From Oncomelania hupensis (lineage: Eukaryota > Mollusca > Gastropoda > Littorinimorpha > Pomatiopsidae), in contig CM072526.1 of the NCBI GenBank assembly GCA_036898135.1, forward strand, positions 9,012,687 through 9,076,686: a DNA stretch of 64,000 nt. The letters run 5' to 3'. Under the pieces are notes generated by a model. It ran no database searches, was not told the DNA's origin, and saw nothing but the letters and a program-made list of their open reading frames with translations. A program made the position numbers and the translations under genes. Positions within the stretch are counted from its first letter, which is position 1. Every line of letters starts with the position of its first letter. Shown one piece after another: positions 1-64,000 of the stretch.

Positions 1-208
1 TGCATTAACCACTGCATGGTAGGCCAAACGCTGTCACAATTGTGAAATTGCAGAAAACACAATGAGAGGTGTAGTGGATCGACAGGCGTTGATTTTCTAC
101 AACGGAGAGGGGTGCATTGCTACAACATGACAGTGCGACACTGAGCTCAGTGGACTAGACGGAGCTGGGTGCTGTGCTGTACAGTTTTGCCATGGCCGTG
201 GCTGGGTG

Positions 209-435
209 GCCTCGTGACGCAGTGGCTTAGTCGCCTGTCTCCTAAGCCGAATGTCGCGGGTTCGATTCCCGCAAGGGGTGAACTTACGTGACTTAGGTTC
301 GAGACTATTGAGATCACCGAGGGTTTTCTTTGGGTACTCTGGTTTCCTCTCTGCCTTCAGTAATGGTACTGGATGCCGCTGATCGACTATTTACCCTGTA
401 CGAATGTACTGTGGTATAATGCCAACAAACAACCT
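209..435 (+). mobile_element. tRNA-derived SINE, tRNA-Arg-like head
   Basis: A tRNA-like head runs from about 209 to 280, with an A-box-like segment around 218-229 and a B box GGTTCGATTCC at 259-269. The anticodon-arm segment CTCCTAAG resembles tRNA-Arg(CCU). It is followed by a body containing GGGTACTCTGGTTTCCTC, a central motif shared with the copies at about 2000, 19190 and 25690. The A-box/B-box order makes pol III transcription likely. It is not a functional tRNA gene because the acceptor stem does not pair well and the body is fused directly. Confidence 0.7.
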
Positions 436-673
436 TGATTTGCTGGACGGCGTGCAACCATCAACAGCTTTGTCCTTAACCCTGGCAAAACGCTGGAGAC
501 CAGCAGCTGCTTGTGGCAGGCTGTAGGATTTCTGACAACCTGGTCATCAGGTTCCACAGTACCGCTTCCATTGGCTCATCCCACTACCTAATTAATAAAA
601 TAAAGCTGGATACTGTACACGTTTTACTCCTAAATCAGGCTTAGCGCAGTGATCTGTACCAACATACACGCTC
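436..673. other. Unique-looking stretch, no gene seen
   Basis: No coding exon or clear repeat is visible between the SINE and the first minisatellite array. Confidence 0.4.
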
Positions 674-1615
674 ACATGGTGCACACACTGATATAATACG
701 AGCATAGCGTGTACAGTGTGGTCACTCTAACATATGGGCTAATATAGTTCTACCTCTCACACACTGATATAATACGTGCATAGCGTGTACACTGTGGTCA
801 CTCTAACATATGGGCTAATATAGTTCTACCTCTCACACACTGATATAATACGTGCAAACGTGCGCATAGTGTACACTGTGGTCACTCCAACATATGGGCT
901 AATATAGTTCTACCTCTCACACACTGATATAATACGTGCAAACGTGCGCATAGTGTACACTGTGGTCACTCTAACATATGGGCTAATATAGTTCTACCTC
1001 TCACAGACTGATATAATACGTGCGCATAGTGTACACTGTGGTCACTCCAACATATGGGCTAATATAGTTCTACCTCTCACACGCTGATATAATACGTGCG
1101 CATAGTGTACACTGTGGTCACTCCAACATATGGGCTAATATAGTTCTACCTCTCACACACTGATATAATACGTGCGCATAGTGTACACTGTGGTCACTCC
1201 AACATATGGGCTAATATAGTTCTACCTCTCACACACTGATATAATACGTGCGCAGAGTGTACACTGTCGTCACTCCAACATATGGGCTAATATAGTTCTA
1301 CCTCTCACACACTGATATAATACGTGCACAGAGTGTACACTGTGGACACTCCAACATATGGGTTAATGTAGTTCTACCTCTCACACACTGATATAATACG
1401 TGCACAGAGTGTACACTGTGGACACACCAACATATGGGCTAATATAGTTCTACCTCTCACACACTGATATAATACGTGCACAGAGTGTACACTGTGGACA
1501 TTCCAACATATGGGCTACTGTAGTTCTACCTCTCACACACTGATATAATTCGTGCACAGAGTGTACACTGTGGTCACTCCAACATATGGGCTAATATAGT
1601 TCTACCTCTCAAACA
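674..1615. repeat. Minisatellite, about 76-bp unit, about 12 copies
   Basis: Each unit contains CACTGATATAATACGTGC and ends with TAGTTCTACCTCT. Two units are 84 bp because of an extra GCAAACGT-type insertion. Later units share GCACAGAGTG in place of GCGCATAGTG, so neighbouring units are more alike than distant ones, as expected of local homogenisation. Confidence 0.95.
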
Positions 1616-1705
1616 CCTGACTGCGCTCTGCAGATCTACATACAGTATACATTAGGTCAACTACATCTACACGAACCACAGATTAGGTAAGCTACATCGA
1701 GATCT

Positions 1706-1856
<151 letters not shown>

Positions 1857-1984
1857 ATAATGCTATCACGCGCTTTTTGTCCAATGGAAATAAATGTGCG
1901 GTGATTTGAAGAGATCGCTAATTACAGAAGGAGAAAAAAATCTATTTTTATTTTTGACATTTAGGTTGACTGCGTCCAATAAAA

Positions 1985-2132
1985 AATAATGTTCCATTAT
2001 TGATGGGAGGGAGGAAACCGGAGTACTCGGGGAAAACCCTCGATGTCCTGAAAAGTGTGGTACCTAAGTCACGTATGTTCGTCCCACGAAGGGTTGAAAT
2101 CCGCGATCTTTGGCAAAGGAAAGTAGTTTTCT
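1985..2132 (-). mobile_element. SINE fragment, minus strand
   Basis: The plus strand carries GGAAACCGGAGTACTCGG, the complement of the SINE central motif. A degraded B-box complement (GGGTTGAAATCC) lies near 2091, so the element reads tRNA head to body on the minus strand. Confidence 0.65.
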
Positions 2133-2299
2133 ATCAACCGTAATACCAGTGCAGCTGCCGTTGTTATCTGTGATGTTCATTGTTCACAATGGAAGGCAAA
2201 CAGCATGTTGATCAGAACTACGATACACTAGGGATGACTAAATATTGTTAACAATGTATTATATTTTATGTTAGAATTGGAGAAATGAAAACGTAGTTA

Positions 2300-2548
2300 T
2301 GTTACAAATTAATCGTTGCCATCCTAATCTTATCTTCTTCTTTACATTGTTTTATGCTTACCATCATGTTTGTTTGTGTCTGTGTGTGTGTGAGTTTGTG
2401 TGTGTGTTTGTGTGTGTGCATGCGTGTTCGCCTCACGCCCGCATTTGTACAATGTACAATGGAACGTTTGAGATAAAGATCTGTGTCTGTGCTAAACCAG
2501 GTTGTCAGATAACAAACGCGGCAACAACACTTGATGGATCGATACAAG

Positions 2549-2606
<58 letters not shown>

Positions 2607-2643
2607 GGCACACACGCACGCACATACAGACCCAGTGCAACAT
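2300..2643. repeat. GT/CA-rich simple sequence with (CA)n array
   Basis: GT-rich runs at 2366-2425 and a pure (CA)n tract at about 2550-2602. Long frames through this block are low-complexity translations and not genes. Confidence 0.85.
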
Positions 2644-2734
2644 TTATGACACATGTTGTTGGCACTGTTACTGCGGTAAGCTACTACATGTTTGTGTTAG
2701 ATGTAGTGATCAATATAACCTACAGTGGCTGATA

Positions 2735-3536
2735 AACAGTATGACGTAGATATATAGACTGACAGTATGTATGACGTAGATATAGGCCGACAATGTGTAT
2801 GACGTAGATATAGACTGACAGTGTGCATGACGTAGATATAGACTGACAGTGTGTATGACATAGATATAGACTGACAGTGTGTATGACATAGATATAGACT
2901 GACAGTGTGTATGACATAGATATATAGACGGACAGTGGGTATGACGTAGATATAGACTGACAGTGTGTACGACGTAGATATAGACTGACAGTGTGTATGA
3001 CATCGATATAGACTGACAGTGTGTATGACATAGATATAGACTGACAGTGTGTATGACATAGATATAGACTGACAGTGTGTATGACATAGATATAGACTGA
3101 CAGTGGGTATGACGTAGATATAGACTGACAGTGTGTATGACATTGATATAGAGTGACAGTGTGTATGACATAGAAATAGACTGACAGTGTGTATGACATA
3201 GACATAGACTGACAGTGTGTATGACATAGATATATACTGACAGTGTTTATGACATTGATATAGACTGACAGTGTGTATGACATAGATATAGACTGACAGT
3301 GTGTATGACATAGATATAGACTGACAATGTGTATGACATAGATATAGACTGACAGTGTGTATGACATAGATATAGACTGACAGTGTGTATGACATAGATA
3401 TAGACTGACAGTGTGTATGACATAGATATAGACTGACAGTGTGTATGACATAGATATAGACGGACAGTGTGTATGACATAGATATAGACTGACAGTGTGT
3501 ATGACATAGATATAGACTGACAGTGTGTATGACGTA
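2735..3536. repeat. Minisatellite, 28-bp unit, about 28 copies
   Basis: The unit holds GACAGTGTGTATGACATAG followed by ATATAGACT. Because 28 is not a multiple of three, the minus strand reads open in all three frames as the same shifting Tyr/Ser/Val/His peptide, which explains several false frames. A diverged extension of the array resumes at 3780-3920 after an insertion. Confidence 0.95.
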
Positions 3537-3554
3537 GCACATCTGTCAACATGT

Positions 3555-3920
<366 letters not shown>

Positions 3921-4069
3921 CTGCTACCGTGCGCATATATGGAAGGGTATTAGTGCTTTGTAGTGAAATACTGAAGTGTATTGCTTACGTGTTCCGTAAT
4001 ACCCAGAAATGTTAGCCCTCTGTTACAGTTTATATTAAGGTAAGCAATGTCGTTATGTAAAGGAACAAG

Positions 4070-4335
4070 TTATACAATACAATACAATACAATATAACTT
4101 TATTGTCTGATGTTCATCACATACAGAAATTTGTCTTTGGCTCGTCGTCCGCAAGAAGCATGCAATATATCCATTGTATATACACAACTAGCAGAGACAC
4201 ATTCATTTCGAATGACACAACAGCAACCTTAAATTCCAATCAAATACAGTTGATATCTTTGCACAGTGTACACAAAACCCGCTTACGTTTTAGTCCTCAA
4301 CAGTGCTCTAACATCGCAGACGTCAAATTACATTA
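4070..4335 (-). mobile_element. Retroelement 3' fragment with pentamer tail
   Basis: On the minus strand the segment ends ACAATAAAGTTATATTGTAT and passes into TATTG repeats (plus-strand ATACA, 4074-4094). A polyadenylation-like AATAAA followed by a short-unit tail is typical of non-LTR elements. No coding remnant is recognisable, so the family is unassigned. Confidence 0.45.
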
Positions 4336-4854
4336 AACAACAACAAAAACATCAACAATGCTGAGATTTGAAGCAACCCATTGATCATCAGATCGGTGTA
4401 CCAGTCTACCCGATGGCACTGAACATATTTCCTTCACATAATCCGATGCAGAAACACTTTGCACCTTTTGATAACATCCATGTAAGCCTATATTAGAGGT
4501 GTAATAGAAATTGACATAGGGATCGATCGTCAGCCTGTGCAGTGCAGTAGGCCTACGTTGTTGTGGCATTGTCGGCCATACCCTCAAATTCTGCAGCAAC
4601 AGCAACACTGTAAACAGATTTCACATTGTCTGCCGTCAGCAAGCTTTGTAAGATTGTTGGCATTTTCTATGGTGAGATGCGCATCAACGACGACGACAAC
4701 AACAACAACAACAACAACAACAGCTGTTGCGCGAAATAATTCAGAATTAGAACGAAAGAGCTCTAAGTTTATAGCTTATGTTTAAGTTTGTGGTTAGGTT
4801 TGTTAAGCTTATCTTATAAGTGATAGTGGGCAGACTAGGTCAATCAGCAGCGGC

Positions 4855-5178
4855 ATGCAATGTGGTTTGAGCTATGGCAGATTGTTGGGTGCTGTAGTTG
4901 TGTGTGGTTTGAGCTATGGCAGATTGTTGGGTGCTGTAGTTGTGTGTGGTTTGAGCTATGGCAGATTGTTGGGTGCTGTAGTTTGTGTGTGGTTTTTTGA
5001 AAAAAAAAAAAAAAGGGGCTATGGCAGATTGTTGGGTGCTGTAGTTGTGTGTGGTTTGAGCTATGGCAGATTGTTGGGTGCTGTAGTTGTGTGTGGTTTG
5101 AGCTATGGCAGATTGTTGGGTGCTGTAGTTGTGTGTGGTTTGAGCTATGGCAGATTGTTGGGTGCTGTAGTTGTGTGT
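4855..5178. repeat. Minisatellite, 42-bp unit, about 7.5 copies
   Basis: Units contain GCTATGGCAGATTGTTGGG and TGCTGTAGTTGTGTGTG. The third unit is broken by a run of 14 A at about 5000. A 42-bp unit reads as a 14-residue repeat, so the long frame is an artefact of the array. Confidence 0.95.
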
Positions 5179-5364
5179 AGCCTACTTGTCAACCAAACGA
5201 GGTGTACAACTTTTCCTTAGGTTCAACTCCACATACGAATACTGCAGTCACAACAACGATAGATGTACGAGGTTTGTGCAACAGTGTAACAGCTGCGTAA
5301 CATGGTAAGATTAGCCATCTACCTGTCCGTAGAATTATTGATTTGTTTCATCATTCTGTAGACC

Positions 5365-5668
5365 GTTGTTTCCAGCTCAAGAGCTGCTCAAGGCGCTGGC
5401 CGATACAGCATCTAACTCAAGCCGCATGAGGCGCCCACCTGCAGTCTTTGGGCGCGTAGTCTGACGCCCAAGCAACTGAGAACAATCTTTCGCGACGGAG
5501 GATGGGGGAGAAAAAAACCTAGTGTGCGCTGGGTGTATTTGTGTAGCCCTTACTCACCCGCTTAGGACATGAGCGTCAGGTTCTTCCAATTCCGTGCGAT
5601 GGAATGCGTTTGTGCACAGACCAGACCTTGGTTTATACTCTCATCCAAGGAGTAGAATAAGTAAGGAT
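5365..5668 (-). mobile_element. SINE family with GCGCT 3' end, minus strand
   Basis: Shares CCAGCTCAAGAGCTGCTC and the downstream TAGGACATGAGCGTCAGG and GGTTTATACTCTCATCC blocks with the copies at 6376, 21813 and 39606. The complete copy at 39606-40052 shows that the tRNA head lies on the minus strand. This copy lacks the head. Confidence 0.75.
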
Positions 5669-5689
5669 GTGATACACACAACATCAACT

Positions 5690-5935
5690 TTCTCTCTTGA
5701 TTTGTCTGTCTGTCTCTGTAATCTCTGGCTCTGTCTCTGTCTCTCTCCCTCGCATAACCGAACAACTACACACAAATACACACACACACACACACACACA
5801 AATACACACGCACATTCCTCTCTCTTTTATCTCACTCTCTCTTTCATCTCTCTATTTCATCTCTCTCTCTCTCTCGCATAACCGAACTACACACACGCAA
5901 CGCGCGCGCGCACACGCACTCACACACACACACGC
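5690..5935. repeat. CT- and CA-rich simple sequence
   Basis: Alternating (CT)n and (CA)n tracts with two copies of CGCATAACCGAAC. No gene. Confidence 0.85.
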
Positions 5936-6029
5936 CACATTTACTTCACATGCAGTATTACAAGCAATAATCCAATATCGTGGTAGACTGATAGGACATT
6001 CATGATATAATTAACTAAATTCACCTGCA

Positions 6030-6370
6030 CATTACGCTTAAGTGTGCGTGAGCAATTGGTTGATTTGAGGCAGGCGCAGCGTCTTTCAGAGATGGGCCTG
6101 TAGTAATCCCTGTTGGGTTAAGTCCCCGTGTAGCAGACTGAAGTTTAAAGGTAGAGTGTGCACGGCACAGTATTGTCATCATTGCAGTGTTGTAATGTGT
6201 GCAATGTGGAGATGCAATATGGACTGATTTCAACCACCGCACATCAATGAGCTCATCTGACATGAACCATGCCTAGTAAGTATAATACTATAGCAATATA
6301 GTTCCTTGCATGTTTTCATGTTTATTGTCAGACAGTCATTTCCAACTGAGCTGTTATTTTTGCATTCATT
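6030..6370. other. Unassigned stretch
   Basis: No exon signals found. It may include a diverged SINE body but I could not anchor it. Confidence 0.3.
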
Positions 6371-6375
6371 GTTAT

Positions 6376-7330
6376 GTTTTTATATAGCGCTTTTGCCGTG
6401 CTCAAGGCGCTAAATGATACAGAATCTAACTCAAGTCGCCCGAAGCGCCCACTGGCTGATACAAGATCTAACCCAAGCCACCGGAAGCACCCACTGGCTG
6501 ATACAAGATCTAACCCAAGCCCCCGGAAGCACCCACTGGCTGATACAAGATCTAACTCAAGCCGCCCGAAGCACCCACTGGCTGATACAGGATCTAACCC
6601 AAGCCACCCGAAGCACCCACTGGCTGATACAAGATCTAACCCAAGCCACCCGAAGCACCCAATGGCTGATACAAGATCCAACTGAAGCAACCCGATGCGT
6701 CCACTGGCTGATACATGATTAACTCAAGCCGCCTGAAGCGCCCACTGGCTGATACAAGATCTAACTCAAAGCTGGCTGATACAGGATCTAACTCAAGCCA
6801 CCCCAAGCACCCACTGGCTGATACAAGATCTAACCCAAGCCACCCGAAGCACCCACTGGCTGATACAAGATCTAACCCAAGCCACCCGAAGCACCCAATG
6901 GCTGATACAAGATCTAACCCAGCCACCCCAAGCACCCACTGGCTGATACAAGATCTAACTCAAGCCACCCCAAGCACCCACTGGCTGATACAAGATCTAA
7001 CTCAAGCCACCCCAAGCACCCACTGGCTGATACAAGATCTAACTCCAGCCACCCCAAGCACCCACTGGCTGATACAAGATCTAACTCAAAGCTGGCTGAT
7101 ACAAGATCTAACTCAAAGCTGGCTGATACAACATCTAACTCAAGCCACCCCAAGCGCCCACTGGCTGCCTTAGGCGTATCATTCTGACGCCCAGACAACT
7201 GAGCACACTCCTGGGCGACCTGGAATGGGGGCGAAGTGACCTAGTACTTGATGGGTGTATGTTATGTAGTTGGTACTAACCCGTTCATGACGTGGGCGTC
7301 AGTATTTCTAATGTTGTTTACACATTGTTG
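6376..7330 (-). mobile_element. SINE copy with internal 42-bp tandem expansion
   Basis: The outer parts match the family at 5365 and 39606: the GCGCT-type 3' end at 6387, and TGACGCCC plus CATGACGTGGGCGTCAG at the right. Between them, the segment present once in the other copies (GATACAGGATCTAACTCAAG onward) is repeated about 17 times from 6414 to 7170, some units shortened to AAAGCTGGCTGATACAAGAT. Confidence 0.85.
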
Positions 7331-7349
7331 TTACTGGTTTGTATGATCT

Positions 7350-9368
7350 ACAGTTATATTAAACACTAAGTCCTGTAAACAATGCGTTGTGTGGTCCTCA
7401 GTTATATTAGACAACACTAAGCCCTGTTAACAATGCGTTCTGTGGTCCTCAGTTATATTAGACAACACTAAGCCCTGTTAATAATGCGTTGTGTGGTCCT
7501 CAGTTATATTAGACAACACTAATTCCTGTTAACAATGTGTTCTGTGGTCCTCAGTTATATTAGACAACACTAAGTCCTGTTAACAATGCGTTCTGTGGTC
7601 CTCAGTTACATTAGACAACATTAAGTCCTGTTAACAAGGCGTTCTGTGGTCCTCAGTTATATTAGACAACACTAAGCCCTGTTAACAATGCGTTGTGTAG
7701 TCCTCAGTTATATTAGACAACACTAAGCCCTGTTAACAATGCGTTGTGTGGTCCTCAGTTATATTAGATAACACTAAGACCTGTTAACAATGTGTTCTGT
7801 GGTCCTCAGTTATATTAGACAAGACTAAGTCCTGTTAACAATGCGTTCTTTGGTCCTCAGTTATATTAGACAATACTAAGTCCTATTAACAATGCGTTCT
7901 GTGGTCCTCAGTTATATTAGACAACACTAATTCCTGTTAACAATGCGTTCTGTGGTCCTCAGTTATATTAGACAAGACTAAGTCCTGTTAACAATGCGTA
8001 TTTATTTATTATTATTATTTTATTGGGTAAATTAACGTCCCCGGACACTAAAGCATATAGGGGACAAAATAAGAGGTCAAAAAATCATAAAGTAGGTATG
8101 GAACATTGCCTATGCGGCTAAGTTTAAGAAGAATCATTTGGTATATAATAATGGGCTGTCTGGCACACGGAGGTGGGGAAGTAGATCGAACTCGCTCGAC
8201 AGTAACTGTTGAGCCGCCCGATGGGGAGGCCACTAAGTAGAGGGGCCAATATGGGATGAGCGAGTAACAATCTGAGATGTTATCCCAGGCGCGTTGGCAT
8301 AATAAAAACAGTTAAAATGTTGCTAAAAACGAAATAGTTAAGCGCACTAAGTCTAGTAAGATTATAGTTAAAATTTCAGGACCATTGTAAAATAGTTAAA
8401 AGGACAGTATAACACCAAAAAGATTATACGAGAAGGAACATACGAATTAAAACTAGTGGGTCTACCCCAGCATTAGCCGGGGCTCATGGCATAATAAACA
8501 GCCGTGGCAATCGCCATAAAATATGAGTAAAACATCAATAAAATTTATAGCGATCTATATAGTTATGGCCAATGCCGTAACAGCAATATAGCTATAAACC
8601 ATAAAATTAGGTATAAAAATGTCAGCATCATGGCTATCACCCCCGCCTCGGCAACGCCCCTGGTGTAGCAAAGGCAACTTGGCCATAAGGTGCCACCAGG
8701 GGGAGGCCATCGGAAAGACAGGGGGGGCACCAGACAATGCGTTCTGTGGTCCTCAGTTATATTAGACAACACTAAGTCCTGTTAACAATGCGTTCTGTGG
8801 TCCTCAGTTATATTAGACAACACTAAGTCCTGTTAATAATGCGTTCTGTGGTCCTTAGTTATATTAGACAACATTAAGTCCTGTTAACAATGCGTTCTGT
8901 GGTCCTCAGTTGTATTAGACAACACTAAGTCCTGTTAACAATGCGTTCTGTGGTCCTCAGTTACATTAGACAACACTAAGCCCTGTTAACAATGCGTTCT
9001 GTGGTCCTCAGTTATATTAGACAACGCTAAGTCCTGTTAACAATGCGTTCTGTGGTCATCAGTTATATTAGACAACACTAAGTTTTGTTGACAATGCGTT
9101 TTGTGGTCCTCAGTTATATTAGACAACACTAAGTCCTGTTAACAATGCGTTCTGTGGTCCTCAGTTATATTAGACAACACTAATTCCTGTTAACAATGCG
9201 TTGTGTGGTCATCAGTTATATTAGACAACACTAAATCCTGTTAACAATGCGTTCTTTGGTCCTCAGTTATATTAGACAACACTAAGTCCTGTTAACAATG
9301 CGTTGTGTGGTCCTCAGTTATATTAGACAACACTAAGTCCCGTTAACAATGCGTTCTTTGGTCCTCAG
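7350..9368. repeat. Minisatellite, 51-bp unit, about 25 copies
   Basis: Units contain GTTATATTAGACAACACTAA and CTGTTAACAATGCGTTCTG. They end in TGGTCCTCAG, which resembles a 3' splice site. The array is interrupted at 7999-8733 by an inserted element. Confidence 0.95.
7999..8733 (-). mobile_element. 735-bp non-LTR-like insertion with 8-bp target duplication
   Basis: The element sits inside the 51-bp array and is flanked by ACAATGCG at 7991-7998 and 8734-8741. Every array unit contains ACAATGCG, so the flanking copy is only suggestive. On the minus strand the element ends GTCCGGGGACGTTAATTTAC, then AATAAAA and an (AAT)n/(AAAT)n tail, indicating retrotransposition. Two diverged GGCCTCCCC blocks occur inside. 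No protein domain is visible, so it is probably non-autonomous. Confidence 0.7.
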
Positions 9369-9420
9369 GAAAAAGAAGAAAGAGAGATGGGAAGCAGACG
9401 GCAGGAAAAGAAGATGAATT
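9369..9420 (+). CDS. Isolated exon candidate, 52 bp
   Basis: The block lies between a good acceptor (TTTGGTCCTCAG, supplied by the last minisatellite unit) and a consensus donor (GTAAGTG at 9421). One frame reads KRRKRDGKQTAGKEDE, a basic nuclear-localisation-like peptide. Another reads EKEEREMGSRRQ. It could be an upstream exon of the helicase-like gene at 20-33 kb, but no exon linking the two was found and the phase cannot be checked. It could equally be chance. Confidence 0.3.
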
Positions 9421-10544
9421 GTAAGTGTTTGTGCATTGTATGTGTGTGTTTGTGTGTGTATGTTCCTTCACACTATAGCAAGACGCATTCTCACGACCAG
9501 ACACTGCCCTGTGCTTGTTATTTATACATTTAAGCACAATGTAAACATTATGTTCCCTCCTCTTCCTCTCTCTTTCTCTCTCTCTCACTCTCTTTCTCTT
9601 TCTCGCGTTAATCTTCATCCTATCTGTCTGTCTGTTTCTGTCTCTCTGTCTGTCCGCGTCTGTGTCTCTCTCACTCCCATTTTTTGAAATGCACATGTTA
9701 TAAAGGTGGATTAATGAATAGACAATCCAATACAGTATATACACTACATACTTATACGCCACATTGTTACACACACACATGTAGTACTACCTATATACAC
9801 ATACATACACATGTACCTCCACACATGGAAACACATAGGCAGGCGCGCGAGCCCAAACACATATATACTCTATGTAACCAAGTAGCCCTGGTTCAGAATT
9901 TAGAGACTAATCACTGAGAGACTCTACATCTAAACGCTAATGTGTTTGATATTAGGATAGACACCCTTTGGAAAGATGTGCGGAGATCAGAGCATTCAGA
10001 ATTTCCTGGATCTTGTGGGTAGGTGATAACTGGCTAATGATACTGTGTGCTAGAGGCCGGAGGGGGAGAGAGGGGCAGATATGCGATGGATTGATGAGAT
10101 GGGACAGCTGGTGGGACAGATTTGTTTGTGCTCTGCTTTAGCGGACCACAGACTCGGTGCCGTTTCCGGAAGAGGACGTCAGCACGGGTCATTCGTATGT
10201 TTATGTTTGTTTCGTTTGTTTGGGTGACTCGGCGCTGCTTTCGGGCCAGGGCTTCTCGAGGTATACAGAACGTCAGCACGTGTCAGGCGGATGTTTATGT
10301 TTCGTTCGCATGGGTGCTTTGTAGAAGGGATCCATTGTTGTGTGGAAATCCGGATTTTGAATGTGGTTTGGAGGAGGAGCTTGAAGGGAGGCTGGGAGAT
10401 GAAAATACCATCACGGATGGGTTTCAAGATTTGATCGACAGGAAGGAGGAGGGAAGAACTAGTGTTAGGATCAATGGAAAAGAGACAGAGAGAGAGAGAG
10501 ATAGACTAGGACGGTCCCGAGAAAAGATGCGTAGTTAGAGTGAG
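9421..10544. other. No gene recognised; simple sequence and a degenerate duplication
   Basis: Contains GT-, CT- and CA-rich tracts (9436-9830). Around 10165-10315 is a roughly 80-bp imperfect direct duplication sharing CGTCAGCACG and ATGTTTATGTTT. No domain or splice-bounded exon is convincing. Confidence 0.4.
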
Positions 10545-11057
10545 TTAGTCTACATTCCAAAGTAAGACTGCTGCGCTCCCTTGTCATCTCCATCTTCCTA
10601 TATGCTTGCGAAGCATGGACCCTCACAGCAGATCTACAACAAAGAATACAAAGCATGGAGATGAGGTGCTACAGAAGACTTCTGGGCATTTCCTATACCC
10701 AACACATCACCAACGACGAAGTCCGACAGACCATCACACAAGCCATTGGACAACATGATGACCTGCTCTCAGAGGTGAAGAAACGGAAACTCCGATGGTA
10801 TGGCCACGTCACCAGATCATCAGGCCTTGCAAAGACCATTCTGCAAGGCACAGTGCAAGGAGGTAGAAGAAGAGGGAGACCGAAAAAGGTTGGAGGACAA
10901 CATTCGAGAATGGACTGGTTTGACACTGAGCGAAGCCATCAGGGCTGCTGAGGACCGAGAAAGATGGAGTATGCTGGTTAAACGATCATCTGTGGTGCCC
11001 CTACGACCTACGGGTTACGGGACAGGATAGGATAGGATAGGATAGGATAGGATAGAA
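10545..11057 (+). pseudogene. RTE-type LINE, 3' end of ORF2 plus GATAG tail
   Basis: Reads LLRSLVISIFLYACEAWTLT, then MEMRCYRRLLGISY and RKLRWYGHVTRSSGLAKTIL, the conserved C-terminal region downstream of the reverse transcriptase in RTE-clade elements. A one-base loss near 10888 breaks the frame after GRRRGRPKK. The coding end is followed by TTACGGGACAGGATAGGATA and further GATAG repeats (to 11057), the 3' tail type shared by all copies here. It is a 5'-truncated dead copy. Confidence 0.85.
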
Positions 11058-11063
11058 CGGGAA

Positions 11064-11513
11064 CACTGCGATAAATACCTACAGCACCAACAACATCTAT
11101 ATCATGTGTTCGTAGACTTCAAGAAGGCGTTTGATCGAGTCTGGCATGCAGCTCTGTGAGCAACCATGAGAGTGTACAACATCAGCCTTAAAATTATTGA
11201 AGTCATTAAAGGCCTGTATGACAAGGCTACAAGTGCAGTCCTCCATTAGGCCTACAGCGCCATCGGAAACTGTTCAGAACAACAATCGGTATGCGACAAG
11301 GATACCTACTATCTCCAAAACTCTTCAACCTCTTCCTAGAGTGCATCGTGTCAAATGCCCTTACAGAACACGAAAGCACAGTAAGCATAGAGGGTAGAGC
11401 AATCTCCAACCTTCCTTTTGTGGATGACATTGATGGATTGGCTGGAGAGGAACAAGAACTTGAACAGCTGGTACAGAGGCTTGACACCACCTCCAGAGCC
11501 TATGGAATGGAAA
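11064..11513 (+). pseudogene. RTE-type LINE, reverse transcriptase core fragment
   Basis: Encodes HVFVDFKKAFDRVWHAAL followed by an in-frame stop, then MRQGYLLSPKLFNLFLECIV, and finally the catalytic-motif region as LPFVDDIDGLAGEEQELEQL, where the usual FADD has become FVDD. A (CA)n array at 11514-11545 cuts it off. It lies downstream of an element end although it belongs upstream of it in the element, so it is a separate or rearranged fragment. Confidence 0.85.
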
Positions 11514-11577
11514 TACACACACACACACACACACGCACACACACACACACATACTATTTATACTATTTACACACACA
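11514..11577. repeat. (CA)n microsatellite
   Basis: CA dinucleotides with one CG interruption, ending the LINE fragment at 11513. Confidence 0.9.
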
Positions 11578-11965
11578 CGTATACTCGCACGAAGTTTTAC
11601 TGGGCAATTTTTCCTCAAGAAAGTACACACTTGATCGATGACTGAGTCATTTGCTGTTTTACAGAAGTATTTACTGTAGGTAATATAGAGAATCACCATG
11701 CCTTTACAGTATAAAGCAGTCCGGTTGTCGGTCAGTTAGTCAGTTGGTCGGTTCGTCGCTTCATATTTCACCTTTTTTGTGTGTCCAAAACACACTTTAT
11801 GCCTTATCTAAAAGAAAAGAACTGAACCGAAATGTACCATGTTTACTTTGTGGATACATTAACTACGGACAAGCATGTTAGATCATTGGAATGTGTACTT
11901 TCTCAAGGGTCAATGTCATCGTGTTTCACCATTTTCTAAAACACGTTTTACGCTGTATCTGCCAA
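11578..11965. other. No gene seen
   Basis: AT-rich unique-looking sequence. A short GGTCGGT-type run occurs at 11726-11755. Confidence 0.4.
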
Positions 11966-12575
11966 AGGAGTTCTATAATGTTGTGTTGGCACAAAGGAGT
12001 TCTATAATGTTGTGTTGGCACAAAGAAGTTCTATAATGTTGTGTTGGCACAAAGGAGTTCTATAATGTTGTGTTGGCACAAAGGAGTTCTATAATGTTGT
12101 GTTGGCACAAAGGAGTTCAATAATTATGTTGTGTTGGCACAAAGGAGTTCTATAATGTTGTTCTATAATGTTGTGTTGGCACAAAGGAGTTCTATAATGT
12201 TGTTCTATAATGTTGTGTTGGCACAAAGGAGTTCTATAATGTTGTGTTGGCACAAAGGAGTTCTATAATGTTGTGTTGTCACAAAGGAGTTCTATAATGT
12301 TGTTCTGTAATGTTGTGTTGGCACAAAGGAGTTCTATAATGTTGTGTTGGCACAAAGGAGTTCTATAATGTTGTGTTGGCACAAAGGAGTTCTATAATGT
12401 TGTTCTATAATGTTATGTTGGCACAAAGGAGTTCTATAATGTTGTGTTGGCACAAAAAAGTTCTATAATGTTGTGTTGGCACAAAGGAGTTCTATAATGT
12501 TGTGTTGGCACAAAGGAGTTCTATAATGTTGTGTTGGCACAAAGGAGTTCTATAATGTTGCGTTGGCACAAAGTT
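11966..12575. repeat. Minisatellite, 29-bp unit, about 21 copies
   Basis: Units contain TTCTATAATGTTGTGTTGGC and ACAAAGGAG. Several carry an extra TTCTATAATGTTG, giving a higher-order pattern of 29- and 42-bp units. Confidence 0.95.
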
Positions 12576-12794
12576 CAGATCGTGGCCCACCATTCCGTGT
12601 TTTTGTTTCTTTGGCTTTGCTAGGATAAAGCCGAGGCCAAACATCGTCAACACAATTAACACTTTGGAAAATGCTTAGTTTTTGGGCTGTCTTTGTTTTT
12701 GGGAATACATTTGAATGGCTTGCTATCTTGGTTGTGTTTGTGGATGTCCGCTATTGATCGTAGTCGTTAATGGACCTGGAAACGTTACGGAACT
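12576..12794. other. Diverged interspersed sequence
   Basis: The segment with CATTTGAATGGCTTGC near 12709 recurs in diverged form near 44184 (CATTTGAATTGCTTGC), so it is probably part of an old repeat family. No coding evidence. Confidence 0.35.
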
Positions 12795-13050
12795 CAAAGG
12801 AATTTAAATAATGAACTTAAATAGTGAACTTAAGTAATAAACTTAAATAATGAATTTAAACAATGAACTTTAATAATTAACTGAAATAGTTAACTTAAGT
12901 AATCAACTAAAATAATGAACTGAAATAATGAACTGAAATGAACTGAAATAAACTGAAATGTTAATAAAACCAAATGATTTGCACAGAAATAACATGAAAT
13001 GAAGGGAAATAAAATGAAATGAACTGAAATAACCTGAATTGCAGGTCTGA
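12795..13050. repeat. Degenerate AT-rich short tandem repeat
   Basis: Irregular 10- to 13-bp units of the AACTGAAATAATG type. Confidence 0.75.
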
Positions 13051-13231
13051 CGAAAGTGGATTGGTGGTAAGAAGATTACAACTCATCTCCCGCCGATTGT
13101 TCTGGAATGCTTGGTGTGATTGCTTGTTGGCGTGTCTGCTTTGTAGTTTGTGTGTATGTGCGTGCGAGTGGGTGTATGTATGTGTGTGTAGGTGTGTGTA
13201 TGTGTGTGTGTGTGTTTAAGCAATAGTTACG

Positions 13232-13632
13232 ATTATAATACTTTGTAGCATTATTATAATGTGTAGTTTTAGTAAATGAAGGTATAATACTTTGTAGCAT
13301 TATTATAATGTGTAGTTTTAGTAAATAAAGGTATAATATTTTGTAGCATTATTATAATGTGTAGTTTTAGTAAATGAAGGTTTAATACTTTGTAGCATTA
13401 TTATAATGTGTAGTTTTAGTAAATGAAGGTTTAATACTTTGTAGCATTATCATAATGTGTAGTTTTAGTAAATGAAGGTATAATACTTTGTAGCATTATT
13501 ATAATGTGTAGTTTTAGTAAATGAAGGTATAATACTTTGTAGCATTATTATAATGTGTAGTTTTAGTAAATGAAGGTATAATACTTTGTAGCATTATTAT
13601 AATGTGTAGTTTTAGTAAATGAAGGTATAAAC
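13232..13632. repeat. Minisatellite, 49-bp unit, about 8 copies
   Basis: Units contain TATAATACTTTGTAGCATTA and TGTGTAGTTTTAGTAAATG with very little variation. Confidence 0.95.
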
Positions 13633-14144
13633 CCATTTGTTTTGTTTTAATTGATGTGAATTTGCCTTTTGTATTATGCGTTAGTCTGTGCTTTTGACGT
13701 TGTAAATATGTCAGGCCCAATAACATCCATGCACATTTTCATGTTTTGTGATTTACGTGTAGTTTGTGTGTGCTTTACGCATTCTTGTTTGAGAAATGTT
13801 TCAGATTTAAACCTTTTCTTAATCTTTATTTTAGTTAGTTCTTTATTTTCTGTCATAAACCTCGGAGCGTGATTTACTATTTATGCATCTAATTCGCATT
13901 ACTACCAGAATATTCATACAAACCTCACACGAGTTTGCTAACAGTTCTTAAACATTTTAATTCCGCACATACATTCACATAAACATAGGCCTATTCTTTA
14001 CTTCCTCGTTCACCCAAGTTGAGCGAGAGAGAAATGTCCCAACACTTAAAAACAAACAAGCAGCAGAAGAATTTTATATATGCATTTTGATATTTTTACA
14101 GCTCTCTCTCTCTCTCTCTTTCACACATTCAACTAACTCTATCT
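13633..14144. other. No gene seen
   Basis: AT-rich sequence ending in a (CT)n tract at 14101-14120. A weak frame reads a short Cys/Phe-rich peptide without splice or start context. Confidence 0.4.
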
Positions 14145-14159
14145 ATCTCTATCCAGACC

Positions 14160-15952
14160 CGTAACCCGAAGGTCGTAGGGGCACCACAGATGATCGTTTA
14201 ACCAGCATACTCCATCTTTCTCTGTCCTCAGCAGCCCTGATGGCTTCGCTCAGTGTCAAACCAGTCCATTCTCGAATGTTGTCCTACCACCTCTTTTTCG
14301 GTCTCCCTCTTCTTCTACCTCCTTGCATTGTGCCTTGCAGAATAGTCTTTGCAAGGCCTGATGATCTGGTGAGGTGGCCATACCATCGGAGTTTCCGTTT
14401 CTTCACCACTGTGAGCAGGTCATCGTGTTGTCCAATGGCTTGTGTGATGGTCTGTCGGACTTCGTCGTTGGTGATGTATTGGGTATAGGAAATGCCCAAA
14501 AGTCTTTTGTAGCACCTCATCTCCATGCTTTATATTCTTCGTTGGAGATCTGCTGTGAGGGTCCATGCTTCGCAAGCATATAGGAAGATGGAGATGACAA
14601 GGGAGCGCAGCAGTCTTACTTTGGAATGTAGACTGATGGTCCTGTCTTTCCAAATGGGCTTCAACCTTGTCAGGACAGCAGTTGTTTGTGCGATCCTGGA
14701 GAGGACTTCCTGTCGGGACCCATTGTCTGATACAATGGCTCCTAAATATTTGAAGCTATGCACTGTGTTGAGGGATTGGCCTTGGACTTTGATGTCCGTG
14801 TTGATGCCATTGGTGTTGTTGGTCATCATTTTGGTCTTCTCTGCACTTATTTCCATTCCATAGGCTTTGGAGGTGGTGTCAAGCCTCTGTACCAGCTGTT
14901 CAAGTTCTTGCTCCTCTCCAGCCAATCCATCAATGTCATCTGCAAAACGAAGATTGGAGATTGCTCTACCCCCTATGCTGACTGTGCCTTCATGGTCTGC
15001 AAGAGCATCTGACATGATGCGCTCTAAGAAGATGTTGAAGAGTGTTGGAGAGAGTAGGCATCCTTGACTCACACCGATTGTTGTTCTGAACCAGTTCCCG
15101 ATGGCGCTGTTGTGGAGGACTGCACTGGTAGCCTTGTCATACAGGCTTTTGATGATTTCAATAATTTTAGGGCTGATGTTGTACACTTTCATTGTTGCCC
15201 ATAGAGCTGCATGCCAGACTCGGTCAAACGCCTTCTTGAAGTCTATGAACACATGATATAGATGTTGTTGGTGCTGTAGGTATTTCTCACAGATTATTCT
15301 GAGGTTGAAAATCTGCTCAGTGGTACTTCGCCCTGCCATGAATCCTGCTTTTTCTTCAGCTATGATTTGTTCAGCTTGGGGTTTCAACCTGTTGAGTATT
15401 ATTTTCAGGAGGACCTTGCTGGTATGGCTAATGAGGCTGATGGTGCGGTAATTTTCACACTCCTGAAGGTTACCTATTTTGGGAAGAGTGATGACAAGCG
15501 ACTGGGTCCATGGTATAGGCCACTCGCCACTCTGCCAGATCTTGTTACAGATAATGGTGAGGGCATCAATCATCACTTCTCCTCCTGCTTGTAGCAGTTC
15601 CGCGGGTATGTTGTCCACTCCCGCTGACTTCCCTTTCTTTAGCGATTGCACTGCTGCCTCAACTTCTTCCCGAAGAATTGAGAGGATTTTTTTCTTCTTC
15701 TCTGTTCTCGTGACATGTTAGAACTGATGGGTCTCCATTTGGTGTATGGTTGTAAAGGTCAGAGCAGTACTCTGTCCATCTGTCCAAGACTTCTTGTTCT
15801 TCTGTAAGGCATATGCCAGACTTGCTTTGGATCGTGGAGACACTTGTCAGCCGCTTCACAGTCTGGTAGGCCTTCTTGCTGTTGTTCTTGTTCAGACTGT
15901 TCTCTATTTCGTGGCATTGATCTTCTATCCAGTTCTCCTTTGCTGTGCGCAT
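14160..15952 (-). pseudogene. LINE reverse transcriptase and C-terminal region, broken
   Basis: The longest intact block (15651-14530) starts at QSLKKGKSAGVDNIPAELL and continues with FIDFKKAFDRVWHAAL, GVSQGCLLSPTLFNIFLERI and the catalytic LRFADDIDGLAG, so the two active-site Asp residues remain. Upstream, 15952-15659 is a linker reading ENWIEDQCHEIENSL, joined by a frameshift in the A-run of GAAGAAAAAAATCC. Downstream, CAA to TAA after TADLQRRI and GAG to TAG after KKRW stop translation. The tail then reads DNIREWTGLTLSEAI. Confidence 0.9.
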
Positions 15953-16055
15953 GCCTTTTCGGATGTCATTGTTGATTTTTCGGTAGACGTCAGCTCCCTG
16001 TAAGTTGTTCTTTTTTTTTTTTTATCTCTCTTCGTTTATCACACAGATCCAAAGG

Positions 16056-17232
16056 TTAAGGCGTGATCCACGGCTTCTTCTTTGGTCGGTGCTTGCCAAG
16101 GATCTCAGTGGCGGCATCTGTCACAGCTGAGTTGAAGGTGGTGGTCATGGTATTGGCATCTACTTCACCAGCCCCCAAAATGAGCAGTGGTGCAAATTTC
16201 CCTCCAATTGTGGCCTGAAATAGTTCTGCCACCTCCGGGTCTTGCAGTTTGTCAAGGTCGAACTTCAGTCTAGTGCACTTTGCTGTATTTACTCTCTTCA
16301 AATGGAGCCGGAAAGACATCATCACGAGATCGTGGTCACTTCCGATGTCTGCTCCTGGAAAAGTACGTGTCCTGCCAATGTTGATGCTTGATCTGAAGCG
16401 TTTCTTGACCATGATGTAGTCTATTTGGTTGTGATGTTCCCCGCCGGGACTGTGCCATGTCCATCGTCTGGAGTTTTTGTGGAGACCAAGCGTGTTTGCC
16501 AGTACCAGATTGTTGTATCTGGCAAACTCCAAGAGTCTCAGACCCCTGTCATTTGTCTCGTTGTTGCAGTGTGCAGTCCACATGTGTCTCCCCAGTTGTG
16601 GTGCGCATCTTGGCCAACCTTGGCATTCCAGTCGCCTTGCACTATGACTATGTCCTTCTTCGGCACTTGGTCAAGGACCGCCGTAGATTTTCATGAAAAT
16701 CCTCCACTTCGCTGTCGTCATAGTCTGATGTTGGGGCATAGGCCTGGATGATGGTGATGTTGAAAGGAGCTGCTCTCAGGCGGATGGTGATGAGTCTACT
16801 GGAGACTGGGCGGCAACCCATGACAGTGGCTAGAATGTTCTTGTGGACCAAGAATCCAACGCCTTGTTCGTGCCTGTCATCTCTACCGCTGAAATAGAGC
16901 TTGTGGCCTTTGTCGGTCGTTGTTTCACCTAGGCCTTTCCAACGCTGTTCGCTGATGCCTAGAACGTTCCATCGATAGTGGGCCAACTTGTGGGCCAGTT
17001 CTTCTAATTTTCCTTCCGCAGTTAGGGTCCTGACATTCCAGGTTCTTATCACGATGTTGTTTCTCGTGCGGATCTTGCTAAATTGTCCATCAGTAGCATA
17101 CTTAACACCTCCGTCCTGGTGGCCAACGGAAGGCGCGGTCCTTGTTCCGGGCGACGACCGATCCGGTATGGAATTAGTGGATTGTGTCATCATGTAGTGT
17201 GTCTTGGGCAAAAAAGACCTGGCGGTGCCCAA
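16056..17232 (-). pseudogene. LINE endonuclease domain, broken
   Basis: Exonuclease-endonuclease-phosphatase fold endonuclease that would nick target DNA. Visible motifs in order: TWNVRTLTAEGK, GISEQRW (catalytic Glu), IIQAYAPTSDYDD, GDWNAKVGQD (Asp/Asn) and IGSDHDLVMM (Asp-His). A one-base shift lies near 16692, between HENLRR and VPKKDIV, and a second near 16585. An in-frame TAA at about 16055 follows KKKPWITP, and the 13-A run at 16011-16023 shifts the frame again. Genome annotations often label this domain craniofacial development protein 2-like, because the ruminant gene of that name derives from an RTE endonuclease. Confidence 0.9.
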
Positions 17233-17256
17233 TCCTCTCCAGGCTGTTGGCCACAG

Positions 17257-17924
17257 CCGAAATCCACGAACTCAACTAACGGTGAATATAATTCAAGGTG
17301 TTAACGTCAATCTAAGTAATTTAACCAGTAAAGTAATTCACAAAATAAACGTTAACAAATGATTTAGTCCCTAATAGTCCAACTAACTATTCAATCTTCA
17401 AACACATTTTCTTTACAATTACTTGTAGATATAAAATCGTTTTTAAATGTACAAACACTAATAGTTCTTTTAGGCTACCTTATATTTTGAATCCGCCACA
17501 ATTAAAATTATTTTCACCTAACACCACAACTATATATAACATTCACACACTTTTAGACACTCACTCCATCCACCATTACACCTATCCATAAAAGTTCATC
17601 CACACTTCTAGCAAACAGTCACAATCACCTAGAGAGAGAACTTTGACTTGATCACACCCAATGAGTCAGCTAATTAAAAGAAATTTGCTTATAAGGAAAG
17701 ATAATTCATAGTTCCAAATTTTTTCGCCCACGCTTTCATTCACGGTGACTGTGCTAGTTAACACTAGTTCACCAAACTACGTGTTGCACTGTAAATTAAA
17801 CAATTCACTTCCTGGCATTTTCAAACCAATTTTCTACATAAACCATGTACCATATTTTCAAAGATAATACTTTTTAACTTGGACGACTTCTTGTTAGTTG
17901 ATTTTTAAAGATTTTTGAAGGAAG
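17257..17924. other. AT-rich stretch, no gene seen
   Basis: No exon, domain or tandem structure detected. Confidence 0.45.
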
Positions 17925-18495
17925 TGAATGTATTGAGTTTCCTATTGTATTGAAGTGATTGTTTTGAGTTTCATGTTGTATTGGTGATTGTTTTGGGTTT
18001 CATATTGAAGTGATTGTTTGAGGTTTCCTATTGTATTGAAGTGATTGTTTTGGGTTTCGTGTTGTATTGGTGATTGTTTTGGGTTTCATATTGAAGTGAT
18101 TGAGGTTTCCTGTTGTATTGAAGTGATTGTTTTGGGTTTCGTGTTGTATTGGTGATTGTTTTGGGTTTTATGTTGAAGTGATTGTTTGAGGTTTCCTGTT
18201 GTATTGAAGTGATTGTTTTGGGTTTCGTGTTGTATTGAAGTGATTGTTTTGGGTTTCCTGTTGTATTGAAGTGATTGTTTTGGGTTTCGTGTTGTATTGG
18301 TGATTGTTTTGGGTTTCGTGTTGTATTGGTGATTGTTTTGGGTTTCGTGTTGTATTGGTGATTGTTTTGGGTTTCGTGTTGTATTGGTGATTGTTTTGGG
18401 TTTCGTGTTGTATTGGTGATTGTTTTGGGTTTCGTGTTGTATTGGTGATTGTTTTGGGTTTTATGTTGAAGTGATTGTTTGAGGTTTCCTGTCGT
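17925..18495. repeat. Minisatellite, about 29-bp unit with longer variants
   Basis: Units of the type TTGTATTGGTGATTGTTTTG plus GGTTTCGTG, mixed with units carrying GAAGTGATTG. The minus-strand frame is a Thr/Gln/Asn-rich artefact. Confidence 0.95.
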
Positions 18496-18649
18496 ATTCC
18501 AGACTGTGGTATTCTGAAGTCTGACTGTGGATCCTCTGCTCAGAGTCAATTCCCACTTTCTCTCGTAGCAAACCCACAATCTTCTCCTTCAAACACAACC
18601 TAAAACCTCGTCTTTTTTATCTTCCTTTGCTCATTAGCAATCTTTCACA

Positions 18650-18705
18650 ACAATGGTCTGTTTCACATGGTCTGTTTCACATGGTCTGTTCCACATGGTC
18701 TCTTC
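18650..18705. repeat. Short tandem repeat, 15-bp unit, four copies
   Basis: Four copies of a 15-bp unit containing ATGGTCTGTTTCAC. Confidence 0.85.
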
Positions 18706-18769
18706 CAACCGTGAGCCCACATCTGCCTCATCTTGTATAATTATAGCTTTATTATATTTTAGTTTTCAT

Positions 18770-19025
18770 ATTTTTTTTTATCTTTTTTGTGTGTTTGTGT
18801 TTATCGTAATGATTTTATTTGTTGAGTGTGAATGCGTGACAATTGCGCTATTTACCGAGTTTTTTTCCTAGCAAAAAGCGCTATTAGGTAAATGTCATTA
18901 TGATGATGATGATGATGACGATGATGACGATGATGATGATGATGATGAAGAGGAGGAGGATGAGAATGAGGAGGAGGAGGAGAATGATGATGATGATAAT
19001 GATGATGATAATGATGATGATGATG

Positions 19026-19069
<44 letters not shown>

Positions 19070-19078
19070 TGCAATTGT
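18770..19078 (+). mobile_element. SINE-like 3' end followed by (GAT)n/(CAT)n microsatellite
   Basis: Repeats the 3555-3690 element (TTTATCGTAATGATTTTAT, then AAAAAGCGCTATTAGG) and passes at about 18898 into GAT-type repeats with GAG interruptions. These flip to CAT-type at 19027, giving a self-complementary array. Confidence 0.75.
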
Positions 19079-19083
19079 ATAAT

Positions 19084-19268
19084 GTTGTCGGGCTGTCCTG
19101 TGGCACAGTTGATAGGTTACCGGTTTCCTATGCCAAAGGTCGCGGATAGGACAAACTTACTTTATTTAGCAAACTTTTCAGAACGCAGAGGGTTTTCTCC
19201 AGGTACTCCGGTTTCCTTCCTCCATTCAATAATGTTATTGGAAGCAGTCTATCAAACATTTCAAAATT
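19084..19268 (+). mobile_element. tRNA-derived SINE, degraded
   Basis: A worn tRNA-like head (GTCCTGTGGCACAGTTGATA, near 19095) precedes GAGGGTTTTCTCCAGGTACT and CCGGTTTCCTT, the same central motif as the SINEs at 209 and 1985. Confidence 0.65.
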
Positions 19269-19324
19269 AAAATTTGATTTTGATTTCCCTTTTCTAATAG
19301 CGACTTGCCTTTACACCACTGTTT

Positions 19325-20128
19325 GAGTGATGAATGTTTGTTATGTATGTAGCAATGTCTGTTACATGTGAGTGATGAATGTTTGTTGTGTATGTAGCAA
19401 TGTCTGTTACATGTGAGTGATGACTGTTTGTTATGTATGTAGCAATGTCTGTTACATGTGAGTGATGACTGTTTGTTGTGTATGTAGCAATGTCTGTTAC
19501 ATGTGAGTGATGAATGTTTGTTGTGTATGTAGCAATGTCTGTTACATGTGAGTGATGACTGTTTGTTATGTATGTAGCAATGTCTGTTACATGTGAGTGA
19601 TGACTGTTTGTTATGTATGTAGCAATGTCTGTTACATGTGAGTGATGAATGTTTGTTATGTATGTAGCAATGTCTGTTACATGTGAGTGATGAATGTTTG
19701 TTGTGTATGTAGCAATGTCTGTTACATGTGAGTGATGACTGTTTGTTATGTATGTAGCAATGTCTGTTACATGTGAGTGATGACTGTTTGTTATGTATGT
19801 AGCAATGTCTGTTACATGTGAGTGATGACTGTTTGTTATGTATGTAGCAATGTCTGTTACATGTGAGTGATGACTGTTTGTTATGTATGTAGCAATGTCT
19901 GTAACATGTGAGTGATGACTGTTTGTTATGTATGTAGCAATGTCTGTAACATGTGAGTGATGACTGTTTGTTATGTATGTAGCAATGTCTGTAACATGTG
20001 AGTGATGACTGTTATGTATGTAGCAATGTCTGTAACATGTGAGTGATGACTGTTATGTATGTAGCAATGTCTGTTACATGTGAGTGATGACTGTTTGTTA
20101 TGTATGTAGCAATGTCTGAAACATGTGA
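19325..20128. repeat. Minisatellite, 45-bp unit, about 18 copies
   Basis: Units contain GTGAGTGATGACTGTTTGTT and ATGTATGTAGCAATGTCTG. Two units near 20005-20065 lost TTTG. A run of units shares the GTAACAT variant, again indicating local spreading. Confidence 0.95.
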
Positions 20129-20280
20129 GCCTGTAGTGTGGTTACAGATCGCCAATTTTTGAGTCTCATTTAGGAATAAGGAGCGTATAGCATCCAGTAG
20201 CGCTATAGTAGTAGTGATAGTAATAGTATTTGCACTTCGTTAACTGCAGGATTCATATTTTATTTGTTCTTTCAAATCAG

Positions 20281-20490
20281 GATCCACAAGACCTCAGTAT
20301 CGTCATCGACGGGAAATCTAAAAAATTCACGGAGTATACGCGAGAGTTCACGAAACAGTACTATCCGGAAATTCTTGATTGTAAGCCCCTGATGGTTCCG
20401 CCTGTACTGTTCCACCAGACATGGCTGTGTACCGACAGAGAGGCCACACACAGGCTTCACTCTCACCTGCCCACAGTAGCCTGCAGGGAC
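20281..20490 (+). CDS. Helicase-like gene, exon a (first one found)
   Basis: Acceptor TTCTTTCAAATCAG, donor GTAAGC at 20491. Exactly 70 codons, phase 0 at both ends, residues 1-70, including LSIVIDGKSKKFTEYTREF and LFHQTWLCTDREATHRLH. No in-frame ATG with upstream stop makes a start credible, so earlier exons are expected. Confidence 0.8.
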
Positions 20491-23400
20491 GTAAGCCTCG
20501 TCGTAGTTGTATCATGCCAAAGCTATGATGTTCTTCATGTTGTCGTAGTTGTATCATGCCAAAGCTATGATGTTCTTCATTTTGTCGTAGTTGTATCATG
20601 CCAAAGCTATGATGTTCTTCATTTTGTCGTAGTTGTATCATGCCAAAGCTATGATGTTCTTCATTTTGTCGTTGTTGTATCATGCCAAAGCTATGATGTT
20701 CTTCATTTTGTCGTTGTTGTATCATGCCAAAGCTATGATGTTCTTCATTTTGTCGTTGTTGTATCATGCCAAAGCTATGATGTTCTTCATTTTGTCGTTG
20801 TTGTATCATGCCAAAGCTATGATGTTCTTCATTGTGTCGTTGTTGTATCATGCCAAAGCTGTGATGTTCTTCATTGTGTCGTTGTTGCATCATGCCAAAG
20901 CTATGATGTTCTTCATTGTGTCGTTGTTGCATCATGCCAAAGCTATGATGTTCTTCATGTTGTCGTTGTTGCATCATGCCAAAGCTATGCTGTTCTTCAT
21001 TTTGTCGTAGTTGTATCATGCCAGAGCTATGATGTTCTTCATGTTGTCGTTGTTGTATCATGCCAAAGCTATGATGTTCTTCATGTTGTCGTTGTTGTAT
21101 CATGCCAAAGCTTTGATGTTCTTCATGTTGTCGTTGTTGTATCATGCCAAAGCTATGATGTTCTTCATGTTGTCGTTGTTGTATCATGCCAAAGCTATGA
21201 TGTTCTTCATGTTGTCGTTGTTGTATCATGCCAAAGCTATGATGTTCTTCATGTTGTCGTTGTTGTATCATGCCAAAGCTATGATGTTCTTCATGTTGTC
21301 GTTGTTGTATCATGCCAAAGCTATGATGTTCTTCATGTTGTCGTTGTTGTATCATGCCAAAGCTATGATGTTCTTCATGTTGTCGTTGTTGTATCATGCC
21401 AAAGCTATGATGTTCTTTATGTTGTCGTTGTTGTATCATGCCAAAGCTATGATGTTCTTCATTTTGTCGTTGTTGTATCATGCCAAAGCTATGATGTTCT
21501 TCATTTTGTCGTAGTTGTATCATGCCAAAGCTATGATGTTCTTCATTGTGTCGTTGTTGTATCATGCCAAAGCTATGATGTTCTTCATTTTGTCGTTGTT
21601 GTATCATGCCAAAGCTATGATGTTCTTCATGTTGTCGTTGTTGTATCATGCCAAAGCTATGATGTTCTTCATTTTGTCGTTGTTGTATCATGCCAAAGCT
21701 ATGATATTCTTCATTTTGTCGTTGTTGTATCATGCCAAAGCTATGATGTTCTTCATTTTGTCGTTGTTGTATCATGCCAAAGCTATGATGTTCTTCATTT
21801 TGTCGTAGTTGTAAAGCGCTTTTCCAGCTCAAGAGCTGCTCAAGGCGCTGGTCGATACAGGATCTAACTCAATCCGCCCGAGGCGCACACTCGCTGCAGT
21901 AGGTGCATTGTCTGACGCCCAGACCACTAAGCACAATGCGGGGATGGGGAGAAGGGACCTAGTGCATGCGGGGTGTATCGGTGTAGCAGGCGCTCACCCG
22001 TCTAGGACATAAGCGTCAAGATGTTAAAAGTCCGTTCAACAGAAAGCGTGCGTGCAGGGACTAAGATGTTAAGACGATTCTAAGAAAATAGCCTTTTCTC
22101 AAGTGGAGGTGTTGGAGAAGATTTTGTGTTTGTTTGCTTCTGAGTTTGGAATTTTCATTGGTCACTGGTGGGGGCAAAATTGGGACTGCCTTCTCAGCCA
22201 ATGCGCCGCAACCGCGAGAGAAGCGCCACTCAGGACAAGGGTGGAAAGGGACGGTAATAAGCGAGTCACCATGTGGTGTCTATATATTGGTGTTTCTAGC
22301 ATTTACCTGTCTAGGACACGAGAGACAGGATCTTTATAGTCTTTGCCGTGGAAGGATGCTTGCGTACACAGACAAGACCTCGGTTTATACTCTCATCCGA
22401 AGGATGCGTGTCCAGACATTCACACGCATTGCCGAAAATAGCTTTGTCACTGTTAATGTTGTTGGCGCCATGGTGACTCGTCTTTATCGTAAAGAAGTAC
22501 AAGTGATAATGTTGTTGGCGCCATGGTGACTCGTCTTTATCGTAAAGAAGTACAGGTGTTAATGTTGTTGGCGCCATGGTGACTCGTCTTTATCGTAAAG
22601 AAGTACAGGTGTTAATGTTGTTGGCGCCATGGTGACTCGTCTTTATCGTAAAGAAGTACAGGTGTTAATGTTGTTGGCGCCATGATGACTCGTCTTTATC
22701 GTAAAGAAACAAAATAAAAACAATACAGACGTAACATTGAACAAAAATAATAGCGGTTCTTTTAACATGAATTTATTTACGTAGGTGACGGTTGCTGACG
22801 TCTCCAACAAGAGCGAGCACGCTCGGAGAGCCTCCGAGGCGGAGTACATGGTGGCCGAAGCTTTCCGTCAGCTGGCCTCAAACTTGCCAGACCCCAGCGC
22901 CATCATAGTGGGCCACAAGTTTGAGAACTATCTCACCAACGTCAGGAAACGTGAGTCTCGCTGCCAGTGTTGATGCTGACACCAGTAGTGAACACTAACT
23001 GACTAATGTGACACGTTACAAGTTGTGCTATGGTCAGCAATACCTAAAACTAACTTGTTTGTTTACAGACATTATCACCACGTATAGCATACTCTACTGA
23101 CGGTATTACCACGTATAGCTCATTCTACAGACATTACCACCACGTATAGCACATTCTACAGACATTATCACCACGTAGCAGATTCTACAGACATTACCAC
23201 CACGTATAGCACATTCTACAGACATTATCACCACGTAGCACATTCTACAGACATTATCACCACGTAGCACATTCTACAGACATTATCACCACGTATAGCA
23301 CATTCTACAGACATTACCACCACGTATAGCACATTCTACAGACATTATCACCACGTAGCACATTCTACAGATATTATCACCAAGTAGCACATTCTACAAA

Positions 23401-23715
23401 CATTATCACCACGTAGCACATTCTACAAACATTATCACCACGTATTGCACATTCTACAGACATTATCACCACGTATAGCATATTCTACAGACATTATCAC
23501 CACGTATAGCACATTCTACAGACATTATCACCACGTAGCACATTCTACAAACATTATCACCACGTATTGCACAATCTACAGACATTATCACCACGTAGCA
23601 CATTCTACAGACATTATCACACATTGCACTTGTCAGTAATTATCCACTACGATAGAGGGGACATCAAACAGAAAGAGAAAGACCGAGAGAAAGAGAGAGA
23701 GAGACAGAGAGAGAC

Positions 23716-23779
<64 letters not shown>

Positions 23780-25084
23780 TTAGTAGTAGTAGTAGTCACA
23801 GCCGATTTGCCAACTTACGTGAACTGAAGTTCAGTGAATTCGACCCCGAGTTGAACTCGGGTCATGTGACTGTCTTTGTTGTCGTTGTTTTGTTGCTTTG
23901 TCATTGTTGTTGTTGCTATTTTTTATTTTTATTTTGGTTGTTGCTGCTGAGGTGGTTATTGCTGGTGCTACTTCTGTTGCTATTTCTCGTAATGGTTGGA
24001 ATAGGTTGACGTTTATCAGCAGCAGCAGAATTGATGACGACGACCACCACCACGATAATGACGATGATGATGATGATGACAACGACGCCAACGACGACGA
24101 CGAGGACGACGATGACAACATCTCCTTTCATGGCAATAACGTTAACCCACAATTTGTCCTTGTTGTTTCCAGAGTTATGCAACGTGGGAATGCCGTCACA
24201 AGTGGTGGGCGACAAAAGAGGCGAACATGACCTGTTGTTCATCCACCCTACAAACGGCGTCCTGCTCGTCTCTGTCAAGTCGGTTGGACAAAACTTTGCA
24301 GGTGAGACTTCTAGAGCTAGAGCACACAACATGCCTTAACTCCAGGCAAATGCAGCTCAGTCAAATCAAAGGCAAAGTCACAGCTTGGGTGATGATGACT
24401 GAAGCGTGACAACTGTGAAAGACATTGGAATGACTGGGGGTTTGGTCTTCTTATTCGCTGTATCAAATGTATATTTAGCATATCGATACAATCAATGGAC
24501 TATAAACCATTTCTAAATATGCCTGGACACTCACTGTGTTTTAAAGATAACATTTCATCGTGGAATGCGTGATGGTGTTTTTGATCGCAAAGTGGGCGCT
24601 CGTATTGTCGTCGTCACTGTTGTTGTTGATAGTGTTGTTGTCGTCGCTACTGTTGTTGTTGTTGTCATTGTCGTCGTTGCTGTTGTTGTTGCTGCTGCTG
24701 TCCAAGGCGTATGATAATCAGCCGTGACTTTATTTGGCAGCGCTGCAGAAGAGCCAGCAAGAGCAGGAGCACATATTGAAGAACATCATTCGAAACAAAG
24801 TCATCAACCAGTTGAATATCGAGGTGAAGGTCGTCGAGCACGTGCTGCGTGATCTTTCACCTCCCGTGACCCCTGCCCTCGCCCTCCCCAACATCACCAG
24901 GGAAATGCTGACTGCTGTGCTGGAACAAGACGCCATGCTGAAGCAGGTTACGTCTGCTTCATCGCTTATACAGTCAGTCAGTTAGTCAGTCAGACAGTGC
25001 TAGTCAATCAACCAGCAGGAATATATTCTTCGAGAGGCTGTGAATGAGTGGGTTAGTCAGCTCAACAGTCAATCAATTGGTTGT

Positions 25085-25162
<78 letters not shown>

Positions 25163-26210
25163 TGCATTTATACAGCGCATTTTTCATTAGAAAAACAATT
25201 CAAATGCGCTTGCACACATCATTCGTACGCATCATCACAACATTCGAACTACATCATGTCCAGGATGTTTGTGTAGGTGTTGCTTAGGTATTGTTTAGAT
25301 ATTGTTTAGGTGTTGCTTAGATGTTATTTATGTCAGTTGCTGGTTGTTAGCGAGGTGCCTGGAGGTAGAGGGACAGTTCAATGATTTGGGTGTGATCATT
25401 GTGTCAGCAGGTGGCTATTTTACTGTTGAAGTAACAATATATCAATTACTTATTGACAGACTGATTGAATGGCTTAACTGATTCACATAGACAACTTTCT
25501 TACTAAGCCTTCTTCTTTGCTAGTTTTATCTTCCTTTTTTGGACACTTCATTGTCCCTTTTTATCGGGAAATTCTGGGCTGCCTTCCCTGGGGAAGGCGT
25601 AGTCGTAGCCTATAGCACTCCCAAACCCAACCTACCTTATATTAGTTTTTTGCTTGAAATTTTGCTGGGGGAGCAAACCGGAGTACCCGGAGAAAACCCC
25701 GAGACTTTGCCCGAGTCGAAAGTAAATTGGGAGAAACATAACGCCTATAGTCAGTGAGCAGGTAGCTATTTTAAGGTAAGCTTACTTCATTGATTGATTA
25801 GAAGGGTCTGCTACCGTTGAACTATTCCCATTCCAGGCTACCTATCTTGGCAGATTGTGTATAATATTTGCCTCCAATATTTGTTTTCTCAATAGCCTTT
25901 GAACCTTTTTTCACAGGACCTCGACACGCTACTAAAGGGAGACAGTTCTGTACTCTGCATCTGCTCCGACGAGTTCTTTCCCTTGAACATAGATGCAGCA
26001 GACGACGGCAAATCAAACTCGGGTCTTGCTGAATGGTTTCAACGCAGATTTCCCTCTACAGGCCCTTCAGCCTATGCTCTTTCTCTGGACCAATATGAGG
26101 ATGTTGTAGGGAGGTAAGCTGTGGTTTATTTTTGTGTAATTGTTACTGTGATTTTCCACTTGAGGGAAGTTTGGGGAAAGTCTTGATTAACGCACTATAT
26201 GGAAACAAGG

Positions 26211-26279
<69 letters not shown>

Positions 26280-29200
26280 GTGTTTTTTTATGAGCGCGAT
26301 AAACGTCCGTGCGTATTGTTTGTAGCTATGGCAGACAATTGAGATTTTGATTGCGCTAAAGGATGGCATAAGAGTGGTGTACTAGTAGTCCTAGGGTTTA
26401 CTAATACAAGCCCTATCCCTAACGATGGCCCCAAATCTATTGTTAACTGTGACAACACATTCGGTCAACGAACAGCAGTTGTGAAAATTATTGCAATGAC
26501 TCCTATTGGTAGACTTTTATAGTTTGGTGTTAAATCCCTCTTCCCCTTTCATTCCATTTTGTTATAAGGTTCTTAATTGTGATTTGATTATATTGAATTG
26601 TTGTTATTAATTAATGTCTAATATCACCTAAATGTGTCAATAGACAATTAATGAAATATTGATTGATCGGTCAACGAAGATAGCCATTGACGAACACAAT
26701 CTGTCAACGACTTCATTTATTGACAAAAACAATCTATCAACGACATAATTCATTGGTAACACTATTTCGTTAAGTGTTGGGCATAAACCTGAGCAGCATC
26801 AATGATACTGCGTCTTATGTTTTAGAGCTGAGACTTCGTCATAATTATGCTGTTATGTTGAGACTGCGTCCTATGCTGTTATGCTGAGACTGCGTCCTAT
26901 GCTGTTATGTTGAGACTGCGTCCTATGCTGTTATGCTGAGACTGCGTCCTATGTTTTAGTGCTGAGACTGCTTCCTATGCTTTAAGTTTATCTTTTATTA
27001 CCAGAAGAAAATGACTTTAGCATTAATTTACTAATCTTACAATCAGTCCTTCTTTCATATGTTGCCCTGCTGATGACGTTCTTCGTCTCGAAGTTCCTCA
27101 GTGTCAGGCTATAGAGTCTAGTACTACTTACCACGCTTGTCTTGTCCATGCAAGGCCACTCACACGGCAAGGCTGCTAACTGTATCAGCGAGACAATGGG
27201 GCTTCTTCAATCGTCAGTGGGATGCAATAGGAGGCTACAATAACTTAGTACAGACCACCGTCACCTGCAGACCACCACGCATGTTGAAGTTTATAATTTT
27301 GTTTGTTCAGATATTGCGGTCTGTGCTCCATTGTGGACATCCATCACCGCAGCTGTGGAGGTCGAATAGAGGTCAGGACTATGTCAGAAGCTGTCACAGA
27401 AGTCAGCAGACGCTTCCGGTCGCTCCTTTTACTTCCGCACCAAGTGGATTTGCTATGCAGGTAACATGTACAACGATCTATTTACACAGAAATACGGTGC
27501 ATTGTTTTAAAAGGAGGGCTGGGATTGTTGTAACCTCGCCGTCATTGAAGCAGAAGGAGGAGAGAGGGAGAGAAAGAGAGCAAGGGTATGCGTGGGGTGG
27601 AGGAGCCATTGTAAAAGAAAGATTCTGGGGATGGAGAGGAAGTTGGAGGGGCCTTCTTATCAAGTGACCGTCTTTGTTAGGGCGGTGCCTCTTCCCTAAC
27701 AGAGTTTTATCTTACTGGGTTCTGAAAAAAAAGAGTCAGGTACCTAAACACAACTGGAAGGGAGGGGGGGGTGGGTTGTTGTGCGATGATTGGACGCGGT
27801 CGTAGGTCGATGTTCATATCTCCGTGTATTAATAGTAATGTTTGTCAAATCTGCTGTAAACAGCTCGCACACCAGGGTCTACATGTACGGCATGCTGGGC
27901 TCCGGCAAGACCGTCTTGCTGACGTTGAAGGCGCGTCATTGGTTAGCCACAGGATGTGACGTCATCGTGATTAACGTCGGTTATGACGCAAAAGGAGCTC
28001 CTATTGGCCACGCCCTTCTTCGTGACATTGAAAAGGCCTCTGAAAATGATGGCAGTGACTCGGAGGTGCTTGTGTATTAATGTGGGCTTTCAATGTATTC
28101 TGTTTTCCTCTTCCTTTGGTGTTGCTGTATTGTTCATGATGATTCTGACGCTGTTGTTGTTGTTGGTGGTGGTGGTGGTGGTGGTGGTGGTGGTGGTTGC
28201 TGTTGTTTTTGTTGTTGTTCTTCTTCTTGTTCTTGTTTTTGTTCTTGTTCTTGTCTTGTTCTTGTTCTTCTTCTTGTTCTTCTCCTTGTTCTTCTTGTTC
28301 TTCTTGTTCTTCTTGTTCTTCTTCTTCTTCTTCTTCTTCTTCTTCTTCTTCTTCTTCTTCTTCTTCTTCGTGAAACGTGTGTATTTTGCCTCTGTTTAAT
28401 TCAGGTGGTCATGATCAACGTCAGGTTGGCAGAGTTTGAAGTTAAGACGTTCCTGCAGGCTATCAATGACAAGATCCTGAAGATGCAACAAGACAGACTC
28501 CTCCAACCTTCCACAGAAGATATTGACACCAATCCTGCATCATCGTCATCAGCAGTAGCAGTAGAAACAGCAGTAGCAGTTGAAACACCAGTAGCAGTAG
28601 AAACAGCAGTAGAAACAGCAGTAGGAGGGGCAGCAACTGGTCTACTTCAGAGCTCAAAGACGGAGCCTCGACCTCGATCCGTCCACTTCATACTGGATGA
28701 GATCTACCCCAAATTCCACCCAGTGTTCACAGCGTTGACAGAACACTTCCCTCAGTCACACATATGGGCAGCTGGTAAGTCCACAGTGGCAAGATTGACC
28801 ACACTTCCACTAACTGACTAAGTACAGCGTCATGTTGTAAGGTTGTAGCAGCGGCAGCAGGAATATGGACATAAACCATCACCTTCACTCTAAACCTTGT
28901 TTTCATGACAATCCCGCAAGACATGACACTATAGAAAATAGTGTCCAACCTGATAGTCCACTGCACGTTGAATAGAGCTGGTAGTGTCAGGCTGGTCAGC
29001 ATTGACATCTTTGCCATCATAGTGGACATTGTTGATAGTAAGGCGGGAAGTTCAGTGGAGGGGTGCCCGCAGTCTCAACTGTTAACCTGGACGAGTGACT
29101 GCCAGAGATACAATACACCCACCATGAACTCCGTCCTATTCCACATCGCGTTGAAGTGGTGCTCTGCAGTTGCGGGGCTTTAGCTGAGAAAGCAACGTGC

Positions 29201-32200
29201 ATTTCGTGTGCATGGGTGACGTGACAAGTATCATCCATTCTCCAAATCCCTGTCGCGGAACTTGATGGCAAAAGTAATCCTTGTGTGTTCTGCGTTGTGT
29301 GTTCTGTGTTGTGAGAGGTCTTCCGTCACTGGGTAGCATGCTGCTGCTGTTGTTGTTGCAGGTCTAGTGCAAGAGAACGCACCAGCGGGATTCCAGTCCC
29401 ACAAAATGGACAGAGTGTTGCGGAACCCACCAACCGTCCAGCGTGTTCTCAGACACACTGACTATGACTCTGCCAGGTTAGTACAACCGTTTCCAGTCTA
29501 CAAACATTATGTGCATCATTTGCTTTCTTCGGGGTGTCGGATAGTGCAGTGGTTGGAGCACTCGCAACTGTGTCGCAAGTTAAGCACCATCCAGTGCGGT
29601 TAGCACTTGGATGGGTGACCGCAAAACGTGAAGCGACAAATAACAACGCCCCCAGTTGACTCAACTGTGACTGAGTACCGACACTCTTAAGGGTGGGGAA
29701 GATAAAGCAGCGAGGGAGAGAGATGGGCATCACCCTCATTACGCTGGCCCAAGATAAGTGTGATCTCCAACATCACGCTCCCCTACGGCCACAAGGCTAT
29801 GGGACCACCTTTACCTTTTTATTTGTTTTCTTAATACAACGCAAAACTGTGTTTTTTAATGTTCCGAATTATTTCACTGAACTGAGGGATTTACTGATGT
29901 CTTTGATGTCCGTGATGATGCCATTGGGGCTGTTGGTCATCATTTTGGTCTTCTCTGCACTGATGAAGGCGACAGGATAATCGCTGAAAGCTACACGAAT
30001 GAGTAGCCATTTATGCATGTGTGACTTGTCAAAAAAATCTGTAGCCGATATTTCTCTGCACTTATTTCCATTCCAAAGGCTCTGGAGGTGGTGTCAAGCC
30101 TTTTTACCAGATGTTCAAGTTCTTGTTCCTCTCTAACACGGAGTTTGAAGATTGCTCTACACCCTATGCTGACTGTCCTTTCGTGACCTGCAATGCATCT
30201 GGAATGATGGCGCGGTCCAGAAAGATGTTGAAGAGTGTTGGAGAGAGTTGGTATCCTTGACACACGCCGATTGTTGTTCTGAACCAGTTCCCAATGGCGC
30301 TGTTGTGGAGGACAGCACTGGTATCCATGTCATCCAGGCTTTTGATGACTTCAATAATGTTAGGGCTGGTGTTGTACACTCTCATAGCTGGCCACAGAGC
30401 TGCAAGCCAGACTCGGTCAAACGCATTCTTCAAACCTACAAACACATGATATAGATGTTGTTGGTGCTGTAAGTATTTCTCGCAGATTATTCCGAGGTTG
30501 AAAATCTGTTCAGTGGTACTTCGCCCTGCCCTGAGTCCTGTTTATTCTTTAGCTATGATTTGTTCAGCTTGGTGTTTCAACCTGTTGAGTATTATTTTCA
30601 GGAGAACCTTGTTGGGATGGTTTATGAGCCTGATGGTGCGGTAATTTTCACACTCTAGTCCCCCAACACAGTGCATAGCTTCAAATATCTAGGAGCCATT
30701 GTATCAACCAATGGGTCCCGACATTATGTCCTCTCCAGGATCGAACAAACAACTGCTGCTCTGACAAGGTTGAAGCCCAATTGGAAAAGACAGGACTATC
30801 AGTCTGCATTCCAAGGTCAGGCTGCTGCGCTCCCTTGTCATCTCCATCTTCCTATACGCTTGCGAAACATGGACCCTAGCAGCAGATCTACAACGAAGAA
30901 TACAAAACATGGAGATGAGGTGCTACAGTAGACTTCTTGGCATTTTCTAAACCCAGCACATCACCAACAATGAAATCAGACAGACCATCACACAAGCCAT
31001 TGAAAAACACGATGACCTGCTCACAGTGGTGAAGAAACGGAAACACCAACGGTATGGCCACGTCACCAGAAAATCAGGCCTTGCAAAGGCCATCCTGCAA
31101 AGCACAGTGCAAGAAGGCAGAAGAAGAGGGAGACAGAAAAAGAAGTGTAAAAACAACTTTCGAGAATGGACTGGCCTGACACTGTGCGAAGCCATGAAGG
31201 TTACTGAGGACAGAGAAAGGTGAAGTACGCTGGTTAAACGATCATCTCTGGTGCCCCAACGACTTTCGAGGTACGGGATAGGATAGAAATTAGTACATTC
31301 TTATTCATATGAAAACGTTTTGAATAAGTTATTTTGCTCCTGAAATATTCTGGTTCTAAGATTTTGTACAGTCATGTATCCTACTAAATTGGAGCATTCG
31401 TTTTCCGGCTAGAAAAATAACTGGTATAATTTGTTCTCCACTTACATTGCAGTTACACAAAAATCTGAATTTGAACTATATTATTGTCAACGGAAGTATA
31501 ATTGTTTTCCTGGAAACTGTGTCTCATTATTGTCCCACAGGTATGATGATACTGACGTCACACATTGATCACTTTTACTGTGCAGGTTTGAGGGCTATAC
31601 CACTAATGGTGCTAAAGACGGTCTGCCATCAGAGGGTCCCACGCCGATGTTCATCTACCATCAGTACCACGCGTATTCCTCTTCTCCTCCTCCCTGTCCT
31701 CCTCCGCCTCCTCCATCCTCTTCCACTTCACCGGCTTTCACGTCCCCTCCCCCTCTCTTTGTTCTGTCTTCTCCGGAGGCTGCCGCAGACGACAATCCCT
31801 ACGCCTTCATCAATGCCTATTCACCGCTGGGCTGCGAACAGTGCGCTGTGGAAACGTGCCAGTTTCTACAGAAGAATGTCGGCATCAGCCCAGCGTCATC
31901 TGGCGATGACAACTACGGCGGAAACGTCAAAATGGAGAAATCTCCCAAGAAGAAATCCAAATCAGCCGTCCAGCAGCGTCTGAGTGCGAAGGACGTGGTG
32001 GTGTTGTGCAGAGACCCCAAAGCTAAATGCTTGTACCCGCAGGTGGACGACTGCTTCCGACTGAACGCTCAGCTGTTCTCGCAATTCGTGTTAGCCATGG
32101 ATCATTCCGTCTACGCCCGGAGACTGCGACAGTTCGGGTATGCCGTGAGGACGGCCACCGACACGAGTTCCGATGAACTGGTGATGGCCGACACGGACCA

Positions 32201-32669
32201 AATCACCCTTACGTGGGTCAACCCTGTGTCCGGCTTGGAGTGGCCCGTCGTGATATATATCCCCGGAGATCCGCCTCATGCAGGAAATACTGATAGCGCG
32301 CAACCTGAAAACCCGGAAAATTGGGAGACCCAGGACTGTCATGAAACCGATCCTGAGTCCATCGAGGCTGAAAAGTTGCAATTTTCCGAGGCCAAAAGGC
32401 TGGGAATAACCGAAGTAGGTCAAATGCCTGAGTCATCACAGATTCACATGCCTGAGTCATCATCGGGTCACATGCCTGATTCATCACAGGACGCTCAGAA
32501 GTATGAAACATCGAGGTCTGTTGAGAAGGATGAGTGGAAATTTGCCTGCAATGACGTGATAGAGAGAGGTCTTCAAGCAGTCACAGGTCGTATGAGTGAA
32601 GAGGATAAGAAATACTTGTTCTGGGGAGGCAGTCGCTGTACATCTCAGCTGGTGGTCATCATTCCTTGA
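20281..32669 (+). CDS. NERD-like nuclease / SF1 helicase-like protein, ten exons, 5' partial
   Basis: Exons are 20281-20490, 22785-22950, 24173-24301, 24741-24946, 25917-26113, 27311-27460, 27864-28065, 28405-28774, 29362-29476 and 31586-32669. All nine junctions keep phase (0,1,1,0,2,2,0,1,2), giving 942 codons with one terminal stop. Residues about 88-168 look like a NERD domain of the PD-(D/E)XK nuclease superfamily, with E90, G142-E143, D145 and K161. Residues 358-370 carry Walker A (GMLGSGKT), 513-520 Walker B (VHFILDEI), 798-805 GLEWPVVI like SF1 motif V, and 931-940 SRCTSQLVVI like motif VI. A likely role is a nucleic-acid-dependent ATPase with an attached, possibly inactive, nuclease; this is inference. 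Similar unnamed proteins occur in marine invertebrates. Upstream exons are missing. Confidence 0.8.
20491..21812. repeat. Intronic minisatellite, 42-bp unit, about 31 copies
   Basis: Begins within ten bases of the donor of exon a. Units contain GTTGTATCATGCCAAAGCTA and TGATGTTCTTCATTTTGTCG. The unit is open in several frames on both strands, producing the longest frames in the window (545 and 494 residues), none of which looks like a natural protein. Confidence 0.95.
21813..22405 (-). mobile_element. SINE family with GCGCT 3' end, with a second partial body
   Basis: Starts AAAGCGCTTTTCCAGCTC at the end of the minisatellite and runs through the family blocks TAGGACATAAGCGTC. From about 22165 a second diverged body ends with GGTTTATACTCTCATCCGAA. 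Both lack the tRNA head. Confidence 0.75.
22449..22710. repeat. Intronic minisatellite, 53-bp unit, five copies
   Basis: Nearly identical units with GTTGTTGGCGCCATGGTGAC and TCGTCTTTATCGTAAAGAAG, 75 bp upstream of exon b. Confidence 0.95.
22785..22950 (+). CDS. Helicase-like gene, exon b (start of NERD-like region)
   Basis: Acceptor TTATTTACGTAG, donor GTGAGT. Residues 71-126, with SEAEYMVAEAFRQLASNL, the helix that carries the first conserved Glu (E90) in NERD-type proteins, then AIIVGHKFENYL. Confidence 0.85.
23068..23630. repeat. Intronic minisatellite, 26- to 31-bp units, about 19 copies
   Basis: Units contain CATTCTACAGACATTATCAC and CACGTA(TA)GCA. Length differences come from loss or gain of TATAG. 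Confidence 0.9.
23664..23773. repeat. (GA)n microsatellite
   Basis: GA repeats with CA and AA interruptions, then (TAG)n. Confidence 0.9.
24031..24118. repeat. GAT/GAC-rich simple sequence
   Basis: Imperfect GAC/GAT trinucleotides about 55 bp upstream of exon c. Low-complexity Asp frame only. Confidence 0.8.
24173..24301 (+). CDS. Helicase-like gene, exon c (nuclease core)
   Basis: Acceptor TTGTTGTTTCCAG, donor GTGAGA. Residues 126-169 include GEHDLLFIHPTNGVLLVSVK. The pattern Glu, Asp, then Lys fits a PD-(D/E)XK core, but Ser159 stands where the acidic residue of (D/E)XK is normal. Confidence 0.85.
24741..24946 (+). CDS. Helicase-like gene, exon d
   Basis: Acceptor TTTATTTGGCAG, donor GTTACG (weak but in phase). 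Residues 169-237, helical and Gln-rich: LQKSQQEQEHILKNIIRNK. Confidence 0.8.
25087..25250 (-). mobile_element. (AAT)n microsatellite at a SINE-like 3' end
   Basis: About 75 bp of AAT repeats followed by ATTTATACAGCGCATTTTTC, the complement of the AAAAAGCGC-type 3' end seen elsewhere. Confidence 0.7.
25545..25765 (-). mobile_element. SINE fragment, minus strand
   Basis: GCAAACCGGAGTACCCGGAG and AAAACCCCGAGACTTTG are the complement of the shared SINE central motif. Head degraded. Confidence 0.6.
25917..26113 (+). CDS. Helicase-like gene, exon e
   Basis: Acceptor CCTTTTTTCACAG, donor GTAAGC. Residues 238-303, with LKGDSSVLCICSDEFFPL and GLAEWFQRRFPS. Confidence 0.85.
26211..26279. repeat. (TTG)n microsatellite
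   Basis: About 22 pure units in the intron after exon e. Confidence 0.95.
26290..26824. other. Intronic sequence, no further exon seen
   Basis: AT-rich. Contains three diverged TCAACGA-type blocks near 26670-26745 but no regular array. Confidence 0.4.
26825..26985. repeat. Short minisatellite, about 26-bp unit, six copies
   Basis: Units contain GAGACTGCGTCCTATGCTGT, with degenerate end units. Confidence 0.85.
27311..27460 (+). CDS. Helicase-like gene, exon f
   Basis: Acceptor TTGTTTGTTCAG, donor GTAACA. Residues 303-353 in the phase forced by exon e: YCGLCSIVDIHHRSCGGRIE, ending LLLLPHQVDLLC, the segment that normally precedes the P-loop in SF1 enzymes. Confidence 0.75.
27864..28065 (+). 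CDS. Helicase-like gene, exon g (Walker A)
   Basis: Residues 353-420 contain RVYMYGMLGSGKTVLLTLKA. Two in-phase acceptors 12 bp apart are possible (exon start 27864 or 27876). The first gives SSHTRVYMYG, which aligns better with related ATPases. Donor GTGCTT at 28066 is weak. Reading through it gives a stop after LVY. Confidence 0.8.
28160..28372. repeat. (GGT)n and (TTG/TTC)n simple sequence
   Basis: GGT repeats (28164-28195), then TTG/TTC repeats ending in pure CTT (28317-28370). They form a long pyrimidine-rich stretch just upstream of the exon h acceptor. Confidence 0.9.
28405..28774 (+). CDS. Helicase-like gene, exon h (Walker B)
   Basis: Acceptor CTGTTTAATTCAG, donor GTAAGT. Residues 421-544. 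A Val/Glu-rich low-complexity insert from GCAGTAGCA-type repeats (residues about 470-494) lies before RSVHFILDEIYP, and the exon ends SHIWAAG. Confidence 0.85.
29362..29476 (+). CDS. Helicase-like gene, exon i
   Basis: Acceptor TGTTGTTGTTGCAG, donor GTTAGT. Residues 544-582 include APAGFQSHKMDRVLRNPPTV, a block characteristic of this invertebrate family and lying after Walker B. Confidence 0.85.
29535..29825 (+). mobile_element. SINE with 5S rRNA-derived segment
   Basis: GCGGTTAGCACTTGGATGGG followed by TGACCGC (29597-29623) matches the 3' internal-promoter part of 5S rRNA, preceded by GTTAAGCACC. Just upstream, TAGTGCAGTGGTTGGAGCAC resembles a tRNA A-box region, so the head may be a tRNA-5S chimera. 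The body runs to ACCACCTTTACCTTTTT. Intronic, in the same direction as the host gene. Confidence 0.75.
29876..31287. mobile_element. RTE-type LINE copy with 5' inversion (twin-priming structure)
   Basis: Left part (29876-30652) is the reverse transcriptase region in minus orientation. Right part (30653-31287) is plus-oriented, from the codons for HSFKYLGAIVS through the C-terminal region (MVKKRK) to the GGGATAGGATAG tail. In the element's own coordinates the inverted piece ends and the direct piece begins at the same place (CAACACAGTGCATAGC). This is the product expected when one break primes each strand. Both halves carry stops. Confidence 0.85.
29962..30051. mobile_element. 90-bp insertion flanked by an 11-bp direct repeat
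   Basis: Interrupts the inverted LINE segment. Flanks are TTCTCTGCACT at 29951-29961 and 30052-30062; other copies of the LINE have this sequence once. The insert begins GATGAAGGCGACAGG, can form a hammerhead-like fold, and has a 7-A run near its right end. Confidence 0.65.
31288..31585. other. End of last intron, no gene seen
   Basis: AT-rich intron sequence leading to the pyrimidine-rich acceptor of exon j. Confidence 0.5.
31586..32669 (+). CDS. Helicase-like gene, terminal exon j
   Basis: Acceptor CTTTTACTGTGCAG; TGA at 32667-32669. Residues 582-942. Starts FEGYTTNGAKDGLPSEGPTP, then a Pro/Ser-rich stretch, a CxxC-like LGCEQCAVETC (663-673), a basic KSPKKKSKS, DVVVLCRD, GLEWPVVI, a short MPESSQIH/MPESSSGH/MPDSSQ repeat, and terminal SRCTSQLVVI, resembling SF1 motif VI. 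Confidence 0.9.
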
Positions 32670-32789
32670 CTTCCAGCGCCTTGTGCTTGTCTTGTGGCCA
32701 GGAAATGGCGCTCTATACCAGAGGACGTTGATAATGGACATTGCACCAGAGGTTTAGCCACATGCACAGTCATCACACCGTAGACTAAT

Positions 32790-32870
32790 ATTACTTATGA
32801 TGTTGTACATGGTGTTGCTTCTGTTTCAGGACTAATATTACTTATGATGTTGTACATGGTGTTGCTTCTG
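32790..32870. repeat. Tandem duplication, 45-bp unit, two copies
   Basis: GACTAATATTACTTATGATG through TGCTTCTGTTTC is repeated once in the 3' flank of the helicase-like gene. Confidence 0.85.
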
Positions 32871-32904
32871 TTTCCATTCTGTGATCCTTATTCCTGGAGT
32901 CTTG

Positions 32905-32980
32905 GAGCACGCTGGTTAAACGATCATCTATAGTACCCCAACGACCTTTGAGTTACGGGATAGGATAGGATAGAATAGGT
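32905..32980 (+). mobile_element. RTE-type LINE, extreme 3' end only
   Basis: About 75 bp: GCTGGTTAAACGATCATCTA, then GTTACGGGATAGGATAGGAT. It matches the last codons and tail of the local LINE, so it is a severely 5'-truncated insertion 236 bp past the helicase-like stop codon. Confidence 0.8.
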
Positions 32981-32984
32981 TTTT

Positions 32985-33115
32985 ATTGGGCCATTTGCAG
33001 TCCGCTGGACCCTGTAAGCAATGAATAACTAACTAACTGTTTCCATGATGTGGTCCTGATTCGTCTCTTTGCAGTCCGCTGGACCCTGTAAGCAATGAAA
33101 AACTAACTAACTGCC
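32985..33115 (+). repeat. Duplicated retroelement-tail-like segment
   Basis: GCAGTCCGCTGGACCCTGTA followed by AGCAATGAATAACTAACTAA occurs twice about 68 bp apart. The (AACT)n ending is like a LINE tail; family unknown. Confidence 0.55.
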
Positions 33116-33479
33116 TGCATGCTTTTAACAGTCTTCAGTCTGAGCTCTAGGTCAAAATTAACCAAAATCTCATAAAATGTCTAATTCACGCCAAGAGGCG
33201 ACTTTCTGCTTTTAGATGTCTCATTTCGCTAAACTTCAATCTAAACATCGTATCCGTTGATGATCGTCTGCTCACTGCTATTGCAGTAAATGACTCGTCT
33301 CCATTAGAATAGAGGCACAGACAACCAGTTGATTAACGCAGCGATGCATGACGAACATACTCCAAGGCGTTGTTATGAATTTGCCATCCCAGGAGAATTG
33401 TGTGCGTGTAGTATTGAGTGACGCAATAACCTTTTCAAAGAACCCTTCGTACACATGCATTTTAAAACTGTGTTTTGGG

Positions 33480-34205
33480 AATTGGTGTTACATGTTTAGT
33501 TGTTATGATGATGCCACTATCTGTGTTGTATGGTGTTACATGTTTAGCTGTTATGATGATGTTACTATGTGTGTTGTATGGTGTTACATGTTTAGCTGTT
33601 ATGATGATGTTACTATGTGTGTTGTATGGTGTTACATGTTTAGCTGTTATGATGATGTTACTATGTGTGTTGTATGGTGTTACATGTTTAGCTGTTATGA
33701 TGATGTTACTATGTGTGTTGTATGGTGTTACATGTTTAGCTGTTATGATGATGTTACTATGTGTGTTGTATGGTGTTACATGTTTAGCTGTTATGATGAT
33801 GTTACTATGTGTGTTGTATGGTGTTACATGTTTAGCTGTTATGATGATGTTACTATGTGTGTTGTATGGTGTTACATGTTTAGCTGTTATGATGATGCCA
33901 CTATCTGTGTTGTATGGTGTTACATGTTTAGCTGTTATGATGATGTTACTATGTGTGTTGTATGGTGTTACATATTTAGCTGTTATGATGATGTTACTAT
34001 GTGTGTTGTATGGTGTTACATGTTTAGCTATTATGATGATGCCACTATCTGTGTTGTATGGAGTTACATGTTTAGCTATTATGATGATGCCACTATCTGT
34101 GTTGTATGGAGTTACATGTTTAGCTATTATGATGATTCCACTATCTGTGTTGTATGGAGTTACATGTTTAGCTATTATGATGATGCCACTATCTGTGTTG
34201 TATGG
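33480..34205. repeat. Minisatellite, 48-bp unit, about 15 copies
   Basis: Units contain GGTGTTACATGTTTAGCTGT and TATGATGATGTTACTATG. First and last units share the CCACTATCTGTG variant, middle units GTTACTATGTGTG. Being a multiple of three, it yields long artefactual frames on both strands. Confidence 0.95.
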
Positions 34206-34809
34206 TGCAATACGCTTACTGTGATGTGTGACAATCTTATGGTCTGTGATGTGTGACAATGTTATTGTCTGTGATGTGTGACAATCTTATGGTCTGTGAT
34301 GTTATTGCAAGCTTACTCAAATATTTTATTATGTGATCACATGATGTCTGTGATTGCGCTTTGCTTTAAAGGTCGCTTGTCACATTTGTTTAAACCTCTG
34401 TTAATGTTAGCGTTGTTTATTTATTTATTTAGTAACCTAATTTATTTATTTATTTTACCCCTTGGTTTATTTAAGTATTGCTTTTAAACTGTTGGCTTAT
34501 TTTAAGTATTTTTAATTAACATTAGTTTATCTTAAGTATATTGTTTTGAACCTTGGTTAAATGTAAGTATTGCTTTTTATCTTAGATTATTGAAGTACAT
34601 ATATTAACCTTTGTTTATTTTAAGTATTTCTTTTACCCTTACATTATCTTAAGTTATTTTTAACTTTGGTTTATTTAAGTATTTCTCTTAACGTTTTAAC
34701 ATTTGGATCTTTTATAGTTGTTGTTGGGTTTTTTTTAATCAACATTTTTTGTGGTTTTGCTCCATGACTTTAACCGAATTATACCTGTTTTGAAGATCAT
34801 AAATAATTA
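34206..34809. repeat. Degenerate AT-rich repeats, no gene seen
   Basis: Three TGTGATGTGTGACAAT units (34225-34290), then 34400-34700 with irregular 35- to 40-bp units ending TTTAAGTATT. Confidence 0.6.
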
Positions 34810-34978
34810 TGAAAGTGGTACTATTACACATACAGAAACACACAGAGACATACACAGACACACACAGAGACACACAGAGCTACACACAGAAACACACAGA
34901 GATACACGCAAGATACACACAGAGACATACACATGCACACACACAGGGACACACACAGAGACACACACACAGAGGCGT
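34810..34978. repeat. (ACAC/AGAG) simple sequence
   Basis: CACACAGAGACA-type repeats giving Thr/His-rich artefact frames. Confidence 0.9.
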
Positions 34979-35244
34979 GTATTCATGGCAAAATGGGTAC
35001 TTGGACAAAATGGGTTCCTCAATTCTGAAAAACGCTTGCTCATTAGCTGGTGTCGATTGGAAGGGTTGCTGCCCCTTTCAGAATATGTTTAACTCACGCT
35101 GTGTAATGTGCATGCTAAATCTCACCTCTCTTTAAGACACCTTGGTAGTTTCATAGAAAGATTGACAGCGGACACTCTTGTGTGTGTTTGAAACACTCGG
35201 AGTTCAAAGATTTGTTAAAATGAGTACTTTCGTTAAAAGTGAAA

Positions 35245-35375
35245 ATATGGTATCCTGCAGCATTTTCTGACAATTTCCAAGTGATAAAATATTGTACCCT
35301 GCAGCATTTCTTACAATTTCCAAGTGATAAAATATGGTACCCTGAAGCATTTTCTTACAATCTCCAAGCGATAAA
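35245..35375. repeat. Tandem repeat, about 43-bp unit, three copies
   Basis: Units contain ACAATTTCCAAGTGATAAAA and TATGGTACCCTG. Confidence 0.85.
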
Positions 35376-36048
35376 GAAATTGGGGTTAAAAAATGGCACC
35401 TGTGTTGACAGATTGAAAACCAAATTTTGCCATTAATACACGCTTACGTACACCCACACACACACACACATACACACACACACAAGCAGTTTCAGTGGAC
35501 CCGACTGCAATTCCGTCGAAAGATCGAATGCAGGTTTGTGTGTTACTAAAGCTGCAGGTGTAAAATACTTGACTTTTGTATACATGTATGTGTACTTTCC
35601 CTTTGCATCAGCTATGGGGTATTTCAGATGATAGAGAAGATCGCCTAAACTCCTGGTGGTCATAATGGTGTTACTAGTGGTTGGTGGGGAGGGGGAGGGA
35701 GTGAAGCCGCAGCAGTAGCGGTAGTAGCAGCTGTAGCAGTAGTCATGTTGGTAGTAGTAGTCGCTGTGGTTGTCGTCGCCGTTGTATTGTTGTCGTACTG
35801 TTGTTGTAGTTGTGCGCGTTGTACTGTTGTCGTAGTTGCTTTTGTTTTGTTGTTGTGAACTTATATGTGTTTAGTGAAAGTGCAATGTGATATTTCAGTT
35901 TGCTCAAGTTTTATTTCAGTTGTTGCTTGCTGGACATAAGGAAAACGTCGCTCTTTTTAGTTATTTCCACGTAGCTGATGATTGTGCTTACCTACCAAGC
36001 CAGCAGATACACATTTGACTTTCTACATCACACTGGTGTAAAGCCAAG
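35376..36048. other. No gene recognised
   Basis: Contains a (CA)n tract (35456-35483), a GTA/GCA-rich stretch (35708-35850) and otherwise unassigned sequence. Confidence 0.4.
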
Positions 36049-36649
36049 TGTTACGTTTGAGACACGAACGATAGATCCGATTGTTTTGTTTTGCAAAACA
36101 TGCAATAACAGAGTGTATTTACCTTTGATTTGATTTTGCGGTGTTGTTGGAAAAAGCTTTGTATAATGTTGATAATTTTCGTTGGTCGATATTATTGGAG
36201 GATTTTCTAGAGTTGCTTGTTTACTATCGATCGAAGCATCTAGATAAATCTTCTAGTAGCTAAGAGATTCTTCTAACCTAAATAAAGTTATATGACGTAA
36301 GACAGTGCATAGTTCCGGTGACGAATTTTATTCTGATTGGCTGTAATTGCGTCGCGCTGGAATGTTCGAACTTTCTCTAGAGTACAGAGAGACTATATAA
36401 GTTCCGCACTGTTTCAAAGAGGATAGTTTAAAAGAGTTGAAAAAGTGAAGTAGTGGAAAAAGCGATTGAGCGATCTTGTATGCTGTTGTTGATGTACGCT
36501 GAATAAAGTTGGAAAACTTCATACGACGACTCCTGCCTTGTTGCTGAGTGAACAGGTTGTGTGAATAAACGAATCTGAGTTACACTTATCAGGATTCAAG
36601 CATCAAGGCTGAATCAACTACTGATAAAAACAACAACAATAGTGTAACA
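36049..36649 (+). mobile_element. Solo LTR, 601 bp
   Basis: Starts TGTTAC and ends GTAACA, a short inverted repeat of TG...CA type. Flanked by the 5-bp target duplication CCAAG (36044-36048 and 36650-36654). Inside are a CCAAT-type box (GATTGGCTG, 36335), heat-shock-element-like GGAATGTTCGAACTTTC (36359), TATA box CTATATAAG (36393), and polyadenylation-like AATAAAG (36501) and AATAAAC. No internal coding region follows, so it is the recombination remnant of an LTR retrotransposon. The superfamily cannot be told from the LTR alone. Confidence 0.9.
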
Positions 36650-36654
36650 CCAAG

Positions 36655-37239
36655 CATAGGTCTTTTGAAATACATATTGTTCTATAAATGCATTGTAATG
36701 TTCAGCGAGGTTTCTTGTCAATGTAAGTGAACAATTTCTCTGTAAGTCTCTCTGTATGTCTCTCTCTCTCCTTCCCTCCCCTACTGTATTCACAGTACTA
36801 CTTGTCAACCTGATTTTGAGGTCAGAGGTGAGGAAGGTATACCTAAGCCACAGGCTTGATCACATACATAGTATTGCAAAGCACACATTTGCTGATTCCT
36901 GCGCATTGCGTATCAACTCGGACTACCCAATCACCACGGTTGGTACAGTTGTTAACGATACTGGTGCAGTCGATGCATAGTTAAGAAAAACAAGATGGCA
37001 GCCATTTTAATGTATTTCAATACAATATGCATAGTTGTTTTTTTAAGGTATTTTCCAACGTGTTAACTATATGCAAGCCAAGTGGTATCATAATCTGTTC
37101 AGTAAACGTGGAGATACAGTGCCAAAGAGTAAATAGGAATGACGTCAAATGCTAAAGCAGTAGTTAAAGTGTCTGCATAGTGAAAATAGGTAAGCAATCT
37201 TTTAGACAACTCTAAAATCTTGTTTTGAACAGAACAGTC
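36655..37239. other. No gene recognised
   Basis: A possible exon-like block starts after GTATTCACAG at 36795 and reads LLVNLILRSEVRKVYLSHRL in one frame, but it has no recognisable domain or partner exon. Confidence 0.3.
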
Positions 37240-37745
37240 AAATTCGGACCGACTGAGCAACGAAACGACTAACTGACCTCCCAGCAGACTGATACTGATT
37301 GACTGAGCATCGAACCGACTAACTGACCATCCAGCAGACTGATAACGACTGAGCAACGAACCGACTAACTGACCGTCCAGCAGACTGATAATGACTGAGC
37401 ATCGAACCGACTAACTGACCGTCCAGCAGACTGATACTGAATGACTGAGCAACTAACCGATTTACAGACTGTCCAGCAGATTGATCCTGAATGACCGTCC
37501 AGCAGACAGATGCTGAATGACCGTCCAGCAGACAGATGCTGAATGACCGTCCAGCAGATTGACACTGAATGGCCGTCCAACAGACTGACATCGAGTGACC
37601 GTCCAGCAGATTGACACTGAATGGCCGTCCAGCAGACTGACACCGAGTGACCGTCCAGCAGACTGACGCTGAATGACCGTCCAGCAGAACGACGCTGAAT
37701 GACCGTCCAGCAGAATGACGCTGAATGACCTTTCCAGCAGACTTA
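37240..37745. repeat. Degenerate minisatellite, 27- to 55-bp units
   Basis: Repeats of GACCGTCCAGCAGACTGA with tails such as TACTGAATGA. Early units are about 55 bp (with GAGCAACGAACCGACTAACT), later ones 27 bp. Confidence 0.9.
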
Positions 37746-37914
37746 TGACTGACTGTGAGTTGAAGTACCTGCATAGCCTACTATAAAAAATAATGAAAAG
37801 CCGTTTTGAGATTTAAAACAAAAGGTTTATAGCGGGGAATTAACCTTGACCTTTAAAGTAGAGCAAATACGATGGCATTGGTAGGATAGCCACTGACCTA
37901 GATAATGTTCATTT

Positions 37915-38905
37915 GAATGTCACATTCTGTTACGTGGTTCTTGATGAATGTCACATTCTGTTACGTGGTTCTTGATGAATGTCACATTCTGTTACGTGGT
38001 TCTTGATGAATGTCACATTCTGTTACGTGGTTCTTGATGAATGTCACATTCTGTTACGTGATTCTTGATGAATGTCACATTCTGTTACGTGGTTCTTGAT
38101 GAATGTCACATTATTTTACATGGTTCTTGATAAATGTCACATTCTGTTACGTGGTTCTTGAGAATGTCACATTCTGTTACGTGGTTCTTGATAAATGTCA
38201 CATTCTGTTACGTGGTTCTTGATAAATGTCACATTCTGTTACGTGGTTCTTGATGAATGTCACATTCTGTTACGTGGTTCTTGTTAAATGTCACATTCTG
38301 TTACGTAGTTCTTGATAAATGTCACATCCTGTTTCGTGGTTCTTGAGAATGTCACATTCTGTTACGTGGTTCTTGATAAATGTCACATTCTGTTGCGTGG
38401 TTCTTGATAAATGTCACATTCTGTTACGTGATTCTTGATGAATGTCACATTCTGTTACGTGGTTCTTGATAAATGTCACATTCTGTTACGTGATTCTTGA
38501 TGAATGTCACATTCTGTTACGTGGTTCTTGATAAATGTCACATTCTGTTACGTGGTTCTTGATAAATGTCACATTCTGTTACGTGGTTCTTGATAAATGT
38601 CACAATCTGTTACGTGGTTCTTGATAAATGTCACAATATGTTACATGGTTCTTGATGAATGTCACAATATGTTACGTGGTTCTTGATAAATGTCACAATT
38701 TGTTACGTGGTTCTTGATAAATGTCACAATCTGTTACATGGTTCTTGATAAATGCCATATACTGTTACGTGGTTCTTTATAAATGTCACATTCTGTTACG
38801 TGGTTCTTTATAAATGTCACAATCTGTTACGTGGCTCTTGATAAATGTCACAATCTGTTACGTGGTTCTTGATAAATGTCACAATCTGTTACGTGGTTCT
38901 TGGTA
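37915..38905. repeat. Minisatellite, 31-bp unit, about 32 copies
   Basis: Units contain TTGATAAATGTCACATTCTG and TTACGTGGTTC. Late units share CACAATCTG. Confidence 0.95.
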
Positions 38906-38984
38906 AATGGCGGCAACGGACCGACCGATCGACAGGCCGACATTTGGTACATCAAAAATGAACATTATACCTATATTTTGAAAT

Positions 38985-39397
38985 ACATTGCCGGGTTTCC
39001 AGGCGTATCGTAAGAGGCAACTAACAGAAATGATGTCAGCACGGCATCACAGGGCGAAAGTCTTCCACACAAAAGTCGCCGGCCAGGACGGAGGAAGCTC
39101 ATGTTACTATAGGTTCAGCGACCACGCGCTCGGGGCAAAGGCTAGCCATACTATACTTGTGGACAACAACCTGGAGAGGATTGGGCCTCGTTAGGTCTTT
39201 CTTGACTAAGATTCACCATATGATGAAAAGAACCATTCACTTTATACAGAATCGGTCGTCGCCCGGGTCACCAAGGACCGAGCCTTTCGTTGGCCACCAG
39301 GACGGAGGTGATGAGTGTGTTAGTGATGTACAGCTTAGCAGGATCCGCACGGGAGACAATATGATCATAGGAACCTGGAATATGTCAGGACCATAAC
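38985..39397 (+). pseudogene. RTE-type LINE, 5' end fragment
   Basis: From about 39165 it matches the left end of the 14-17 kb LINE: CTGGAGAGGATTGGGC, a frame with TEPFVGHQDGGDECVSDVQL, then RTGDNMIIGTWNM, the start of the endonuclease. Matching stops at about 39390, inside the endonuclease. The region 38985-39165 would be 5' UTR. Retention of the 5' end with loss of the 3' end is unusual for a LINE. Confidence 0.8.
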
Positions 39398-39417
39398 TGC
39401 AAACACGTCGTCGTTAT

Positions 39418-39420
39418 CAC

Positions 39421-39483
<63 letters not shown>

Positions 39484-39497
39484 TATCATCATCATAT
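39418..39497. repeat. (CAT)n microsatellite
   Basis: About 24 CAT units directly at the break of the LINE fragment. Confidence 0.95.
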
Positions 39498-39605
39498 CCG
39501 CCTTTTAACTGTACCGTTCCGGGTTATCTCCCTTGCCACCTGACTGGTTGAGGGTGCACGAGAGCAGACAGCCTCATTACAGCCATGTTGGATTGTGATG
39601 TGGAG

Positions 39606-40052
39606 AAGTATTATTTATTTATTTATTTATTTAATCGTTCTTATATAGCGCTTTTCCAGCTCAAGAGCTGCTCAAGGCGCTGGCCGATACAGGATCTAAC
39701 TCAAGCCGCCCGAGACGCCCACCCGCAGCCTTTGGGCGCCTGGTCTGATGCCCGGACAACTGAGCACAATCCTGGGCAGCCAGGGATGGGGGAGAAGGAC
39801 CTAGGTGCATGCTGGGTGTGTTCTTGTCACCGGCACTCACCCGTCTAGGACATGAGCGTCAGGATCTTTAAAGTCCGTTATGATGGAATGCATGCGACAC
39901 AGACTAGACCTCGGTTTATACTCTCATCCGAAGGAGTAGGAAAACAGGAGTAAAGTGTCTTTCCCAGGGACACAACACAATGGCCCAGCCAGGACTCGAA
40001 CCCGGGACCTTCAGATCCGCAAGCCGAAGCACTACCATTAGACCACAGTACA
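39606..40052 (-). mobile_element. Complete tRNA-headed SINE
   Basis: On the minus strand a tRNA-like head (40052 to about 39980) carries TGGTCTAATGGTAGTGC (A box) and GGGTTCGAGTCC (B box). It is followed by TGTGTCCCTGGGAAAGACAC, a motif common to animal SINE bodies. The body continues through TGACGCTCATGTCCTAG-type blocks, and the 3' end GCGCTATATAAGAACG leads into an (AAAT)n tail (39609-39634). It is the reference copy for the fragments at 5365, 6376 and 21813. Confidence 0.85.
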
Positions 40053-40956
40053 ATAGGGATCTAAGGACTAAACTACTAAGCAGAAGGCGAGTTTGGATTT
40101 AAATTTAGATAATAGTCCTCACCCATGTGAGCGAAATTGGGGTTGCATTTTCAGCGAAACTGCGGCAGCGCTAGCCAGGGCAAGAGGGAATATGATGCAG
40201 CGTTGCCAGGTGTGTTTCGGCATTTGGCACTCATACATCTAGGACAGTAACGTCAAAATGTGTCAAGTCCATACATTTCAATGAATACGTGCACAAGCTA
40301 GGCCTCGATTTACATTCTCTTGTGATTGAGTATGGTCACTGCTTTGCTGCAGCATCAGCGTCAAGTTACTGGTAGCAGCAAGGCGGACAATCATCTAACT
40401 GCTAAAATACAGTTAATATGGTTAGTAGCTTAACCGCCGGGGCAGTCATTTAATGCCGTCATATTCACCCTCTATTTCTGTGGACTGCGTGTGTGTTTAT
40501 GTGAGAAGAGGGGGGAGGGAAAGAGGAGTGTGTCAGTCTATAAAAGCCATTATTATATCAGTGTGCTGTCCAGAAGCTTCACGAAGGATGTTTGAAGTAA
40601 ACTAATACAATTCGAAATTTAAGGCGTTTCAGTGTCACAGGGGCGCTTGAAATTGGGATTGTGTGTTTGTGTATGTGTGGGAGAGTGTGTATGTGTGTAC
40701 GTGCGTGCTTTGTGTTTGTGTGTGTGTGTGAGTGTGTGTATGGGTGTGTACGTGCTCACGTGCTTGCGTTTGTGTTTGTAAGCGAGTGTGTGTCTATTTG
40801 TCTGTGGCGATGGGAGATAAAGCTATGTTTGATTGTGGCTTGAACAAGTTTATACGGATTTAGGACATACAGTAATAAAAGTTGAGAGGTCAAGGCTGAA
40901 GGAATGAAGGCCATGACCTTAGCAGCAAGGAGCGCGATAAGGGAAGGGAGGTGCAA
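40053..40956. other. Diverged SINE body and GT-rich sequence, no gene
   Basis: 40130-40340 resembles the second, diverged body seen at 22165-22405 (GCGAAATTGGGGTTGCATTTTC, shortened here to its core GCGAAATTGGGG). 40660-40800 is (GT)n-rich. Confidence 0.5.
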
Positions 40957-41152
40957 TAGGAGGTACTTAACTCACGTTCACTACAATTGTCACTTCTACA
41001 CATCTTATAAGGGGAGGGAGGTGCAATAGGAGGTACTTAACTCACGTTCACTACAATTGTCACTTCTACACATCTTATAAAGGGAGGGAGGTGCAATAGG
41101 AGGTACTTAACTCACGTTCACTACAATTTTCACCTCTACACATCTTATAAGT
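40955..41152. repeat. Tandem repeat, about 70-bp unit, three copies
   Basis: Units contain GGTGCAATAGGAGGTACTTA and ACACATCTTATAA and are nearly identical. Confidence 0.95.
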
Positions 41153-41172
41153 GATCGTGAAGGAGTGGAATG

Positions 41173-41202
41173 TTGGTGGTGGTGGTGGTGGTGGTGGTGG
41201 GA
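41173..41202. repeat. (GGT)n microsatellite
   Basis: Ten pure TGG units. Confidence 0.9.
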
Positions 41203-41339
41203 GATAATCCACCCTCAGACAGCATGTTTCATTGCGGCTTGCAGACGTGATAAGGAATCAGCGAGTCACAGAGGGCAAGGCGATACACAAACACTACTTA
41301 GCTGTTGCTAGTTTCCTGTCATCCGTGGCACCAGGGACT

Positions 41340-41430
41340 TGTGTTTCAACAGACCTGGCTCGGTTAGACCTGTAAATACCTTATTGTTGTGTTTCAACAG
41401 ACCTGGCGCTGTTAGACCTGTAAATACCTT
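41340..41430. repeat. Direct duplication, about 56-bp unit, two copies
   Basis: TGTGTTTCAACAGACCTGGC and TTAGACCTGTAAATACCTTA are repeated once. Confidence 0.85.
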
Positions 41431-41487
41431 AATAAGCGAGTGTGGCCTAATCCACAGTTAAATCTATGAAGCTATATGCACTATACG

Positions 41488-41662
41488 CCTTCTTCTTCTT
41501 CTTCTTCTTCTTCTTCTTCTTCTTCTTCTTCTTCTTCTTCTTCTTCTTTGTTCTTGTTGTTCTTGTTTTTGTCATTGTTCTTATTCTTGTTGTTGTTATT
41601 GTTCTTCTTCTTCTTCTTCTTCTTCTTCTTCTTCTTCTTCTTCTTCTTCTTCTTCTTCTTCT
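41488..41662. repeat. (CTT)n microsatellite, two blocks
   Basis: Two pure CTT blocks separated by TTG-rich sequence; poly-Phe/Ser/Leu frames and the minus poly-Arg/Lys frame are artefacts. Confidence 0.95.
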
Positions 41663-42257
41663 CACTCTTCTTCTACTTTTTCTTCTGCTGCTCTGCTTCT
41701 GCTATTGCTGTTGCTACTGTCAGCTGTCTTTTTCAGCTGTCTTTTTCAGTCACATTTTGTTAAAGCATGCATCCGCATTCGTTGATAGTCATAAATTTAA
41801 AATCAATGTTTGTGTGTGTGTGCGTGTGTGTATGTGTGTGTGATAGGTACATGCAAACAGTACATTGTATTATCCTGACTCCCTCCCATTCATCCTGTAC
41901 CTGTGTGTTCCCAGTCCATACGCAAACAATCCATTTCACATCCCAACTGCTAACACGCAAACAACGCATTTCACACCCCAACTGTTAACCTTTATATACG
42001 TAAGAAAGTTTCGCTTACTGTGATACCAGTTCCAGCACCATACCAAAACGTACGTCAGGGCATTGTTTGAGCTATAGCACAACATGAAGCAACAAACTGA
42101 CGTATAAACGAGGACAATAAACCATAAAGTATCTTGTATCTTGAATTTTACCGCTCAAACCAACAATAATGCTTTGAATTGATGGGAAGTTTCTTGTCGG
42201 GTACAGGTTCGTTCGTTGGTTCGTATTAAACAGAACCTTTGTATAGTATCGAAATTT
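41663..42257. other. No gene; possible retroelement tail
   Basis: (GT)n at 41811-41842. Near 42109, GACAATAAACCATAAAGTAT followed by CTTGTATCTTG resembles a short retroelement 3' tail. Confidence 0.4.
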
Positions 42258-42484
42258 AATTCATATTCCACTGTGGTATCAATGCCAATGGTTGAACAGA
42301 GAACGATTTCACCCTTCACATTACATGTAAACATTGTATGATCAAGTTATTTACCAAATTGAAAACAAAAAAGTTATTGTAATTTACTCTATCAAACAAT
42401 GTTTAATGGGAAGGATACTTGCTAGCAACTAGAAATCGTTCTCTTTTCAGCCATTGGCATTAATACCACAGTGGAGTAGGAATT
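42258..42484. mobile_element. 227-bp inverted-repeat element (MITE-like)
   Basis: Arms 42258-42310 and 42432-42484 are complementary over about 53 bp with about five mismatches. Both contain CCACTGTGGTAT and AATGCCAATGG. A 121-bp spacer separates them. No protein is encoded and no target duplication is obvious. Confidence 0.75.
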
Positions 42485-42819
42485 ACACTTCTACAGTCTA
42501 ATCGTTATAGGCCTATTTTATTCCACCACAGGTCTGCCCTTTTTTCTCTTTTATGCTTTCCATTCAAGTTTATTTATTTACATTTAGTTTATTCTCCTTG
42601 GTTTTCTATTGGAATTTTTGCTAGGAATTATTTGATTTGTTCCGCGGATCCATTCATTAACGAAAAAAAAGCACCTTTAAGTGCCTTGCAAATACTATTC
42701 AAATGTGGCCACAAGTTTGCAAATACCATTCAAATGTGGCCCCAGCGTTTAAAACGGTGTGCTGTCTATGATCCCATTGATAGAGTAAACCATGCAGACG
42801 ACCAGTTGCCATCATAACA

Positions 42820-43125
42820 ACGCCTATGTCAACACTCGCAGTACAAATAAGCACGTAACAAGGCCTATGTCAACACTCGCAGTACGACTAAGCACATAAC
42901 AAGGCCTATGTCAACACTCCCAGTACGACTAAGCACATAACAAGGCTTATGTCAACACTCCCAGTACGACTAAGCACATAACAAGGCCTATGTCAACACT
43001 CCCAGTGCGACTAAGCACATAACAAGGCCTATGTCAACACTCGCAGTACGACTAAGCACATAACAAGGCCTATGTCAACACTCCCAGTACGACTAACACA
43101 TAACAAGGCCTATGTCAACACTCCG
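42820..43125. repeat. Minisatellite, about 41-bp unit, 7-8 copies
   Basis: Units contain CAAGGCCTATGTCAACACTC and CCAGTACGACTAAGCACATA. Confidence 0.95.
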
Positions 43126-43577
43126 AATACAACGAAGAGTTTAGCCTCTACTAATAAGACTCCAAAAATAGACATATAAAACGCCCATGTTCACGCTAAA
43201 TTGTAGGCCAAAGAATGAGTTCAGGGGTTGGGGCACCTAATTGTGTCATTTATATAACAAGGCACTAAGGCGACTAAGACTCCAATGTACGTGCATTATG
43301 CAGGGACTATGTCAACGATAGTTGTACCGCTGTATAACACAGACTTTATGTAGCCGATCGGAGTATTTGACTCCCGTGTCTCGGCACACCAGCTCAATGC
43401 CTATGTGAGCAGCACTCTTTGGTACACCCTCCCTTCCAGTGAAAGGAAAGGAAAGAAGCACCGGCAAAGCTATTTATAGCTAGCCTGGCTGAACTACCCT
43501 CAAAACCTAAAAGCTTTGGTTGAGTCGGTGTGTCGGCCACCACCTTGAGAACACGGGCCGACTCGAGCCCTTACTTT
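43126..43577. other. No gene recognised
   Basis: On the minus strand GCTATAAATAGC (about 43475) is TATA-like and lies upstream of the minus-strand frame at 43961-43578 only if that were read away from it, so it gives no promoter support. Confidence 0.3.
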
Positions 43578-43965
43578 TCATTTATCCATCGTAAGAGGGA
43601 CATAAAAATATGTGCCTTGCAAGGCGGTGAAGCGTGTTGTTAGTAAACCGGATTGCCGGCTACTAGTGCCACCACAATCCATACAATTCACTGCCACTGA
43701 CCTGCATAAAATGCCTGACGACAATGTGGTCCTGCTCACCACCAAATGCAGAAGACGAATGGTCAGCCGAGGAGAACAAATGTCGTGTCGCCTTGTCCCG
43801 CATAACCCAATGGCATCCCCAAAGGATTCTGCACAGCAGGAGCCACCCAAGGCTAGTCTAACCAAGAACTGCAAGGTAGACAACCTCTCTCTCAAGCTTG
43901 AGCCAGTCGCCTCCCATTCCGCCCCATATAGCTTGTATGGCCTTTGCCTGTTTGTGTCCACTTAG
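43578..43965 (+). other. Overlapping opposite open frames, unknown
   Basis: Plus strand 43612-43965 (117 residues, includes MPDDNVVLLTTKCRRRMVSR) and minus strand 43961-43578 (127 residues) overlap almost fully. The base composition is not simple sequence, so one strand may be a decayed coding segment, perhaps of a mobile element. No domain is recognised and I do not choose a strand with confidence. Confidence 0.3.
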
Positions 43966-45393
43966 TCTACTATTACATGTATAAGACACTCAAAGCTGCA
44001 ATGCCAGCTCCAAGTCCATCCTCACCACGCGCTGTTGCCATAATGCCCACGGCAAGTTGAACACTGCAAAGGACGTTGTCTTGAACAACCCTGGTACTTT
44101 ATTTTAATTGTGTGTATTTTCAGATAATATCTTTGAAAATGCTGGCTATCGATTTCCAGTTATGAATACCAGTGTCTGGAAATGCATTTGAATTGCTTGC
44201 CATCTTGTTGGAATTGTTTTGTTAGAAGTGGTCATCAATGTTTTAACACAAAGTTTAACAGGACGTAGGTGAAACGCTCCTTGTTTAAAAACCTGTAGGT
44301 AAAACGCGAATAGGCAAAACGCGAGTAGGCAAAATGGGAGTAGGCAAAATGGGAGTAGGCAAAATGCGGTTTGTGAAACACGTGTGCGCACCAAAAAGAA
44401 AAGTGAATGACAGTGGTGACTGTTAACAGAAATGGAGTAATCACAACCACACCTATTTAGCACAATATAGTATGTGCTTTGTGATGTAGCATGAACTGAC
44501 GGTAAATAAATTAAACCGTCACCGTTTGAAGTTGGTACATGTAAATAGGTGTGAATTGAAATCATGAAAAGAAAATAAGCTTTAGCTTTAATGGAAATTG
44601 TTAAACAATGAACCCTATGCGGTGGAAGTGTTATTAGACTTACGGTGTATCAGAACGTGAACCTATCTACATCATACCTCAACACACGATATTGCATTTC
44701 TGTTTGCAATATGCTACACAATGCCTTTTCTGCTGAACCATGTCTAATGTTGTTGACATTAAGTCAATCAATGTACAACATTCATTCAACGAATTTAATT
44801 AACACAGAGGATAAGTTCCACAAAAAATTGAGACGTCACCGTCGGAATACACCACGCAAAGTATTTTCTCACCGAAGTGTAATTGATTTTTCACTGACTC
44901 GAACGACGCCACCCCTTTATCTTTTTGTGTTCCCTGTTTATGTAAGGATTACATAGAAAAGTACGTTTGAGACATTGAACTGATAATGCCAGCATTATTG
45001 CCTCTGAAAAATAATGCGTATAAAGTTTGTTATTTCGTCTAAAAGAATTCATATTTTATGGATACAATTCTTTTGATGGCTTCTGCCAAATAAATGCAAT
45101 TAAAATGTTGAGTGCAACGGCCGGATGTTTTCTAAATACAGAATGTGCGAAATGGAAAAAAACATGAAGAGATAAATGAGAAACGCAAAACAAGGAGAAA
45201 AATAAGCAATTAAAAAAAGGGAAAAAATGAAAGAATTTAAAGAAGGGAAGAAAAGAAAGAATAAAAGAAGGAAAGAAAGACAACAAAGAGAGGAAGAAGG
45301 AATGAAGGAAGAAAATATGAAATTAATGACAGAGAGAAGGTGGTGATATACGAGTACTTCCATATTTCTTCTGTTTACACAGTTCGTGATCAT
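43966..45393. other. No gene recognised; small 18-bp repeat
   Basis: Five copies of an 18-bp GTAGGCAAAATGGGA-type unit at 44288-44365. A purine-rich GAAAGAA stretch lies at 45170-45320. Otherwise unassigned AT-rich DNA. Confidence 0.5.
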
Positions 45394-45606
45394 TTCTAAG
45401 AAGAAGACGTTAACCAAACAGCAAAGCAAGCCTTACACCATGCAGAATGGCTACTTAGACAACAAACAAGGGGGGGGGTGGGGGTGGGGGTGGGGGGAGG
45501 AGGGGGGGGGGGGGGGGGGGGGGGGGAAAAAAAACAAAAAAAAGGTAAAAAGTGGGGGGGGGGGGGGGGGGGGGGGGGACACCATGTAGAATGGCTACTT
45601 AGACAA

Positions 45607-45654
<48 letters not shown>

Positions 45655-46060
45655 AAGCCTTACACCATGTAGAATGGCTACTTAGACAACAGCAAAGGGA
45701 AGTTCTAAGAAGAAGACGTTAACCAAACAACAAAGCAAGCCTTACACCATGTAGAAAAAAAAAAAAAAAAAAAACACCCCCCCCCCCCCCCCCCCCCCCC
45801 AAAAATAAGCGGGTTAACCAAACAACATAGCAAGCATTACACCATGCAGAATGGCTATTTAGATAGACAACAGCATAGGGAAGTTCTAAGAAGAAGACGT
45901 TAACCAAACAACAAAGCAAGCCTTACACCATGTAGAATGGCTACTTAGACAATAGCAAAGGGAAGTTCTAAGAAGAAGACGTTAACAAACAACATAAACA
46001 AAAAGGGTGGGGGGGGGGGGGGGGGGCGGGGGGGTAAAACAGCAAAGGGAAGGAACAAAG
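45394..46060. repeat. Tandem repeat with long homopolymer runs
   Basis: A 70- to 90-bp unit (GTTCTAAGAAGAAGACGTTA, CAAGCCTTACACCATG, AGAATGGCTACTTAGACAAC) occurs about six times. It is interrupted by runs of G (up to about 30), A (about 44) and C (about 23). Runs this long and mixed suggest consensus error as well as true repeat. Confidence 0.85.
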
Positions 46061-46576
46061 GTTAAACTACCCACCCCCCACCCCCACAACCTTCAACACC
46101 CACCCCTCAAAGCTTTCTCTTTCTGTCTAAATATTAGGCTTCTTGCTTTCTTGTCGTTCTCTTTTCATTTTTTCTTTTATTATCTAAGAGTACTACAATT
46201 TTCCAAACAAAAGTAAACACATAAAGATCCGTTACAAATCCTGACAGCTCCATTGTGATCATAGCGTGGCAAAAAAAAAAAAAAGGGGGGATAAAAAAAA
46301 AAAGACACAAAGATTAGTGACAGATTATTTACCAGGCACGAGGTAAAGTTGAATTACTTATCGGGGAATGGAGATTACTGAAGAATCAAAGTGTTGTTTG
46401 TTTAGATAAACTTTCTGTGATTTAATGAAAAGGTCAAAAGTTAATATAGTTCATACCTACCAAGGACACAATCTTTCGTAGTGTCCTGTGAATCCGATCC
46501 GACGCGATCTTATCCAAATCCGACCCGATCTGATCTAGATCCGACCTGATTCAATCCATATAATTTGCAATCCAAA
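46061..46576. other. No gene seen
   Basis: Low-complexity A- and G-rich patches (46270-46305) and four degenerate ATCCGA(C)CCGATC-type units at 46495-46555. Confidence 0.5.
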
Positions 46577-46689
<113 letters not shown>

Positions 46690-46849
46690 TAAATCCACCC
46701 TTAGGGCTACCATTGAAAAAAGGTACCTTACGGCTGCCAGGGCTATATCTTTGTTATGGAGGTGCACTTTAATGAAAGTTTCTACAAACACTTCAATAAC
46801 ATAGTGCTCTTCATTTGTAGTGAGTTTTATGTAAAAATCAATATACAAA

Positions 46850-47000
46850 AAGATATAGGTTTTTTACCTGGTCGACCTAAGGAAAATAACTAAAAGATGG
46901 GTGTTAGGTCGACCAGTTTTTGGGTACCTTAGGTCAACCATTTGTTTTGTTGCAATAAGGTATCTTACGTCTACCAATATTTGTCAACCTATTTCTTTCG
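46850..47000. repeat. Imperfect palindrome cluster
   Basis: CTGGTCGACCTAAGG and GTTAGGTCGACCAG are inverted copies. TACCTTAGGTCAACCA and GGTATCTTACGTCTACC are diverged copies of the same element. Confidence 0.6.
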
Positions 47001-47235
47001 TTTTTAATAAGCTAGCATAAGCCCACAAATATTTTAAATTTATATTTGGATAGTTAGGGATTGAAATTACAGCCCTATTAATTTAGTTTTTTTTTAAAGC
47101 TCGATGACGTTATTTATTTTATTTTTTTTAAAGACAGTGGTTTCTTCCCTTTAGCTTGCTCTTCTGTGAAGAAAATCACATTTGACCCCGTTTAGAAGTC
47201 AACAAAAATAATGTGTTCAATCCACTGCATTCCAG

Positions 47236-49453
47236 GCTCAGAAAATGAAGAAATCTTCAGTTTTTTGCATAAGAGGTGGACCACTGTGTTACAGTTTAGT
47301 AAAAAATGGGTCAAACTTGACGGCAGGTGAACGTGAAAGGGCAGAACGTTTACTTCAGAGGCCAGAACTGAGCGCAGAAGAGGGATACCATGTGGCATGT
47401 TATTCCACATTCACACACAAGCTTTGAATTGACCAAGCAGAAAAATGGGCTGCTAAAGGCATTCTTGTGCGGAAAAATTCCCCAGTAAAAACAACGGTTG
47501 AGAAGTAGAGCAGGTTCATCAAATGTTCTGCCAGCTGTGTGCATCATTTGCAGGAAAATTAAATGGACGAAATGTACAGGCAGCGGGTCAAGTACACGCG
47601 AAACATTAGTGCAGGTAAGCATTTCTGTCTGATATAATTGTTTTCATAATGTCTTACATGGCACTTGTAGCATATACAGTCAGATTGATACCTTCAGTTT
47701 TTGAATGCCAGTAGTAATAATTAAAAGGAGCCTTAAGCAGGACATAGTTAGCTTGCAAAACCAGGTAATAACCACTAACCAGGTTATTTAACCTGGTTAG
47801 TGGTTATTACCTGGTTTTGCAAGCTAACCAAGTTAGATTTAAATCTAACTTCAGTGACAGCACATCTTGACAGACCAAAGCTGTTGAAAAGTGCTTTCTT
47901 AAATATTTTGTGTGATTGCAAGGTGCACCCCACCCCCCCACAAACCCCCACCCAAACCACCACCCCACCACAACCCCCCCCCAAAAAAAAAAAAAAACCA
48001 AACAAAAAAAAAAGAAAAGCAACAATAAAAAAAAACACCCTGAACCCCACAACAACACACCACAACAATCACACAAAACAACAAACCCCAAACCCCAAAA
48101 CCCCCAAACAACAAAAACCCCAAAACACCCCGCCCCCCCCCCCCCCCCAAAAAACTCCCCAAACACACATGATGGAAAAACCAACCCCCCCCCAACCCAA
48201 CCCCCCAAAATGGAAAAAAAAAAAGAAGACCACAACAACAACACCACCTTGCAAAAGCAACAAACCCCAGACAACCCCCCCCCCCCACAAACCCCCCCGA
48301 CAAGAACCCAACCCAGAAACAGACAATCATTACACAAAAATCCGTCTTGTTAAACCATGCCCCCCCCCCCCCCCCCCACAAACAAACAAAAATAAATAAA
48401 TAAATTAAAAAAATAAATAAAATAAAATAAATAATAAAAATAAAATAAAACAATAATAAAGAATGGAAATTTGTTTGCTGCAGATTTGGATGAGTACGTT
48501 TTACAGCTATGTATTAACAATGTAGTGGTATTTTTGTCTGTAGAGTGGAAGTGATGGTGTTTGACAGCTATGTATACAATGTAATGGTATTTTGTCTGTA
48601 GGGTGGAAGTGATGGCCACAATTTCCTGCAAGCAGCATGTAAGCTGGGCAGAGACGATATCCAGAGGGATTTGCAGTACAAACCAGATCTGCTTGCTGTT
48701 GAAGCAAAGTAAGTGATGTGTGTCTGTGTAAAACTAAGGTGATATCTCACTCGGGGCATGGGGCACTGTATCAATGTATAACGTCATGCAACTTGTAATG
48801 TACAGTCTTGTTTGTATGTGTGTGTGTTCATTAATTTGTTTTCTTCTTTATGTGTTTATTAATTTGTGGCTCGATCTTCACAATATATATAGTTTGGGAA
48901 TGAGTTGTCATGCTGGTGACAGGAACCCTGACTAACCTAATTTTGTGTATGTGAGAGAGAGGAAGAGAATTTTGTGTATGTGAGAGAGAGGGAGAGAAAG
49001 AGGGGAGGGAGTAGGAGGAAATAGAGAGAGAGAAAGAAGGAAACAACCCCCTTTACTTACATCTAGGTGACAAAACTTGCTGCACCAATTACACCTACTG
49101 ACACACACACTGCAACGTGTCTGATTTAAAGGATGTTTTAACATATATTTTTTAAGTGTCCAGCAACCAACCTACTGAGTACTGGCGTTTTTTTCTGTTC
49201 AAAAGAGTACATTAATCATGACATTGTTTTGGTCTATGGTAATTGTACAACCTTTTTTTTCAGATACCATAAGTCATGCTACAGAAGTTTTATGACTTCT
49301 GCTAATCGGTGTCGGCGGCACTGGTCGGGAACATCTAACACCACCTCAAGCTCCTACTCTGCTACTTCTACAGACAGCACCACCACTGGACCAGCCTACC
49401 TGCAAGCATCATTCCAACATTTTTCCAAAGTAGTTGAGCCCCGCATGCAATAA
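47236..49453 (+). CDS. Gene 2: two-module Cys/His protein of unknown function, possibly decaying
   Basis: Three exons: about 47236-47614, 48602-48708 and 49264-49453 (TAA at 49451). The last two junctions keep phase and give VCIICRKIKWTKC, LQAACKLGRDDIQRDLQYK, then PDLLAVEAKYHKSCYRSFMT and a Ser/Thr-rich end. The first exon has an earlier module ending EEGYHVACYSTFTHK, so two modules of the type (helices)-YHxxCYxxF are arranged in series. This pattern recurs in many uncharacterised invertebrate proteins; a metal-binding role is only a guess. Exon 1 needs a frame change near 47330, has a TGA at 47425 and another change near 47505, so the gene is either broken or has unrecognised small introns. 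Confidence 0.55.
47747..47828. repeat. Perfect palindrome, 40-bp arms, 2-bp centre
   Basis: Arms 47747-47786 and 47789-47828 are exactly complementary (outer ends GTTAGCTTGC and GCAAGCTAAC). A second, 18-bp perfect palindrome (GTTAGATTTAAATCTAAC) follows at 47832-47849. Both lie in the first intron of gene 2. Confidence 0.95.
47924..48345. repeat. A/C-only low-complexity tract
   Basis: About 420 bases with almost no G or T, mixing CCCC runs with AAA runs (ACCCCAAAACCCCC-type). The minus strand is G/T-rich with many G runs. Frames through it are artefacts. Confidence 0.9.
48499..48615. repeat. Tandem duplication of a 3' splice site, about 57-bp unit
   Basis: ACAGCTATGTAT through TTTGTCTGTAG(A/G)GTGGAA occurs twice. 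The second copy provides the acceptor of the gene 2 middle exon. Confidence 0.85.
48602..48708 (+). CDS. Gene 2, middle exon
   Basis: Acceptor ATTTTGTCTGTAG, donor GTAAGT. Reads GGSDGHNFLQAACKLGRDD then IQRDLQYKPDLLAVEA. The acceptor lies in a tandem duplication. Confidence 0.7.
49264..49453 (+). CDS. Gene 2, last exon
   Basis: Acceptor CCTTTTTTTTCAG. YHKSCYRSFMTSANRCRRHW, then low-complexity Ser/Thr, FQHFSKVVEPRMQ and TAA. Confidence 0.7.
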
Positions 49454-50776
49454 CTGCTCTAACCATAGTTCGCATGATGCGGAACAGTGAGCCAGATGAA
49501 TCTGACAGTGATGAATCTGACTGCTGTCAGATGATTAATGAACACTTCACGGCCAGACCTGTGGTGGTAATTCTTCAGTCTGCAAAAGCACTCTTTGACA
49601 CTGGTTGAATGGAATTGTTTCTTAAGTAATATATGTCTAACTCACTTACCTATTACTACAAAGACTAGTACAACAAGTTACTACAAAGACTAGTACAACA
49701 AGTGTGTGGAACAGTTATGAAGTGTATGTAAACTTAGAAGGCTTCGGGTGAAGATGCATCATTTAGTAGCAATACAGTTGAATCCTATTCACAAGCGATC
49801 AGTATTTTGAGTGACCTGGGAATGTGAAAATAATTGCCATTGTATATTGAACAGCTTTATTTCTTAAATGGCATGAACAAACAATGTCCAGGAATATTCA
49901 GGACTAACAAGCATAGCTTATATGCCATTCAAACTGATCTAACGGTACGCGAAATAGTTTTACATGTTACAACAAGGGAGGTAATTAAATGAAATATATA
50001 TATTTCAATACTATTTAAGTGTTTTCAATACTATTTAAGTGTTTTATGTGTGTGTGTGTGTGTATGTTGTATTCTCTTTTTCATGAAATAATGATAATTA
50101 GTCATGAACAATTGCTTTTTATGCAGTTTGGTCACACTGACAGGTAGTATCTTGGTTCAGTTTTATTAATCCAAACATTAAGAAATAGCGACATTAAAAT
50201 GTCCGCTGTAGACACAAGAGCAAGAAATTTTAATTCAAAACTTCACAGTAAGTAGTTTAGACCTATCAGATCACCAACATGCAATTTTTTGGGCCACAAT
50301 AGGTAGACCACGTTCTCTTTTTGTAGGCCTCGTAGGCCTGTAGTGCCCTGACTATGAGTATGTGAATGAAAGACAGGAGAAAGATGTGAAAGAAGATGAA
50401 GTGAGACGGAGGAGATGAAAGTAGTATGAAAATAAGGGAATTAGAAAGTGCGAGAGTTCTGGGAGCAGATATATTGACATCAGTGGACAAACAACAACAC
50501 CAACAACATACTTTGCACCTGTTCACTCTCCGATTAAAGTTTGTTCACACATAAGTAAATTGTAAAACCACAATGAACACAACATTCAATCAGCTTTGCC
50601 ATCAGGCCTTGTCAAAAAGTGTAATGCCAAGAGAGAAGAGAAGTGTAATTTGGAGTAAAAGGAAATGTAATTTTAGGAGATGGTAGAACAAAACTTAATT
50701 ACACACATAAAATAACCACACATAAAAAAAATGCTTAACTTCTTTTTATTTTTATTTTATTTCAAAATAAAATTTG
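49454..50776. other. 3' flank of gene 2, no gene seen
   Basis: Includes duplicated TACTACAAAGACTAGTACAA (49655-49700) and a (GT)n tract at 50046-50065. Confidence 0.45.
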
Positions 50777-50780
50777 CATC

Positions 50781-52494
<1,714 letters not shown>

Positions 52495-52548
52495 CATCAC
52501 AGGAGGCTTGGTCATTGGGCTTGATCTTTGGTGTTTTGGAAGAATCGG

Positions 52549-53338
52549 CTAAGTTGTCTGGGATGTTGGTATTCTGGCAGTCTCTTCTGTGTTGGCTTCA
52601 CAGGGAGGCTTGGTCATATTTATCCTGTAAACCAAAAGTATCAGACATAATCACTTCCATCTTACATAATAAATATACTGAATATCAACAGAATTGCATT
52701 GGACCCAACAAACAATTATTGGAAAGTATGAAAACAAACCAAAAAATATTCCTTCTTTTCGCGTTAGAATCCTTCAAAATCTTGAGCTAAAAGTGACCCT
52801 AAACAAATGGTATATTATTCAGTTATGTACCGGCAGCTTACTGGCTGCTGTGCTGTGCTAGACTTCAAAATTGTGGTTTTAAGTTAAGCATTTTTCGCAA
52901 GCGTACACAAAAAGTATCTCCGGAACTAACCAAGTTATCAAATTATTATATAATATTATTATTTTGTTGTTGTTATTTGATTGTATTCGCAAGTACTTTC
53001 ATAAAACATGCCTCACCTTGACCTTACTGTATAATAAAATTTTGGCTGCCTGTACATAATTCAGTACAAACTTATCTACCAAAAAATAAAACATTAAAGA
53101 TCCAAACACCCTCTCCTAGAAAATACATGTGTCCATGATCAACATGACAACTAAGAATATTTCCACAATCCGAAGTAAAATTTATTCTTTTCAATAATGA
53201 GGTCAATCAATGATTAAAAAGAAGTAATTGCAATGGCAAGTCCAGAAGAAGAAGCACAGGTATGGGTACAGTAAAACAAACACTTAAAACAACACACACA
53301 CACACAGGTTTGGGTACAGTAAAACAAATACTTAAAAC

Positions 53339-53390
<52 letters not shown>

Positions 53391-56300
53391 AACAAAACAA
53401 AAAAACACATACCTTGAGTGGGAGTCGTAAAGCTGGGAATTCCTCAGACATGCTACTACCAGTTTGTGCATCCGGAGGGTAGTCTGGATCCTGAAATAGC
53501 ATTCATTGTGTTTACTATGGCGCACATAAATTAGAACATTTCTATCCACGACATGCTAATTTTCAATTAAAACAACACACACACACACACAGAGGTATGG
53601 GTACAGTAAAACAAACACTTACATTACATTATTATTGCTTTAAGTCCAGCGGACTCTTCCGAGCCAAATCAGGACCGGACAACCCCCGATCTGCATTAGA
53701 TCTGCTGAAACAACCCTAGTGGTAAAACTGAAAGCTCTCCACCAGCCAGTCACTTTACAATAAAGACATCCCACGCAGTGGACGGCTGAGGCTTCACTCC
53801 AACTTATTGAACCCCCGTTTACAAAAACGAAATAGAATACAAACATCATTATAAATTATCAACAAAATACATACATATAAAATGCCTACATTGCTAAATA
53901 ATATCATAGGAAGCCCTAGTGACCACCTGGCAGAAAGCGTCCAATATTCCCAAGCTCATCCAACAGACCTCATACACAAACAAGGAGTCTTGTCCCGGAA
54001 GAATTTTCTAGAAAAAAGGTAGGAGACTGGTCTAGCGAAGAAGACGATAGTATAGCAGATGGATAGAAAAGAGCAAGAATGAGAAAGAGCAAATGAGAAA
54101 GACAGCGACAGTGGGAATTTAAAGCACTAAATTTCCAGAAAGTGGGGATACTATTTATACTGAAACCCCCGGCACCCCAACGGGGGTAAACAAACACTTA
54201 AAACAACACACACACACACACACACACACAAAACAAAAAAACACATACCTTGAGTGGGAGTCGTAAAGCTGGTAATTCCTCAGACATGCTACTACCGTGG
54301 CAGTTTGTGCATCCGGAGGGTAGTCTGGATCCTGAAATAGCATTCAATGTGTTTACTATGCACATACATTAGAACATTTCTATCCACGACATGCTAATTT
54401 TCTTTTTATTACAATTCATATCACAAGGAACAAGAAGAGCAAATATTCATGATTCACCTCTGAGGAATTGATTGATTGAAATTGAATGATTGTTGCTTTA
54501 GGTCCAGCAGACTCTTCCGAGCCAAATCAGGACCGGACAACCCCCGATCCACATAAAAGATCTGCTGAAACAACCCTAGTGGGAAAATTGAATGCCCTCC
54601 ACCGGCCAGTCACTTTACAATAAAGACATCCCACGCAGGGGACGGCTGAGGCTTTACCCCAACTACTCAAACCCCCGGTTACAAAAACAAAATAGAATAC
54701 AAACATCATTATAAATCATCAACAAAACACATACATATAAAATGCCTATAGTGCTAAATAATAACATCATAGGAAGCCCTAGTGACCACCCGGCAGAAAG
54801 CGTCCAACACTCCCAAGCTGATCCAACAGACCTCATACACATAACACAAACAAGGAGTCTTGTCCAAGAAGAGTTTTCAAGAAAAAAGGTAGGTCATTGA
54901 TCTAGAGAAGAAGAAGATAGTATAGCAGAGTGATAGGACAGATCAGGAATGGGAAAGAGCAAATGAGGAAGACAGCGACAGTGGGATTTTAAAGCACTAA
55001 ATTTCCAGAAAGTGGGGATACTATTTATACTAAAACCCCCGGCACTCCAACGGGGGTACTGTTGCCGCAGTGAATCGGTCTTGCCTACAAAGTCAAGACA
55101 GGTTTTCAACTGGGGCTTTCACTTTTCCCTTTATAGGTTAGAACAATCTACAGTGGCAAGATTGCTCATGACCCCAAGGGGTCCTCTGAGGAATTAAAAT
55201 ATAATGAGAATCTATTGCAAAAGATAGGAGGTGCAAGAGAAAAAGTCAATTTTGATATTATTTTTACTATAACCATGCTGTAATAGCCTTGTACTAGCCT
55301 CCTATCATAACTAAGGGAGAAAGACAAGAGAATTCTGCAAAGAAGAAAACTTTCCCATAACCCCCAAACAAAAAAAAACATCTCCATTTCCATAAAATTT
55401 ATTCCTGCCTTGTTAAATGTTCTTTAAAAGTTCTACAAAGGTGGTATCATATCAGGACTAAACTCCTCATATGCATGCAGGATCTAAGAAAGTAACCAAC
55501 ATGATAACACTCAAAGCAAATTATCAACCCAGAACACTTTACAAATAAAGGCAACCCCCCACCGCCGTAGCTCAAGTGGTAGAGCGTTTGCCTGGCACAC
55601 CGATATGACCCAGGTTCGAATCCCGTGGTGGGCGATATAAAATGTGGCCATTTTCACTATCCAATTTAGCAGTATGATTGCTCTGGTGGTTCAGTTCTGA
55701 TTCAGGTCCCTACCCTTGTTTTCCTGGGATGGTTATCCCAGTCTGCCATATAACCAATGGTGGGTGTGGACGTTAAACCTCAATGTTCATTCAGGCAACC
55801 CACGCAGGGGACGCCGAGGCTCCTACTCTAATTTATCGAACCCCCGTTTACAAAACATATGGTCAGAACAGCTTCTCTTGTAAGTATTTTTAAATATTAA
55901 TAATAATAATAATTAATAATAACAATAACAACAACAATAATAATAATAATTTAATAAAAATAAAGTGGTGTCAAGATCAATCATGCGGTAACTTCTGCGT
56001 CCTAGATTCTATTTTTTTATTTGATTATTTATGCCGTCATCAAATAAATCTTGTTCGTTGATAGTCTAGAAATAGAATGAAAACATCACACACAGACACA
56101 CACACCCACACACAAAACAACCAAAAAGTACACAACGTCTTAGTACACATCGTTGGTTGGTTTATTAATGTCTTGTTCACCAAAGATGATAAGACAAAAA
56201 AAAAAAGGGGGGGGGGAGACATTTAAACAAATATAGCTACTGGTGTATCAATTAAGATTTTTGCCACGACAGAGCATAAATCTAAATCAAAGTCTGCTAG

Positions 56301-57541
56301 ACTTGTTTTCCTGTCTATGACTGGAATAAACAAGGGGGTAATAACATTGCAATCAAAAAGAATATGTTTGTGAGAAGGGCTGGTTACACACACATTCAAT
56401 ATTTCTACAATATTTGGTCCGCACAGCATCTAGTAGTATTCTACATGACATAGAATAAATTACTCTTGAAGTTTTGTAAATCACTGCGGTATTGAACATT
56501 GCCTTAGTATTAAAGGATTCTGTCATATTCCTTTCAATTTGGTATTGCAATTCCTTGGATGATGGAAATATATCAAGGTATTTTGCATTAACATTTAGGG
56601 CTCCTTGCTTAGCTTTTCTGTCAACTATGTCATTATACACCAATCCACAGTGTGAAGGTACCCAGCAAAAGCTTTTACACATCGTCCGATCTAGTAGTGT
56701 TCACATCGCCGAAATTTAGTAGGCCTACACAACGACTTAGTACACATTGCACATGCATAGTACACAACGTCCGTAACCTTCTACTAGTCTAGGTGTACTC
56801 AAATAGGCCTACATGTAGGCTACTTGGGTTAAAAACTTGATCTATGTAGTCTATATCACATGGCTGTGGGCTAATGTTTCCATTTGATTTGTATAATGAA
56901 GTAATAAAGTATTTTTGCCTCGAAACACCCCCCCCCTTTTTTTTTTGTGTGTGTGTGGTTAAGGCCTAGATCTACTTTTTATTCCGACAGCTACAGATTT
57001 CCTGATAAAATCACAGGCTGTGAAGTCCGTAGGCCTTGCCTCAATTACATACTATACATAGTATGTAATTGAGGCAAGGCCTACGGACTTTACAGCCTGT
57101 GATTTTATCTGGAAATCTGTAGCTGTCGGAATGTAATTGAGGCAAGGCCTACGGACTTCACAGCCTGTGATAAAATTAGAGTAGGCTATTTTCAGAATTA
57201 TTCGGTGTGAAATTCATTTGAAAACATTAGCCCACAGTCATACAGATAACACAGATGAAGTCTATATCCATATAAACCGAGTAACGAAATAAGGATAATT
57301 TGTGTCTAAGCAGGGTTAGCTAATTCTGAAGAAGAATCAGAAAAAATGCAATTGATAGGTTCGATTGAAACTTTGTAATCCTTCTTTTACCGTTCGAACA
57401 CTACTGACACATTCCACAATGCTTTCGATTGATTTTAGAAAGCTACATATTAATCTGAACTCAAAAGAATCAAATACAAAGTCCACAATCAAACTACAAA
57501 ATCCACAAAAATACTAACCTCGTGCGAGAATCATCCGCCAT
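52549..57541 (-). CDS. Gene 4: short spliced model, 58 residues, duplicated middle exon
   Basis: Exon 1 57541-57519 (ATGGCGGATGATTC, donor GTTAGT), exon 2 53490-53413 (acceptor CTATTTCAG, donor GTATGT), exon 3 52624-52549 (acceptor GGTTTACAG, TAG at 52551-52549). All joins keep phase: MADDSRTR, then IQTTLRMHKLVVACLRNSQ, LYDSHSR, INMTKPPCEANTEETARIP. A second copy of exon 2 at 54331-54249 has 5 extra bases (CCACG), so in this phase it meets a stop. In phase 0 it reads DPDYPPDAQTATVVACLRNY. No domain is recognised, and the model may be wrong in its start or end. Confidence 0.35.
53280..55055 (-). repeat. Direct duplication, about 0.87-kb unit, two copies
   Basis: Each unit has a (CA)n tract, the exon-2-like block of gene 4 (53413-53490 and 54249-54331), then a roughly 550-bp repeat (53635-54185 and 54485-55055) beginning CTCTTCCGAGCCAAATCAGG and ending CCCCGGCAC(C/T)CCAACGGGGG. 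A third, partial copy of the inner repeat is at 55525-55860. Confidence 0.85.
53290..53390. repeat. (CA)n microsatellite
   Basis: Nearly pure CA, in the intron of gene 4 next to the donor of exon 2. Confidence 0.95.
55558..55792 (+). mobile_element. tRNA-derived SINE with 9-bp target duplication
   Basis: The head has TAGCTCAAGTGGTAGAGCG (A-box region) and GGTTCGAATCCC (B box) in a convincing cloverleaf. The 3' end is GGACGTTAAACCTCAATGTT then CATTC. AGGCAACCC flanks both ends (55549-55557 and 55793-55801). It is inserted in a copy of the local 550-bp repeat, so it is younger than that repeat. Confidence 0.9.
55890..55965. repeat. AAT/AAC-rich simple sequence
   Basis: Imperfect AAT and AAC units. 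Confidence 0.85.
56223..56690 (-). pseudogene. LINE fragment with RNase H end, I/Jockey-like
   Basis: Reads CWVPSHCGLVYNDIVDRKAK, the last part of an RNase H domain, where the pattern WVPSHxGxxxNxxxDxxAK is typical. The downstream segment ends CVCNQPFSQT and, after a one-base shift, HILFDC, the C-terminal Cys/His motif of elements in the I/Jockey group. It differs from the RTE copies, which have no RNase H. Only the 3' end of the ORF is present. Confidence 0.75.
56981..57177. repeat. 152-bp hairpin plus a third direct copy
   Basis: Arms 56981-57055 and 57060-57132 are complementary with few differences (ATTCCGACAGCTACAGATTT at the left end). Then TGTAATTGAGGCAAGGCCTA onward (57132-57177) repeats the inner half of the right arm. 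Confidence 0.9.
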
Positions 57542-57857
57542 TTACAATCACCCTGGCATGCTGCTTGACGGTAAAACAGGTTATGCCATATGAAGATACG
57601 TTTAGATCCACGATGGCTCAGGGGTCGACTATATATCTCACAAAAAAATTGTGTTCCGCAAAACCAGAAGTAGCACGCATTCCTCGTTGTTTTTATTGTA
57701 TTAAGAATAAGAAAAAACATAGAAAATAAAAATTTTTCGTAAACAACCCTCTCAGTTTAAACAATATTCCACAAATTATGGTGGTAGACAGAAGGTACCT
57801 TTTTTCAAGGGTTCACTTATATGCTCAATGTTTTGTTGGAAGATTGCTCTCAAATGG

Positions 57858-57912
<55 letters not shown>

Positions 57913-58210
57913 TGAATTGTTCTTATGTGGGGCATTTTCCGTATTTTTGAGTTTATTGTGGGGCATGAAAAAATTGTGGGGCTTGTAAAACGCCCCACAA
58001 TTTTAACCTGTTTACAATATTGCCGCGGGGTTGCTGATTACTGTCCTGTATAGATCTCACAACAACGTTTTATATAAAATTTTAACCAAAAAATAATTGG
58101 ATTGCCTCCCTTGCTTCAAAACTTTTCAATCTGTCCGCCATGGTGATTTTGCCATGGTGATTTTAATCTTCAATGTGAAAGGAGAGTTACCGTTCTTGAT
58201 TGCAACGAGA
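57542..58210. promoter_or_regulatory. Possible divergent promoter region
   Basis: Lies between the first exon of gene 4 (minus) and the candidate first exon of gene 3 (plus). It includes (CA)n/(TA)n simple sequence at 57857-57908. No CpG cluster or clear TATA box was identified, so the role rests on gene positions only. Confidence 0.2.
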
Positions 58211-61937
<3,727 letters not shown>

Positions 61938-62423
61938 CCAATGTTTTATCTCATTTTATTCAACAATCTGTAGATATTTTGCAATCGTTACATATATAAA
62001 ATTAAAACTTACAACAAACGAGGGGAAAATGATTTGGTAAAATGTGAATTTTTTGTTGCATTTTACCATGCCATATTTTGATATATTTTTTACTTTACAA
62101 GAATGCAAGTTTTTTTGTGCATGAAAATCGTTTCTTTTGTTTTACTTGAGTGGTAAGGGAGAAAGGTGTATAGGGAAGATGCACTTAAACAAAATACATA
62201 AAAATGTACATTGAAAGTACCCTTTTCAATACCTAAGGTGCTAGTAATTTTGTGCCTAAAATGCCTTAGATGTCACAGATTTTAACCTTTATTTAAAAAA
62301 AATTTAACCCATGTAAATGCCAATTACCTAAAAAGAATATTTGGCATAATTATTTGTTTTGCATAATGATCTGCTGTAATAAAGTTTAAAGTGAAAATAA
62401 ACATTCAGTAAAAGTTTTATTTA

Positions 62424-62430
<7 letters not shown>
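61938..62430. other. 3' flank of gene 3, AT-rich
   Basis: AATAAA at 62397 would serve as a polyadenylation signal, and AATAAAGTTTAAAG lies just upstream. No other gene seen. Confidence 0.4.
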
Positions 62431-62489
<59 letters not shown>

Positions 62490-62560
62490 CCCCTCTCTCC
62501 CCCCCCTCTCTCTCTCTGTCCTTCTTCTTCTCCTTTCTTCTTTTTCTTCTTCTTCTTCTT
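62431..62560. repeat. (CT)n and (CTT)n simple sequence
   Basis: CT repeats followed by CTT and C-rich patches. Confidence 0.95.
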
Positions 62561-63049
62561 TTCAAGTTTTCTTTACCTTAGTTATTGAAAAAAAATCGGA
62601 TTACTCATTTCATGTTTAGTTCGTTGCCAAATTTTCAGCCGATTCGGGTCAACATAATAATAAATGAAAAACAAACCGGGTTGGTGGGGGACATTTAAGG
62701 AAGAGAATAGGTATTCATAAGAAGACACTAAGTAGAAAGTAAAAAGAAAATAAATAAATAAACTCAGCCTTAATCCATACAATAAATTATAATAAAAACA
62801 TTAATGATGGGGTTTAGAATGATTTCATTATGCATTCATTCACTTCTTCATTGATTTATGCAATCCTGCTTCGTTCATTCATTCTTTAATAGTTTACATT
62901 GTATCGAGAGCAGAGACATACACACATTAATTTGAATAAAAATGTAGCAGATGAAATATTTAATTTCCAATGATCAAAAAATGCATGAAACATTCATTCA
63001 CACTGCAATTACACAACAATAAATTACTTTCTTCCTTTTCCCATTCACA
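62561..63049. other. AT-rich stretch, no gene seen
   Basis: ATTCATTC-type degenerate repeats near 62830-62890; otherwise nothing recognised. Confidence 0.45.
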
Positions 63050-64000
63050 TAATAATAATTAATAATAATTTATTTCATTTAAACATTCTACGCCTTTCCC
63101 TCAGGAGAAGCTCAAAGCGCAGTTACAGCCAGCCTTAACTAAATAATCAAGGAACATAAAAGAATAAAAGCATCAAACACAATACCAAACACCACAGTAT
63201 TAAAATATAGTCAAACACACCCACTCACTCTATGTCTCCCACGCATACACACACACACACATACATACACACACAACCACAACCACACACACAATAAAAT
63301 ACAAAAGCACAATAAAATTGTCTATCTCTATCACCACAGTATTAAAACATAGTCAAACACACCCACTCACACACCCAAAGACACACACACAATAAAATAC
63401 AAAGCACAATAAAAAATTGTCTATCTCTATCACCACAGTATTAAAACATAGTCAAACACACCCACTCTCTCAATGTCTCCCACGCACACACACACACACA
63501 CACAATAAAATACAAAGCACAATAAAATTGTCTATCTCTATCAGTATACGTGCATTTCACACAGAAACAGAAACGAGCAATTTGCTTAAAAACGCCATGG
63601 AACAACTACTATGATCAGCACAAAAAGACACCACAACACAACACCTGCACAGACACTCAAGCAGCCAAACACACCTGGGCCACAACGACGACGAAGATGA
63701 GGAAAACAGCGACGATGACGATGACACTGAGAAAGAAGATGACAACGACGGTGACGATGATATGATGAGGCTGATGACGACGATGATGATGATGACGACC
63801 ATGATGACGACGATGATGAAGGTACGATGACCACAAAAGAGGTTGAGGACGGCTGGTGGGCAGGAATTTATTTCAAGAGGTGTTCATGGAAAAGATGTGT
63901 TTTAAGTCTAGATTTGAATGCAGATAGAGTAGGAGTGTCACGGAGAGGCTGAGGCAAGGAATTCCAAAGTGTAGGAGCAGCAAAAGAGAAAGAACGACGA
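63050..64000 (-). mobile_element. Interspersed repeat running off the window
   Basis: On the minus strand it ends GCGCTTTGAGCTTCTCCTGA and then an (AAT)-rich tail (63046-63072), the same type of 3' end as the local SINEs. The inner part (63860-64000) holds GTGTTTTAAGTCTAGATTTG and GGAATTCCAAAGTGTAGGAG, a block I associate with widespread marine-invertebrate repeats. The middle (63180-63520) has three copies of ATAGTCAAACACACCCACTC with (CA)n, and 63670-63830 is GAC/GAT-rich. Confidence 0.55.

Follow-up and report, generated by a model that had tools for sequence, protein, structure and literature searches.

A conserved gastropod gene for a predicted protein with a NERD-like domain and a UvrD-like motor

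The window analysed here, a stretch of 64,000 nucleotides of Oncomelania hupensis DNA, holds a ten-exon locus which, as judged from sequence comparison, is a genuine gene, conserved in gastropods, for a putative NERD-SF1 protein. Our best overall explanation, given a probability of about 0.6, is that this conserved gene encodes an ATP-using motor with an impaired nuclease, acting in nucleic-acid surveillance or immunity. The gene belongs, as one branch, to a family that has multiplied greatly in this genome, as shown for the NERD exon.

Gene model and gastropod relatives

The sequence-only reading had described ten exons that join at GT-AG introns in consistent phase and give 942 codons, and re-splicing confirmed this. 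GT at the start and AG at the end were found for 9/9 introns, the phases on entry to exons 2-10 were 0, 1, 1, 0, 2, 2, 0, 1 and 2, and the spliced length was 2829 nt (942 codons and a single terminal TGA). The donors of introns 4 (GTTACG), 7 (GTGCTT) and 9 (GTTAGT) were weak. It may be added that coding minisatellites are present in the gene. The exons and their features, in window positions, are as follows.

20281..20490, + strand: exon 1 (codons 1-70), conserved N-terminal segment (IVIDGK...MVPP), without a start codon
22785..22950, + strand: exon 2 (codons 71-125), first helix of the NERD-like domain, EAEYMVAEAFRQL at 22836-22874
24173..24301, + strand: exon 3, NERD core, RGEHDLLFIHPTNGVLLVSVKSVG at 24217-24288; D145 at 24229, S159 at 24271 (position of the catalytic E), K161 at 24277
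24741..24946, + strand: exon 4, conserved-Q helix VINQLNIEVKVVEHVL at 24800-24847; strand PALALPN at 24872-24892
25917..26113, + strand: exon 5, linker, LC.C conserved
27311..27460, + strand: exon 6, YCG...IEVR...EAV; Q-motif-like RFRSLLLLPHQVDLL at 27411-27455
27864..28065, + strand: exon 7, first RecA-like lobe; Walker A GMLGSGKT at 27889-27912
28405..28774, + strand: exon 8, variable repeat-rich insert at 28552-28623; Walker B VHFILDE at 28681-28701
29362..29476, + strand: exon 9, motif IV-like RVLRNPPTVQRVL at 29412-29450
31586..32669, + strand: exon 10 including the stop, second RecA-like lobe; Pro/Ser-rich insert near 31677-31715; KDVVVLCRDP at 31989-32018; motif V VSGLEWPVVIYIPG at 32226-32267; motif VI GGSRCTSQLVVIIP at 32625-32666

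A search for the same domain pair in other molluscs had been proposed, and gastropod relatives were found that match every exon wholly or partly: P0001 (Nucella), P0002 (Batillaria), P0003 and P0004. When P0001, P0002 and P0003 were compared with the window by tblastn, all ten exons were matched, in order and on the + strand, with best E values per exon from 2e-8 to 4e-43; for exon 8 only the last third was matched. The sequences of the relatives span the exon junctions, and at several of these, or close by, their lengths differ by 1-5 residues: not at all at 1/2, by five at 2/3 (P0002), by two at 4/5 (P0001), by one at 5/6 (P0002) and by three near 7/8 (P0001). The first part of exon 10 is missing from both P0001 and P0004; P0004 also has no counterpart of exon 9, and P0001 closes with repeats where motif VI would stand. 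These look like differences between gene models. P0002 and P0004 are probably one gene. P0003 has 837 codons on a contig of 2895 bases, which suggests the cDNA of a relative.

Three protein database searches, in which scoring was limited to the candidates with most words in common, each yielded the same four proteins. Scans of genome and viral contigs with the family alignment, each by way of only two exact peptide patterns, gave no relative. In a tree of 27 rows, the window gene, P0001, P0002 and P0003 stood together on one side of a branch (99/99), and the window gene was grouped with the Nucella protein (99/94).

A start codon is missing from the model: in exon 1 an acceptor AG is followed by DPQDLSIVIDGK, and the first Met is residue 38. 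P0002 and P0003 start at this Met. Since the segment upstream of Met38 is conserved with P0001, the comparison favours an upstream exon that the model probably misses over translation from Met38. The CAG|GAC exon border recurs in a paralog on contig C3, although the frame there is open upstream as far as an ATG.

Homology to bacterial NERD+UvrD fusions

The reference set consisted of 11 bacterial NERD+UvrD fusions (L065-L074, L076), kin of PADLOC-DB C3a187 / PDLC01087. The profile of the snail family matched that of the 11 fusions with a probability of 98.6% (P 1e-15) over 475 columns. When the halves were compared separately, the NERD profile of the family matched the NERD part of the fusions at 94.4%, with 0/60 shuffles reaching the observed score, and the orthologs with two helicase paralogs (rows as cut) did so at 92.0% (0/60 shuffles). 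The helicase half matched its bacterial counterpart at 97.65% (0/40 shuffles reached the observed score), and the wrong-half controls gave only 0.3% and 0.19%.

Against 19 stand-alone bacterial NERDs, hhalign gave 24.6% for the family profile (P 8e-4; none of 200 shuffles as high) and 10.4% for the orthologs alone, for which 1/200 shuffles scored higher. The NERD landmarks of the snail family (helix E, D, x-K and Q) align to these proteins. The family NERD profile scored 51.6 against the NERDs of the fusions and 27.1 against the stand-alone ones; this would fit descent from a fused ancestor, although the two bacterial profiles are of unequal depth and length.

NERD homology is detectable, and both halves lie in the bacterial-type order in one protein. 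Hence we hold it very probable that the gene encodes a homolog of the NERD + UvrD-like motor proteins, with their architecture. The sequence-only reading had named a NERD-like nuclease and an SF1 helicase-like part. The N-terminal NERD-like domain and the C-terminal SF1/UvrD-like motor stand, on the profile matches and their controls. The word nuclease is too strong, as the window gene and P0001-P0004 have S where E-x-K has its E, and helicase is unproven, DE-x-Q and GDxxQ being absent. The joining of NERD and motor is already known, as bacterial fusions with the same layout exist (PADLOC C3a187).

The bacterial fusions share with the snail gene the order of NERD, linker and UvrD-like lobes, colinear over the 475 columns, and, by eye, a Q helix and an '(A/C)L.(F/L)P' strand after the NERD; the Q helix and PALALPN strand of exon 4 are colinear with theirs. 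Unlike them, the snail gene has nine introns and long low-complexity inserts, and it lacks DE-x-Q, GDxxQ and the nuclease Glu. They also differ in number: NERD exons occur at at least 110 loci in the one snail genome, whereas 1/299 and 10/398 sampled bacterial genomes had a match, with queries and thresholds that differed.

Scanned one by one with Pfam, NCBIfam, PADLOC and PHROGs, the members gave matches that were all weak or below threshold, and none of those scanned came up to the Pfam cutoff for NERD, for UvrD_C_2 or for an AAA model. For NERD (PF08378, gathering score 22.1 bits) the best bit score printed was 19.3, for paralog L023 (E 0.0017); L018 (E 0.046) and L028 (E 0.027) were also weakly matched, as was one of five family proteins (P0001 or P0004, E 0.014), and no NERD match was reported for the window protein. 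AAA_30 in the window protein (E 0.13) and UvrD_C_2 at motif V of P0002 (E 0.01) were both below their cutoffs. The PADLOC NERD+UvrD match was weak, and missing in P0003 and in the consensus. The C3 paralog, L004, matched GajB (UvrD) models around the Q motif and Walker A with a best E of 1.4e-4. A long UvrD-like frame on contig C5 (L001), which matched the NERD+UvrD profile, was set aside as no NERD was seen in it.

Two AlphaFold runs on 4-sequence alignments gave poor models (mean pLDDT 34 and 39). Foldseek had been suggested as a check; run on the first of these poor models only, it gave no match at E <= 0.001, and the neighbours were a spliceosome chain at rank 1, then KaiC and RAD51-type P-loop proteins. 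A PDB match to carnitine palmitoyltransferase (E 0.008-0.022, residues 188-282) was taken as chance.

Catalytic centre and motor motifs

The centre of the NERD domain reads D145 ... S159-V-K161, so that the catalytic D...E-x-K pattern is broken at the Glu. S occupies this position in the window gene and in P0001-P0004, Q in the C3 paralog, and E in all 18 paralog NERD exons examined that have the motif. The window family shares with NERD (PF08378, PD-(D/E)XK) the landmarks E helix, D, x-K and Q, and the window gene differs from it in having SxK for ExK, with family scores under the Pfam cutoff. On this pattern of residues the nuclease is probably impaired or altered; that it is impaired we consider likely.

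In the motor half, Walker A (GMLGSGKT) and the DE of Walker B (FILDE) are kept. Lobe 2 retains the GLE of motif V (SGLEWPVV, aligned to the bacterial profile) and the Arg of motif VI (SRCTSQL, by eye), the latter common to P0002 and P0003; motif VI is missing in P0001 as annotated. DE-x-Q-D and the GDxxQ of motif III are absent from the window gene, LDEIYPK and WAAGLVQ standing at the aligned places by eye, and are likewise absent in P0001-P0003, L004 and L012. The strings ADTDQ and EDAIQ stand elsewhere than at the motif positions. The protein probably binds ATP. As GDxxQ is missing and the part ahead of GLE is altered, unwinding appears doubtful.

Family expansion, proposed role and alternatives

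NERD-type exons of the family were found at at least 110 loci in this genome, 65 of which lie within 17 Mb of one contig. About 70 of the matches listed are 74-89% identical to the query copy, and dN/dS was 0.35-0.80 in eight recent, partly overlapping paralog pairs. The inspected copies have their domains in a common order, and introns separate their exons; frames that look LINE-like by eye occur in and near copies. When the genome was searched with P0003, no close duplicate of the window gene was found. The sequence-only reading had foreseen neither the more than 100 NERD-exon loci, which are the larger finding, nor the loss of the Glu against E-keeping paralogs.

We propose that the protein consists of an N-terminal segment, a PD-(D/E)XK-type NERD and a two-lobed UvrD-like motor; by profile comparison it is homologous to the bacterial fusions over nearly its whole length. 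The motor, with Walker A, Walker B and the motif VI Arg intact, would most likely bind nucleic acid and use ATP. Where a paralog has D...ExK intact, its NERD could cut the nucleic acid engaged by the motor. Because the metal-binding Glu is Ser, the window protein and its relatives would probably serve as a sensor, scaffold or regulator and not as an active nuclease. The protein would most likely serve in the surveillance of nucleic acids or in innate immunity directed at viruses or mobile elements; an immune or genome-defence role, by analogy with the bacterial proteins and from the copy number, is offered tentatively, at slightly under even odds. A bolder version, which we regard as speculative and unlikely, would give gastropods a germline repertoire of more than 100 NERD-SF1 genes, sharing a fused ancestor with the bacterial NERD+UvrD enzymes and patrolling nucleic acids, with ExK copies as effectors and the Glu-less ortholog as shared sensor or regulator. 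The Glu loss of the ortholog would there span the window gene, Nucella, Batillaria and P0003.

Nhi consists of a nuclease plus an SF1 motor. Nhi, Nhi-like and Mokosh type I systems are bacterial, not an animal family, and are likened to the snail gene by description, not by sequence. A table in a review (PMC10952713) gives NERD (PF08378) for the Mokosh type I and Nhi-like antiphage systems. A paper on conserved immune modules (PMC11249213) makes no mention of Mokosh, Nhi, NERD, helicase or 'mollus'. A literature search listed no study of animal NERD-helicase proteins. The UvrD-like GajB of Gabija is matched by L004 over only about 40 residues, and GajB is not known to carry a fused NERD.

If the main reading is right, an enzyme layout of bacteria, one that figures among candidate antiphage proteins, lives on in an animal in the form of a large gene family of recent amplification. 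None of the curated domain models picked up the scanned members of this family at a score above its cutoff. A candidate nucleic-acid-sensing repertoire would be added to invertebrate immunity, and paralogs with an intact nuclease motif could be compared with a conserved ortholog without the catalytic Glu.

SF1A motors with PD-(D/E)XK nucleases are common in repair. The protein might therefore act, in the manner of RecB/UvrD-type nuclease-motors, to repair DNA or maintain chromosomes, the copy number reflecting local amplification with no defence role; the finding of no close duplicate with the P0003 query and the presence of relatives in other gastropods agree with this. Repair genes, however, are rarely amplified to over 100 loci, and the nuclease Glu was lost in just that branch which is kept across gastropods, so that we think this account unlikely. 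The copy number, with about 70 of the matches listed at 74-89% identity to the query copy, and the LINE-like frames in and near copies could instead point to a selfish or mobile element carrying the NERD-SF1 protein, of which the window gene would be a domesticated copy. That seems quite improbable to us, since the inspected copies share a domain order and intron-split exons, 65 of the 110 loci are gathered within a single 17-Mb stretch and not scattered, and the window gene groups with the proteins of other snails.

The second half could also be a STAND-type or other P-loop switch and the protein an NLR-like receptor, as weak matches to nSTAND3/5/6 (E 0.004-0.08), the absent GDxxQ and the KaiC and RAD51-type neighbours of the poor model, after the spliceosome chain, would allow. 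We give this little credence: the alignment of the helicase half to UvrD-like motors of bacteria stays colinear as far as lobe 2 and motif V (97.65%, 0/40 shuffles), L004 matched GajB, and P0002 matched UvrD_C_2 at motif V. Finally, the absent start codon, three weak donors and coding minisatellites might mark a decaying pseudogene or an artefact of joined exon-like blocks. It is most improbable that they do, for the 942 codons are free of stops, all ten exons are conserved (exon 8 in part), and motif VI with the C-terminal end is common to P0002, P0003 and the C7 and C3 paralogs.

Exon structure and database relatives

When the window gene (20281..32669, plus strand) was re-spliced, its ten blocks joined at GT-AG borders into 2829 nt, giving 942 codons with one stop and consistent phases. 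A protein database search returned four relatives: P0001 from Nucella lapillus (829 aa), P0002 and P0004 from Batillaria attramentaria, and P0003 (837 aa), which is encoded on a contig of 2895 bases. P0002 and P0004 are 98% identical and appear to be two models of one gene. In the alignment, identity between the window protein and its relatives was 45-47%. All ten exons were matched, in order, when P0001-P0003 were compared with the window by tblastn, exon 8 over its last third only. Re-splicing and these matches bear out the sequence-only reading, which had proposed ten GT-AG blocks, matching phases and 942 codons.

The alignment also revealed differences. The first part of exon 10 is absent from both P0001 and P0004; P0001 is also without motif VI, and P0004 without exon 9. 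At several exon junctions the relatives have 1-5 residues more or fewer. The gene model lacks a start codon. Met first occurs at residue 38; the segment ahead of this residue is conserved with P0001. The window gene carries three coding low-complexity inserts, largely or wholly without counterpart in the relatives:

Window 28552-28623, AVAVET repeats
Window 31677-31715, Pro/Ser-rich run
Window 32424-32489, MPESS repeats

Comparison of both domains with bacterial proteins

Curated models matched the family only weakly. Among five family members, Pfam AAA_30 was found in four (best E 0.13), UvrD_C_2 in two (best E 0.01) and NERD in one (E 0.014), and the PADLOC NERD+UvrD model C3a187 in three (best E 0.0044), with no match in P0003 or in the family consensus. 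Ten paralog frames were also scanned; three gave Pfam NERD matches (E 0.0017, 0.027 and 0.046), none of them above the cutoff. Two AlphaFold models, built on alignments of four proteins, had mean pLDDT values of 34.3 and 39.1, the first motor lobe being moderately confident in parts. Foldseek on the first, low-confidence model listed 702 matches up to E 10; no match reached E <= 0.001. A spliceosome chain stood at the top, followed mostly by KaiC and RAD51-type P-loop proteins.

Bacterial NERD+UvrD fusions were sought by profile and protein search, and matches were obtained in 1 of 10, 1 of 299 and 10 of 398 genomes, queries and thresholds differing between the searches. A usable open frame was present at 11 of the 12 loci (not at L075); L073 is truncated in NERD. 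Using hhalign, in which each P value refers to a single pairwise comparison, a six-row alignment of the window protein, P0001, P0002, P0003 and two snail paralogs (L012, L004) matched the 11 fusions with a probability of 98.57% (P 1.2e-15) over 475 columns; the match is colinear and extends from the first helix of NERD as far as motif V. With the four orthologs by themselves the probability was 97.5%, the alignment stopping in the first motor lobe. When the halves were tested separately, the NERD profile (21 rows) matched the fusion NERD part at 94.38% (P 9.1e-8; 0/60 shuffles), the NERD part of the six-row alignment did so at 91.99% (0/60 shuffles), and the helicase halves matched at 97.65% (P 2.5e-12; 0/40 shuffles), while wrong-half controls gave 0.30% and 0.19%. 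The proposed pairing of a NERD-like with an SF1 helicase-like domain was right in kind. The joining of the two also stands, but the same domain layout has bacterial counterparts.

Stand-alone bacterial NERDs were represented by 19 of 21 fetched loci, L041 and L048 having been missed by the pattern and left out. Against these, the family NERD scored 24.6% (P 8e-4; 0/200 shuffles), weaker than against the fusions; paralogs alone gave 12.9% (0/200) and orthologs alone 10.4% (1/200). The snail NERD thus scores nearer to UvrD-fused NERDs, the two bacterial profiles being unequal in depth and length. Since these nearer NERDs are already fused to a UvrD-like motor, descent of the snail family and the bacterial fusions from one fused ancestor would fit, with the same inequality of profiles.

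NERD centre, motor motifs and tree

Among 20 NERD-related open frames from the loci, 18 carried the motif (L007 by a widened pattern; two motif-less fragments were left out), and the E of E-x-K was present in 18/18 under a pattern that would equally accept D, S, N or Q. It was also present in every bacterial fusion whose NERD is complete, ten in all, eight by pattern and L066 and L068 by eye. In the window protein and P0001-P0004, S replaces this E in the alignment, D and K being retained. The C3 paralog, L062 (C3:34101500-34111400), which is the closest paralog by an exon 1 in common, reads Q-V-K after its two exons are joined. The motor keeps Walker A, the Walker B DE, a motif IV-like LRNPP, GLE and the motif VI Arg, and lacks the DE-x-Q glutamine and motif III. 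Because of these kept and lost residues, the window protein would be expected to bind and hydrolyse ATP, unwinding seems doubtful, and its nuclease is expected to be impaired or altered. The nuclease assignment holds as NERD homology, but the centre of the window copy has lost its Glu.

In a tree of 27 rows, the window protein and P0001-P0003 lay on one side of a branch (99/99), the window protein pairing with Nucella (99/94). Eight of the 24 inner branches, including the placement of C3, were unresolved, and the root was drawn at the midpoint.

Copies in the snail genome and possible role

P0003 gave 55 matches in the whole genome, of which 53 (E <= 1e-3; two weaker rows excluded) fell into 41 loci, the window among them, on 16 contigs; of the 40 loci besides the window, seven had an internal stop in the match. 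The NERD exon of a paralog (L028) gave 175 matches, and the 150 listed formed at least 101 loci, four with a stop inside the match. Among those listed, at least 66 loci lay on C12 (62.8 Mb) at 44.3-61.1 Mb, with a median spacing of 144 kb, and many C12 loci were 74-89% identical to the query and mostly stop-free in the match. Both searches united gave at least 110 loci on 22 contigs, 65 of them within 17 Mb of C12 after coarser merging. These figures are minimum numbers of NERD-type or motor exons and do not count whole genes; for stops, the count covers the matched stretches only. Within this hyper-expanded family, the window gene represents one conserved branch. Over NERD-exon frames, eight recent paralog pairs, some with a common member, had dN/dS of 0.35-0.80, which reads as loose constraint; a ninth, distant pair gave 0.12 with dS saturated.

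All twelve of the 9.9-kb regions inspected contained a match to the first motor lobe (in L060 only as far as Walker A), 11 contained one to NERD (all but L053) and four one to the motif V region, the matched parts lying on a single strand in the same order. In L060, the one C12 copy inspected, an intron interrupts Walker A, and no second lobe was found within its 9.9-kb stretch; the C12 copies are putative whole genes at most. L001 (G000:C5:65961174-65964971) is an uninterrupted UvrD-like frame of 1080 codons with a match (E 4.5e-6) to the NERD+UvrD profile; no NERD was seen in it.

According to a review table, NERD occurs in the antiphage systems Mokosh type I and Nhi-like (PMC10952713); a BREX study proposes it as a backup nuclease effector (PMC12839542), and a YprA study describes a rare defence system that includes a NERD nuclease (PMC12458937). 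In view of these reports and of the many clustered copies that the snail carries, nucleic-acid surveillance would be the most likely role of the gene. Literature searches, with most subscription journals outside their scope, returned no work joining NERD with molluscs and antiviral function, and none on a NERD-domain gene family in metazoa. Work on NERD with helicase, whether or not eukaryotes were asked for, concerned prokaryotes and phages, as judged by title. Two further searches, one confined to 2026, showed no mention of the NERD domain among the papers listed.

LINE-like frames (reverse transcriptase and endonuclease, by eye) were seen in the window at 14165-17271 (minus strand), 10544-11638 (plus strand) and about 29994-31223, broken pieces lying inside intron 9 of the gene. 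A 42-base repeat in 31 copies (window 20500-21813) begins just inside intron 1 and leaves the exon 1 frame open across 546 codons. Tandem repeats across the 64-kb window amounted to 189 rows, overlapping rows counted, many of them within introns of the gene.
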